From: Dokdonella sp.
GTDB taxonomy: Bacteria > Pseudomonadota > Gammaproteobacteria > Xanthomonadales > Rhodanobacteraceae
Length of the DNA stretch: 64,000 bases
NCBI GenBank assembly: GCA_019634795.1
Contig: JAHCAR010000016.1
Location: 42,587 to 106,586, forward strand
Direction of reading: 5' to 3'
The notes beneath the pieces were generated by a model. The model was not told the origin of the DNA and made no database searches. It saw only the letters and a program-made list of their open reading frames with translations. The position numbers and the translations under genes were made by a program. Positions 1 to 64,000 of this stretch are shown here, piece by piece (the stretch's first letter is position 1; each line of letters begins with the position of its first letter).

Positions 1-1
1 T

Positions 2-94
2 CGCGAGGAGGCGCGCCAGGTCTGGGAGCAGGGCCGCAAGAAGGATGCCAAGAACAAGGTGCTGATCGAAACAATGAAGCGGCTGGCTTCGTGA
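2..94 (+). CDS. C-terminal end of a probable TPR protein (partial)
   Basis: Only the last 30 codons are present. The frame entering at base 2 reads [14 protein letters not shown] and ends at TGA 92-94, which overlaps the GTG start of lolB, so the two are probably translationally coupled. The charged helical tail resembles the end of the tetratricopeptide-repeat protein that often precedes lolB-ispE in Xanthomonadales (known context). The fragment is too short to prove the family. Confidence 0.5.
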
Positions 95-699
95 AACGGC
101 GGCAAGGATTGCCGGCCTGGCTGGCTGTCGCGCTGACAGCGATGCTGCTGGCCTCGTGCGCGGCACCGCGCCTGAAACCCGACAGCACCTTGCTGGCCGC
201 CCAGGCGCAACGCGAACGCGAGCTCTCGGCCCATTCGCGCTGGTCGCTGGCTGCCCGCCTGGCGATTTCCGGACCGCAGGATGGCGGCAGCGGCTCGCTG
301 GCCTGGGCCCAGGACGGCAGCGAGTACCGGTTTGCCGTGAGTGCCCCGGTGACCGGCAAGACCTGGACCCTGAGTGGCGACGGCGAACGCGCCGAGCTCA
401 GCGGATTGCATGCCGAACCGGTCGCCGGCGACGACGCGGCCACCCTGCTGCAACGCGAGCTCGGCTGGAACGTACCGGTGCTCGAACTGGCTTCCTGGGT
501 ACGCGGGTTGCGCGCCGCCGGCCCCGCCCGCATCGTGTTCCGCAAGGATGGACTGCCCGCCGAGTTCGCGCAGGCTGGTTGGAAAATCGAATACCGCGAC
601 TACGACACCAGCGTCGAACCGGCTCTGCCGAGGCGCATTTTCGCCAGCAATGGCGTCTACAAGGTGCGGCTTGCCGTCCAGCGATGGGACATGCCGTGA
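91..699 (+). CDS. lolB: outer-membrane lipoprotein LolB
   Basis: LolB accepts lipoproteins from the periplasmic carrier LolA and inserts them into the outer membrane. The 202-residue product has a basic start, a hydrophobic segment and a lipobox LASC at residues 20-23, so it should itself be lipidated at Cys23. The body ([20 protein letters not shown], then a [18 protein letters not shown]-type end) fits the LolB beta-barrel family in size and pattern. The GTG start at 91 overlaps the upstream stop (GTGA). The 3' end overlaps ispE, a pairing conserved in many proteobacteria. Identification is firm. Confidence 0.93.
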
Positions 700-1565
700 C
701 ATCGGGTGCTGCCGACGCCGCCTGGAGTGCCTGGCCGGCGCCGGCCAAGCTCAACCTGTTCCTCACTATCACCGGCCGCCGGCCCGACGGGCTGCACCTT
801 CTGCAGACCGTGTTCCAGCTGCTCGACTGGGGTGACACCGTGCATGTTCGTCTGCGCACGGATGGCCTCATCGCGCGCGACGGCGACAATGCCGGCATCG
901 CCGCGCAGGATGATCTGGTGGTGGGTGCCGCACGCCTCCTGCAGGCGGCAGCGCCGACCGCCCTTGGTGCCGACATCCGGGTCGACAAGCGCGTGCCGAT
1001 CGGTGGCGGCCTCGGCGGCGGCAGCTCCGACGCGGCGACCACCCTGCATGCCCTGAACCGGCTCTGGGGATGCGGTCTCGACGTGGATGCGCTGGCCGCG
1101 CTCGGGCTGCAACTGGGCGCCGACGTGCCGGTCTTCGTGCGCGGCCGCAGTGCCTTTGCCGAGGGCGTCGGCGAGTTGCTCGTGCCGATCGAGCTGCCGA
1201 GGCGAACCTACGTGATCGTCGACCCCGGGGTCAGCATTCCGACCCGGGCGTTGTTCCAGGCCGCGGAATTGACACGCGATGGCGCAGCCACGACAATTGA
1301 GGGCTTCATTTCCGGGGCTGCGACGCAAAATGCGTTCGAACCGGTCGTGCGCGCCCGCTATCCGGCCGTGGCCAGGGCTCTGGACTGGCTTGGCGAGTCG
1401 GGCCGCGCATGCCTGAGCGGTACCGGAAGCGCGGTCTTTGTCGCGGTGGATGGCGACAAGGCGCGCGGGATCGCCGATCGTTGCCCGCCGGGAATGCGGG
1501 CCTGGGTAGCGAATGGAATCAATGTTTCACCGTTGCTGACACCTGCGGGCGACCAGCAGCGGTAG
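696..1565 (+). CDS. ispE: 4-diphosphocytidyl-2-C-methyl-D-erythritol kinase
   Basis: This is the GHMP kinase of the MEP isoprenoid pathway; it phosphorylates CDP-methylerythritol with ATP. Visible features are PAKLNLFL near residue 15, with the expected active-site Lys, and the glycine-rich GHMP ATP loop [11 protein letters not shown] at about 101-111. LGADVPVF supplies the catalytic Asp, and SGTGSAVFV is the C-terminal motif. I chose GTG 696 because it overlaps the lolB stop (GTGA); ATG 684 in the same frame is an alternative adding four residues. About 289 residues is normal for the family. Confidence 0.94.
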
Positions 1566-1625
1566 TGGCCCGGGCGGGGTTCGCTCCACCGGGTCGTCTG
1601 GTCAGCCGGATCCTGTTTTTCCTGA

Positions 1626-1700
1626 TGGGGCGTCGCCAAGTGGTAAGGCACCAGGTTTTGATCCTGGCATTCGCAGGTTCGAATCCTGCCGCCCCAGCCA
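1626..1700 (+). tRNA. tRNA-Gln (anticodon UUG)
   Basis: A 75-nt cloverleaf. The acceptor arms TGGGGCG and CGCCCCA pair, followed by G and an encoded CCA at 1698-1700. The anticodon stem CCAGG/CCTGG holds loop TTTTGAT, giving anticodon TTG. The T-loop is GTTCGAATC. It lies 60 nt after ispE and 76 nt before prs, the order commonly seen in this order of bacteria. Confidence 0.97.
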
Positions 1701-1776
1701 TGTCCGCAGTCGCGGGCAGGGCGTTCGGTCCACGCTGCCGTGCAGGCAGCCACAAGCATCTGTACGGAGTGGCTCT

Positions 1777-2745
1777 GTGAACACGGCGGCGAATTCGGCA
1801 AGCATCCTGGTGTTCAGCGGCAACGCCAACAGGCCGTTGACCCAGGCCATCTGCACGGAGCTGGGCGTACCGCTGGGCAAGGCCCAGGTCGGGCGCTTCA
1901 GCGACGGTGAAGTGCAGATCGAGATCGAGGAAAACGTGCGGCGCCAGGAAGTGTTCGTGGTCCAGCCGACCTGTGCGCCGACTGCGGACAATTTCATGGA
2001 GCTCCTGGTTCTGGTCGACGCGCTGAAGCGCGCTTCCGCCGCCAGCGTGACCGCGGTGCTGCCCTATTTCGGCTATGCGCGGCAGGATCGTCGCCCGCGC
2101 TCGGCGCGCGTGGCGATCACGGCCAAGGTGGCGGCCAAGATGATCGGCGCGGTGGGTACGGACCGTGTCCTGACCGTCGATCTGCATGCCGACCAGATTC
2201 AGGGATTTTTCGATGTGCCGCTGGACAACGTGTACGCGTCACCGGTGTTGCTGGCCGACATCTGGCGCTACTACGCCAAGGACGACCTGATCGTGGTCAG
2301 CCCCGATGTCGGTGGCGTGGTCCGCGCCCGCGCCATCGCCAAGCGCCTCGACGATGCCGACCTGGCCATCATCGACAAGCGCCGCCCGCGTCCGAACGAA
2401 GCGACCGTGATGAACATCATCGGCGAGGTCAGGGACAAGGTCTGCGTGCTGGTCGACGACATCGTCGATACCGCAGGCACCCTGTGCGCGGCGGCCGCTG
2501 CGCTGAAGCGTCAGGGCGCTCGCAAGGTGGTCGCCTATTGCACGCACGCCGTCCTTTCGGGGCCGGCCATCCGAAACCTGGAAGGTTCGCAGCTCGACGA
2601 GCTGGTGGTCACCGATTCGATACCGCTGTCGGCAGAAGCCGCGGCCTGCAGCACCATCCGCCAGCTTTCGGTCGCCGAGCTGCTGGCGGAGACGATTCGC
2701 CGGATCGCCTTCGGCGAGTCGGTGAGCTCGTTGTACGTGGATTAG
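1777..2745 (+). CDS. prs: ribose-phosphate pyrophosphokinase
   Basis: Makes PRPP from ribose 5-phosphate and ATP, the precursor for purines, pyrimidines, histidine, tryptophan and NAD. The 322-residue protein carries RQDRR (102-106) of the ATP loop, DLHADQ with catalytic His137, the ribose-phosphate stretch VVSPDVGG near 173, and the PRPP loop [10 protein letters not shown] at 226-235. GTG at 1777 gives the family-length product. It stands between tRNA-Gln and rplY. A heptad inverted repeat starts within a few bases of its stop codon. Confidence 0.97.
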
Positions 2746-2748
2746 GGG

Positions 2749-2833
2749 CCGGGATTCGGGATTCGGGATTGGGGATTCGAAAGAAGCGGGAAACCGCCTT
2801 GCCGAATCCCCAATCTCGAATCTCGAATCCCGG
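2749..2833. repeat. heptad inverted repeat, copy 1 (prs-rplY)
   Basis: The left arm is four imperfect GGGATTC-type heptads after CCGGGATTCG (2749-2779). A 23-base spacer follows, then the right arm of GAATCCC-type heptads ending in CCCGG at 2833. Transcribed, it would fold as a long interrupted hairpin. No U tract follows, so it is not a typical intrinsic terminator. Confidence 0.85.
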
Positions 2834-2911
2834 TTCCAGCAACTCCCCTGGTCGCGGGGGAGTACTCAAGTCGCCGCGAGGCGAATCAACACTAGAAAAG
2901 GCAACACGAAA

Positions 2912-3586
2912 ATGGCAAAGACACATGAACTTTCGGTAGCTCTGCGCAAGGACGAGGGGAAGGGTGCGAGCCGCCGCCTGCGTCGTGCGGGCAGCGTACC
3001 GGCCATCGTCTATGGCGGCGGCAAGCTCGAACCGGTCAGCATCCAGCTGGCGCACAAGGATGTCTACCTGGCATCGCAGAACGAGTGGTTCTACTCGTCG
3101 ATCCTCGACCTGAACCTCGGCGGCGACGTGCAGAAGGTCCTTCTGCGCGACATGCAGCGCCATCCGTTCAAGGCGCAGATCCTGCATCTGGACTTCCTGC
3201 GCATCAACGAAAACGAGGAAATCCGCGTCCGCGTGCCGCTGCACTTCCTCAACCAGGACACCTCTCCGGCCGGCAAGGCTGCCAGCGTGATCATCATGCA
3301 CGAGGTGACGGAGGTCGAAGTGGCCTGCTTGCCGAAAGATCTTCCCGAGTACATCGAAGTCGATCTGGCCGACCTCAAGGTCGACGACATCATCCATCTC
3401 TCGCAGCTCAAACTGCCGGCCGGTGTCCAGATCCCCGAGCTCAAGCTCGGCAAGGAGCATGACATCACCGTGGTCAGCGCCAAGCTGGGCCGCGAGGAAG
3501 TCGATGTCCAGCCGGGTGAAGGCGAAGAGGGCGGCGTCGCGGCTTCCGGCGACAAGAAGGACGAAGCGGGCGACAGCGACAAGTGA
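2912..3586 (+). CDS. rplY: 50S ribosomal protein L25/general stress protein Ctc
   Basis: Binds 5S rRNA in the central protuberance of the 50S subunit. At 224 residues it is the long TL5/CTC form: an N-terminal L25 beta-barrel (about 1-95, with SRRLRRAGSVPAIVYGGG) plus a C-terminal beta domain (about 100-190), then an acidic, low-complexity tail rich in Glu, Gly and Asp. The E. coli protein has only the first domain. The order prs-rplY-pth-ychF is conserved in many proteobacteria. Its leader has a small CTCCCC/GGGGAG hairpin near 2843-2862 of unknown meaning. Confidence 0.96.
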   Translation: MAKTHELSVALRKDEGKGASRRLRRAGSVPAIVYGGGKLEPVSIQLAHKDVYLASQNEWFYSSILDLNLGGDVQKVLLRDMQRHPFKAQILHLDFLRINENEEIRVRVPLHFLNQDTSPAGKAASVIIMHEVTEVEVACLPKDLPEYIEVDLADLKVDDIIHLSQLKLPAGVQIPELKLGKEHDITVVSAKLGREEVDVQPGEGEEGGVAASGDKKDEAGDSDK

Positions 3587-3630
3587 GTCGCTGCGTTCCG
3601 TCATTGGCCTGACGAGGCGACCGCCTCGGC

Positions 3631-4212
3631 ATGAACCGATTGCGCTTGATCGTCGGCCTCGGCAACCCCGGGGCCGAACATCTCAGAACCCGGCACAATG
3701 CCGGGTTCTGGTTTGTCGATGCCCTCGCCCAGCGCGAACGGGCGCGCTTCGGCATCGAATCGAAGCTGCATGCGGAAACCGCGAAGATGGCATTCGAAGG
3801 CGATTCGCTGCTGTTGCTGAAGCCGATCACCTTCATGAACAAGAGCGGCATCGCAGTCGTCTCGGCATTGCGCTACTACAAGATCGAGCCCGAGCAGATG
3901 CTCGTGGTCCACGACGATCTCGATCTGCCGCCCGGCGCCGCGAGACTCAAGTTCGATGGCGGACACGGGGGCCAGAACGGGCTGCGCGACATCTTCGCCC
4001 ACCTCGGTCACGGCCGCTTCCATCGCCTGCGCATCGGCATCGGCCACCCCGGCCACAAGGATCGGGTCACCTCATGGGTGCTGGGCCGCCCCGGGTCGAA
4101 TGACGAGCAGTCCATCCTCGGCGCCGTCGGTGCCGCACTCGATGTGCTGCCACTGGCCGTCAACGGACAGATGAACGAAGCGATGAAGCGGTTGCATACG
4201 GACAGGGATTAG
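3631..4212 (+). CDS. pth: peptidyl-tRNA hydrolase
   Basis: Releases peptides from prematurely dropped peptidyl-tRNA so the tRNA can be recycled. The N-terminus has [20 protein letters not shown], which includes catalytic His22. [10 protein letters not shown] and [11 protein letters not shown] follow, and [12 protein letters not shown] gives the remaining active-site residues. Length 193 is normal. The final Asp and stop codon fall inside GGGATTAG, the first unit of the downstream heptad repeat, so the very C-terminus may have been shaped by that repeat. Confidence 0.97.
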
Positions 4213-4295
4213 AGATTGGGGATTCGGGATTCGCAAGGCGGCGTCCGGCACGCATCGGCCTTTTCGAATCCCGAATCCCGAATCCCGAATCCCGG
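4205..4295. repeat. heptad inverted repeat, copy 2 (pth-ychF)
   Basis: The left arm starts inside the last codons of pth (GGGATTAG, then GAGATTG, GGGATTC, GGGATTCG). After a GC-rich spacer the right arm has four near-perfect GAATCCC units, ending CCCGG at 4295, ten bases before the ychF start codon. Confidence 0.85.
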
Positions 4296-4304
4296 ACACA
4301 CATA

Positions 4305-5396
4305 ATGGGTATCAAATGCGGCATCGTCGGCCTGCCCAATGTCGGCAAGTCGACCCTTTTCAATGCGTTGACCAAGGCGGGCATCGCCGCGGCCAACTTT
4401 CCGTTCTGCACGATCGACCCCAACGTCGGCGTGGTGCCGGTTCCCGATCCGCGCCTCAACGCGCTGGCCGAAATCGTCAAGCCGCAGAAGACCATTCCGA
4501 CCTCGATGGAATTCGTCGACATCGCCGGCCTCGTCGCGGGCGCCTCGAAAGGCGAGGGCCTCGGCAACAAGTTCCTCGCCCATATCCGCGAGGTCGATGC
4601 GATCGCCCATGTGGTGCGCTGCTTCGAGCACCCGGACATCGTCCATGTCGCCAACAAGGTCGACCCGATTTCGGACATCGAAACGATCGACACGGAACTC
4701 GCCCTGGCCGACCTGGAGTCGGTCGAGAAGGCGCTGAACAAGGCCGAACGCGCGGCCAAGGCCAACGACAAGGAGGCGCTGGCCAGGCGTCCGGTCCTGC
4801 AGAAGCTATCCGCCTGCCTCAACGAGGGCCGTCCGGCGCGCGCCGCCGGCCTTGACGCCGAGGAACAGGCGTTGGTTCGCGACCTCTTCCTGTTGACGCT
4901 CAAGCCATTGATGTATATCGCAAATGTGCTCGAGGATGGGTTCCGGGACAATCCTTTGCTCGAAAAGGTGCGCGAACGCGCCGCGATCGAGGGCGCCGAA
5001 GTCGTTCCGGTCTGCGCGGCCATCGAGGAAGAGTTGTCCCAGCTCGAGGACAGCGACCGTGACGCCTTCCTCGCCGACATGGGCTTCGACGAGCCGGGCC
5101 TGAATCGCGTGATCCGGGCCGGCTATCGCCTGCTCGGGCTGCAGACCTATTTCACCGCGGGGGTCAAGGAGGTGCGCGCCTGGCAGGTCAGGATCGGCGC
5201 AACCGCTCCACAGGCCGCTGCGGTCATCCACACCGATTTCGAGCGCGGCTTCATTCGCGCCGAAACGATCGCCTACGACGACTTCATCAAGTACCGTGGC
5301 GAGGCCGGGGCGAAAGAAGCCGGTCGCTTGCGCCTTGAGGGCAAGGACTACATCGTCAAGGAGGGCGATGTCCTGCATTTCCGCTTCAACGTCTGA
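4305..5396 (+). CDS. ychF: redox-responsive ATPase YchF (Obg-like)
   Basis: A universally conserved P-loop NTPase of the Obg family that prefers ATP and associates with ribosomes. GLPNVGKST (residues 9-17) is the Walker A/G1 motif. [18 protein letters not shown] is G3. NVLE replaces the usual NKxD G4 motif, the known reason for ATP preference. A coiled-coil insertion (about 130-200) and a C-terminal TGS domain (about 280-363, ending [10 protein letters not shown]) complete the family plan. Length 363 matches E. coli YchF. Confidence 0.97.
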
Positions 5397-5414
5397 ACCT
5401 GGGAGGCCCTGCCA

Positions 5415-5909
5415 ATGTCTGGACAGCAGCACATCCTCGAATTCCGCTTCCTGGCCGAACCGACCGACGTGAATTTCGGCGGCAAGGTGCACGGTGGAGC
5501 GGTCCTCAAGTGGATAGACCAGGCCGCCTACGCCTGCGCGGTCGCCTGGAGCGGCAAGTACTGCGTGACGGCAGCCATGGGCGGCATCCAGTTCGTGGCG
5601 CCGATCCTGATCGGCGATTTCGTTCAGGTTCGCTGTCGCCTCGTCCACACCGGGACCTCGAGCATGAACCTGATCGTCGACGTCCGGGCCCGCGACCTGA
5701 AAACCGTCCAGGACCGGCTGGCGACCCAGTGCGTGCTGACCTTCGTGGCCCTGGATGCCCCCGACGGCAAGCCGACCCCGGTGCCGAAATGGACTCCGGA
5801 AAGCGAGGAAGACGTCGCCCTGGCGCGCTATGCCGAGAAGGTCATGGAGGTCCACCGGCGCATCGACCAGGAGGTCTCGGACCTGCGCCCGCCTGGCCAG
5901 GAGCGCTGA
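5415..5909 (+). CDS. acyl-CoA thioesterase, hotdog fold (YciA/BFIT-like)
   Basis: A 164-residue single hotdog-domain protein. NFGGKVHGGAVLKWIDQAA (about residues 19-37) is the family's conserved block, with a helix that packs against the sheet and an Asp at the active site. The following GGIQFVAPILIGDFVQV strand also fits. Such enzymes hydrolyse medium or long acyl-CoA thioesters in the cytosol; the exact substrate cannot be read from sequence. It follows ychF by 18 bases and may be co-transcribed. Confidence 0.88.
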   Translation: MSGQQHILEFRFLAEPTDVNFGGKVHGGAVLKWIDQAAYACAVAWSGKYCVTAAMGGIQFVAPILIGDFVQVRCRLVHTGTSSMNLIVDVRARDLKTVQDRLATQCVLTFVALDAPDGKPTPVPKWTPESEEDVALARYAEKVMEVHRRIDQEVSDLRPPGQER

Positions 5910-6001
5910 TCCGCCCGGCCTGATCCCCGCTTGCGGCCAGATCCGGTCCGGTCCGGGTGCCGGATGCGGCATCCGGGCGCATGATGGCACCACTTTTGCT
6001 G
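5910..6001. other. gap before the tRNA operon promoter
   Basis: With the promoter and the duplicated block that follow, this is part of a 340-base stretch without protein genes. Here I see only a short GC hairpin, CCGGATG/CATCCGG around 5960-5976, without a U tract. It might end ychF-thioesterase transcripts weakly. Confidence 0.4.
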
Positions 6002-6030
6002 TTGACACTCCGGGCCCGCTCCGCGAAAAT
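6002..6030 (+). promoter_or_regulatory. putative sigma-70 promoter of the tRNA-tuf operon
   Basis: A perfect TTGACA (6002-6007), a 17-base spacer and GAAAAT (6025-6030, 4 of 6 to TATAAT), followed by a GC-rich discriminator (GCGCGGC) typical of growth-rate and ppGpp-controlled stable-RNA promoters. It is well placed to read through the tRNA genes into tuf. The box matches are seen directly; activity is inferred. Confidence 0.65.
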
Positions 6031-6137
6031 GCGCGGCTCCGTGTGAGGATGCATCTCGACCTGATTCCCCCAACCGACCGATGGCCGGTTGGTTTGCGCG
6101 TCCGGCGACCAGAGCGACTTGCAGGAAACGGACAATT

Positions 6138-6523
6138 CGCGACGCGAAAGCGGCGCGGCCCCGGAGGGGCGGAGGGCAGGAAGCCCGACGTAATCCACCT
6201 CCCGGACGACAAGAGACGAGGTTGCTGCAACGAAATAGGAAAGAAAGCTGGAGGGATACCCAAGCGGCCAACGGGGGCAGACTGTAAATCTGCTGGCTTA
6301 CGCCTTCGGTGGTTCGACTAAGTTCGCTGGGAGCGAACTTGAACGCGACGCGAAAGCGGCGCGGCCCCGGAGGGGCGGAGGGCAGGAGGCCCGACGTAAT
6401 CCACCTCCCGGACGACAAGATGAGAGGTTGCTGCAACGAAACAGGAAAGAAAGCTGGAGGGATACCCAAGCGGCCAACGGGGGCAGACTGTAAATCTGCT
6501 GGCTTACGCCTTCGGTGGTTCGA
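6138..6523 (+). repeat. 206-base tandem duplication spanning tRNA-Tyr
   Basis: The segments 6138-6317 and 6344-6523 are nearly identical over 180 bases with a constant offset of 206. Each contains the same GC-rich flank and the first part of a tRNA-Tyr gene. Only the second is completed into a functional tRNA. The 26-base junction holds a perfect 9-base inverted repeat, AAGTTCGCT-GGG-AGCGAACTT, at 6320-6340. Confidence 0.9.
6250..6317 (+). pseudogene. truncated tRNA-Tyr copy
   Basis: The first 68 bases are identical to the intact tRNA-Tyr downstream, including acceptor 5' arm GGAGGGA, anticodon loop with GTA, the long variable arm and the start of the T-arm (GGTGGTTCGA). After 6317 the match stops, so the 3' T-arm, acceptor strand and CCA are missing. 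A 12-base match to the lost T-arm half (AATCCACCTCCC) reappears at 6397-6408, about 80 bases on. Not expected to give a functional tRNA. Confidence 0.88.
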
Positions 6524-6541
6524 ATCCACCTCCCTCCACCA
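6456..6541 (+). tRNA. tRNA-Tyr (anticodon GUA)
   Basis: An 86-nt class II tRNA. The acceptor GGAGGGA pairs with TCCCTCC, followed by A and encoded CCA (6539-6541). The anticodon loop CTGTAAA gives GTA. A long variable arm and T-loop GTTCGAATC are present. It is the complete copy of the duplicated pair and probably the only functional one here. Confidence 0.96.
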
Positions 6542-6598
6542 GTTCCAAGCCTCACCAGATTCAGCGACACCAGATTCAGCGTCACTAGACAAACAAAG

Positions 6599-6666
6599 GA
6601 ATTCGGGATTCGAGATTCAAGATTCGAAAAGCGGCCACCCAGGACTTTCCGAATCCCGAATCCCAG
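6599..6666. repeat. heptad inverted repeat, copy 3 (tRNA-Tyr to tRNA-Gly)
   Basis: The left arm GAATTCGGGATTCGAGATTC with a further degenerate unit and the right arm CCGAATCCCGAATCCC flank a short spacer. It sits between two tRNA genes and would form a hairpin in the precursor RNA, close to where the tRNA ends must be processed. Confidence 0.75.
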
Positions 6667-6672
6667 CTCCAG

Positions 6673-6746
6673 GCGGGAGTAGTTCAATGGTAGAACATCA
6701 GTTTTCCAAACTGATTACGAGGGTTCGATTCCCTTCTCCCGCTCCA
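6673..6746 (+). tRNA. tRNA-Gly (anticodon UCC)
   Basis: A 74-nt cloverleaf. The acceptor GCGGGAG/CTCCCGC is followed by T and CCA (6744-6746). The anticodon stem TCAGT/ACTGA with loop TTTCCAA gives TCC. The D-arm is GTTCAATGGTAGAAC and the T-loop GTTCGATTC. Confidence 0.96.
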
Positions 6747-6861
6747 ACACGCCGATGTGTCATGGCGGCGTTGAAATAGTAGAGAGCAAGCTCTTAGTCG
6801 AAGAGTCCAGCATGGATGCTGGTCTGAAGTTCCGCCGACGGGAAGCCGGCGAAAGTACAAC

Positions 6862-6937
<76 letters not shown>

Positions 6938-6980
6938 TTTCAATTCCAATCACACACGATCTCCCGAGAAGAAGACTGCC

Positions 6981-8171
6981 ATGTCGAAAGAGAAGTTCGA
7001 GCGCAAGAAGCCACACGTGAACGTGGGCACGATCGGTCACGTTGACCACGGCAAGACGACCTTGACGGCGGCGCTGACGAAGATCGGCGCGGAGCGTTTT
7101 GGCGGCGAATTCAAGGCCTATGACGCGATCGACGCGGCGCCGGAAGAGAAGGCGCGCGGCATCACGATTTCGACGGCGCACGTGGAATACGAATCACCGC
7201 TGCGCCACTACGCGCACGTGGACTGCCCGGGCCATGCCGACTACGTGAAGAACATGATCACGGGTGCGGCGCAGATGGACGGCGCGATCCTGGTGTGCTC
7301 GGCCGCTGACGGCCCGATGCCGCAGACGCGCGAGCACATCCTGCTGGCGCGCCAGGTCGGCGTGCCGTACGTGGTGGTGTTCCTGAACAAGGCGGACATG
7401 GTCGACGACGCCGAGCTGCTCGAGCTGGTCGAGATGGAAGTTCGCGAGCTGCTCTCGAAGTACGAGTTCCCGGGCGACGACACGCCGATCATCAAGGGAT
7501 CGGCGCTGAAGGCGCTGGAAGGCGACCAGTCCGAGATTGGCGTGCCGGCGATCATCAAGCTGGTGGATGCGCTGGACAGCTGGATCCCGGAGCCGCAGCG
7601 CGACGTGGAGAAGGCGTTCCTGATGCCGGTCGAGGACGTGTTCTCGATCTCGGGTCGCGGCACGGTGGTGACGGGTCGTATCGAGCGCGGCGTGATCAAG
7701 GTCGGTGACGAAATCGAGATCGTGGGCATCCGCCCGACGGTGAAGACGACGGTGACCGGCGTGGAGATGTTCCGCAAGCTGCTGGATCAGGGCCAGGCGG
7801 GCGACAACGCGGGCCTGCTGCTGCGCGGCACCAAGCGCGACGACGTGGAGCGCGGCCAGGTGCTGGCGAAGCCGGGTTCGATCACGCCGCACACGAAGTT
7901 CGAGGCGGAAGTGTACGTGCTGTCGAAGGAAGAGGGCGGTCGTCATACGCCGTTCTTCAAGGGCTACCGCCCGCAGTTCTACTTCCGCACGACCGACGTG
8001 ACCGGTGCCTGCGAGCTGCCGGAAGGCGTCGAGATGGTGATGCCGGGCGACAACGTGAAGATGGTGGTGAGCCTGATCGCGCCGATCGCGATGGACGAAG
8101 GCCTGCGCTTCGCGATCCGCGAAGGTGGCCGCACCGTCGGCGCCGGCGTCGTTGCCAAGATTCTCGAGTAA
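6981..8171 (+). CDS. tuf: elongation factor Tu, copy 1
   Basis: The GTPase that delivers aminoacyl-tRNA to the ribosomal A site. It has 396 residues, with GHVDHGKTT (G1, about 18-26), the switch region [22 protein letters not shown] (G3) and NKADMVDD (G4). Domains 2 and 3 run to the usual [14 protein letters not shown] end. It is nearly base-for-base identical to copy 2 at 23857; I found one difference in the coding region near base 102 (C here, T there). It is co-transcribed with the upstream tRNA genes. Confidence 0.98.
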
Positions 8172-8174
8172 ACA

Positions 8175-8265
8175 GCCGGGAGTAGGGAATAGGGAATAGG
8201 GAATAGTAAGAGCAGATCTTCGCTTTACCCATTCTCGATTCTCCATTCTCGATTCCCAGCTCCCG
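8175..8265. repeat. heptad inverted repeat, copy 4 (variant, after tuf copy 1)
   Basis: It begins with the conserved GCCGGGA end, then GTAGGGAATAGGGAATAG, a variant using GGGAATA units. The right arm is ATTCTCGATTCTCCATTCTC followed by GATTCCCAGCTCCCG. The same variant follows tuf copy 2. It lies immediately before tRNA-Trp. Confidence 0.8.
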
Positions 8266-8267
8266 TT

Positions 8268-8343
<76 letters not shown>

Positions 8344-8399
8344 GCTTCGCGAGTCGAGCCGGCACTCATGGCGTCAAACAGGTCAAATCGGCAGGACGA

Positions 8400-8789
8400 A
8401 TGAACGCAAAGGTTGAACAATCCGAGAGCAATAGCGGCGCCGACATCGCGAAGCTCAGTCTGGCCGTGCTGCTGATCGTCGCCGGGCTGGTTGGTTTCTA
8501 CTATTTCGTCGGCCAGTGGAACACGGCGTTGCGCGTCGTCGCGCTGATCGGCGCGTTCGTCGCTGCCGGTCTGATCGGCGCCACCACGCATACCGGTCGC
8601 AGCTTGCGCAGCTTCATCGCCGAGTCGCAGTTCGAACTGCGCAAGGTGGTCTGGCCGACGCGCGAGGAAACCGTACGCACGACGGGCGTCATCATTGTCG
8701 TCGTCATCATCATCAGCCTGATCCTGGGCCTGATCGACCTGATACTGAAATGGGTCGTGATGGACTGGCTCCTGACGATCGGGCATTGA
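8400..8789 (+). CDS. secE: preprotein translocase subunit SecE
   Basis: SecE clamps SecY in the SecYEG channel of the inner membrane. The 129-residue product has two hydrophobic segments early (about 20-37 and 43-60). The conserved amphipathic block [19 protein letters not shown] follows at about 73-91, then the essential last membrane helix (about 97-120). This is the three-segment layout of enterobacterial SecE. ATG 8400 is used because the extra upstream frame runs through tRNA-Trp. nusG follows after 7 bases. Confidence 0.96.
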
Positions 8790-8796
8790 GGTAGAC

Positions 8797-9357
8797 ATGG
8801 CAAAGCGCTGGTACGTCGTCCACGCCTACTCCGGTTTCGAGAACCAGGTTGCGCGCGCCCTCAATGAGCGCATCGCACGGGAGTCGATGCAGGAGAAGTT
8901 CGGCGACATTCTCGTGCCGACCGAAGAAGTGATCGAAATGCGCGGTGGCCAGAAGCGCCGCAGCGAGCGCAAGTTCTTTCCGGGTTACGTCCTCGTGCAG
9001 ATCGAGACGCACGACGAAAACCGCACCCTGCGCATCGACGACGAATCCTGGCATCTGGTCAAGGAGACGCCGAAGGTCATGGGTTTCATCGGCGGCACCG
9101 CCGATCGCCCGATGCCGATCAAGGATTCCGAGGCCGATGCGATCCTGCGTCGCGTCCAGGACGGTGTCGACAAGCCCAAGCCGAAGGTGCTTTTCGAACC
9201 GGGCGAAATGGTCCGTGTCACCGAAGGCCCGTTCAACGACTTCAACGGCGTCGTCGAGGAAGTCAACTACGAAAAGAGCCGCCTGCGCGTGGCGGTGCTG
9301 ATTTTTGGTCGATCCACACCGGTCGAACTCGAGTTCGGCCAGGTGGAGAAGGCCTGA
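8797..9357 (+). CDS. nusG: transcription termination/antitermination factor NusG
   Basis: NusG binds RNA polymerase and links it to Rho or to ribosomal protein S10. The 186-residue protein starts with the NGN domain ([20 protein letters not shown], then [10 protein letters not shown]). It ends with a KOW domain containing [19 protein letters not shown]. It is the second gene of the secE-nusG pair. A heptad inverted repeat starts three bases after the stop codon. Confidence 0.97.
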
Positions 9358-9360
9358 AGG

Positions 9361-9454
9361 GCCGGGATTCGAGATTCGGGATTCGGGATTCGAAAAAGCT
9401 GATGCGTGCGACACGTCGCTTTACGAATCCCGAATCCCGAATCCCGAATCCCGG
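9361..9454. repeat. heptad inverted repeat, copy 5 (nusG-rplK)
   Basis: A well-preserved copy. The left arm GCCGGGATTCGAGATTC plus two GGGATTC units (9361-9392) and a right arm of four consecutive CGAATCC-type units ending CCCGG (9424-9454) flank a 31-base spacer. The RNA would fold into a stem of roughly 28 pairs. Confidence 0.88.
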
Positions 9455-9512
9455 AATCTGAAAACAGCGAGGAGCCTGACAACAGGCGTTTGCACTCGCA
9501 GGAGTAAAGACA

Positions 9513-9941
9513 ATGGCAAAGAAAGTCGTCGGTTACATCAAGCTTCAGGTCAAGGCCGGTCAGGCCAATCCGTCGCCGCCCGTGGGTCCTGCCCTCGGCC
9601 AGCGTGGCCTGAACATCATGGAGTTCTGCAAGGCGTTCAATGCCGCCACGCAGAAGCTCGAGCCGGGCCTGCCGATTCCGTGCGTGATCACCGCGTACTC
9701 GGATCGCAGCTTCACCTTCATCACGAAGACACCCCCTGCATCCATCCTTCTGAAGAAGGCTGTCGGCATCACCTCGGGCTCCAAGCGCCCGAATACGGAG
9801 AAGGTCGGCAAGGTCACGCGCAAGCAGCTCGAGGATATCGCCAAGGCGAAGGAACCCGATCTGACTGCAGCGGATCTGGACGCCGCCGTGCGAACCATCG
9901 CCGGCAGCGCGCGCAGCATGGGCCTGGTGGTGGAGGGATAA
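9513..9941 (+). CDS. rplK: 50S ribosomal protein L11
   Basis: L11 forms the GTPase-associated centre with 23S rRNA and is needed for RelA activation. The 142-residue product has [20 protein letters not shown] at the start and the Pro-rich hinge near residue 70 (ITKTPPAS). The C-terminal RNA-binding domain ends [16 protein letters not shown]. rplA follows after three bases; in many bacteria L1 represses this pair by binding the leader (known; no site is proven here). Confidence 0.97.
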
Positions 9942-9944
9942 GAC

Positions 9945-10646
9945 ATGGCTAACAACAGCAAACGCTACAAGGCAATCCGCGAGAAGGTCGTCCCGGGCAA
10001 GGCCTATGTCCTCGCCGACGCGCTCAAGCTCGTCCAGGATGGCGCCAAGACCAAGTTCGTCGAATCCGTCGACGTTGCGATCCGCCTCGGCATCGACGCC
10101 AAGAAGTCCGACCAGGGCGTGCGCGGTTCGTCCGTGCTGCCGCATGGTACCGGCAAGTCGGTCCGCGTCGCGGTGTTCTGCCCGGCCGGCGAAAAGGCCG
10201 ACGCAGCTCGCGCCGCCGGCGCCGACATCGTCGGCATGGATGACCTTGCCGAGAAGATGCAGGCCGGCGATCTGAACTACGATCGCGTCATCGCCACCCC
10301 GGACGCGATGCGCGTTGTCGGCAAGCTCGGCCAGGTGCTCGGCCCGCGCGGCCTGATGCCGAACCCGAAGGACGGCTCAGTCTCGGCCGATGTCGTCACC
10401 GCGGTGAAGAATGCCAAGGCCGGTCAGGTGCGTTTCCGCAATGACAAGGCCGGCATCATTCATTGCACGATCGGCAAGGTGAATTTCGAGACCAGCGCGC
10501 TGAGCGAAAACCTCGGCCACCTGCTGAGCGACCTGATCAAGGCCAAGCCGGCCGCAGCGAAGGGCATCTTCGTGCAGAAGGTTTCGGTGTCGAGCACGAT
10601 GGGTGTCGGCGTCGTCGTCGACCCGTCGAGCCTGCCGCTGAAGTAA
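9945..10646 (+). CDS. rplA: 50S ribosomal protein L1
   Basis: A component of the mobile L1 stalk that helps eject deacylated tRNA from the E site. The 233-residue protein contains the family block [19 protein letters not shown] (about residues 124-142). [14 protein letters not shown] lies near 60 and [16 protein letters not shown] at the end. Translation is probably coupled to rplK. Confidence 0.97.
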
Positions 10647-10984
10647 TCGGTTTCATGGCGGTCGCAGATGCGATCGCCAGGGTTTTGAGGGCATGCGGAG
10701 TTCCGGAAACGGAATGACGCCAGCCGTCAAAGACCGCAGGCGGCCTCGAAGTCGCGATCGGGATGCACGGAAGCGCGCTCACAGCAACGGATCACCCCGA
10801 TCCCGCCGGACAGGTCTCAAACTCCCAGCCTGCGTAGATGGTGCAGCCCGACAGGTTTACCTGAAACGGCCACCGGACATGGCATCGAAAGATGCCGGCG
10901 GATACGCGAAGGACCCCGCGATCCGCGTCGTTTTCGGGAATCGGAATGCGCAGGAGCGCAGACGATACCCAATCGGAGAAAGCA
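10647..10984 (+). promoter_or_regulatory. rplA-rplJ spacer, probable L10-operon leader
   Basis: A 338-base gap without a convincing gene. The position matches the untranslated leader where L10-(L7/L12)4 represses its own translation in gammaproteobacteria (known). I see several short GC helices but cannot fold it reliably. The open frames crossing it lack ribosome sites. GGAGA at 10976-10980 is the likely ribosome-binding site of rplJ. Confidence 0.45.
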
Positions 10985-11509
10985 ATGGCGCTCAATCTTG
11001 CGCAAAAGAAAGAGGTCGTTGCCGAACTGGCGAACGTGGCTGCCACGGCACATTCACTGGTCGCGTCCGAGTACGTCGGTCTTACCGTCGAGCAGCTGAC
11101 ATCGCTGCGAAAGAAGGCCCGCCAGGACGGGGTGTTCATCCGGGTTGCGAAAAATACCCTGGTGTCCCGCGCGGTGGAAGGAACGGACTATGCGTGTGTC
11201 AAGGACACGCTCACGGGCCCGTTGCTGTACGCCTTCTCGAAGGAAGATCCCGGCGCTGCCGGTCGTCTGATCAAGGAATTTGCCAAGGCCAACGACAAGC
11301 TGAAGCCCATGCTGGTTGCGGTGGGCGGCAAGGCATACCCGGGGACGCACGTCGACGTGCTGGCCTCGCTGCCGACCCGCGAACAGGCCCTGACCATGCT
11401 GGTCAGCCTGCTTGCACAGCCTGCCACCATGCTGGTCCGTGTTCTGGCTGAGCCCGCCTCGCAAGTGGCGCGCGTCATCAACCAGGTCGGACAGAAGCAG
11501 GCCGCCTAG
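10985..11509 (+). CDS. rplJ: 50S ribosomal protein L10
   Basis: L10 anchors the L7/L12 dimers to the ribosomal stalk base. The product has 174 residues. The start [18 protein letters not shown] is the family N-terminus, which fixes ATG 10985 against a longer in-frame extension to 10892. The C-terminal helix that carries the L7/L12 dimers ends [13 protein letters not shown]. rplL follows after 52 bases. Confidence 0.96.
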
Positions 11510-11561
11510 GCGTTCGTTTTTTCGGTACCCAATCAAATAGCCGTTTTTCAGGAGTCAAATC

Positions 11562-11942
11562 ATGTCCCTTAGCAATGAACAGATCATCGACGCGATCGCC
11601 GGCAAGTCCCTCGTTGAGGTGATGGAGCTGGTCAAGGCGCTGGAAGAGAAGTTTGGTGTTTCCGCCGCTGCTCCGGTCGCCATGGCCGCTGCCCCGGCTG
11701 CCGGTGGCGCTGCTGCCGCTGCCGAAGAGCAGACCGAGTTCTCGGTCGGCCTCAAGGCCGCCGGCGAGAAGAAGGTCGAAGTCATCAAGGTCGTCCGCGC
11801 CATCACCGGTCTTGGCCTCAAGGAAGCCAAGGACCTGGTCGAGTCCGCTCCAGCCGTCGTCAAGGATGGCGTGAGCAAGGATGACGCCGCCAAGCTCAAG
11901 AAGGATCTTGAGGCTGCCGGTGCCACCGTCGAGATCAAGTAA
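11562..11942 (+). CDS. rplL: 50S ribosomal protein L7/L12
   Basis: The multicopy stalk protein that recruits and activates translational GTPases. The 126-residue product has an N-terminal dimerization helix ([20 protein letters not shown]), an Ala/Pro/Gly hinge (about 36-54) and the globular C-terminal domain with [20 protein letters not shown]-type factor-binding helices. It is transcribed ahead of rpoB, from which it is separated by a hairpin and a heptad repeat. Confidence 0.98.
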
Positions 11943-11982
11943 TCGACACATTGGGTCGTTCAACTGACCAGTTCCAGGCATG

Positions 11983-12016
11983 CCTGGGGGTGCAAACCCC
12001 CGGGCTTTGTCCGTTT
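11983..12016 (+). terminator. possible attenuator hairpin between rplL and rpoB
   Basis: CCTGGGGGT (11983-11991), loop GCAA, ACCCCCGGG (11996-12004): nine pairs including one G-U, followed by CTTTGTCCGTTTT. The T run is interrupted, so it looks like a partial terminator. E. coli has an attenuator at the same place that lowers rpoBC expression relative to rplJL (known). Confidence 0.6.
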
Positions 12017-12024
12017 TCTCTCGT

Positions 12025-12104
12025 GATTGGGGATTAGGGATTCGGGATTCGACATGGCGCGACCAGGCGCCCGGCGAATCCCGAATCCCAAATCTCGAAT
12101 CCCG
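12025..12104. repeat. heptad inverted repeat, copy 6 (rplL-rpoB)
   Basis: The left arm GATTGGGGATTAGGGATTCG with a further heptad (12025-12051) and the right arm CGAATCCCGAATCCC plus degenerate units (12075-12104) lie 60 bases before rpoB, directly after the possible attenuator hairpin. Confidence 0.83.
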
Positions 12105-12163
12105 TTTTCTTCACCCCCGTCGGCCTCCCCACGCCGACCAAGCTCCGAGGCGGTACCCCCACC

Positions 12164-16324
<4,161 letters not shown>

Positions 16325-16350
16325 TCGGCCGCTGAGCTCAGGAGAACCCC

Positions 16351-20559
<4,209 letters not shown>

Positions 20560-20645
20560 CGGGCGCGATCAACCTTACATCGAAATGAGGCGCAGGAAGT
20601 GCCTCGTGTTCGAGCGAATGGATGCGAGCGTAGGGCGGCAAGGCG

Positions 20646-20674
20646 TTGACAGTCTTGTTGCCCGAACGTTAAAC
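20646..20674 (+). promoter_or_regulatory. putative promoter of the rpsL-rpsG-fusA-tuf operon
   Basis: A perfect TTGACA (20646-20651), 17 bases, then TTAAAC (20669-20674) as a weak -10. Initiation would fall about 20681, immediately before the hairpin at 20685, giving a leader that is almost entirely this stem-loop. Confidence 0.6.
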
Positions 20675-20684
20675 TCCCGCTTCT

Positions 20685-20719
20685 GGGCAGGTCGAGTTCA
20701 CTCGGCCTGTCTTTTGTTT
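20685..20719 (+). terminator. terminator-like hairpin in the rpsL leader
   Basis: GGCAGGTCGAG (20686-20696), loop TTCA, CTCGGCCTGTC (20701-20711): eleven pairs with two G-U, followed by TTTTGTTT. It has the form of an intrinsic terminator but stands between the putative promoter and rpsL. It could end rpoBC transcripts, attenuate the str operon or protect the 5' end of its mRNA. Confidence 0.7.
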
Positions 20720-20736
20720 CTTAGGGCTCAAAACGC

Positions 20737-21111
<375 letters not shown>

Positions 21112-21138
21112 GCAAGTTCACCTGGAAAGGTTTGATCC

Positions 21139-21606
21139 ATGTCGCGTAAAGGTTCCAATCCATCCCGCACCACGCTGCCCGACCCGAAGCACGGCAGTGA
21201 CGTCATTGCTCGCTTCATCAATATGGTGATGCAGAGCGGCAAGAAGTCGGTGGCAGAAAAGATCGTCTATGGCGCTCTCGACCAGATCGGCGAGAAGCAT
21301 GCCGAGCCGGTCGGTGTCGTCGAGAAGGCGCTTGGCAACGTGGCTCCCGCGGTCGAGGTAAAGTCCCGCCGTGTCGGTGGCGCGACCTACCAGGTGCCGG
21401 TCGAAGTGCGTTCGTCGCGCCGCATGGCCCTGGCCATGCGCTGGCTGATCGAAGCGGCGCGCAAGCGCGGCGAGAACACGATGCCGCGCAAGCTCGCGGC
21501 CGAGTTGCTCGACGCCGCGGAAAGCCGTGGTGGTGCCGTGAAGAAGCGTGAGGAAACGCATCGCATGGCCGAAGCCAACAAGGCGTTCTCGCATTACCGC
21601 TGGTAA
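21139..21606 (+). CDS. rpsG: 30S ribosomal protein S7
   Basis: A primary binder of the 3' domain of 16S rRNA, 155 residues. It shows the N-terminal basic arm [20 protein letters not shown] and [20 protein letters not shown] (about 85-104), the beta-wing region. The C-terminal helix ends [12 protein letters not shown]. In E. coli S7 is the autoregulator of this operon (known). Confidence 0.97.
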
Positions 21607-21620
21607 TAACCTTTGAATGA

Positions 21621-21643
21621 TGCGGCCACGGATGGTCGCTTTG
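21621..21643 (-). repeat. 23-base palindromic element, upstream of fusA
   Basis: On the minus strand it reads CAAAGCGACCATCCGTGGCC followed by GCA. Close relatives are found in the opposite orientation at 23801-23823 (downstream of fusA) and 38528-38550 (before rplQ). The core GCGNCCAT-CC-RTGGCCGC can fold as a short hairpin with a two-base loop. Confidence 0.65.
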
Positions 21644-21677
21644 CGCCGGGAACGGATACCCGCTGGAGATAGACACC

Positions 21678-23768
<2,091 letters not shown>

Positions 23769-23800
23769 CCATTGCGATCGCCCGCGATCGCGGAAGATCG

Positions 23801-23823
23801 AAAAGCGTCCATCCGTGGCCGCA
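23801..23823 (+). repeat. 23-base palindromic element, fusA-tuf spacer
   Basis: AAAAGCGTCCATCCGTGGCC followed by GCA. It matches the reverse complement of 21621-21643 at nearly all positions and resembles 38528-38550 in direct orientation. Confidence 0.65.
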
Positions 23824-23856
23824 CTTGTCAACAAAATCTGTTTAGAGGTTTGAGCC

Positions 23857-25047
23857 ATGTCGAAAGAGAAGTTCGAGCGCAAGAAGCCACACGTGAACGT
23901 GGGCACGATCGGTCACGTTGACCACGGCAAGACGACCTTGACGGCGGCGCTGACGAAGATTGGCGCGGAGCGTTTTGGCGGCGAATTCAAGGCCTATGAC
24001 GCGATCGACGCGGCGCCGGAAGAGAAGGCGCGCGGCATCACGATTTCGACGGCGCACGTGGAATACGAATCACCGCTGCGCCACTACGCGCACGTGGACT
24101 GCCCGGGCCATGCCGACTACGTGAAGAACATGATCACGGGTGCGGCGCAGATGGACGGCGCGATCCTGGTGTGCTCGGCCGCTGACGGCCCGATGCCGCA
24201 GACGCGCGAGCACATCCTGCTGGCGCGCCAGGTCGGCGTGCCGTACGTGGTGGTGTTCCTGAACAAGGCGGACATGGTCGACGACGCCGAGCTGCTCGAG
24301 CTGGTCGAGATGGAAGTTCGCGAGCTGCTCTCGAAGTACGAGTTCCCGGGCGACGACACGCCGATCATCAAGGGATCGGCGCTGAAGGCGCTGGAAGGCG
24401 ACCAGTCCGAGATTGGCGTGCCGGCGATCATCAAGCTGGTGGATGCGCTGGACAGCTGGATCCCGGAGCCGCAGCGCGACGTGGAGAAGGCGTTCCTGAT
24501 GCCGGTCGAGGACGTGTTCTCGATCTCGGGTCGCGGCACGGTGGTGACGGGTCGTATCGAGCGCGGCGTGATCAAGGTCGGTGACGAAATCGAGATCGTG
24601 GGCATCCGCCCGACGGTGAAGACGACGGTGACCGGCGTGGAGATGTTCCGCAAGCTGCTGGATCAGGGCCAGGCGGGCGACAACGCGGGCCTGCTGCTGC
24701 GCGGCACCAAGCGCGACGACGTGGAGCGCGGCCAGGTGCTGGCGAAGCCGGGTTCGATCACGCCGCACACGAAGTTCGAGGCGGAAGTGTACGTGCTGTC
24801 GAAGGAAGAGGGCGGTCGTCATACGCCGTTCTTCAAGGGCTACCGCCCGCAGTTCTACTTCCGCACGACCGACGTGACCGGTGCCTGCGAGCTGCCGGAA
24901 GGCGTCGAGATGGTGATGCCGGGCGACAACGTGAAGATGGTGGTGAGCCTGATCGCGCCGATCGCGATGGACGAAGGCCTGCGCTTCGCGATCCGCGAAG
25001 GTGGCCGCACCGTCGGCGCCGGCGTCGTTGCCAAGATTCTCGAGTAA
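23857..25047 (+). CDS. tuf: elongation factor Tu, copy 2
   Basis: The second EF-Tu gene, encoding the same 396 residues as copy 1 and placed after fusA, as tufA is in E. coli (known). The two copies are almost identical from just before the ATG, where GCCATGTCG is common to both, to about 85 bases past the stop. The tract includes the variant heptad repeat. Upstream flanks are unrelated. This pattern indicates recent gene conversion. Confidence 0.98.
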
Positions 25048-25050
25048 ACA

Positions 25051-25134
25051 GCCGGGAGTAGGGAATAGGGAATAGGGAATAGTAAGAGCAGTTCTTCGCT
25101 TTACCCATTCTCGATTCTCCATTCCCGATTCCCA
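25051..25134. repeat. heptad inverted repeat, copy 7 (variant, after tuf copy 2)
   Basis: The same GCCGGGAGTAGGGAATAGGG form as after tuf copy 1, differing at only a couple of bases (A/T in the spacer, T/C in the right arm). The two copies appear to be homogenized together with the tuf genes. Confidence 0.8.
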
Positions 25135-25194
25135 AGAAAAACAGAGCGGCTCGGGGTGTGCGCGCCCCTTGCCCCAACCAGGAAAGACACGGCA

Positions 25195-25506
25195 ATGGCA
25201 GACCAGAAGATTCGTATCAGGCTCAAGGCTTTCGATCATCGCCTGATCGATCGTTCGGCGAGTGAAATCGTGGAAACGGCGAAGCGCACGGGTGCGCAGG
25301 TACGTGGCCCGATCCCGCTGCCGACCAAAATCGAGCGCTACACCATTCTGGTGTCGCCTCATGCGGACAAGGATGCACGTGACCAGTACGAGACACGCAT
25401 TCACAAGCGCGTGCTGGATATTGTTGACCCCAACGACAAGACCGTGGATGCCCTGATGAAGCTTGACTTGGCGGCCGGTGTGGACGTTCAGATCAAGCTC
25501 TACTGA
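25195..25506 (+). CDS. rpsJ: 30S ribosomal protein S10
   Basis: A 30S head protein that also acts as NusE in antitermination and binds NusG. It has 103 residues with [18 protein letters not shown] at the start. [20 protein letters not shown] (about 36-55) lies in the long loop. ATG 25195 is chosen over an upstream extension because it gives the usual N-terminus. It opens the S10 cluster. Confidence 0.97.
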
Positions 25507-25528
25507 TAGCGGCAGATAGGACACGACG

Positions 25529-26170
25529 ATGAGTATCGGATTGGTAGGCCGCAAATGCGGCATGAGCCGGATCTTCACCGAAGACGGACGCTCGATTCCG
25601 GTGACGCTGATTGAAGCGACGCCGAATCGCGTTACCCAGGTGAAGACGACGGAAATCGATGGCTACAACGCCATCCAGGTGACTGCGGGCAACAAGCGCG
25701 CGGCGCTCGTGAACAAGCCGTTGGCCGGGCACTACGCCAAGGCCAAGGTCGAAGCCGGACGTGGGCTCTGGGAATTCCGCCTCGAAGCGGATGAACTGGC
25801 CAAGTTCAGCGTCGGCGGCGAGCTCAAGGCTGATGAGATCTTCACGGTCGGCCAGATCGTGGACGTTGCCGGCATCACCAAGGGCAAGGGCTTCCAGGGC
25901 ACGATCAAGAAGCACAACTTCAAGATGGGCGATGCGACGCACGGTAACTCGCTGTCGCATCGCGCGCCGGGCTCGATCGGCCAGCGCCAGACTCCGGGAC
26001 GCGTTTTCCCGGGCAAGAAGATGTCCGGTCACATGGGCGCGGTGCGCCGCTCGGCGATGAATCTCGAAGTCGTGAAGATCGACAGCGAGCGTCATCTGAT
26101 CGCGATCAAGGGTTCCGTGCCGGGCGCACAGGGCGGCAACCTGATCATCCGTCCCGCGGTCAAGGCTTAA
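25529..26170 (+). CDS. rplC: 50S ribosomal protein L3
   Basis: An early 50S assembly protein whose long loop reaches the peptidyl-transferase centre. It has 213 residues. [20 protein letters not shown] begins it. [20 protein letters not shown], then [20 protein letters not shown], forms the loop (about 128-172), with the Gln that is methylated in E. coli. It lies 22 bases after rpsJ. Confidence 0.97.
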
Positions 26171-26181
26171 GGAGCACAGTG

Positions 26182-26784
26182 ATGGAACTCAATGTCATAG
26201 GCTCCAAGCCGGTCAAGGTTTCCGAGGCCGTATTCGGCAAGGAATTTCGCGAGGACCTGGTCCACCAGGTCGTCGTCGCGTACCGCAACGCGGGCCGCTC
26301 CGGCACCAAGGCGCAATTGACCCGCTCCGAAGTGAGCGGCACGACCAAGAAGTCCAAGGCCCAGAAGGGTGGCGGTGCTCGTCATGGCGCCCTCAAGGCA
26401 CCGATCTTCATCGGCGGCGGCGTCACGTTCGCCGCCAAGCCGCGCAGCTTCGCCCAGAAGGTCAACCGCAAGATGTTCCGCGGTGCGCTGGTTTCGATCC
26501 TTTCGGAACTGAACCGCAGCGGACGCCTGCGCATCGTCGAGTCATTCGGCATCGATCAGCCGAAAACGCAGAGCCTGGTCAGCAAGCTGGCCGAGCTCGA
26601 AGCGAGCGGTCGTTGCGTGCTGGTCGCCGAGAATGCACCCGAGGCGCTGTACCTGGCCGCGCGGAACATTCCGTACGTCCACGTGGTTGACGGTGCGGCG
26701 ATCGACCCGGTCAGCCTGGTCGGAGCCGACCATGTTCTGATGACCGTCGATTCGCTCAAGAAGATCGAGGAGTGGCTGGCATGA
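26182..26784 (+). CDS. rplD: 50S ribosomal protein L4
   Basis: Lines the exit tunnel and, in E. coli, represses the S10 operon. The 200-residue product has the extended loop [20 protein letters not shown] (about 52-71). ATG 26182 is preferred to GTG 26179 because AAGGAG (26169-26174) stands seven bases before it. Its stop overlaps the rplW start (ATGA). Confidence 0.96.
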
Positions 26785-27071
26785 AAGAGTCTCTCTACAG
26801 CGTGCTGCGCGCCCCGTTGATCTCCGAGAAGACGGCGCGTCTGCAGGAAACAAACCAGTATGTATTCGAGGTTGCGCAAGGCGCGACCAAGGCCGACGTC
26901 AAGGCGGCCGTCGAGCAGCTGTTCAACGTGCAGGTCGAGACGGTGAATGTGGTCAACCTCAAAGGCAAGACCAAGGCATTCCGCCAGAAGACCGGTACTC
27001 GCGGCAACAAGCGCAAGGCATATGTACGTCTTGGCGAAGGTCAATCCATCGACGTGATGGCCAAGGCCTAA
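26781..27071 (+). CDS. rplW: 50S ribosomal protein L23
   Basis: An exit-tunnel rim protein and docking site for trigger factor and SRP. It has 96 residues with [20 protein letters not shown] near the start and the tunnel loop around [20 protein letters not shown]. Start 26781 overlaps the rplD stop, implying coupled translation. Confidence 0.96.
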
Positions 27072-27083
27072 GGTGAATTATCC

Positions 27084-27911
27084 ATGGCACTGATCACACT
27101 CAAGCCCACATCCGCAGGACGTCGTTCGGCGGTTCGTGTTTCGACCCCGGGCCTTCACAAGGGCGCGCCGTATGCGCCGTTGACGGAGTCGCAGAGCAAG
27201 ACGGGCGGACGCAATCACTACGGGCGCATCACCACCCGTCACAAGGGCGGTGGCTCCAAGCAGCACTACCGCATCATCGACTTCAAGCGCGACAAGGAAG
27301 GCATTGCCTGCCGCATCGAGCGCATGGAGTACGACCCGAACCGCACGGCGCACATCGCGCTGCTGCTGTACGCCGACGGCGAGCGTCGCTACATCATCGC
27401 GCCGAAGGGTGCGAAGGTCGACGACCAGCTGATGGCGGGCCGCGAGGCGCCGATCAAGATCGGAAACTCGCTGCCGCTGCGCAACATCCCGATCGGTTCG
27501 ACCGTGCATTGCATCGAGTTGAAGCCGGGCAAAGGCGCGCAGCTGGCTCGTGCGGCCGGTGCTTCTGCCCAGCTGGTTGCCCGCGAACAGGGCCATGCGA
27601 CGCTGCGTCTTCGCTCCGGCGAAATGCGCAAGGTGCCGGCAGAGTGCCGCGCGACCATCGGCGAAGTAGGCAACTCCGAGCACAGCCTCGAGAAGCTGGG
27701 CAAGGCCGGTGCCAGTCGCTGGCGCGGCATTCGCCCGACCGTTCGTGGCGCGGCCATGAACCCGGTCGACCATCCGCACGGTGGTGGTGAGGCGAAGGCT
27801 GGCCAGGGCAACCCGCATCCGGTATCCCCGTGGGGCATGCCGACCAAGGGTTACAAGACGCGCAAGAACAAGCGCACCGACAAGTTCATCGTGCGCGATC
27901 GCAGAGGTTGA
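27084..27911 (+). CDS. rplB: 50S ribosomal protein L2
   Basis: Required for subunit joining and peptidyl-transferase function. The 275-residue protein contains the conserved C-terminal block [20 protein letters not shown] (about 218-237), with the functionally important His, and [19 protein letters not shown] near residue 40. Confidence 0.98.
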
Positions 27912-27919
27912 GATAGATC

Positions 27920-28204
27920 ATGGCTCGTTCATTGAAGAAAGGCCCGTTCATCGACCACCACCTTCTGAAGAAGGTCGAGGCCGTTTCGACTGGCAGCAAC
28001 AAGCGTCCGATCAAGACCTGGTCGCGCCGTTCCATGGTCTCGCCGGAGATGGTTGGACTGACCCTGGCGATCCACAACGGTCGCCAGCACGTGCCGGTCC
28101 TGGTCAACGAGAACATGGTCGGCCACAAGCTCGGCGAGTTCGCCGTGACCCGAACCTTCAAGGGTCACTCCGGCGACAAGAAATCCGCCGACAAGAAGAA
28201 ATAG
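27920..28204 (+). CDS. rpsS: 30S ribosomal protein S19
   Basis: A 30S head protein contacting the A-site finger. It has 94 residues, beginning [20 protein letters not shown], with [20 protein letters not shown] and [13 protein letters not shown] as the family blocks. Placed directly after rplB. Confidence 0.97.
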
Positions 28205-28216
28205 GGAGATAGCATC

Positions 28217-28546
28217 GTGGAAGCCAAAGCGATATTGCGCAGCGCGCGCATCTCCGCCCAGAAGGTCCGCCTCGTCGCCGATCAGGTGCGCGGCATGCCG
28301 GTTGGGAGTGCGACGAACCTGCTCGCCTTCAGCAACAAGAAGGCTGCACATCTGGTCAAGAAGGTGCTGTTGTCGGCGGTCGCCAATGCCGAAAACAACC
28401 TCGGCGCCGATGTCGATGAGTTGCTGGTCTCGAAGATCTTTGTCGACGAAGGCCCGTCTCTCAAGCGTATGCATGCACGTGCCAAGGGCCGTGGTAACCG
28501 TATTACCAAGCGCACCAGCCACATCACCGTGGTCGTGGGCGAGTAA
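28217..28546 (+). CDS. rplV: 50S ribosomal protein L22
   Basis: An exit-tunnel protein, 109 residues. The GTG start gives [20 protein letters not shown]. The beta-hairpin that reaches into the tunnel and carries macrolide-resistance positions in other species is [20 protein letters not shown] near the end. GGGAGA lies just before the start. Confidence 0.97.
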
Positions 28547-28558
28547 AGGACGCTAACG

Positions 28559-29260
28559 ATGGGTCATAAAGTCAATCCGATTGGGTTCCGCCTCGGCGTC
28601 TCGAAGGACTGGAACTCCAAGTGGTTCGCCAACAAGCGCGATTTCGCCGGCTACCTGGCCGCCGATCTGAAGGTGCGCGAGTTGCTCAAGAAGAAGCTCG
28701 CCCAGGCGGGTATCTCGAAGATCACGATTGAGCGTCCGGCGAAGACCGCGCGGGTGACGATCCACACGGCGCGTCCGGGTGTCGTTATCGGCAAGAAGGG
28801 CGAGGATATCGAGAAGCTGCGCAAGGAAGTCACGGCAGTCATGGGCGTTCCGGCCCATATCAACGTGACCGAGGTGCGCAAGCCTGAGCTCGATGCCCAG
28901 CTCGTCGCCGAGTCGATCGCGCAGCAGCTGGAGCGCCGCATCATGTTCCGCCGCGCGATGAAGCGCTCGGTGCAGAACGCGATGCGCCTCGGCGCCCTCG
29001 GCATCAAGGTCAATGTGGGCGGACGCCTGAACGGTGCGGAAATCGCACGTTCGGAGTGGGCCCGCGAAGGTCGGGTTCCGCTGCACACGCTGCGTGCGGA
29101 CATCGACTACGGCCTGGCCGAAGCGAAAACGACTTACGGAATCATTGGCGTCAAGGTCTGGATCTACAAAGGCGAGATTTTCGACCTTCATGCTGCCACG
29201 CAGGAAGCCAAGGCCGAGGCCAGCGAAGAACGCGCGCCTCGTCGGTCTTCGGCGAAGTAA
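28559..29260 (+). CDS. rpsC: 30S ribosomal protein S3
   Basis: Part of the mRNA entry channel with helicase activity. It has 233 residues. [20 protein letters not shown] begins it. A KH domain contains [19 protein letters not shown] (about 76-94). The C-terminal domain has [20 protein letters not shown]. It ends in a basic, charged tail. Confidence 0.97.
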
Positions 29261-29271
29261 GGAATTGAATC

Positions 29272-29685
29272 ATGTTGCAACCGAAGCGAACCAAGTACCG
29301 CAAGGTGCAAAAGGGCCGTAACCCGGGTCTGTCGTATGTCGCCACCAAGGTGAGCTTCGGCTCATTTGGCCTGAAGGCGACGACGCACGGCCAATTGACG
29401 GCGCGTCAGATCGAGGCCGCTCGCCGCTGCATCACGCGTTTCGTCAAGCGTGGCGGCAAGCTCTGGATCCGCGTGTTCCCGGACAAGCCGATCAGCAAGA
29501 AGCCGATCGAAGTGCGTATGGGTAACGGCAAGGGCAGCGTGGAATTCTGGGTGGCCCCGATCCAGCCGGGCCGCATGCTTTATGAAATCGAGGGTGTTGA
29601 CGAGACCACCGCACGCGAGGCGTTCCGCCTGGCCGCGGCCAAGCTCTCGGTCCAGACCCAGTTTGTAACTAGAACGGTGCTGTGA
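29272..29685 (+). CDS. rplP: 50S ribosomal protein L16
   Basis: Sits near the A site and peptidyl-transferase centre. It has 137 residues with [20 protein letters not shown], then [20 protein letters not shown], and [20 protein letters not shown] (about 82-101). Its TGA overlaps the rpmC ATG (TGATG). Confidence 0.97.
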
Positions 29686-29870
29686 TGGAACTGAAAGAGC
29701 TTCGCCAAAAGTCGGAGAAGGAACTGAACGAGCATCTCGGCGAGCTTCGCCGCGAGCAGTTCAACCTTCGCATGCAGAAGGGCTCCGGTCAGCTTACCCA
29801 GACCCACCAGTTCGGACGTGTCCGGCGCGAAATCGCGCAGGTCAAGACCGTCCTTGGCAGCAAGAAGTAA
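29685..29870 (+). CDS. rpmC: 50S ribosomal protein L29
   Basis: A small helical-hairpin protein at the tunnel exit near L23. It has 61 residues beginning [20 protein letters not shown], with [20 protein letters not shown] in the turn. ATG 29685 overlaps the rplP stop; GTG 29682 would add one Met and is less likely. Confidence 0.94.
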
Positions 29871-29882
29871 GGACGACCTGCG

Positions 29883-30146
29883 ATGAGCGAATCAGAAAAG
29901 AACGTACGCACGCTCGAAGGGCGTGTCGTCAGCAACAAGATGCAGAAGACGGTCACCGTCCTGCTGGAACGCCAGGTGCAGCATCCGCTGTACGGCAAGA
30001 TCGTGCGTCGGTCGAGCAAGGTGCACGCGCACGACGCCGAAGGCACTTGCCAAGAGGGTGACGTGGTGCGTATTTCCGAGACGCGGCCGATGTCGAAGAC
30101 GAAGAACTGGCGCGTGGTCGAAATCGTCACGCGGGCCACGCAGTAA
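29883..30146 (+). CDS. rpsQ: 30S ribosomal protein S17
   Basis: An OB-fold protein that binds 16S rRNA early in 30S assembly. It has 87 residues with [20 protein letters not shown] at the start. [20 protein letters not shown] and [16 protein letters not shown] complete the family pattern. Confidence 0.96.
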
Positions 30147-30174
30147 CCGGCCCGGGACGTAAGGAGCTAGCAAC

Positions 30175-30543
30175 ATGATCCAGATGCAGACCACGCTTGC
30201 CGCAGCGGACAACAGCGGCGCACGCGAACTGATGTGCATCAAGGTGCTTGGTGGTTCGAAGCGCCGTTATGCCCAGATCGGCGACGTGATCAAGGTATCC
30301 GTGCGCGAAGCGATTCCGCGCGGCAAGGTAAAGAAGGGTGAGGTCTACGACGCCGTTGTCGTGCGTACCCGCAAGGGAGTTCGCCGCGCCGACGGTTCGC
30401 TGATCCGTTTCGACGGTAACGCGGCCGTACTCCTCAACAACAAGCTCGAGCCGATCGGCACCCGCATCTTCGGGCCGGTCACGCGCGAGCTGCGCAGCGA
30501 GAAGTTCATGAAGATCGTCTCGCTCGCTCCAGAAGTGCTGTAA
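30175..30543 (+). CDS. rplN: 50S ribosomal protein L14
   Basis: An intersubunit-bridge protein, 122 residues, with [20 protein letters not shown] and the conserved [20 protein letters not shown] (about 60-79). [20 protein letters not shown] follows. By comparison with E. coli it begins the spc cluster. Confidence 0.97.
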
Positions 30544-30557
30544 ACGGGAAAGCCGAC

Positions 30558-30872
30558 ATGAACCGTATCCGCAAGGGCGACCAGGTCATCGTGATCGCCG
30601 GCAAAAACAAGGGCCAGAAGGGCGAAGTCTCGCGCGTGGTCGGTGACCACGTGTTCGTGCAGAACGTCAACCTGGTCAAGCGTCACACGAAGCCGAATCC
30701 GCAGGCCAACCAGCCGGGTGGAATCATCGAGCGCGAGGCTTCGATCGACATTTCTAACGTACAGTTGTTCAACTCCGCTACGGGCAAGGGCGCACGGGTC
30801 GGCTTCAAGACACTTGAAGACGGTCGCAAGGTTCGCGTTTTCCGTCCGTCCGGCGAAGTTGTCGACGCCTGA
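30558..30872 (+). CDS. rplX: 50S ribosomal protein L24
   Basis: An assembly-initiating 50S protein. It has 104 residues with a KOW motif at the start ([20 protein letters not shown], about 4-23). [20 protein letters not shown] follows. Confidence 0.96.
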
Positions 30873-30882
30873 GGCTGCCGCA

Positions 30883-31425
30883 ATGACAACGCGTCTTGAA
30901 ACCATCTACAAAGAAACGATTGTTCCGAAGCTGATCGAGCGTTTCGGCTACAAGAATCCGATGCAGGTGCCACGGTTGACCAAGGTCACGCTGAACATGG
31001 GCGTGGGCGAGGCCGTCGGCAACAAGAAGATTCTCGAAAACGCGGTCGCCGACATGGCGAAGATCGGCGGACAGAAGCCGATCATCACTTTGTCGAAGAA
31101 GTCGATTGCGACGTTCAAGATCCGCGACAACTGGCCGATCGGCTGCAAGGTCACCTTGCGCCGCGCGCAGATGTTCGAATTCGTCGATCGCCTGGTCAAC
31201 GTCTCGTTGCCGCGCGTTCGCGACTTCCGAGGCATCTCGGGTCGTTCGTTCGACGGCCGTGGCAACTACAACATGGGCGTCAAGGAACAGATCATCTTCC
31301 CGGAGATCGATTTCGACCAGGTTGATGCCATGCGCGGCATGGACATTGCGGTGACCACCACTGCGCGCACCGACGAAGAAGCCAAGGCATTGCTCGAAGC
31401 CTTCGGCTTTCCGTTCCGCAACTAA
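30883..31425 (+). CDS. rplE: 50S ribosomal protein L5
   Basis: Binds 5S rRNA and contacts the P-site tRNA. It has 180 residues. The true start ATG 30883 ([20 protein letters not shown]) is ten bases after rplX; a longer in-frame extension overlaps rplX and is rejected. [20 protein letters not shown] is the tRNA-contact loop. Confidence 0.97.
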
Positions 31426-31449
31426 TCAAGCGAAGCAGGAATACCGGCA

Positions 31450-31755
31450 ATGGCCAAGACTTCAATGATCATGCGCGAGCACAAGCGCACGAAGCTCGTC
31501 AAGAAATACGCCGCACGGCGCGATGAACTCAGGAAGATCGTCAGCAGCGTCAAGGCGACCTACGAGGAAAAGCTCGAGGCGGCCGAGAAGCTGCAGAAGC
31601 TTCCGCGCGATTCGAGCCCGGTCCGCCAGCAGAGCCGCTGTGCGCTCACCGGACGCACGCGCAGCGTCTACAAGAAATTCGGGCTCGGCCGCATGAAGCT
31701 CCGTGAAGCCACCATGCGTGGCGACGTCCCCGGCTTGCGTAAGGCCAGCTGGTAG
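31450..31755 (+). CDS. rpsN: 30S ribosomal protein S14 (zinc-free form)
   Basis: A 30S head protein, 101 residues. It lacks the CxxC pairs of the short zinc form and has the longer helical middle segment of the C-minus type. [20 protein letters not shown] and [20 protein letters not shown] are the family end. A heptad repeat starts three bases after its stop. Confidence 0.96.
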
Positions 31756-31758
31756 TTA

Positions 31759-31853
31759 GCCGGGATTCGAGATTCGAGATTCGGGATTCGTAGAGGCAAA
31801 AGCTCCGCGAGAACCGCTTCGACGAATCCCGAATCCCGAATCCCCAATCTCGG
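31759..31853. repeat. heptad inverted repeat, copy 8 (rpsN-rpsH)
   Basis: Starts GCCGGGATTCGAGATTCGAG with a further GGGATTCG unit. After a 25-base spacer the right arm has CGAATCCCGAATCCCGAATC followed by CCCAATCTCGG. It splits two ribosomal genes that are usually adjacent. Confidence 0.86.
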
Positions 31854-31897
31854 ATCTTATTGATTCGGATATCGATGCTTGAAAGGAAAACTGATTC

Positions 31898-32293
31898 ATG
31901 AGCATGACTGATCCCATCGCCGATATGTTCACGCGTATCCGCAACGCCCAGGCTACCGGCAAGCGCGCGGTGCGCATGCCCTCGTCGCGCGTGAAACTCG
32001 CCATCGCGACCCTGCTCAAGGACGAAGGCTACGTCGCCGAGTTCCAGGTGCAGGCGAAGGAAGGCAAGCCAGAACTCGAGATTGCCCTCAAGTACTACGA
32101 AGGCAAGCCCGTCATCGACCGTATCGAGCGCGTCAGCCGTTCCGGCCTGCGCGTCTACCGCGGCAAGAACGAGTTGCCGAAGGTGCTCAACGGGCTCGGA
32201 ATTTCCATCGTCTCCACATCGTCCGGCATCATGACCGACGCGCAGGCCCGCACCCAGGGTCTCGGCGGCGAAGTCATCGGCATCGTGGCCTAA
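31898..32293 (+). CDS. rpsH: 30S ribosomal protein S8
   Basis: A central-domain 16S rRNA binder and, in E. coli, translational repressor of the spc operon. It has 131 residues with [20 protein letters not shown] and the C-terminal block [23 protein letters not shown] 31898 gives the enterobacterial-type MSM start; an internal ATG six bases on is an alternative. Confidence 0.97.
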
Positions 32294-32305
32294 GGAGAGA
32301 GAATC

Positions 32306-32833
32306 ATGTCACGCGTTGCCAAGAAACCCGTAGTGCTGCCGAAGGGCGTCGATGTCCAGGTGGCTGCCGAAGCGATCACCGTGAAGGGCCCGAAGGGCAC
32401 CCTCAAGATGGATACGCCGCCCGGCGTGCTGGCCAGCATCGAGAACGGCCAGGTGTTGCTGAGCGGCAAGACCGACAACGACATCAAGATGGCCGGCACC
32501 GCCCGCGCCCTGATCAACAACATGGTGGTCGGCGTCAGCGAAGGCTATCAGCGCAAGCTCGAGCTGGTCGGTGTCGGCTATCGTGCCGCGCTTGCCGGCA
32601 AGGACCTCAACCTGACCCTCGGCTTCTCCCATCCGGTGCTGTTCAAGGCGCCCGAAGGCGTGACGCTGGAGGTTCCGACCCAGACCGAGATCCTGATCAA
32701 GGGCACCGACAAGCAGGTCGTTGGCCAAGCTGCCGCGAAGATTCGTTCGTTCCGTCCGCCGGAACCCTATAAGGGCAAGGGCGTCCGTTATGCCGGCGAG
32801 AAGATCACCTTGAAGGAAGCCAAGAAGGCCTGA
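32306..32833 (+). CDS. rplF: 50S ribosomal protein L6
   Basis: Lies near the factor-binding site. It has 175 residues with two related domains. [20 protein letters not shown] begins it. The L6 signature [20 protein letters not shown] closes it (about 150-169). Confidence 0.97.
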
Positions 32834-32862
32834 TTGGCGCTTCCGTTTCCTGGAGAAAGACA

Positions 32863-33216
32863 GTGGACAAGAACATCGCAAGACTCCGCCGCGCCAAATC
32901 GACGCGCATGCATATCCGCTCCCTCGGCGTGCCGCGCCTCAGCGTGCATCGCACGGGCCAGCATCTGTACGCCCAGGTGTTCAGTGCCTCGGGAGACAAG
33001 GTCATCGCTTCGGCATCGACCGTGCAGAAGGCGGTTGCCGAGGGTCTCAAGAGCACCAAGAACAAGGACGCCGCCGCGGCCGTCGGGAAGGCCATCGCCG
33101 AGCGCGCAATCAAGGCCGGCATCGAGAATGTCGCCTTCGATCGCTCGGGTTTCCGCTACCACGGGCGCATCCAGGTGCTCGCCGATGCGGCGCGTGAGGC
33201 GGGTTTGAAGTTTTAA
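32863..33216 (+). CDS. rplR: 50S ribosomal protein L18
   Basis: A 5S rRNA-binding protein, 117 residues. The GTG start gives [36 protein letters not shown] and the C-terminal [20 protein letters not shown] are family blocks. TGGAGAAAG precedes the start. A heptad repeat begins just after the stop. Confidence 0.97.
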
Positions 33217-33218
33217 TA

Positions 33219-33310
33219 GCCGGGATTCGGGATTGGGGATTCGGGATTCGAAGTAGCAACGAAGCGCTCTCTTGCTCTTGCGAATCTCGAATCCCCAATC
33301 TCGAATCCCA
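33219..33310. repeat. heptad inverted repeat, copy 9 (rplR-rpsE)
   Basis: GCCGGGATTCGGGATTGGGG with a further GGATTCGGGATTCG unit, a 30-base spacer, and a right arm ending TCGAATCCCA. The rest of this 176-base gap (33311-33392) shows no gene. Confidence 0.85.
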
Positions 33311-33392
33311 CCCTACAGATCCACCACAACTCCAAGCGGTCTCAACCGCAAATTAAAGTCCGGACCTTTATTGGCCGGCACAAAGGTGAAAC

Positions 33393-33902
33393 ATGTCAAG
33401 CAATGATCGTGAGACCAGCGACGGCCTCCTCGAGAAGTTGATCGCAGTGAATCGTGTCGCCAAGACCGTCAAGGGCGGCCGCCAAATGAGCTTCACCGCG
33501 CTGACCGTGGTCGGCGATGGCGAAGGGCGTGTCGGCTTCGGCTACGGCAAGGCGCGTGAAGTGCCGATCGCCATCCAGAAGGCGATGGAGCGTGCGCGCA
33601 AGAACATGGTGCGGGTCGACCTCAAGGAAGGCACGCTGTGGCATGCCGTCAAGGCCAACCATGGTGCGGCGCGCGTCTACATGCAGCCGGCCTCCGAAGG
33701 TACCGGCGTGATCGCGGGCGGCGCCATGCGCGCGGTTCTCGAGGTTGTCGGTGTCAAGAACGTTCTGGCCAAGGCCGTCGGTTCGCGCAATCCGATCAAC
33801 CTGGTTCGCGCCACCATCAACGGGCTCCAGGCCATGGCAACGCCGCAGGGCATCGCGTCCAAGCGCGGCAAGACGATCGAAGAGGTATTGGGCAATGGCT
33901 AA
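33393..33902 (+). CDS. rpsE: 30S ribosomal protein S5
   Basis: Part of the mRNA entry site and the ram fidelity region. It has 169 residues. [20 protein letters not shown] begins the RNA-binding domain. [20 protein letters not shown] and [19 protein letters not shown] complete it. Its stop overlaps the rpmD start. Confidence 0.97.
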
Positions 33903-34092
33903 GGAAAAGAACCAGACCGTGCGCGTGCGCCTGGTCAAGAGTCCGAACAGCTGCCAGGGGCGCCATCGCCTGAGCGTCAAGGCGCTCGGCCTGCGCAAGC
34001 TCAACGATGTTCGTGAATTGAAAGATTCGCCGTCGGTCCGTGGTCTGATCAATCAGGTCAGCTACCTGGTCAACGTCGAAAGTGACGCGTAA
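33895..34092 (+). CDS. rpmD: 50S ribosomal protein L30
   Basis: A small ferredoxin-like 50S protein, 65 residues, [20 protein letters not shown], then [20 protein letters not shown]. The ATG at 33895 is inside the end of rpsE, so translation is coupled. Confidence 0.95.
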
Positions 34093-34120
34093 GCGTCCTG
34101 CAGAATCAGGAGTCGATTCC

Positions 34121-34555
34121 ATGCGTCTCAATACTCTCAAATCCGCACCGGGTGCCCGCAAAGAAGGCGTGCGCGTCGGTCGCGGCATCGGATCCGGCCT
34201 CGGCAAGACCTGCGGCCGCGGTCACAAGGGCCAGTTTGCGCGTTCCGGCAAGGGCAAGGTCAAGGCCGGATTCGAAGGCGGCCAGATGCCGCTGCAGCGC
34301 CGGTTGCCGAAGGTGGGCTTCCGCTCGAAGATGTCGATGGACATCAGCGAAGTGCTGCTCTACCAGCTCGACAAGCTCAACCTCGACGTCGTCGATTTCG
34401 CCGCGCTGAAGGCCGCCGGCCTGATCGAAACGCGCGCCACCCGTGCCAAGGTCGTCAAGAAGGGCGAAGTGACCCGTGCCATCAAGCTGAGCGGCGTTGC
34501 CGTGACCGCGGGCGCTCGCGCGGCCATTGAGGCGGCTGGCGGGAGCGTCGAATAA
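34121..34555 (+). CDS. rplO: 50S ribosomal protein L15
   Basis: A late 50S assembly protein, 144 residues. [20 protein letters not shown] fixes ATG 34121, with an AGGAG site at 34108-34112. The glycine-rich [20 protein letters not shown] and [18 protein letters not shown] are the L15 signatures. Confidence 0.97.
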
Positions 34556-34557
34556 CC

Positions 34558-35871
34558 GTGGCAGCATCGAAATCCAGCGGATTGGCATCGCTCGGCAAGC
34601 TGACCGAGCTGAAGCAGCGTCTCCTGTTTGTGATCGGCGCGCTGGTCGTGTTCCGCCTCGGCTCGTTCATTCCGGTCCCTGGCGTGAATCCCGAGGCCAT
34701 GGCGCGCCTGGTCTCGAACAGCGGTGGCCTGATCGACATGTTCAACATGTTCTCGGGCGGTGCACTGAGCCGGTTTTCGTTGTTTGCTCTGGGCGTCATC
34801 CCGTACATCTCGGCGTCCATCGTGGTGCAGCTGTTCAGCTCGGTCGTTCCGGCCTGGCAGGCACTGAAGAAGGAAGGCGAGTCGGGTCGGCGCAAGCTGA
34901 CCACCTACACGCGTTTCGGCACGGTCGGCCTGGCCGCGTTCCAGTCCTTCGGCGTCGCGACGATGCTGCAGACTCAGGCCGGCGTGGTCTATGCACCGGG
35001 CCCGAGCTTCATCTTCGGCACCGTGGTCGGACTGACCGCCGGTACCCTGTTCCTGATGTGGCTCGGCGAGCAGATCACCGAGCGCGGCATCGGCAACGGC
35101 ATATCGCTTATCATTTTCGCCGGCATCGTCGCCGGCTTGCCGACCGCGGTCGTGCATACCCTCGGCATGGCCAACAGCGGCGAGCTGACCTGGCTCAAGC
35201 TGATGATGGTGCTGGTTGCCGTGCTCGTGGTTACCGCGTTCGTCGTGTTCATGGAGCGCGGCCAGCGCCGCATCACCGTGAATTACGCGCGCAAGCAGGG
35301 CGGCGCAGGCCGCGCCTACATGAACCAGAGCTCGCACCTGCCGCTCAAGATCAACATGGCCGGCGTGATCCCGCCGATCTTCGCTTCGAGCCTGATCATG
35401 TTTCCGGCCACGGCCGCGGCATGGTTCAACAACTCCAACGAGATCCGCTGGCTGCAAACCCTGACCGCGGCCCTGGGTCCGGGCGAGCCGCTGCACATGC
35501 TGATCTACGCGATCATGATCATCATCTTCGCCTTCTTCTACACGGCGCTGGTGTTCAACTCGCAGGAAACGGCCGACAACCTGAAGCGTTCGGGCGCCCT
35601 GATTCCGGGCATCCGCCCGGGCAAGGCCACGGCCGACTACATCGATGGTGTGATGACCCGACTGACCGGCATTGGCGCCCTTTACCTGGTCGCCGTCTGC
35701 CTGGTTCCGGACCTGCTTCGAAACGCCTGGCACGTGCCGTTCTACTTCGGCGGTACGTCCCTGCTTATCGTGGTCGTGGTGGTCATGGATTTCACCGCCC
35801 AGATCCAGGCCCATCTGGTTTCGCACCAGTACGAAAGCCTGCTCAAGAAGGCAAACCTCAGGGGCCGCTGA
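34558..35871 (+). CDS. secY: preprotein translocase subunit SecY
   Basis: The channel subunit of the SecYEG translocon, an inner-membrane protein with ten predicted membrane helices. It has 437 residues. The GTG start is two bases after rplO. The plug region and first helices contain [31 protein letters not shown] and the cytosolic loop [13 protein letters not shown] follow, and the C-terminal loop ends [13 protein letters not shown]. Confidence 0.97.
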
Positions 35872-36005
35872 GCCGGGCCCCGGGGGCTGCCGTGACCGCT
35901 CCCCGAGGGGGCGGAAACGGGGGATTCCAGGGGTTCCAGTTTCCCCTGAAAACAGATAGAATACGAAGTTCACTGCGCATTTAGTTCTTTCGGAGACATT
36001 CAAAC
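35872..36005 (+). promoter_or_regulatory. secY-rpsM spacer, possible alpha-operon leader
   Basis: A 134-base gap where E. coli carries rpmJ; no L36 gene is present. It has GC-rich palindromic sequence near 35875-35920 and a good -10-like TAGAAT at 35957-35962, with only a weak -35. S4 autoregulation through this leader is known in E. coli; I cannot confirm the fold here. Confidence 0.35.
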
Positions 36006-36362
36006 ATGGCGCGCATTGCGGGTGTCAATCTGCCGGTCCAGAAGCATGCTTCGATCGGTCTGCAAAGCATTTATGGAATCGGCCGCTCGCGGTCGCGCAA
36101 GGTCTGTCTGGACGCGGGTGTCGCGCCGTCGACCAAGATCAAGGACCTGACCGAAGCGGAAGTCGAAAAGATCCGTCACGAGGTTGCGAAATACACGGTC
36201 GAGGGCGATCTGCGCCGCGAAGTGGGTATCGCGATCAAGCGCCTGATCGACCTTGGCTGCTATCGCGGTCTGCGTCATCGTCGCGGCTTGCCGATGCGCG
36301 GCCAGCGCACGCGCACCAATGCCCGTACCCGCAAGGGTCCGCGCCGTGCGATCAGAAAATAA
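36006..36362 (+). CDS. rpsM: 30S ribosomal protein S13
   Basis: A 30S head protein forming bridge B1. It has 118 residues with [20 protein letters not shown] at the start. [20 protein letters not shown] and [12 protein letters not shown] form the basic tail that touches P-site tRNA. Confidence 0.97.
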
Positions 36363-36380
36363 TCTGCCCGGAAACGAATC

Positions 36381-36770
36381 ATGAATAAGCCGGTCGCCAA
36401 GCCGAAGAAGAAGATCAAGCGCGTTGTGACTGACGCCATCTGCCATGTGCAGGCGTCTTTCAACAACACTGTGGTCACGATCACCGACCGCCAAGGCAAT
36501 GCCCTTTCCTGGGCAACCGCTGGCGGCGCCGGGTTCCGTGGCTCGCGCAAGTCCACGCCGTTCGCCGCACAGGTTGCAGCGGAAAAGGCTGCCCGCGTTG
36601 CTGCCGAATACGGCGTGAAGACGATCGAAGTGCGCATCAAGGGCCCAGGCCCGGGTCGCGAATCGGCCGTTCGTTCGCTGAACAACGTCGGCTTCAAGGT
36701 CACCAACATCATCGACGTGACGCCCATCCCGCACAACGGGTGCCGTCCGCCGAAGAAGCGTCGCGTCTAA
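36381..36770 (+). CDS. rpsK: 30S ribosomal protein S11
   Basis: A platform protein near the E site. It has 129 residues with [20 protein letters not shown], then [20 protein letters not shown]. The end [17 protein letters not shown] is strongly conserved in the family. Confidence 0.97.
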
Positions 36771-36781
36771 AGGATACCGAA

Positions 36782-37408
36782 ATGGCTCGTTATATCGGAC
36801 CCACCTGCAAGCTGGCACGGCGCGAAGGCGCCGACCTCAGCCTCAAGAGCCCGGCGCGCGCGATCGATTCGAAGTGCAAGCTGGAACAGAAGCCCGGCCA
36901 GCATGGCGCCGCCCGCAAGGGACGCTTGTCGGACTACGGCGTCCAGCTGCGCGAGAAGCAGAAGGTCAAGCGCATCTATGGCCTGCTCGAGCGCCAGTTC
37001 CACAAGTATTACGTCAAGGCGTCCAACCAGAAGGGCAATACCGGTGAAAACCTGTTGCGCCAGCTCGAGACGCGCCTCGACAACGTCATCTATCGCATGG
37101 GTTTCGCGGTCACCCGCGCCCAGGCTCGCCAGCTGGTCGCCCACCGCGCAGTTTCGGTGAACGGCAAGCGGGTCAACCTGCCGTCCTACCAGGTCCGGCC
37201 GGGCGACGAGATTTCTCTCACCGAGAGCGCGCGCAGCCAGTTGCGCGTGCAGGAATCGGTCACCGTCTCGCAGGAGATGGATCTGGTTCCGGCCTGGGTC
37301 GAAGTCGACCCGAAGAAGTTCAGCGGCGTCTTCAAGGCGTTGCCTGAGCGTTCGGATCTGCCCTCGGATATCAACGAGAGCCTCATCATCGAGCTCTACT
37401 CGAAGTAA
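36782..37408 (+). CDS. rpsD: 30S ribosomal protein S4
   Basis: An assembly initiator and fidelity protein. It has 208 residues, the form without the four-Cys zinc site. [20 protein letters not shown] fixes ATG 36782. The S4 RNA-binding domain contains [20 protein letters not shown] (about 115-134). Confidence 0.97.
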
Positions 37409-37436
37409 TTCACCGCAACTTTCGGAGTCCCTGTTC

Positions 37437-38432
37437 ATGGCAGGATCCACCAATGTGCTGCGTCCCCGCGGCATTCAAGTCGAGCGCATCGGTCTCAACC
37501 ACGCCAAAGTCGTGGTCGAGCCGCTGGAGCGTGGCTTTGGTCACACCCTGGGCAACGCGCTGCGTCGCGTCCTTCTTTCGTCCATCCCGGGCTGCGCGAT
37601 CGTCGAGGTCGAAATCGACAACGTGCTGCACGAGTACACGACCCTGGAAGGCCTCCAGGAAGACGTCATCGAAGTCCTGCTCAACATCAAGGACATCGCG
37701 ATCCGCATGCATGGCCACGACGAATCGACCCTGACCCTGAGCAAGAAGGGCAAGGGCGTCGTCACCGCTGCGGACATCAAGGTCGATCACACTGTCGAGA
37801 TCATCAATCCCGACCACGTGATCTGCAACCTGACCAAGGATGTCGCGCTGAACATGCGCCTCAAGGTCGTTCGCGGCGTCGGCTACCAACCTGCCGTTTC
37901 GCGTCGCCTGCCGGACGAGGAAGCGCGTCCGATCGGCCGCCTGCAGCTCGATGCGTCGTTCTGCCCGGTTCGCCGCGTCGCCTACCAGGTCGACAGCGCG
38001 CGTCTCGAACAGCGCACCGATCTGGACAAACTCGTGCTTGAGATCGACACCAATGGTGCGATCGATGCCGAGGAAGCCGTGCGCAAGGCCGCCGAGATCC
38101 TGCAGGACCAGATTTCGATCTTCGGTGACTTCACCCGTCGCGAGAGCGCCGATGCGAAGACCGACAAGAGCGGCGTCGATCCGGTCCTGCTGCGTCCGAT
38201 CGACGACCTCGAGCTGACCGTGCGTTCGGCCAACTGCCTCAAGGCCGAGAGCATCTACTACATCGGCGACCTCGTGCAGAAGACCGAAGTCGAGCTGCTG
38301 AAGACCCCGAACTTGGGCAAGAAGTCGCTGACCGAGATCAAGGACGTGCTCGGGCAGCGTGGTCTGTCGCTGGGCATGAAGCTCGAATCGTGGCCGCCGC
38401 CGGGCATTGCGCACGGCATGCAGTTGGGTTGA
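37437..38432 (+). CDS. rpoA: DNA-directed RNA polymerase subunit alpha
   Basis: The assembly platform of RNA polymerase, 331 residues. The N-terminal domain (1-230) has [20 protein letters not shown]. The C-terminal domain (about 245-320) that contacts UP elements and activators has [20 protein letters not shown] and [15 protein letters not shown]. It is followed by a 253-base spacer before rplQ, longer than usual. Confidence 0.98.
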
Positions 38433-38527
38433 TTCGGCTTCGTTTGAGATTGCTGTTTGTGCGATCGTCCTTGATCGCTGAGTAGATTGATTTTCGCGAG
38501 GGTGTCGATAGCGCCCTCGTCGACCAT

Positions 38528-38550
38528 CAAAGCGGCCATCCATGGCCGCA
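38528..38550 (+). repeat. 23-base palindromic element, rpoA-rplQ spacer
   Basis: CAAAGCGGCCATCCATGGCC followed by GCA. The core GCGGCCAT-CC-ATGGCCGC is a perfect palindrome with a two-base centre. It is related to the copies around fusA. The remaining spacer (38433-38685) shows no gene. Confidence 0.65.
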
Positions 38551-38685
38551 CTCCTCATAGAAGCATTTGCTTCGATGGGGCTTACAAAGACAAGCCTCCT
38601 CGCTGAGGCAAACAAAAGCGGGTAACCGCGGGAAGTCGGACACAGGCGCCGGCTTTTCATAACAACAGACATAGAGAGCTTAGCC

Positions 38686-39072
38686 ATGCGCCACCAGAAA
38701 TCCGGACGCAAACTCAACCGCACGAGCAGCCATCGCGAAGCGATGTTCAAGAACATGGCTGCCTCGCTGTTCAAGCACGAGCTGATCCGCACGACCTTGC
38801 CGAAGGCCAAGGAACTGCGTCGGGTCGCCGAGCCGCTCATCACGCTGGCCAAGACCGATGGCGTTGCCAATCGCCGGCTCGCGTTCGCCCGTCTGCGCGA
38901 CAAGCAGGCCGTAGGCAAGCTGTTCGTCGAACTCGGACCGCGCTTCCGCGAGCGCAAGGGCGGCTATCTGCGCATCCTCAAGTGCGGGTTCCGCGTTGGC
39001 GACAGCGCACCGATGGCGTACGTCGAACTGCTCGATCGTCCGCAGACCGGCGGCGAAGCCAGCGAAGACTGA
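38686..39072 (+). CDS. rplQ: 50S ribosomal protein L17
   Basis: The last gene of the alpha cluster, 128 residues. [20 protein letters not shown] is the family start. [20 protein letters not shown] and [20 protein letters not shown] follow. A strong intrinsic terminator lies 22 bases after the stop. Confidence 0.97.
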
Positions 39073-39094
39073 TCCGCTTGTCCGTCAACAGCAG

Positions 39095-39124
39095 AAAGCC
39101 CCGCCCGTGCGGGGCTTTTTCGTT
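39095..39124 (+). terminator. intrinsic terminator after rplQ
   Basis: AAAGCCCCGC (39095-39104), loop CCGT, GCGGGGCTTT (39109-39118) and a T-rich tail to 39124. The ten-pair stem with A and T tracts is a textbook Rho-independent terminator closing the long ribosomal gene run. Confidence 0.93.
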
Positions 39125-39252
39125 TGCGGGATACTGGAGCGCCGCGGAATCCACTGCAAAATTTTTGCGCCTTGACGCCAACTGCGGGGAACCGTGCCCG
39201 CAACCGCCTGTCAGTAGGCAGGACCCCTGATCACCGTGCCGGAGCCCAAGCA

Positions 39253-39747
39253 ATGAGTCGAGCCATTTCCTCGCGCAAGATCTTCCTGCTGATCGCGGGT
39301 ATCTGCGCCTTGCTGATGGGCTATGCGCTGTATGCCCAGTACGTCCAGGACTACCAGCCCTGCATGCTGTGCATGGTCCAGCGCGTGTTCGTTTGCGCCG
39401 TGGGACTGGTCGCGCTGCTGGCCGCGCTGCATGGACCGGGTCGGCTCGGTGTCCGCCTGTATGCACTGGTGACGGCCCTGTTCGCCGCAGGCGGCGCCTA
39501 CGTGGCCGGTCGCCATGTCTATCTGCAGCACCTGCCGCCCGAACAACTGGACGGCTGTGCCCCGTCGTTCGAATACGCGCTCGAGAACTACGACGCGCTC
39601 AAGTTCCTCAAGACCATCTTCATCCGCGACCAGGACTGCGGCACGATCGACTGGACCTTTCTGGGCCTGTCGATGCCGACCTGGGTCCTGGCCAGTTTCG
39701 CCGGATTGTTCATCATTGCCCTCTGGGCAGGCTTCCGGCGGGCCTGA
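39253..39747 (+). CDS. dsbB: disulfide bond formation protein B
   Basis: An inner-membrane enzyme that reoxidizes periplasmic DsbA and passes electrons to quinones. It has 164 residues with four hydrophobic segments. Cys37 and Cys40 (CMLC) and Cys102 and Cys129 are the two redox pairs in the periplasmic loops. ATG 39253 is chosen because upstream codons in this frame overlap the post-rplQ region and lack membrane character. Confidence 0.93.
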   Translation: MSRAISSRKIFLLIAGICALLMGYALYAQYVQDYQPCMLCMVQRVFVCAVGLVALLAALHGPGRLGVRLYALVTALFAAGGAYVAGRHVYLQHLPPEQLDGCAPSFEYALENYDALKFLKTIFIRDQDCGTIDWTFLGLSMPTWVLASFAGLFIIALWAGFRRA

Positions 39748-39771
39748 TTTGACTGCGGGGCCGCCTGTGGC

Positions 39772-41193
39772 ATGATGGATGCCGCAGTGCAGCATGAGCA
39801 GGCCCCGATGAAGCGCGAACGAAACATCGCACCGGTCCGGCAACCCGAGAACTGGACGCCGGCGTCCTGGCAGGCTTTTCCGGCCGTCCAGCAGCCGACC
39901 TATCTCGATCCGGCCGAACTCGGGGTGGCCCTCGATCAGCTGCGCGAACTGCCCCCGCTGGTCACCTCGTGGGAGATCCTCGCCCTGCGCGGGCTGCTCG
40001 CCGACGCCGCCGAAGGTCGGCGCTTCCTCCTGCAGGGCGGCGACTGCGCCGAGAGTTTCGACGACTGCACCTCGCCGCTGATCTCCAACCGGCTCAAGGT
40101 CATGCTGCAGATGAGCCTCGTGCTGACCCACGGGCTCAAGCTGCCGATCGTGCGCGTCGGGCGCTTCGCCGGCCAGTATGCCAAGCCGAGGTCGGCCGAT
40201 ACCGAGAGTCGCGACGGGGTGACCCTGCCTTGCTACCGCGGCGACATCGTCAACGGTCCGGCCTTCGACGCCGAGAGCCGGCGCGCCGATCCGCGGCGCC
40301 TGATCAAGGGCCATGCCCGCTCGGCAATGACGATGAACTTCGTGCGTGCCCTGATCGACGGTGGTTTCGCCGACCTGCACCACCCCGAATACTGGGATCT
40401 GGCCTGGGTCGCGCATTCGCCGCTGCAGAGCGAATACCGGCAGATGGTCGAGTCGATCGGCAATTCGCTGCGCTTCATGGAGACTCTGGCCGGCAGTTCC
40501 GTCGGCGAGTTCCAGCGCGTCGATTTCCATACCTCCCATGAAGCGCTGCTGCTGCATTACGAGGAGGCGCTGACCCGCCAGGTGCCGCGCCATTGGGGCT
40601 GGTTCAACCTGTCCACGCACTTCCCATGGATCGGCATGCGCACGGCCGACATCGGCGGCGCCCATGTCGAGTACTGTCGCGGCATCCGCAATCCGATCGG
40701 GGTCAAGGTCGGTGTGTCGACCCAGCCGGACCAGCTGCTGCGCCTGATCGACGCGCTCGACCCCGACAACGAACCGGGGCGCCTGACCCTGATCCACCGC
40801 ATGGGCGCGAAGCACGTCGCCAAGGCCCTGCCACCACTGCTGACCGCGGTGCGGGCGGCGGGTCGCAAGGTGCTCTGGTGCTGCGACCCGATGCACGGCA
40901 ATACCGAGTCGCTCGGCAGTGGCGTGAAGACGCGGCGTTTCGAGAACATCCGCGACGAGCTCGACCAGGCCTTCGACATCCATGCCGCGGCCGGTACCCG
41001 TCTCGGCGGCGTGCATCTCGAACTGACCGGCGAAAACGTCACCGAGTGCATGGGCGGTGCCCGCGACCTGACCGAAAGCGACCTGACCCGTGCCTACAGA
41101 TCCACCGTCGATCCGCGCCTGAACTACGAGCAATCGCTCGAACTGGCCATGCTGATCGTGCGCAAGCGCGGCGACCAGGGCCGGCTGGACTGA
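39772..41193 (+). CDS. aroG: class II 3-deoxy-7-phosphoheptulonate synthase
   Basis: The first step of the shikimate pathway, condensing PEP and erythrose 4-phosphate. It is the plant-like class II (AroA-II) type, about 470 residues, unlike the roughly 350-residue class I enzymes of E. coli. Signatures include PPLVTSWEILALRG, LLQGGDCAESFDDC (the Cys that binds metal), RVGRFAGQYAKPRS and WCCDPMHGNT. The GGVHLELTGENVTECMGGA stretch lies near the end. The start is uncertain: ATG 39808 (MKRERNIAPV) would remove 12 residues and is equally plausible. Confidence 0.93.
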   Translation: MMDAAVQHEQAPMKRERNIAPVRQPENWTPASWQAFPAVQQPTYLDPAELGVALDQLRELPPLVTSWEILALRGLLADAAEGRRFLLQGGDCAESFDDCTSPLISNRLKVMLQMSLVLTHGLKLPIVRVGRFAGQYAKPRSADTESRDGVTLPCYRGDIVNGPAFDAESRRADPRRLIKGHARSAMTMNFVRALIDGGFADLHHPEYWDLAWVAHSPLQSEYRQMVESIGNSLRFMETLAGSSVGEFQRVDFHTSHEALLLHYEEALTRQVPRHWGWFNLSTHFPWIGMRTADIGGAHVEYCRGIRNPIGVKVGVSTQPDQLLRLIDALDPDNEPGRLTLIHRMGAKHVAKALPPLLTAVRAAGRKVLWCCDPMHGNTESLGSGVKTRRFENIRDELDQAFDIHAAAGTRLGGVHLELTGENVTECMGGARDLTESDLTRAYRSTVDPRLNYEQSLELAMLIVRKRGDQGRLD

Positions 41194-41211
41194 TCGGCAC
41201 GACAGGAATAC

Positions 41212-41257
41212 GGGCGCTGGCTCACGCCTTCGGGCCGCGAGCCAGGTCGAGCGCCCG
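41212..41257. terminator. bidirectional hairpin between convergent genes
   Basis: GGGCGC-TGGCTC pairs with GAGCCA and GCGCCC, with a six-base bulge, in the 70 bases separating aroG (+) from the PAP2 gene (-). It has no clear T tract on either side, so the terminator role is a guess. Confidence 0.35.
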
Positions 41258-41263
41258 TCCAGC

Positions 41264-41797
41264 CTAGAAGACCAGCATGATCGACAGCTCGGCCAGGCCG
41301 AGGCCAATCAGCATGGCCATGATCACGTCGCTCGGATAGTGGAGCCCGAGTACGACCCGGGAAAGCGCGATCAGCAGGGTCAGTGGCAACAGCAGGAACA
41401 GCAATTCAGGGAACCACGCTAGGGCGACCAGGCTGAAGCTGACGGCATGCAGGGTGTGCCCGGAAGGAAAGCTGAACTCGTCGAGCGGTGGAATGTGGGC
41501 GACGATGCCGACGTGGCTGCGGTACGGCCGCGGCCGGCGTGTCCAGCCCTTCAGCAGCCGGTACAGACTCGCCGCGACAATGCCGACGGCGGCCATGTGC
41601 AGGGCGGCTTGCCAGCCTCGCTCACCACCGAGCACGGCCAGGCCGAGCATCAGCGCATACCAGACCAGTCCGTCACCGAGACGGCTGATGATGCGGAAGA
41701 AGGTCACCACGGATTTGCCGGCGACCCAGCGATTGCACGCCAGGCACAGACGCCACTCGCCACTGAGCAGTTCGAAACGGTGCCAGCCCTGGTTCAT
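41264..41797 (-). CDS. PAP2-family phosphatase
   Basis: A 177-residue inner-membrane phosphatase of the PAP2/PgpB type, with several hydrophobic segments. The three catalytic motifs are visible: KGWTRRPRP (motif 1), PSGH (motif 2) and SRVVLGLHYPSD (motif 3). Substrates of relatives are lipid phosphates such as undecaprenyl pyrophosphate or phosphatidylglycerol phosphate; the substrate here is unknown. The start overlaps the stop of the upstream glycosyltransferase (ATGA), so the pair is probably one unit acting on the same glycolipid. Confidence 0.88.
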   Translation of the reverse strand: MNQGWHRFELLSGEWRLCLACNRWVAGKSVVTFFRIISRLGDGLVWYALMLGLAVLGGERGWQAALHMAAVGIVAASLYRLLKGWTRRPRPYRSHVGIVAHIPPLDEFSFPSGHTLHAVSFSLVALAWFPELLFLLLPLTLLIALSRVVLGLHYPSDVIMAMLIGLGLAELSIMLVF

Positions 41798-42933
41798 GCC
41801 GCGTCCTCCTCGCACAGGGACCCCATCAGATCGGCGAAACCGCGGCTGACTGCATCGGGGCTCAGCGAGGCCACGGCCTGGCGCGCCCGTGCCGCCATCC
41901 GCACGCGGCGCGCCGGATCGCCGGCCAGGTCGACCGCAGCGGCGACAAGACCGTCGGCATCGCCGAATGGCACGCGAACACCGCAGTCGGCCTCGCGGAT
42001 GTGCTCGCGGGCGGCGCCATAGTCGAAGGCGACCACGGGCAGGCCGCTGGCCATCGCTTCGAGGGTGACGTTGCCGAAGGTTTCGGTCAGGCTCGGAAAC
42101 AGGAACAGATCTCCGCTCGCGTAGTGTCGCGCCAGCGATTCGTCCCGATGCATGCCGGCAAAGATGAAATCGGGGTTTGCCTCGGCCAGGCGACCACGCT
42201 CGGGGCCGTCGCCGACGACGACAAAGCGGGCCCTGGCGTGCAAGCGCTCGATCTCGCGAAAGGCGCGCACGGCCAGGTCGAGGTTCTTCTCGGCGGCCAG
42301 GCGTCCGACGTGGATCACTGCGAGACCGCCTTCGGGCACGCCCCAGCGTTCGCGCAGGGCTGCGTCCCTGCGTGCCGGGTTGAACAGATCGACATCGACC
42401 GCGCGGCTGAGCACGCTGATATTGGCGAACGCGCGGCTGCGCAGGAAATCGGCCAGCTCGCGGGTCGGCACGAGGGTCGTTGCGGCGCGGTTGTGGAAGC
42501 GCCGCATGCCGGCGAAAACGAGCGGACTCAGCCACGGGAAACCGTAGTGGCTGATGAAATCATCGAAGCGGGTGTGGAATCCGGTGCAGGCGGGGATGCC
42601 GAGTCGGCGCGCCGCACCGAGCGCACTGTGGCCGAGCGGTCCCTCGGTGGCGACATAGACGGCTTGCGGGCGGCTGCTCGACCAGTGTCGGACCAGTCGC
42701 GACTGTGCCGGCAGGCCAACGCGCAGGCCGGGGTAGCGCGGCAGTGCCGTGCTGCGGACGCGCAACTCGGCGAACTCGTTTGCACCGATGCCTTCGCCAT
42801 CCTCGGGACGATCCGGCCTGACCAGTTCGACCGAATGGCCGAGCCGGCGCAGGCCGCGTGCCAGCGACTGCACGGTCAGGGCGACACCGTTGATCTCCGG
42901 CGGCCAGGTTTCCGTGACGATCGCAGTGCGCAT
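41794..42933 (-). CDS. glycosyltransferase, GT4-like
   Basis: A 379-residue GT-B fold enzyme. The N-terminus MRTAIVTETWPPEINGVALT is the nucleotide-sugar type found in GDP-mannose-dependent and related GT4 transferases. The C-terminal domain has HVGRLAAEKNLDLAVRAFRE, VVGDGPERGRL and the EX7E-like FPSLTETFGNVTLEAMASGL. I chose ATG 42933 since AGGA lies seven bases before it; ATG 42948 adds five residues. Donor and acceptor are not readable. Coupled to the PAP2 gene. Confidence 0.87.
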   Translation of the reverse strand: MRTAIVTETWPPEINGVALTVQSLARGLRRLGHSVELVRPDRPEDGEGIGANEFAELRVRSTALPRYPGLRVGLPAQSRLVRHWSSSRPQAVYVATEGPLGHSALGAARRLGIPACTGFHTRFDDFISHYGFPWLSPLVFAGMRRFHNRAATTLVPTRELADFLRSRAFANISVLSRAVDVDLFNPARRDAALRERWGVPEGGLAVIHVGRLAAEKNLDLAVRAFREIERLHARARFVVVGDGPERGRLAEANPDFIFAGMHRDESLARHYASGDLFLFPSLTETFGNVTLEAMASGLPVVAFDYGAAREHIREADCGVRVPFGDADGLVAAAVDLAGDPARRVRMAARARQAVASLSPDAVSRGFADLMGSLCEEDAA

Positions 42934-43049
42934 GCCGAATTCCTGCATTCCGTAGCGGAGATGCTGGACCCGGCTTCTTAAGGGCGTGTGGCGCTGGCGT
43001 GACGAATCGATGACGTCGGGGTCGCCGGGCGGCGATCGGCTCTGGCGAT

Positions 43050-43505
43050 CTACCCGGTCAGGTCGGCGGCCCGGCGCTTGATCGTCGCCAGCATCGCCGC
43101 GAGACCGTTCGACCGGGTCGGCGACAGGTGTCTGGACAGGCCGATCGCTTCGATGAAGCGCGGTTCGGTGTCGAGAATTTCCCGTGCCGATCGCCCCGAG
43201 TAGACACGCAGCAGCAGCGCGATCAGGCCGGAGACGATCGATGAGTCGCTGATGGCGAGGAAATCCAGGTGATCCGCGTCGCCCCGGGCCAGCAGCCAGA
43301 CCTGGGACTGGCAGCCTGTGACCTTGTTCGCCTCGATGCGAGCTTCCTCGGGAAACGCCGGCAGCTTGCGGCCGAGATCGATCAGGTACTGGTAGCGCTC
43401 GGTCCAGTCGCCGAAGAAACCGAACTCTTCGGCGATCGCCGCCTGGGCCGCTTCGGCGCTCGGTTCCGCCAGTGTTTCACGGGTCTGCTCGGTGCTCACG
43501 TTCAT
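43050..43505 (-). CDS. SufE family protein
   Basis: SufE-type proteins accept persulfide sulfur from a cysteine desulfurase for Fe-S assembly. The 151-residue product has EEFGFFGDWTERYQYLIDLG, then NKVTGCQSQVWLLAR, with the sulfur-carrying Cys65. LSRHLSPTRSNGLAAMLATI ends it. No sufS or iscS lies nearby in the window, so the partner desulfurase is elsewhere. cysS lies about 100 bases upstream on the same strand. Confidence 0.9.
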   Translation of the reverse strand: MNVSTEQTRETLAEPSAEAAQAAIAEEFGFFGDWTERYQYLIDLGRKLPAFPEEARIEANKVTGCQSQVWLLARGDADHLDFLAISDSSIVSGLIALLLRVYSGRSAREILDTEPRFIEAIGLSRHLSPTRSNGLAAMLATIKRRAADLTG

Positions 43506-43604
43506 GCTTCCGATGTAGGGGCAGGCAGCGGGAATTCCAGACGGTGCCGGCCCGTTCCCGGGCGCGAAGACCGCGAGGACAAGGGGCCTGCGTTACCGAT
43601 GGCT

Positions 43605-45008
43605 TCAGGCTGACGTCTGCCCCGGTTCGACCACTTTCCAGCGAGTGCCGCCGGCGCCGTCCTCGATGATCACGCCGCGGGCGGCCAGTTCCTCGCGAAT
43701 CTGGTCGGCGCGCGAGAAGTCCCTGGCGGCGCGTGCCGCGACGCGTTCCTCGAGCAGCCCTTGCACCCAGTCCGCATCGATCGTGTTGCCGGCCGCGGTC
43801 TGCTTGAACCAGTTCTCGGGATCTTCCTGCAGCAGGCCGATCAGCCTGGCGCAGCCCAGCAGGACCGCCAGGGTCTGCCGCCTTGCCTCGGCGCTGCTGG
43901 CCTTGCGGGCCTCGTCGGCGAGTCCGGACAGGATGGCGAAGGCCGCCGGCGTATTCAGGTCGTCGCAGAGGGCTGCTTCGAATTCGGGCGCGACGATCCA
44001 CTCGTCTTCGGCGACAACGATGTCGGCGCGGTCGCGCAGCACGCCATACCAGCCGTCCAGGGTCGCCCGGGATTGCGCCAGGGTGCTTTCGGACCAGTCC
44101 AGCGGTTGCCGGTAGTGCGCGCGCAGAAGCAGGAATCGCAGCACTTCGGGCGGATACTTTTCGAGCAGCTCGTGCAGGATCATCACGTTGCCGAGCGATT
44201 TCGACATCTTCTTGCCGCCGAAGGTCAGCATGCCGTTGTGCAGCCAGTAGCGGGCGAAGACCTTGCCGCCATGCGCGCAGGTGCTCTGGGCGATCTCGTT
44301 TTCATGATGCGGGAACATCAGATCGTTGCCACCGGCATGGATGTCGATGGTCTCGCCGAGATGGGCCTCGGCCATGGCCGAGCACTCGATGTGCCAGCCG
44401 GGTCGACCGCGTCCCCAGGGGCTGTCCCAGCCGGGAAGATCGTCGGTCGAGGGTTTCCACAGCACGAAATCGCCGGGTCCCTTCTTGTACGGGGCGACGT
44501 CGATGCGCGCGCCGGCGATCATGTCCTCGGTCGAACGACCGGAGAGCTTGCCGTAGTCGGCATAGCTTTCGACATCGAAGAGGACATGGTTCTCCGCGGC
44601 ATAGGCATGGCCGCTGGCGATCAGGCGTTCGCACATGGCGATGATTTCGGCGATGTGTGCCGTCGCGTGCGGAACGATGTCGGGCGGGTCGACGCCGAGC
44701 CGGGCCAGGTCGTCGTGGTAGGCCTGGGCAAAGCGCGTGGTGATGGTCGAGATCGGTGCCCCGGCTTCCTTCGCCGCGGCGTTGATCTTGTCGTCGACAT
44801 CGGTGATGTTGCGGGCGTAGACGACGTGCTTGTAGTGCCGGCGCAACAGGCGGGCGAGCAGGCCGAAGACGACCGCCGGCCGCGCGTTGCCGACATGGAT
44901 GTAGTTGTAGACGGTCGGCCCGCATACGTACATCGTGACCCGTTCAGGATCCTGGGGAACGAAGTCCTCGACGCAGCGCGTCATCGAATTGTACAGGCGC
45001 AGATTCAT
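43605..45008 (-). CDS. cysS: cysteinyl-tRNA synthetase
   Basis: A class I synthetase charging tRNA-Cys. It has 467 residues. The Zn ligand Cys29 and Cys209, HVGN (38-41, the HIGH motif) and KMSKS (267-271) are all present. [14 protein letters not shown] and [19 protein letters not shown] are family blocks. The start [10 protein letters not shown] agrees with the usual N-terminus. Confidence 0.97.
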
Positions 45009-45226
45009 GGGGCCGAAGGTCTGGAATCGGAGTCGGTCGGGGATGATAGCAGTCCATGGCGGGGGCCTGGTTCGGCCCCGGAATGGCGCTGGATTCTTAG
45101 GTAAGCATTCAGTAAACCTGTGCTGTAATCCCGGCCACTACAAGGCAATCGCGCGCACGAAACCAGCCATCAGGCAGGCCCACAGAAGGCCTGGCTCGAA
45201 AGCCCGACCCCGATTTGGAGATTGAG

Positions 45227-45772
45227 ATGTTCAAGAATGTTCTGCTGGTCGGCCTCGCCGGAGCTGCTCTGTTCGCGGGCTCGGCGCAGGCGCAGGACCG
45301 CGGCTATGGCGATGATCGCGGCCCTGACAACGTGCGCCTGGCCTGGGCCGATGTCCTGCGCGTGGACCCGGTCTATGAAAACGTCGTCTCGGAGCGGCCG
45401 CGCGAGGAGTGCTACGACACCGAGGTCGAGCGTCGTGACACGCGTGGCAACAATGGTGCCGGCACGGTTATCGGCGCCATCGTCGGCGGAGCGCTCGGCA
45501 ATCAGGTCGGCAAGGGTGACGGCCGCAAGGCGGCCACCGTGGCCGGCGCCCTGATCGGCGGCGCGATCGGCAACAATGCCGCCCGCCGCGACGATCGTTA
45601 CTACGGCGAGCCCGAAACGCGCTGCCGCACGGTCAGCGAGCGCTACAGCGAACGCCGCATCGTCGGCTACGACGTCCAGTACCGCTATCGCGGCGACGTC
45701 TTCATGTCGCACCTGGACTATGACCCGGGCGAGCGCATGCGCGTGCGGGTCAGTGTTTCGCCGGCCGAATAG
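45227..45772 (+). CDS. secreted glycine-zipper 2TM-type protein
   Basis: A 181-residue envelope protein of unknown function. It has a signal peptide with cleavage expected after AQA at residue 22, and a glycine zipper at about 78-118 (GAGTVIGAIVGGALGNQVGK, then AGALIGGAIGNNAA). A C-terminal domain carries two Cys. The zipper resembles rickettsial 17-kDa surface antigen and similar outer-membrane proteins. ATG 45227 has GGAG seven bases before it; TTG 45215 is less likely. A TGCTGTAAT extended -10-like box lies at 45121-45129. Confidence 0.85.
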   Translation: MFKNVLLVGLAGAALFAGSAQAQDRGYGDDRGPDNVRLAWADVLRVDPVYENVVSERPREECYDTEVERRDTRGNNGAGTVIGAIVGGALGNQVGKGDGRKAATVAGALIGGAIGNNAARRDDRYYGEPETRCRTVSERYSERRIVGYDVQYRYRGDVFMSHLDYDPGERMRVRVSVSPAE

Positions 45773-45797
45773 GCTCGACGAATCCGGACTTCCGCCC

Positions 45798-45819
45798 AGG
45801 GCCGCCGATCGGCGGCCCT
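45798..45819. other. GC hairpin after the glycine-zipper gene
   Basis: AGGGCCGCC-GATC-GGCGGCCCT is a perfect nine-pair stem 26 bases after the stop codon. No T tract follows, so any terminator role would be weak. Confidence 0.5.
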
Positions 45820-45851
45820 GCCTGCGTGCCGACCCCGCTGATCGGCATCTG

Positions 45852-45880
45852 TTGCACTGCGGCAGAAATGCCGGTAACGT
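45852..45880 (+). promoter_or_regulatory. possible promoter of the arg operon
   Basis: TTGCAC (45852-45857), 17 bases, TAACGT (45875-45880): three of six matches in each box. If used, the RNA would start about ten bases before the leader ATG at 45891, leaving little or no ribosome-binding site. Confidence 0.3.
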
Positions 45881-45890
45881 CAGCGCCGAC

Positions 45891-45995
45891 ATGAACCGAC
45901 AGCCGACCCTCGCCGACATCCTGACCAGCGCCCGCATGGCCGCCGGCATGACCTCGCGCGCGCGCCGACCGATGACTTCCAATCCGGTCGGGTAG
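45891..45995 (+). CDS. putative arginine leader peptide
   Basis: A 34-codon ORF ending at TAG 45993-45995, 78 bases before argF'. It has five Arg, three of them clustered in TSRARRP (codons CGC GCG CGC CGA at 45957-45968). Those codons lie at the start of helix 1:2 of the attenuator described next, and the stop codon lies at the end of segment 2. I see no good Shine-Dalgarno site before 45891. Internal ATGs at 45936 and 45948 are alternatives; the last gives a 15-residue peptide starting MTSRARRP. That it is translated is an inference. Confidence 0.55.
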   Translation: MNRQPTLADILTSARMAAGMTSRARRPMTSNPVG

Positions 45996-46051
45996 CTGTC
46001 GCGCGTTCCAAGTGTTTCGACGAAGACCCGGCCCATGCGCCGGGTTTTTTT
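45965..46051 (+). promoter_or_regulatory. putative ribosome-dependent arginine attenuator
   Basis: Three competing pairings are seen. 1:2 is CCGACCG (45965-45971) with CGGTCGG (45985-45991), seven perfect pairs. 2:3 is GGTCGGGT (45986-45993) with ACCCGGCC (46026-46033), eight pairs with one G-U. 3:4 is ACCCGGC (46026-46032) with GCCGGGT (46039-46045), a terminator stem. A ribosome stalled at the Arg codons would cover segment 1 and free 2 to pair with 3 (read-through). A ribosome at the stop codon would cover 2 and allow termination. This is the arrangement known from trp and his leaders; its role for arginine is inferred. Confidence 0.7.
46026..46051 (+). terminator. intrinsic terminator before argF' (attenuator stem 3:4)
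   Basis: ACCCGGC, loop CCATGC, GCCGGGT followed by seven Ts (46045-46051). A-T and G-U pairs can extend the stem into the T tract. It ends 22 bases before the argF' start codon, so it must be passed for the operon to be expressed from an upstream promoter. Confidence 0.85.
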
Positions 46052-46073
46052 GTTTTCCGAAGGGGGCAACGCC

Positions 46074-47126
46074 GTGAACAACAAGCATTTCCTGAGTACC
46101 CAGGACTGGAGCCGGTCCGAACTGGACGCCCTGCTCGACAAGGCCCGCCAGTTCCGCGACTCCCGCCTCGGCGACCAGCTCGCCGGAAAGTCGATCGCCT
46201 TGCTGTTCTTCAATCCGTCGATGCGCACGCGGACCAGTTTCGAGCTCGGTGCGCACCAGCTCGGCGGCAAGGCCATCGTGCTGGCACCGGGCAAGGATGC
46301 CTGGCCGATCGAATTCGAGGTCGGCTCGGTGATGGATGGCGAGACCGAAGAGCATATCGCCGAGGTCGCCCGGGTGCTGAGCCGCTACGTCGACCTGATC
46401 GGCGTGCGCGCGTTCCCGAAGTTCCAGGACTGGTCGGTCGATCGCGAAGACAAGGTGATCCATGCCTTCGCGAAATACTCGACCGTGCCGGTGATCAACA
46501 TGGAGACGATCACCCATCCATGCCAGGAACTGGCCCACATCATGGCCCTGCAGCAGCATCTCGGTACGCAACTGAAGGGACGCAAGTACGTCCTGACCTG
46601 GACCTACCATCCGAAGCCGCTGAATACGGCCGTGGCCAACTCGGCCCTGCAGATCGCCACGCGCTATGGCATGGACGTGACCCTGCTGTGCCCGACCGAT
46701 GCCTACCTGCTCGATCCGCGCTACATGGACTTCGCCCGTGAAAACGTCGCCGCCAACGGCGGCAGCCTGCGCGTCAGCCACGACATCGAGAGCGCCTACC
46801 GCGATGCCGACGTCGTCTATGCGAAGAGCTGGGGTGCGATTCCGTTCTTCGGCCGCTGGGACGAGGAACGCCTGATCCGTGAAGCCAACAAGCACTTCAT
46901 CGTCGACGAAGCGAAGATGGCCCTGACCAACAACGGCCTGTTCAGCCATTGCCTGCCGCTGCGCCGCAACGTCAAGGCCACCGACGCGGTGATGGATTCG
47001 CCATCCTGCATCGCCATCGACGAAGCCGAGAACCGGCTGCATGTGCAGAAGGCGATCATGGCCGCGCTTGTCGCGCAGTCGGGATTCGGGATGACCAGCC
47101 GTTCGGCTGTTGAAGGCCGGGATTAG
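46074..47126 (+). CDS. argF': N-acetylornithine carbamoyltransferase
   Basis: Carbamoylates N-acetylornithine to N-acetylcitrulline, the variant step of arginine synthesis known from Xanthomonas. The 350-residue product has [15 protein letters not shown] (carbamoyl-phosphate loop), [13 protein letters not shown] and [24 protein letters not shown] and [20 protein letters not shown] carry the Lys region typical of this enzyme rather than ornithine carbamoyltransferase. GTG 46074 has AAGGGGG seven bases before it. The last residues ([14 protein letters not shown]) look like an extension made from repeat sequence. Confidence 0.95.
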
Positions 47127-47232
47127 GGATTGGTCAAGAGCAGGTTCAGCGCGTTTCCCGTCAGCTCAAACTACAGGATTGCCTCATGTCTTCCGCTTTC
47201 CCGAATCCCGAATCACGAATCCCCAATCCCGC
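47116..47232. repeat. heptad inverted repeat, copy 10, overlapping argF' and argG coding ends
   Basis: The left arm GCCGGGATTAGGGATTGG starts inside argF' and supplies its stop codon. The right arm (47200-47232) has CCCGAATCCCGAATCACGAA followed by TCCCCAATCCCGCC and is read as ArgG residues 5-16. A further GTCGGGATTCGGGAT at 47078-47092 lies in argF'. The spacer is longer than in other copies (about 65 bases). Confidence 0.85.
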
Positions 47233-48442
47233 CTCCGGAGAAAGCAAGGACATCGTCCTTGCGTTCTCCGGAGGCCTCGACACGAGCTTCTGCATTCCCT
47301 ATCTGCAGGAACGTGGCTATGCCGTGCATACGGTGTTCGCCGACACCGGCGGGGTCGATGCCGACGAGCGTGCCTTCATCGAGGCGCGCGCGGCCGAGCT
47401 CGGTGCGGCCAGTCACGTCACCGTCGACGGCGGTCCGGCGATCTGGGACGGTTTCGTCAAGCCGTTCGTCTGGGCTGGCGAGGGCTACCAGGGCCAGTAT
47501 CCGCTGCTCGTCTCGGATCGCTACCTGATCGTCGAGGCCGCGTTGCGGCGGGCCGCCGAGCTCGGCACGCGCGCCATCGCCCACGGCTGCACCGGCATGG
47601 GCAACGACCAGGTGCGCTTCGATCTGACCGTCAAGGCGCTCGGCGACTACGAAATCGTCGCGCCGATCCGCGAGATCCAGAAGGAGCACTCCGAGGTTCG
47701 CGCCTACGAACAGAAATACCTCGAGGCGCGTGGCTTCGCCGTGCGCGCGAAACAGATGGCCTACACGATCAACGAGAACCTGCTCGGCCTGACCATGTCC
47801 GGTGGCGAGATCGATCGCTGGGAGGCGCCCGGCGAGGGCGCGCGCGGCTGGTGCGCACCGAAGGCGGAATGGCCAACAAGTGCCTTGCAGGTAAAGTTGA
47901 CGTTTAGGCACGGCGAAGCCGTGGAACTCGACGATGAGCCTTTGGCGGGACATGTCCTGTTGGCCCGCCTCAACCAGATGTTTGCCCGCTACGGCGTCGG
48001 TCGCGGTCTCTACACCGGCGACACCACGATCGGCCTCAAGGGTCGCATTATCTATGAGGCGCCCGGGCTGGCCGCGCTGCTGGTCGCCCATCGCGCGCTC
48101 GAGGAAGCCGTGCTGTCCAAGGCCCAGAACCGCTTCAAGCCGGTGGTCGCGCGGCAATGGGTGGAACTGGTCTACGAAGGCTTCTTCCACGATCCGCTGA
48201 AGGCCGATCTGGAAGCTTTCCTGGCCGCCTCGCAGCGCTGCGTCAACGGCGAGGTGACCCTGCAGACCGAAGGCGGCAACGTGCATGCGGTGGCGATCCG
48301 CTCGCCGCACATCCTCAATGCCAAGGGCGCGACTTACGCGCAGTCGGCCGACTGGGGCGTGGCCGAGGCCGAGGGCTTCATTCGCCTCTATGGCATGAGC
48401 TCGACGCTCTGGGCGGAAGTCAACCGGAAGCCGGCAGGATGA
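47186..48442 (+). CDS. argG: argininosuccinate synthase
   Basis: Joins citrulline and aspartate with ATP. In this pathway citrulline comes from deacetylation of N-acetylcitrulline. It has 418 residues. The ATP-pyrophosphatase P-loop [11 protein letters not shown] lies at about 25-35, then [12 protein letters not shown] and [13 protein letters not shown] 47186 has AGGA seven bases before it and no alternative start exists before the P-loop. So residues [11 protein letters not shown] (5-15), encoded by the heptad repeat, are part of the protein. The stop overlaps the next gene (ATGA). Confidence 0.95.
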
Positions 48443-49527
48443 GCAGCTTGCTCGATGCCACGCTGACGCATCTGCGCGCGCTGGTCGCGTTCGATACACG
48501 CAATCCGCCGCGCGCCATCGGTACCGGTGGCATTTTCGACTATCTGCGCGCGAACCTGCCCGGCTTCGAGATCGAGCTGAGCGATCACGGCGCCGGTGCG
48601 GTCAGCCTGTACGCCGTGCGCGGCAAGCCGCGCTTCCTGTTCAACGTGCATCTCGATACGGTGCCCGATTCGCCGCACTGGAGCGCGAATCCGTTCGAAC
48701 TGCGCCTGGCCGAATCGCGCGCGATCGGCCTCGGTGCCTGCGACATCAAAGGGGCCGCCGCTGCGCTGCTGGCCGCGGCCAGTCGCGTCGACGGCGACGC
48801 GGCCTTCCTGTTCAGCTCGGACGAGGAAGCCAACGATCCGCGTTGCATCGCCGCCTTCCTCGCCCGCGGCTTGCCGTTTGAAGCGGTGCTCGTGGCCGAA
48901 CCGACCCGGGCCGAGGCCGTGCTCGCTCATCGCGGCATCAGTTCGGTGTCGATGCAATTCGCCGGCACCGCCGGACACGCCTCGGCCGAGCAGGGCGCGG
49001 CGGACAGCGCCCTGCACCAGGCGATCCGTTGGGGTGGCCGCGCTCTCGCCCATGTCGAGGCACGCGCCCATGAGCGTTTCGGCGGCCTGACCGGCCTGCG
49101 CTTCAACGTCGGCCGCATCGAAGGCGGCATCAAGGCCAACATGATCGCGCCGGCGGCCGAGCTGCGCTTCGGCTTCCGGCCGCTGCCTTCGACCGATGTC
49201 GACGCGCTGCTCGAGACCTTTCGCGGCTTCGCCGACCCGCCGGCGGCCGGCTTCAGCGAAACCTTTCGCGGGCCGAGCCTGCCCTCGGGCCTGATCGCCG
49301 ATGCCGAGTCGCGCCGGCTCGCGGCGCGCGATGTCGCCGACGCGCTCGACCTGCCGATCGGCAATGCGGTCGATTTCTGGACCGAGGCTTCGCTGTTCTC
49401 CGAGGCCGGCTACACCGCACTCGTCTACGGCCCCGGCGACATCGCCCAGGCCCATGCGGCCGACGAATGGGTCGCTTTCGATCAGCTGCAGGCCTACGCC
49501 GAATCCGTGACCAGGATCCTGACATGA
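48439..49527 (+). CDS. argE': N-acetyl-L-citrulline deacetylase
   Basis: An M20-family metallohydrolase that removes the acetyl group from N-acetylcitrulline to give citrulline for ArgG. It has 362 residues. [13 protein letters not shown] carries the first metal His and Asp, GACDIKGAA the bridging Asp, and SSDEEAND the catalytic Glu pair. The [15 protein letters not shown] dimerization segment follows. Assignment over acetylornithine deacetylase rests on its position between argG and the fused argB in an argF' operon (known for Xanthomonas). Both ends overlap neighbours by ATGA. Confidence 0.92.
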
Positions 49528-50861
49528 ACAAGGCCACGCGCCAGACCCGCCAGACCATCGTGCGCCTGCTTTCGAGCATGGCCAGCGCGAAGGAGATCTC
49601 GCAATACCTCAAACGCTTCTCGCAGCTCGACGCGAAGCGCTTTGCCGTGGTCAAGGTCGGCGGCGCGGTCTTGCGCGACGACCTCGATGCGCTGACCTCC
49701 TCGCTGGCCTTCCTGCAGGAAGTCGGCCTGACCCCGATCGTCGTGCATGGCGCCGGTCCGCAACTCGACGAGGAACTGGCCGCCGCCGGCATCGACAAGA
49801 AGACCGTCAACGGCCTGCGCGTGACCACGCCCGCAGCGCTGGCGATCGTCCGCCGTGTGTTCCAGGCGCAGAACCTCAAGCTCGTCGAGGCCCTGCAGGA
49901 GGGCAATACGCGGGCAACCTCGATCACTGCCGGCGTGTTCGAAGCCGACTATCTCGATCGCGATGCGCTCGGTCTGGTCGGCCGCGTCTGCGCGGTCAAC
50001 CTGGCGCCGATCGAGGCCAGCCTGAATGCCGGCTCGATTCCGGTCATCGCCAGCACCGGAGAAACGGCCGGCGGCCAGATCCTCAACATCAACGCCGACT
50101 TCGCCGCCAACGAGCTCGTGCAGATCCTGCAGCCGTACAAGATCATCTTCCTGACCGGCACCGGCGGCCTGCTCGATGGCGAGGATCGCGTGATCGACTC
50201 GATCAACCTGTCGACCGAGTACGAGCACCTGCTCGCCCAGCCTTGGCTGCACTCGGGCATGCGGGTGAAGATCGAGCAGATCAAGGACCTGCTCGATCGC
50301 CTGCCGCTGACCTCGTCGGTATCGATCACCAAGCCGGCCGAGCTGGCCAAGGAACTGTTCACGCACAAGGGTTCGGGAACGCTGATCCGGCGCGGTGAAA
50401 AGGTCCTGCGCGTGACCTCTTGGGCCGAACTCGACCTGGCGCGCCTGCGCGGGCTGATCGAGTCGAGCTTCTCGCGGGCCCTGGCTGCGGATTACTTCGA
50501 GCGCACCGCGCTGTACCGTGCCTATGTCAGCGAGAACTACCGCACGGCGCTGATCCTGCTCGAAACCGCGGGCGGCACCTACCTCGACAAGTTCGCCGTG
50601 CTCGACGACGCCCAGGGCGAAGGTCTCGGCCGCGCAGTCTGGCAGGTCATGCGCGAGGAGAATCCGCGCCTGTTCTGGCGCTCGCGCCACGGCAATCCGG
50701 TCAATCCGTTCTACTACGCCGAATCGGATGGCTGCTACAAGATGGTCGACTGGAAGGTGTTCTGGTACGGCATCGAGCGCTTTGCCGAGATCGAAGCCTG
50801 CGTCGAACTGTGCCGTTCGCGGCCGGCCACGCTGGCCAGCCCGGCCGGGGTGGCGCCATGA
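49524..50861 (+). CDS. argB: bifunctional N-acetylglutamate kinase/synthase
   Basis: A fusion of an amino-acid kinase domain (about 1-290) and a GNAT acetyltransferase domain (about 290-445), the type described for Xanthomonas and related to the mitochondrial enzymes. [23 protein letters not shown] and [19 protein letters not shown] belong to the kinase. [19 protein letters not shown], then [18 protein letters not shown], are the acetyl-CoA part. No separate argA or argJ is in the window, so this protein probably does both first steps. Arginine feedback is known in the family; no site is proven here. Confidence 0.94.
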
Positions 50862-51832
50862 CGCGCAGGACGATCGGACTGGTCGGCGCGCGCGGGCATA
50901 CCGGCGCCGAACTGATCCGCCTGGCCAGCACCCATCCGGGCCTCGAGCTCGGCTTCGTTTCCTCGCGCGAGCTCGAAGGCCAGCGCGTGGCCGATCATGT
51001 CGAGGGCTACCACGGCGAGCTGCGCTATGTGCTGCTCGATGCCGCGGCCGTCGCTGCGCAGTCGCCCGATGCGGTCGTGCTGGCGCTGCCCAACGACAAG
51101 GCGGCACCGTATGTCGAGGCCCTCGATGCCGGCGGCAGCGAAGCGGTCATCGTCGATCTCTCGGCCGACCACCGCTTCGACGAACGCTGGTACTACGGAC
51201 TGCCCGAACTGACCCGCGCCCGCTATGCCGGACAACGGCGAATCAGCAATCCGGGCTGCTATGCGACCGCGATGCAGCTGGCGATCGCGCCGCTGACCGA
51301 AATGCTGGCCGGGCCGCCGCAGTGTTTCGGCGTCTCCGGCTATTCCGGCGCCGGCACCACGCCTTCGGAGCGCAACGACATCGACAAGCTGCGCGACAAC
51401 CTGATGCCGTATGCGCTGGTCGGCCATGTGCACGAACGCGAGGTTTCGCGCCATCTCGGCCTGCCGGTCGAATTCATGCCGCATGTCGCGCCGCATTTTC
51501 GCGGCATCACGATGACGATCAATCTCTGGCTGCAGCAGCCGGTGAAGCGCGAGGCCATCATCGATCGCTATCGCGACTTCTACGCCGACGAGGCGCTCGT
51601 GCAGGTGGTCGACGAGGCACCCTGGGTCAGCCGCATCGCCGGCCGCCACCATGCCGAGATCGGTGCCTTCGCCGTGGCCGCCGGCGGCCGGCGCGTGGTC
51701 GTCGTGGCCACGCTCGACAACCTGCTCAAGGGCGCCGCGACCCAGGCCCTGCAGAATCTCAATACGGCGCTGGGCTTCGACGAGCTCGAAGGCATCCCGG
51801 TGACCGCCAGGAACAAGGAGGCTACGGCATGA
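50858..51832 (+). CDS. argC: N-acetyl-gamma-glutamyl-phosphate reductase
   Basis: The NADPH-dependent third step of arginine synthesis. It has 324 residues. The dinucleotide motif [13 protein letters not shown] lies at about 7-19, and catalytic Cys is in [28 protein letters not shown] and [17 protein letters not shown] are family blocks. It overlaps argB at the start and argH at the end through ATGA. Confidence 0.96.
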
Positions 51833-53121
51833 GTGACCTGCTCTGGCAGAAGTCGGGGATCGAGACCGACCCGCGCATCATGCGTTTCCTCGCCGGCGCC
51901 GATGTGCTGCTCGATCGCGAGCTGTTCCTGTTCGACATCGAGGCGAGCAAGGCGCACGTCGAAGGTCTGGACAACATCGGCATCCTCAGCGCCGACGAGA
52001 CCGACCGGCTGGTCCGCGAGCTCGAAGCGCTGGCCGGCGATTTCCGTGACGGAGACTTTGTTCTCGATGATCGCTTCGAGGACGGCCATTCGGCGATCGA
52101 GGCGCGCCTGATCGAACGCCTTGGCGACACCGGCCGCAAGGTCCATACCGGGCGTAGCCGCAACGACCAGGTGCTGGTCGCCAGCCGGCTCTGGCTCAAG
52201 GCGCAACTGGACCGATTGTTCGCGACCTGTGCGGCGGTCGCTGGCATCTGTCTCGAGCGCGCCGGGCGCGAGGCTTTGCCTATGCCCGGCTACACGCATC
52301 TGCAGCGCGCCGTGGTGTCCTCGACGGCGATGTGGTTCGCCGGCTTCGCCGAGGCCTACATCGACAATGCCTGGCGCGCGCGTCAGACCCTCGAGCTGAT
52401 CGATGCGAACCCGCTCGGCACCGCCGCCGGTTATGGCGTCAACCTGCCTCTCGATCGCGAGCACACGACGCGCAGGCTCGGCTTCGCGCGCCTGCAGGTC
52501 AGCCCGGTCTACACCCAGCTTTCGCGCGGCAAGTTCGAGATGGCTGCGCTCGACGCCCTGGGTGCCGCCGTACTCGATCTGCGCCGGCTGGCCTGGGACC
52601 TGTCGCTGTTCACCACGGCCGAATTCGGCTTCGTGCACCTGCCGCCGCAGTATACGACCGGCAGTTCGATCATGCCGAACAAGCGCAACCCCGATGTCAT
52701 CGAATTGATGCGTGCCAGCTACGCCAGCGTTGCCGCCGCACGCACCGAGATCGAGCAGCTGCTGTCCCTGCCAAGCGGCTACCAGCGCGACCTACAGATC
52801 AGCAAGGGCTCGGTCCTGCACGGCTTCCATCGTGGACTCGACGCGCTGGCCCTGTTGCCGGACCTGCTGGTCGCGCTCGAATGGGATGCAGCGCGCATGC
52901 GCGCGGCGATCGAGCCAGCCATGCACGCGACCGACGTGGCCATCGAGGCGGCGATTGCCGGCGTGCCGTTTCGTGAAGCCTACCGGGCCGCTGCCGAAAG
53001 CAGCAGTGCGAGCGGGCAGGGCAGGAGCCCCGAGGCGAGCCTCGCCGCGCGCACCTCGCCGGGTTCCGCTGCGGACCTGCGGCTCGATGTGCTGCGCACA
53101 CGCCTTGCTGAATTGACATGA
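51829..53121 (+). CDS. argH: argininosuccinate lyase
   Basis: The last arginine step, cleaving argininosuccinate to arginine and fumarate. It has 430 residues of the fumarase/aspartase superfamily. [29 protein letters not shown] and the signature [13 protein letters not shown] are present. An AGGAG site lies nine bases before ATG 51829. The C-terminal Ser/Ala-rich stretch (about 398-417) looks low-complexity. Confidence 0.96.
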
Positions 53122-53151
53122 ACCACGCACGAGTCGTCAACAATGAATCTC

Positions 53152-53224
53152 GTAGGAGCGGCTTCAGCCGCGATGCTTCTTGTTTGATTTGCGGAAAAGC
53201 ATCGAGCCTGAAGGCTCTTCCTAC
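53152..53224. repeat. REP pair (BIME-like), copy 1
   Basis: GTAGGAGCGGCTTCAGCCGC (from 53152) faces GAGCCTGAAGGCTCTTCCTA (ending 53224), with GCATCG-type sequences towards the middle. GTAG-starting REPs of this form are known in Xanthomonadales and pseudomonads and are linked to RAYT transposases. Confidence 0.85.
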
Positions 53225-53281
53225 AGGGAACGCGGATGGGTGGCGCGGGTTTCTTGGCCGTTACTCGCGTTGCCGCTTTGT

Positions 53282-53356
53282 TGTTGGAAGCGGCTTCAGC
53301 CGCGATGCGCTTGTCGATTCTTGTCGAAAGGCATCGAGCCTGAAGGCTCTTCCTAC
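53282..53356. repeat. REP pair (BIME-like), copy 2
   Basis: A second pair 132 bases after the first. Its left REP has decayed (GTTGGAAGCGGCTTCAGCCG), while the right one is intact and ends TTCCTAC at 53356. Confidence 0.83.
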
Positions 53357-53442
53357 AAGAACCGCGGATGGGTGGCGCGGGTTTCTTGGGCGGTCCTCGC
53401 GTTTCGGCTTCGTTGTTGGCCACAGCGCCCGATGATTCGCGC

Positions 53443-54603
53443 ATGAGCACCCAGGCCTCGACGCAACCCTCGCGAGCGTTTTCGGAACAGCCGCTGCCAA
53501 GCTGGCGTCGGGCCGTGCTCAAGGTCGGCAGCAGCCTGCTGACGGAGGACGGGGCCGGACTCAGTCGGCGCCATCTGCTCGCCCTCGCCAATTTCGTCAC
53601 ACACAGCCTGGCGGCCGGGCGCGAAGTCATCATCGTCTCGTCCGGTGCGGTCGCCGCAGGCCGCGCGATCATGCCGACCCAGCCGGCCCGCGGCGCCGCC
53701 ATGGCCGCGCGCCAGGCCTTCGCCGCGCTCGGCCAGGCGCGCATGGTCGGCCTCTGGCAGGACTGCCTGGCGCGGCCCGTTGCCCAGGTCCTGCTGACCC
53801 ATGACGACCTGCGCAACCGGCGCCGCTATCTGAATGCGCGGGCCACCCTGGGCGAATTGCTGCGTCTCGGTGCGTTGCCGGTAATCAATGAGAACGACAC
53901 GGTCTCGGTCGACGAGCTCAAGCTCGGCGACAACGACAACCTGGCCGCGATCGTCGCTGCCCTGGTCGAAGCCGACCTGCTGCTGATCGCGACCGATATC
54001 GACGGCCTGTTCACGGCCAATCCCCGAACCGACCCGAGCGCACGGCCAGTCGAGATCATCGACAGTACCGACCCCGCAGCGCTGGCCATGGCCGGCGAGG
54101 CAGGCACGGCGGCCGGCACCGGCGGCATGCGCACCAAGATCGAGGCGGCGACGCGGGCGGCAAGGGCCGGCATCGACACCGTGCTGTTCAACGGCACGGA
54201 CGCCGGCACGGTGGCCCTGCTCGGCCGGGGGCGACTGCGCGGCACGCGACTGCGGGCCGGGCAGACACGCCTGGCCGCGCGCAAGCACTGGCTGCAGCAG
54301 GTGCCATTGGCCCCGGGGTCGCTGCTGGTCGACGAAGGCGCGGCCGAGGCCCTGGTCGGCAAGGGTGCATCGCTGCTGCCCGGTGGCATCCTCGGCGTGC
54401 GCGGGGAATTCGCTCGCGGCGACATGGTCGCCATCGCGGTCGCAGCGGAACAGGGCGAGCGACGCATCGCACGCGGACTGAGCCAGTATTCCGCCGCCGA
54501 CGTGCGCCGCATCGCGCGCCGCCACAGCCGCGACATCGAAGGCGTGCTCGGCTACAACTACGGCGAAAGCGTGATCCATCGCGACGACATGGTGACGGAC
54601 TAG
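53443..54603 (+). CDS. proB: glutamate 5-kinase
   Basis: The first committed proline step, phosphorylating glutamate. It has 386 residues: an amino-acid kinase domain ([42 protein letters not shown]) and a C-terminal PUA domain (about 295-370). ATG 53443 is chosen because the upstream extension runs into the REP region. proA follows after four bases. Confidence 0.95.
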
Positions 54604-54607
54604 ACTG

Positions 54608-55873
54608 ATGAAACCCGACATGAAATCGCTGGCCCTGGCCTGTCGCGAAGCCGCTGTCGCCGTCGCCGCCCTGGGCCCGGCCGCAAAGCGCGATCTGCTG
54701 CTCGACATGGCGAGGCGCATCGAGGCCGACGCGGCGGGCATCCTCGTTGCGAATGCGGTCGACCTGCGCCGGGCCGAAGGCAGCGGCATCAGCGCGGCCA
54801 TGCTCGACCGCCTGCGCCTCGACCCGGAACGCATTGCCGGCGTCGCGCGCGGGCTGCGCGAAGTCGCCGCTCTGCCCGATCCGGTCGGCCAGGTCACCCA
54901 TCGCGACACGCGTCCGAACGGCGTCCTCGTCGAACGCGTGCGCGTGCCGCTCGGCGTCATCGCGATGATCTACGAGGCCCGGCCCAACGTGACCGTCGAC
55001 GCGGCCGCGCTGTGCCTGAAGGCCGGCAACGGCGTGATCCTGCGCGGCGGCTCGGAGGCCATCCACTCCAATCGCGCGCTGGCCGCGCTGCTCGGCGATG
55101 CACTGGCCGCTGCCGGCCTGCCGCGCTCGGCCCTGACCCTCGTCGAGGACCTGCGCCGCGAGACCATGGTCGAGTTGTTGCAGCTCACCGATATCGTCGA
55201 CCTCGCCATCCCGCGCGGCGGCGAAGGCCTGATCCGCTTCGTCGCCGAACATGCGCGCGTGCCGGTGATCAAGCACTACAAGGGTGTCTGCCATCTCTAC
55301 GTCGACAGGCACGCCGACATCGAGCTTGCGCTCGGCCTGCTGATCGACGGCAAGACCACGCGCCCGAGCGCCTGCAATGCGCTCGAGACCCTGCTCGTCC
55401 ATGCCGATATCGCAGAGGCGTTCCTGCCACGCGCGGCCGCTGCGCTGGCCGCGCATGGCGTCGAGATGCGGGCCTGCGAGCGCAGCCGTGCGCTGATCGC
55501 GCAAGCGCGTGCCGCCAGCGAGGACGACTATGCCGCCGAGTTCCTCGACCTGGTCATCGCGATCCGCATGGTCGATGATCTCGATGCAGCGATCGCCCAC
55601 ATCCGCCGCTATGGCTCGGACCATACCGAAGTGATCGCAACGGGGGATGAGGGTTCCGCACGCCGCTTCGTCGAATCGCTGCGATCCGCCGTGGTCATGG
55701 TCAATGCCTCGTCGCGCTTCAGCGACGGCGGCGAACTCGGACTCGGCGCCGAAATCGGCATCTCGACCACGCGCCTGCACGCCTACGGGCCGATGGGACT
55801 CGAGGCGCTGACGATCGAGCGCTATGTCCTGCGTGGCAGGGGCCAGGTCCGGCATCCCCGCACGCCGCCCTAG
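54608..55873 (+). CDS. proA: gamma-glutamyl phosphate reductase
   Basis: Reduces glutamyl 5-phosphate to glutamate semialdehyde with NADPH. It has 421 residues of the aldehyde dehydrogenase superfamily. [20 protein letters not shown], then [18 protein letters not shown], are conserved. The catalytic Cys is in [14 protein letters not shown]. It ends [12 protein letters not shown]. An internal ATG at 54620 is an alternative start. Confidence 0.96.
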
Positions 55874-55987
55874 ACCCGACCTCACAAGGCCCAGGGGTTT
55901 GCCCTCGGCACCCAAGTCCACGGTCGCTGGAGAATGCGCGTTCGTCCCGATCCAAGCGCAGCCAATTCGATGGATGATCCCCTTACG

Positions 55988-56655
55988 CCGTTCGTCCTGA
56001 GCGTAGCGCAGCGAAGTCGAAGGACCGTCGAAAGAACCGCCCGTCCCGGCACAGCACAACGAAGCCGAATGATCTTCCCAAGAACAAAAACCGTTCGTCC
56101 TGAGCGTAGCGCAGCGGAGTCGAAGGACCGTCGAAAGAACCGCCCGTCCCGGGCACTGCACAACGAAGCCGAATGATCATCCCAAGAACAAAAACCGTTC
56201 GTCCTGAGCGTAGCGCAGCGAAGTCGAAGGACCGTCAATAGAACCGCCCGTCCCGGGCACAGCACAACGAAGCCGAATGATCATCCCAAGAACAAAAACC
56301 GTTCGTCCTGAGCGTAGCGCAGCGGAGTCGAAGGACCGCCGAAGGAACCGCCCGTCCCGGCACAGCACGACAAAGCCGAATGATCATCCCAAGAGCTAAA
56401 AACCGTTCGTCCTGAGCGTAGCGCAGCGAAGTCGAAGGACCGTCGAAAGAACCGCCCGTCCCGGGCACAGCACAACGAAGCCGAATGATCATCCCAAAAG
56501 CCAAAAAACCGTTCGTCCTGAGCGTAGCGCAGCGAAGTCGAAGGACCATCGAAGGAACCGCCCGTCCCGGCACAGCACGACGAAGCCGAATGATCATCCC
56601 AAGAGCTAAAAACCGTTCGTCCTGAGCGTAGCGCAGCGAAGTCGAAGGACCATCA
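55988..56655. repeat. seven-copy tandem repeat, about 104-base period
   Basis: Copies of the core CCGTTCGTCCTGAGCGTAGC, GCAGCG(A/G)AGTCGAAGGACC start at 55988, 56091, 56195, 56299, 56403, 56509 and 56613. They are spaced 103-106 bases and the last is cut short. The stretches between cores are also alike (GAACCGCCCGTCCCGG and GAAGCCGAATGATCATCCCA). The core has GTCCT/AGGAC ends and resembles a widespread GTCCTGAG...CGAAGGAC interspersed repeat of proteobacteria. The minus strand gives short repetitive ORFs that are not genes. Confidence 0.93.
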
Positions 56656-56832
56656 ATCTGCCGGGCTCGCAGCTCTATTGATGAAATAAATCCTTCAGCC
56701 CACTACCTCGCCCATCAGCCGCTTCCCACACTCAATGTCGCACGCGTTCACTGCGAACCGCTCCGATTGGGATAGGCTGTCTCCGGCCCACGCAAGGCGC
56801 AGACCCAAGGCAAGGCAGGTATCGGCCACCCC
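56656..56832. other. spacer after the tandem repeat
   Basis: No gene or clear signal seen. A TTGGGA/TAGGCT pair near 56767-56777 is not a convincing promoter. Confidence 0.4.
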
Positions 56833-56994
56833 ATGACCCGACGACTCGAACTACTCGACTCCAACCGCCTGCTTGTGGTCGTGCCGCCTCCCGATGACGA
56901 GACCCTGGCCACCGGCGGCTCGGTTCAGCGTGCCCTGCTTGCCGGCGCAGCGCATCGCCTCGTTCTTGCGAACGAAGGCGACAACAACCCCTGA
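56833..56994 (+). pseudogene. N-terminal remnant of a PIG-L/LmbE deacetylase
   Basis: A 53-codon frame reads LLVVVPPPDDETLATGGSVQ, then AAHRLVLANEGDNNP and stop. This matches the start of PIG-L-type zinc deacetylases (PHPDDE...GG...GDNNPW), but the metal-binding His is Pro here and the rest of the roughly 230-residue domain is missing. No continuation was seen in other frames downstream. It is most likely a decayed gene. Confidence 0.65.
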
Positions 56995-57327
56995 CGGGGA
57001 CGCGGGCTCGGAATGCGCTGACGCATTGACTTCGATGCCCGGGCGCAATGAGGCTGAAGGAGGCGTATTGCAGGTCGCCACATCTAGCGAACCAAGACTC
57101 GCATCGTTGGGCAAAAGATCGGCCTCGACCCGCAGTGGGGGCCCGAACCCGTGTAGCTGGCCCAACGTCCGGGTTCGCCCGTGCGGAGTTTCTGGACTTT
57201 CTGGTCCCAGCCCCGGCCCCGATCCTGTGACCGGCTGCCCAGTAATGCACGAAGGAAGTAAGGCATTTTCGACAGGAACTACCGTATATACTCCGGGCCT
57301 CGATTCGCTCGCGTACCCCTGATTGCA
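56995..57327. other. gap before the sigma-factor gene
   Basis: 333 bases without a believable gene; open frames crossing it have no family features. It may contain further debris of the deacetylase region. Its last 40 bases hold the putative promoter of the sigma-kinase operon. Confidence 0.5.
57264..57292 (+). promoter_or_regulatory. putative promoter of the ECF sigma-kinase operon
   Basis: TATACT at 57287-57292 (5 of 6 to the -10 consensus) with only a poor -35 (CATTTT, 17 bases upstream). The gene starts at 57328. A self-recognized ECF promoter is possible but no target is known. Confidence 0.35.
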
Positions 57328-57921
57328 ATGGAATCGACAGACTCGAACATCACCGCACTCCTCGATGCATGGCGCCATGGAGACGGCGCGGCACGCAACC
57401 AGCTTATGGGGCAGATCTATCCACTGATGCGCGAGATGGCTCGGGCGCGCATCCAGCGTTCGCCACGCGACCTGACCCTCGACGCCACCGACCTGGCCAA
57501 TGAGGCGTATACGCGCCTGGTCGGTATCGCTGGCCACAACTGGCAAAATCGAGCACATTTCTTCGCAGTTTCGGCGCGGGCGATCCGAAACATCGTCATC
57601 GATCATCTGCGCGCGCGCAGCAGCGAGAAGCGCGGTGGGCATCTTCCCTTCATCTCGGTTGAAGAGCTTGATGCGGATGCGCAGCCCGGCGCGATCGATC
57701 TCGAGGTCGACTGGCTCGCAGTTCACGCGGTGCTGGATGAGCTGGAAGGATTCGACAAGCCATCGGCGGAAGTCGTGGAGCTCAAGTTCTTCTCTGGTCT
57801 TACTACCGATGAGATCGCCGAAGCCATTGGCAGCTCACGTGCGACTGTGGTTCGCCAGTGGCGCTTCGCGCGTGCGTGGATGTGCGAAAAACTGTCGGAT
57901 TCACGGATCGATCTGGCCTAG
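57328..57921 (+). CDS. ECF-type RNA polymerase sigma factor
   Basis: A 197-residue sigma factor with region 2 (about 15-95, DATDLANEAYTRLVG and AIRNIVIDHLRARSSEKRGG) and region 4 (about 135-190, VVELKFFSGLTTDEIAEAIG and SSRATVVRQWRFARAW). It fits the ECF group often paired with a Ser/Thr kinase instead of an anti-sigma factor (known, for example from Xanthomonas and Vibrio). No anti-sigma gene is nearby. The kinase follows after nine bases, so activation by phosphorylation is the likely mode. Confidence 0.93.
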   Translation: MESTDSNITALLDAWRHGDGAARNQLMGQIYPLMREMARARIQRSPRDLTLDATDLANEAYTRLVGIAGHNWQNRAHFFAVSARAIRNIVIDHLRARSSEKRGGHLPFISVEELDADAQPGAIDLEVDWLAVHAVLDELEGFDKPSAEVVELKFFSGLTTDEIAEAIGSSRATVVRQWRFARAWMCEKLSDSRIDLA

Positions 57922-57930
57922 GAGCGCGAG

Positions 57931-60627
57931 TTGGACGAGGTTCGGTTCCATCGGGTGAAAGACCTGTTCGATACGCTGCTCGAACTTTCCGTCGACGAAC
58001 GCGAACGCCTGCTCTTGCACTCGCGCGAGCATGGTGAGGCGACGCGCAGCTATGTGGCCGGTCTTCTCGAGGCGGATGCCGCGCTGGCCGACAGCACGGT
58101 CAGGCCACTGCTGACCCGCGCCGAACCGGCTCCCGAGGATTCACCGGCGGAAGCCAATCCGAGCCGTATCGGGACACAAATTGGTGCCTTCACGATCCTT
58201 TGTGAGCTGGGTCACGGGGGCATGGGAAGCGTCTATCTCGCCCAACGCGCCGACGGCTCGGTTGCGCAGCGCGTCGCGATCAAGATCGTTCGGCCAGAGC
58301 GCCTCGATGCAGCCACCCTGGCCCGCTTTCGCATCGAGCGCCAGGTCCTTGCCCTGTTCAATCATCCGAGCATCGCTTCGCTCATCGATCTCGGCGAACT
58401 CCAAGACGGTGCACCGTACGTTGTCATGGAGTATGTCGAGGGCATTCCGATCACGGACCACGCCAACACCTTCCATTGCACGCTCGCTCAGCGACTCGAT
58501 CTCTTCCTGCAGGTTTGTGATGCGGTCCTGCACGCGCACCGCAACCTGGTCCTGCATCGCGATATCAAGCCAAGCAACGTGCTGGTGGATGCCGAAGGCC
58601 GACCGAAGCTGATCGACTTCGGCATCGCCAAACCGCTGGAGGCCCGCACCGGCGTCGCGGGCTACGAGGAAACGAAGACGCGCAAGCAGTTCTTCTCCAT
58701 AGGGAACGTGGCGCCCGAATACCTGACCGCGGGAATAAGCGGCATTGCCAGCGATGTCTATTCGCTTGGCGTTTTGCTCTACGAGCTTCTTGCCAGCGCC
58801 AAGCCCTATCGGTTCGACGGCCTCGGTCTGGCGCAAATCGAGCAGCAGATCGTCGAGGTTGATCCGGAACCGCCGAGCGCGCGTCTTGAGGCGCGGGAGA
58901 AGGACCGCGAGTGCGCAATGGATCAGTCTGGAAGGATCCGGGCTTGGGAGATTCGCGGTGATCTCGACAGCATCGTCATGCGCTGCCTTCGCAAGCGTGC
59001 AAAAGATCGCTACGACTCTGTGGCCGAGCTCGTCGACGACATCGAGCGCTACAGAAGGGGCTTTCCGGTTCTTGCCCGGCGAGGTGGCTGGTTGTATCGA
59101 TCGCGTCGCTTCCTTCGCCGTAATCGCACGGTACTTTCCGGCGCAGTCGGGGTCTTGGTCATTGGCCTCGCGTTTTCGGCAACCTACTTCGTACAGCGCT
59201 CATCAACGGTTGAGCAACGTGACCGGGCCGATCAGCTGGCATCGGTGATGCGTTCTGCACTCGGATCGGCGGATCCTGCGTTCGCGCTCGGCAAGAACGT
59301 CTCGGCACGTGAGGTCTTCGAGCGTATCGCCACCGAGGCGGAGCATTCTACAGAACTGGGATCCAAATCCCGGGCTACCCTGCTGGCGTCCATTGCCGAA
59401 GTCACCTTGCACATCGGCGAGCCGCAACAGGCCTTGCATCTCTTGGAGAGCCTTGATGTATCCGGCCTGGACGATCGGGCGAGAGACGAGATCACCCGAC
59501 TTCGAACCAGAACACTGCTCGCTCTCGGGGACACTATTGCAGCGCGACGCGCGCTGGCGACGCGAGATATCGACACGCTAGACAAGGGTTCAATTGCGCT
59601 GTGGCAATTGCTGGATGCGACGATCTATTTCCAGGAGATGGATTTCCAGAGTGCCGCCAGAGTTTGTGATGCGCTTGGACGTTCGGCGCCAACCTTGGGC
59701 ATCAAGGAAGAAGCTTTGTTGCTGCAGGCTCGCGCGTACGAGCGCCTGGACAGACAGGATGAAGCACTGCATCTCTATCAAGAGGTGCTCACGGAGCAGT
59801 ACACCCGATTGCCCAGGATTCATCCGGCCATCCTGCGCACATTGCTGGACTTGGCGCACCTTGCCGCATATACGGGAAAGGTGGCAAACATCGGCGATCC
59901 TACCACTGAGGCGTTGAGGGTGGGTGAGGCGCTTTACGGCCGTCATTCCTTGGGATTTCTGGAAATCTTGAGGGTGCGCCGGGACATGTTCGGCAAAGAC
60001 TCCCGGCACAAGGAGGAACGCGAGGTCCAGTTCGAGATTGTGTCTTTGGTTGACGACCTGATTGGGCGTGACACGCCTGTAGCGATCGAGGAATATTTGC
60101 GGCTTGCGGAGGTAACTCGGCAGCTTGCGATCGTTTCGAATCAGCCGGCGCTATCTGCTGAGGCAACACAGCTATACAGGAAGGTCATTGACGCTGCGCA
60201 GCGCGCGTTTCCATCGGATGACTTGCGTCTATTCAAGTACCGCACTGTTTTCGGCATTCACCTTGTCCGACTATACAATTTCAAGGAAGCGACCGATCTT
60301 CTTTCCAGCGCCATCAAGGCGGTGGAGCACAACCCTGCTGCGGATCAGGGGCCACTGGGCAACTTGTCCAAACTCGCGCGCAACATTTGCGTGTACGCCG
60401 AGGACCAAACCAGCGCTAATCGGCAAATGCTCCTGCAATCCATCCAGTACAACCGCGAAAGCGCGACTTCCTATCCGGCAAAAGTTGCCACCAAGGCCCT
60501 GGAATCTGTCGCTCGACACCTCGACGTAGAGTTGCTACCGACGGGGCCGCTCGTCGCAGGAATCGATACTACTCCCCCCGAAGTAGCGATCTCTCCGGGC
60601 CTTCGTTCGAGGATTGTCGAGAAATAG
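57931..60627 (+). CDS. transmembrane Ser/Thr protein kinase with TPR-like sensor region
   Basis: 898 residues. A helical N-terminal segment (about 1-75) is followed by a kinase domain (about 85-375). GHGGMG (94-99), AIK with Lys118, HRDIKPSN (209-216) and DFG (229-231) are all intact, so it should be active. A single membrane helix (about 400-421) leads to a long C-terminal helical region with TPR-like repeats, probably periplasmic and sensing. The TTG start at 57931 has AGGAG six bases before it. Co-transcribed with the sigma factor. Codon choice is less GC-biased than in the housekeeping genes. Confidence 0.92.
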   Translation: MDEVRFHRVKDLFDTLLELSVDERERLLLHSREHGEATRSYVAGLLEADAALADSTVRPLLTRAEPAPEDSPAEANPSRIGTQIGAFTILCELGHGGMGSVYLAQRADGSVAQRVAIKIVRPERLDAATLARFRIERQVLALFNHPSIASLIDLGELQDGAPYVVMEYVEGIPITDHANTFHCTLAQRLDLFLQVCDAVLHAHRNLVLHRDIKPSNVLVDAEGRPKLIDFGIAKPLEARTGVAGYEETKTRKQFFSIGNVAPEYLTAGISGIASDVYSLGVLLYELLASAKPYRFDGLGLAQIEQQIVEVDPEPPSARLEAREKDRECAMDQSGRIRAWEIRGDLDSIVMRCLRKRAKDRYDSVAELVDDIERYRRGFPVLARRGGWLYRSRRFLRRNRTVLSGAVGVLVIGLAFSATYFVQRSSTVEQRDRADQLASVMRSALGSADPAFALGKNVSAREVFERIATEAEHSTELGSKSRATLLASIAEVTLHIGEPQQALHLLESLDVSGLDDRARDEITRLRTRTLLALGDTIAARRALATRDIDTLDKGSIALWQLLDATIYFQEMDFQSAARVCDALGRSAPTLGIKEEALLLQARAYERLDRQDEALHLYQEVLTEQYTRLPRIHPAILRTLLDLAHLAAYTGKVANIGDPTTEALRVGEALYGRHSLGFLEILRVRRDMFGKDSRHKEEREVQFEIVSLVDDLIGRDTPVAIEEYLRLAEVTRQLAIVSNQPALSAEATQLYRKVIDAAQRAFPSDDLRLFKYRTVFGIHLVRLYNFKEATDLLSSAIKAVEHNPAADQGPLGNLSKLARNICVYAEDQTSANRQMLLQSIQYNRESATSYPAKVATKALESVARHLDVELLPTGPLVAGIDTTPPEVAISPGLRSRIVEK

Positions 60628-61046
60628 ACTTACGCTGGAACCAGAGTTCATCATCGGCTGAATTCCGGTCCGATCGGAGCCATGCTATTGGCCCGGATGG
60701 TGCATTTCACCAGAGAGCCGAGTCATCCTTGGCTGTCGCGCTGGCGCGTTGCGCCGGACAATTCTCCGCCGGCACGATGAAAATCATGTCTCGCCAACCC
60801 CGAGAGTCAACAGGATGCGCCCTGCTCCTGAATTTCACGTTTTCGGTTAGATGTCCTGGCCGATGCTCCTATTCCGGACGACCAACTCCAGCCGGTCGCC
60901 GGCGCCTGCATCAGCCCGCCCCGCCGTGCTCGGCCTTCAGTTCCGGAGTTTCCGTGATCATCTTTCCCGCGACATTCCGATAGGACAAGTAAGGCTGCTC
61001 GTGCGTCGATCGCTCGGGAAGTTCATCTGTCTATTCGGAGGCAAAA
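60628..61046. other. spacer between kinase and RHS genes
   Basis: 419 bases without a supported gene or RNA. GGAGG at 61037-61041 is the ribosome site of the following gene. A promoter used by the upstream sigma factor could lie here, but I cannot recognise its boxes. Confidence 0.5.
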
Positions 61047-64000
61047 ATGAGCACTACCATGGAGCTGGACTACAACTCCCCGGCGCGTCGGCTGGATTGC
61101 CCGCGATCACGTTCCGCCAAGTCGCCGAGCGTCTCCAAACTCCTGGCGGCGGCATTCTTCCTCTTCTTTGCAACGACCTGGTCTTCGTTGCATGCGCAAG
61201 TTGCGGAATCACTTCAGTACTGCACATCGAATCCCTACTTTGCGTCGCCGCCTCCGCCACCAGGGTACAGCTCGGGATGTTTTCCGAGCTATGCGGAAGC
61301 TGAAAATTTCATGAAGCAGGAGCCAAGCCCCGCGAAAGGTCGGGCGTTGCTCGAAATAAAGCAGCAGCTACCTAAACTTACTGGTTCGGGCGGAAAGGAT
61401 ATCGAGGTTGCCTATTATGTTCCTCCAAGACCACCGCAAGAAAAGGCAGCCGACAGCTTTACATCCGGTTGGACAGGGGGGACTGGTTGGGGACCCGTTA
61501 CTTGCCCGAGTGGGCACTATCCTTTTCTCACCCAAGGACCCCAAGGCGCCGACAAGTGTGCGGACCTCGATGAGCTAGAGGACGCTATCCGCGATGGATA
61601 TCCCTTCCATCCAGGCTACTGCTTGACACATTTCGGCTCATACCTCGAGACTCTTGAGCGCGGTTTTTCCTCGTACACGCCCGTGGGTGGTACTGAGGCT
61701 TGGGGTGATCGGGGCTTAATCAAAGGGTCCTTGAATAGTCCTGCAGGCCCCCCTCCTGGCTATGACCCGCCGCCGCCTTCATATATGGAGCATCCTTGCG
61801 ATCAGACGCCCGGATATGAAGCAAACGCGCACTGGACTGCATCTCTGACGGGCTATTTCTGGTGTCCCACTCATTTTGTCGGTACGAGCAATTCGAGCAG
61901 TTCCAACCCGGAGAGGCTCCAGACAGCCTGTGTCAACTCCGAGATTGGCTCGATAACGACGCGCCTTCTGGAAGGGTGCGCAAAGGGCGAAGGAAACCCG
62001 TGCATTCCTTCAAGTGGAGCCAAGGTGCAGGTAGAGACGGACTTCTCATGGGGCCGGCTGAACTTTACCCGGACATATAGCTCATTGGCGCAGCTCGCCG
62101 ACAACAGCAACCTTGGCCCGATGTGGGGGCACTATCTTGGAGCGCGAGTCTGGCGGACGGTCAACAACTCAAATCTTGTCTATTTCAAAGACAGCTCAAA
62201 CCATCTGGAGAAGTTCACCAAGACGACGTCGGCCACAATCTTTGCCTCGACAAACCGCATTGGCACCACTCTGGTCTGGCAACCCGGCACGCCGGGAAAC
62301 TGGGTGATTACGGAGCCGAACGGCACGCAATGGGTGTTCGATGGAACTGTTGCGCATCACAGTTACCCCGATAGAGTGGCAAGGGCGGGCCTGCTTCTGG
62401 AAATTCGCTTTCCCGACTCGCCTTCCGACAATCTTACTCTGACCTACTGCGATACCCCCCGCATCCTGGAGGGGACTTGCCAGCTCTTCTACTCACTCTT
62501 GGCGGTGACCGATGGCCGCGGCCGTATGCTTTCCTTCGAATACGCCCCGGCAAGTTATGAGCCCGAGTACCATGCCCCGCGATTGACCAGCATATCTGAC
62601 GATGAGGGCGTGCTTACGAGTTACGCGTACGACGTATCCGGGATGCTGTCGACCGTGACTTATCGCCCGAACTCGGCATCGCCCACCTCACGCATGTATC
62701 TCTATGGTGAGGCAGGCAATATCTGCAAGGATGGCAGCGGCAACCCCAGCCTGCCGTGCCCTGTCTCCGGCTTTCCCAAGTTGCTTACCGGGAAGATCGA
62801 CGAATCGAACCATCGCTTCCTGAATGTCACCTATGACAACCGGGGACGCGTGACGTCTTCAAGCCATCCGGCCGACGCTGACAAGGTTTCGCTCGCATAT
62901 TCCGCGTCGAATACCCTCGTGACCATGCCTGATGGTTCAGTAAAGACCTACGTCTACGGCACGCAGCTTTTTCCGAGGCTTGTTGACTATACGGTGTCGG
63001 GCAGTGGCCAATCGAACCTCACGCACCGGACCTACAACACGTCGGACCGTGTTTATGAGGAAACTGATCCGCGCCTGGTCGTAACGCGACACGGCTACGA
63101 TACCTATCATGAAACCTCTCGAATCGAGGGACTTGGTACACCGTCGCAGCGCACGGTCGAGACGACTTGGGACGATGCGATCAATCGAGTCGTTTCGCGG
63201 ACTGTCAAGAACGCAAGCTCGATTGTCGAGTCGGTCCAGAAATGGGCATACAACTCACGTGGGCAGGTAGTCGCGGTATGCAATGTTGATCCGTCCGATA
63301 GCGCTGCAATGGCCTATGTCTGCAGCGCAACGACGGCGCCACCGGCCGGCGCCAAGGTGCGCCGCACGGTCAACGCCTACTGCGAAGCCTCCGATGTCAC
63401 AGCTGGAACGTGTCCGATCGAAGGCTTGTTGATTGCAACCAATGGTGCCCGCGGAACGACGGATGCGGGCATGAACGGCCTCGACGATGTCACGACCTAC
63501 ACCTACCGTTTGCAGGACGATGCGAGTTGCGCCACGGAGGGCGCCTGCACCTATCGCAAGGGCGATTTGTGGAAGGTGACCAACGCGTTGGGCCAGGTCA
63601 CGGAGACCATCAAGTACGACAAGAACGGGCGTCCGACGCGCATCAAGGATGCCAATGGCACGCTGACGGATCTCGTCTATCACCCACGCGGCTGGCTGGT
63701 TGATCGTATCGTGCGCGCGAGCGCATTTGGCTTTCCGAATGCAAATGACGCAACGACCCACATGGACTATGACGCCGTCGGCAATGTCACGCGCGTGACC
63801 CAGCCCGATGGTGCCTATCTGAATTACACCTACGACGATGCCCATCGTCTGATCAGGATCACCGACAACTTCAACAATGCGATCGACTATTGCCCGGGTG
63901 GTGTCGGCAGCGCCGATTGTCTCGACGCGGCCGGCAATCGCCTTGTCGAGCAGACCAAGGATTCGGGCGGCACGATCAAGCGCAGCCTGCGCCGCACCTT
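61047..64000 (+). CDS. secreted RHS/YD-repeat protein (partial, runs off window)
   Basis: An uninterrupted frame of 984 codons from ATG 61047 to the window edge. A long basic N-terminus is followed by a hydrophobic segment (about 33-46) and a likely cleavage after LHA. Next comes a Cys- and Pro-rich region (about 55-330) with proline runs (SPPPPPGY, PPPGYDPPPPSY) that I do not recognise. From about residue 325 a DUF6531-like start (KVQVETDFSWGRLNFTRTYS) leads into YD repeats (YDNRGRVTSS, YDAVGNVTRVTQPDG, YDDAHRLIRITD). Such proteins form hollow shells that often carry a C-terminal toxin; that end lies outside the window. Base use is more AT-rich than in the core genes. Confidence 0.88.
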   Translation, partial: MSTTMELDYNSPARRLDCPRSRSAKSPSVSKLLAAAFFLFFATTWSSLHAQVAESLQYCTSNPYFASPPPPPGYSSGCFPSYAEAENFMKQEPSPAKGRALLEIKQQLPKLTGSGGKDIEVAYYVPPRPPQEKAADSFTSGWTGGTGWGPVTCPSGHYPFLTQGPQGADKCADLDELEDAIRDGYPFHPGYCLTHFGSYLETLERGFSSYTPVGGTEAWGDRGLIKGSLNSPAGPPPGYDPPPPSYMEHPCDQTPGYEANAHWTASLTGYFWCPTHFVGTSNSSSSNPERLQTACVNSEIGSITTRLLEGCAKGEGNPCIPSSGAKVQVETDFSWGRLNFTRTYSSLAQLADNSNLGPMWGHYLGARVWRTVNNSNLVYFKDSSNHLEKFTKTTSATIFASTNRIGTTLVWQPGTPGNWVITEPNGTQWVFDGTVAHHSYPDRVARAGLLLEIRFPDSPSDNLTLTYCDTPRILEGTCQLFYSLLAVTDGRGRMLSFEYAPASYEPEYHAPRLTSISDDEGVLTSYAYDVSGMLSTVTYRPNSASPTSRMYLYGEAGNICKDGSGNPSLPCPVSGFPKLLTGKIDESNHRFLNVTYDNRGRVTSSSHPADADKVSLAYSASNTLVTMPDGSVKTYVYGTQLFPRLVDYTVSGSGQSNLTHRTYNTSDRVYEETDPRLVVTRHGYDTYHETSRIEGLGTPSQRTVETTWDDAINRVVSRTVKNASSIVESVQKWAYNSRGQVVAVCNVDPSDSAAMAYVCSATTAPPAGAKVRRTVNAYCEASDVTAGTCPIEGLLIATNGARGTTDAGMNGLDDVTTYTYRLQDDASCATEGACTYRKGDLWKVTNALGQVTETIKYDKNGRPTRIKDANGTLTDLVYHPRGWLVDRIVRASAFGFPNANDATTHMDYDAVGNVTRVTQPDGAYLNYTYDDAHRLIRITDNFNNAIDYCPGGVGSADCLDAAGNRLVEQTKDSGGTIKRSLRRT

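Follow-up and report, generated by a model that had tools for sequence, protein, structure and literature searches.

How a bacterium that appears to lack the arginine repressor adjusts transcription of its arginine biosynthesis genes is the question raised by the region upstream of argF' in Dokdonella sp. The region lies within a window of 64,000 nucleotides, the whole stretch of DNA that was analysed. A preliminary description had read 45852-46074 as a complete trp-style attenuator through which the supply of charged tRNA-Arg sets expression of argF'GE'BCH. To our knowledge, the standard leader-peptide attenuators do not include arginine. Comparison with relatives leads us to propose with good, if incomplete, confidence that this is a ribosome-mediated transcription attenuator sensing arginine supply: its identity as an attenuator is very likely, and arginine is the likely signal.

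Organization of the region upstream of argF'

A base-by-base check found all of the elements claimed in 45852-46074 at their coordinates; all are on the forward strand. A predicted sigma-70-type promoter (45852-45880) consists of TTGCAC at 45852-45857 and TAACGT at 45875-45880, separated by a 17-nt spacer. The ATG of the leader ORF (45891-45995) lies 10 nt past the -10 box, without a clear Shine-Dalgarno sequence. The ORF has the 34 codons previously ascribed to it and encodes MNRQPTLADILTSARMAAGMTSRARRPMTSNPVG, followed by a stop codon. The conserved core of the peptide, SARMAAGMTSRARR, is encoded at 45927-45968, as delimited from 143 leaders placed by the position of argF', and ends in the arginine cluster CGC, GCG (Ala), CGC, CGA at 45957-45968, with CGA occupying 45966-45968.

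The pairing segments overlap this ORF and extend beyond it. Segment 1 (45965-45971) pairs with 45985-45991 at 7 of 7 positions in the window. Segment 2 (45986-45993), the 5' arm of the antiterminator, ends on the first base of the stop codon (45993-45995). Segment 3 (46026-46033) serves both as the 3' arm of the antiterminator and as the 5' arm of the terminator. Helix 2:3 has the 8 of 8 pairs described for it, one of them G-U, and helix 3:4 has 7 of 7. Segment 4 and the U-run together occupy 46039-46051; the seven Ts (46045-46051) are present, and the first of them doubles as the last base of the 3:4 helix. A fold of the window's own copy (L001) predicts an inner helix at 45997-46022 that would extend the antiterminator hairpin. 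The folding energy of the entire stretch is no better than that of shuffled sequences (z 0.38), so single-sequence folding energy provides no evidence here.

The terminator is followed by argF', encoding N-acetylornithine carbamoyltransferase, which begins with GTG and spans 46074-47126 (NF003384, 608.9 bits against a cut-off of 288). The remainder of the operon (47186-53121) was identified by profile matches as argG, an argE'-type acetylornithine deacetylase, an argB-type acetylglutamate kinase, argC and argH. Of the operon genes, argH falls slightly below its cut-off (269 bits against 279.5) and the others exceed theirs. On the upstream side, an ORF matching PRK11280 stops at 45772, more than 250 bases 5' of the terminator.

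Conservation of the leader in related genomes

Relatives were drawn from the order Lysobacterales, whose families are denoted here by the codes f1 to f12, f1 being that of the window. We searched for argF' in 147 genomes of f1 and examined upstream regions from 130 of them (30 loci and 100 regions); the order sample comprised 200 genomes. Of the 226 leaders in the wider set, 223 are distinct; much of the set was fetched with the core pattern or located by peptide expressions, and invariance of the peptide in it is therefore partly built in. A fair set consists of the 143 leaders located by the position of argF', 130 of f1 and 13 of f2-f4. Pairing was counted in 220 leaders, the wider set minus six (three without a matched terminator and three removed for the position or pairing of segment 2). 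Chance matches (L143, L148 and L157) were excluded; L305 comprises 41 bases. Base pairs were counted by script because the MAFFT alignment A1, made from 69 of 70 selected stretches (L013 omitted), puts segment 3 one base out of register in part of its rows.

The leader is present in all 130 of the argF' upstream regions from f1. An exact match to the core pattern occurs in 78 of the 200 genomes of the order sample, once in each, and these fall in f1 (34/34), f2 (34/35), f3 (3/3) and f4 (7/10), with none in the 118 genomes of other families. The four genomes of f2 and f4 without a match comprise two variants in which Ser replaces Gly (L306, L304) and two whose contig breaks off within argF' or at its edge. 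Reversing the pattern gave no match in any of the 200 genomes. A scan of public genomes with a core pattern yielded at least 117 loci; among the matches listed, 109 have argF' downstream, six end too early to judge (one a Mycobacterium record, treated as chance) and two, labelled Lentzea and Cryobacterium, lack it. One of the 109 loci carries the label Rhizobium and is a metagenome bin. The terminator search matched 223 of the 226 leaders of the wider set; of the other three, L156 and L231 are too short and the stem of L128 is a variant.

The leader peptide and its CGA codon

The core can be written SAxxAAGMTSRARR. Counting from its Gly as position 0, residues A-5, A-2, M1, T2, S3, R4, A5, R6 and R7 are each found in 143 of the 143 leaders of the fair set, and G0 in 141; RARR is thus present in every leader located by argF' position. 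Third codon positions vary within this same stretch, with all four Thr codons in use (58, 50, 31 and 4 times) and all four Gly codons as well. Invariant residues with variable third positions reflect selection on the amino acids and not on the RNA alone. The codon for R7 is CGA in 141/143 leaders of the fair set and 219/226 of the wider set, and that for S3 is TCG in 140/143. The residue following RR is Pro in 137/143 and 201/226, respectively. Pairing between TCG and CGA within the core is unsupported; the exceptions do not change together.

CGA makes up 45 of the 2122 Arg codons in 99 argF' genes of f1-f4. ARAGORN, run on 30 of the 40 tRNA matches in the window's own genome, identified tRNA-Arg genes with anticodons acg, ccg, cct and tct, one of each, and the acg (inosine) tRNA reads CGC, CGT and CGA. 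Assays with the Salmonella his leader are reported to show that tRNAs reading CGU, CGC and CGA decode CGA more poorly than the other two codons (PMC4046918). In the arginine-responsive leader orf34 of Salmonella speF, rare and frequent Arg codons are described as sensing arginine alike (PMC6386406), so the choice of CGA need not matter.

Pairing and spacing of segments 2, 3 and 4

Initially segment 2 was defined as whichever stretch best complements segment 3, a choice that favours pairing; a test at a fixed offset avoids that bias. At 21 nt after the CGA codon, all six segment-2 bases pair with segment 3 in 174 of 223 leaders, compared with 141-154 in 20 re-pairings among the sequences and 0-10 at 15 other offsets. 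With segment 2 chosen as best complement, the informative position of helix 2:3 is paired in 217 of 220 leaders (164 C-G, 41 T-A and 12 T-G, with 3 mismatches), against a shuffle mean of 186.8 and a maximum of 194. The terminator expression fixes most positions of helix 3:4 and leaves only three free to vary in pairing; the two most variable positions are each paired in 220/220 leaders, with shuffle maxima of 198 and 193. On an argF' tree of 99 loci each arm changes 9-10 times, but well-supported branches yield just 3-4 independent pairs, an insufficient number for a sign test. Counted by leaders, the joint variation of the segments is strong; counted by independent events, it is modest.

The distance from R7 to the best segment 2 is exactly 21 nt in 184 of 223 leaders and 17-24 nt in 216. 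In 16 leaders the stop codon falls outside its usual 24-30 nt, and 12 of these keep the 17-24 nt between R7 and segment 2. A stall at the stop codon is therefore unlikely to be the conserved event; because the motif keeps its distance while the stop moves, RARR is where a conserved stall would be expected. Leaders located by argF' position and pairing at the fixed offset lead to the same attenuator reading as the wider set.

A ribosome stalled at RARR would leave segment 2 free, and one at the stop codon would cover it, given the size of the ribosome footprint. Folding of the 220 leaders with the front masked for a ribosome at R7 and segment 4 removed gives helix 2:3 in 214, at a median of -23.9 kcal/mol; the terminator hairpin is at -14.0 kcal/mol. 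If the front is masked but segments 2, 3 and 4 are all available, the terminator prevails in just 37 of the 220 leaders.

We propose that transcription would begin shortly before the leader AUG, with a ribosome trailing the polymerase. When Arg-tRNA is scarce, the ribosome would stall in the RARR codons, most likely at CGA, with its front edge short of segment 2; segments 2 and 3 would then pair and transcription would continue into argF'GE'BCH. When Arg-tRNA is plentiful, the ribosome would reach the stop codon and cover segment 2, allowing the 3:4 terminator to form and a short leader RNA to be released. What we infer here is that the leader is translated, that the ribosome stalls and why, and in which direction the operon responds.

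Pairing upstream of segment 2

The scheme in the preliminary description also included helix 1:2, with the Arg codons overlapping segment 1. This helix has all seven pairs in the window and modest support elsewhere: among 220 relatives, 5 possess it in full and 122 have six of seven pairs, the A of CGA stands opposite C in 204 (an A.C mismatch), and the duplex energy is better than that of 95% of shuffles in three. Helix 1:2 as a strictly conserved element is thus not borne out. It is also unlikely that CGA is retained merely for base pairing, as its A faces C in most relatives and CGG, which would pair better, occurs in 1 of 226 leaders. Folds of entire leaders show segment 2 paired with upstream sequence in 142 of 220 cases and the terminator in 143; ten codon-shuffled sets give 99-127 and 117-136, respectively. 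Some upstream sequestering of segment 2 therefore appears to be favoured in these folds, with no one helix shown to be conserved, and the untranslated state is poorly defined.

Sister families and the repressor ArgR

The comparison with sister families covers 26 regions from f5-f10. A terminator precedes argF' in 24 of these; none was seen in L281 (f6) or L296 (f10). All 24 terminator-bearing loci, from f5 and f7-f10, have an Arg cluster in a leader ORF. The clusters contain 4.33 Arg in 7 codons, compared with 0.90 in shuffled sequences (p ≤0.05 in 22 of 24 loci, the others at 0.08 and 0.09). One of the peptides carries six consecutive Arg residues. Their Arg codons include CGA in 43 of 147 cases, compared with 45 of 2122 in the argF' genes of f1-f4, and segment 2 was found automatically in 15 of the 24 loci. 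The peptides are unrelated to that of f1-f4, and MTSRARR is absent from all 24. The natural reading is that attenuation at Arg codons would be the older trait, and that the fixed peptide would have arisen in the ancestor of f1-f4.

A search for the ArgR domain (PF01316) found it in 8 of the 200 order genomes, all of f12, and did not find it in the window's own genome, which is 85% complete. The attenuator appears to serve many families of an order in which ArgR was found in one family only.

Alignment across the Lysobacterales had been put forward as the means of checking the attenuator. In these comparisons the Arg codons are conserved, helices 2:3 and 3:4 vary together, the spacing from the Arg codons to segment 2 is fixed, and other Arg-rich leaders occupy the same place in sister families. 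A failure of the ORF or of the alternative pairing to persist in relatives had been named as the outcome that would speak against it; the leader persists in 130/130 regions, and 2:3 pairing at the fixed offset in 174/223 leaders. These features, which are properties of the sequences themselves, support as an inference the claim that charged tRNA-Arg supply sets expression of argF'GE'BCH.

A possible role for the nascent peptide

We know of no need for an invariant peptide in a plain charged-tRNA sensor. Because the core is conserved as amino acids, the leaders of f1-f4 suggest that the nascent peptide SAxxAAGMTSRARR also takes part, perhaps strengthening or tuning the stall. One form that this could take is a hybrid sensor, in which the invariant chain SAxxAAGMTSRAR would prime the ribosome and make decoding of the slow CGA codon exquisitely dependent on Arg-tRNA; we regard this as quite possible, at somewhat less than an even chance. 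If true, such a sensor would fuse codon-starvation attenuation with an arrest peptide, and would have evolved within an order in which plain Arg-run attenuators take the place of the repressor ArgR.

A true arrest peptide, of the class that includes TnaC, SecM and SpeFL, goes further. The chain SAxxAAGMTSRAR would itself halt the ribosome at RR, with arginine or Arg-tRNA relieving or triggering the halt, so that the chain and not codon starvation would be the sensor. This would account for the nine residues that are invariant in 143 leaders while third codon positions vary, and for an invariant core held at a set distance from segment 2 even where the stop codon has moved (12 of 16 leaders). 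The roughly 13 conserved residues behind RR would occupy the exit tunnel, and the position that follows RR can vary (Pro in 201/226). However, plain Arg clusters occupy the same layout in the sister families, which means that the switch does not require an arrest chain, and the conservation of CGA as a codon points to decoding. Moreover, the leader peptide matched no entry in Pfam, NCBIfam or the PDB sequences. We consider a true arrest peptide a serious possibility but, on balance, doubtful. The order provides a natural series from plain Arg-run leaders to the fixed peptide, and a shift from codon sensing to nascent-chain sensing is thus directly testable.

Transcription start and the small RNA Xoo5

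The sequence searched 5' of the leader ATG contains a TTG in 201 of 207 relatives, and its best -35/-10 pair has a median score of 9.3, compared with 0 in base-shuffled upstream sequences. The gap between the best -10 box and the ATG is 6-11 nt in 83 of the 201 and 24-27 nt in 98. For leaders of the 6-11 nt class, to which the window belongs, transcripts would start no more than a few bases from the AUG. The lack of a clear ribosome site, noted previously for the window, extends to relatives, only 12 of 207 having a Shine-Dalgarno-like motif; the site is probably missing because the leader mRNA is nearly leaderless. The locus also suggests an attenuator with a nearly leaderless leader ORF. A conserved frame on the opposite strand 5' of many f1 leaders looks like the antisense of the neighbouring gene's end, and a tRNA scan of five f1 loci with this frame was empty.

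The leader appears to correspond to an RNA that has already been catalogued. Loci of f2 match Rfam family RF02242 (Xoo5) above its gathering threshold of 50 bits in 9 of 9 cases tested, at up to 145.6 bits, and above-threshold matches occur in 28 of the 200 order genomes, all of f2. The window's stretch scores 30.7 bits, below the threshold, as do L031 (36.8), L002 (30.8), L136 (27.6) and L307 (23.4), and L304, L282 and L284 gave no match to the model. By position and homology the Xoo5 and window leaders are the same RNA, the homology of below-threshold copies such as that of the window resting on position, peptide core and gene.

sRNA-Xoo5 is placed in the gap that separates PXO_00354 from PXO_00353, the second of which bears the name N-acetylornithine carbamoyltransferase; the 5' end of the RNA was determined by RACE and its 3' end from a clone, giving 124 nt (PMC3039613). 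The same source reports Northern bands of about 130 and 100 nt, with two bands during early growth and a single band at later stages, and catalogues Xoo5 as a small non-coding RNA, with a general remark that some clones from 5'-UTRs may attenuate transcription. Its passages on Xoo5 do not tie an ORF, arginine codons or attenuation to this RNA. The RF02242 model is 124 long and starts with cuAUG, and in L315 the model start aligns 2 nt before the leader AUG; the mapped 5' end of Xoo5 should therefore fall two bases before that AUG. From this start to the end of the U-run L315 measures 157 nt, longer than the bands of about 130 and 100 nt, a mismatch for which processing or a sizing error is a possible explanation. 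Under the attenuator reading, this Rfam small RNA, with its 5' end mapped in 2011, would acquire a function.

Alternatively, Xoo5 might be an independent small RNA, or the leader might encode a trans-acting peptide as for peTrpL, a leader peptide reported to be necessary for regulating another operon (PMC7298713); the terminator would then only end that gene. The cloning of Xoo5 and its short RNAs on Northern blots (PMC3039613) agree with this, as does the conserved peptide. Yet argF' lies downstream in 109 of the 117 public loci listed, an antiterminator arm at a fixed distance from the Arg codons would be without a role, and Arg-rich leaders at the same place in other families suit attenuation in cis. 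We judge this explanation improbable, although some action in trans alongside that in cis is conceivable.

Very unlikely is a metabolite riboswitch or T-box that drives the terminator, with the ORF incidental. An operon of this kind is a typical target for such elements, but the conserved part is coding sequence with synonymous change. No riboswitch or T-box was found among Rfam matches at gathering thresholds, nor among matches up to E 10 in 45780-46090, where Xoo5, rnk_pseudo, anti-hemB, Leu_leader (15.1 bits) and PyrR204 all scored below threshold.

Finally, Arg codons are common in GC-rich DNA and the folding energy of the region is ordinary, but the notion that an ordinary terminator of the upstream gene coincides with a chance ORF, Arg codons and complementarity can be taken as refuted by the leader in 130/130 regions, the core invariant in 143 leaders, the joint variation, the spacing, the Arg enrichment and the end of the upstream ORF at 45772.

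Comparison with known attenuators

The enteric trp, his, leu, thr, ilv and phe attenuators combine a short leader ORF containing codons for the pathway's product with a 2:3 antiterminator and a 3:4 intrinsic terminator. The window shares with them a leader ORF with product codons and the 2:3 and 3:4 helices before the first gene. Unlike them, its product is arginine, its helix 1:2 is weakly supported, its leader mRNA is probably nearly leaderless, and its peptide is conserved across four families.

With the fungal arginine attenuator peptide (arg-2/CPA1), a eukaryotic system, high arginine causes ribosomes to stall at the stop codon and the effect is on translation. Both it and the leader described here are conserved, arginine-related leader peptides for arginine biosynthesis, but the fungal stall is at the stop codon.

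In the open-access literature searched, we recognised no description of an arginine-codon attenuator before argF' or any other arginine biosynthesis operon in the Lysobacterales. A survey of premature terminators (PMC2965389) mentions neither argF nor arginine in its main text, and arginine appears in other contexts only in the relevant passages of PMC8632094. T-boxes are named in PMC1262725 as RNA-level control of arginine genes elsewhere, and that study noted nothing upstream of the Actinobacteria arginine operons. ArgR regulons are covered in PMC5343134, the main text of which does not contain the word Xanthomonadales.

Two bacterial leaders come closer. The carAB operon of Pseudomonas aeruginosa has a leader peptide and a proposed attenuation that is ascribed to pyrimidines, arginine acting transcriptionally (cited in PMC4997734). 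It thus resembles the window in having a leader peptide and proposed attenuation before an arginine or pyrimidine gene, and differs in both the gene and the attenuation signal. The Salmonella speF leader orf34 is a conserved 34-amino-acid peptide with consecutive Arg codons, at which pausing at low arginine raises downstream expression (PMC6386406). Both systems have a conserved leader of the 34-amino-acid type with Arg codons, but the core of orf34 (HIRRT, DUF2618) looks unrelated. Furthermore, orf34 is described as governing ornithine decarboxylase via Rho-dependent termination and RNase G (PMC6386406), whereas the leader in the window precedes an intrinsic terminator at the head of an arginine biosynthesis operon.

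Distribution of argF', the leader and ArgR

A match to argF', which encodes N-acetylornithine carbamoyltransferase, was absent from 5 of the 200 genomes sampled from the order Lysobacterales (G185, G231, G235 and G263 of family f9, and G199 of family f12), and several further f9 genomes in this sample gave only very weak matches. Genomes without an argF' match may use another carbamoyltransferase, or may lack the pathway. Within the same 200 genomes the arginine repressor ArgR, searched as PF01316, was confined to f12 (G157, G166, G174, G181, G187, G193, G205 and G211). The carbamoyltransferases of these ArgR-bearing genomes match argF' only distantly, with E values of about 1e-57 to 1e-69. 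Because f12, the sole family with ArgR, has only such distant matches, ArgR and the argF' leader may be mutually exclusive. A leader and an argF' gene, the latter 80% identical over the match, are also borne by a Rhizobium-labelled contig from a metagenome bin (L206), which is perhaps mis-binned or perhaps reflects transfer.

The leader and its surroundings

The Ser codon just ahead of the first Arg of RARR in the leader core MTSRARR (window 45954-45956) is TCG in 140 of the 143 leaders located by argF' position. The argF' genes themselves, in contrast, use TCG (641) and AGC (600) about equally. From these codon counts, the bias in the leader is a candidate nucleotide-level constraint. In locus L013 (genome G121, of the same genus as the window) the leader stop lies five codons ahead of its usual position; the segment 2 sequence, which forms the 5' arm of the antiterminator, and the terminator are still present downstream.

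Approximately 200 nt upstream of many leaders in the window's family (e.g. L032 and L053) lies a conserved opposite-strand frame ending SAGxTLTRTRRRSPGS. It seems to be the antisense of the end of a neighbouring PRK11280-type gene, and no tRNA was found at the five such loci scanned.

Past the other end of the operon, proB (glutamate 5-kinase; window 53368-54600) lies on the same strand as argH, some 250 bases or more beyond it. Should transcription continue past argH into proB, proline synthesis might come under the influence of the attenuator as well.
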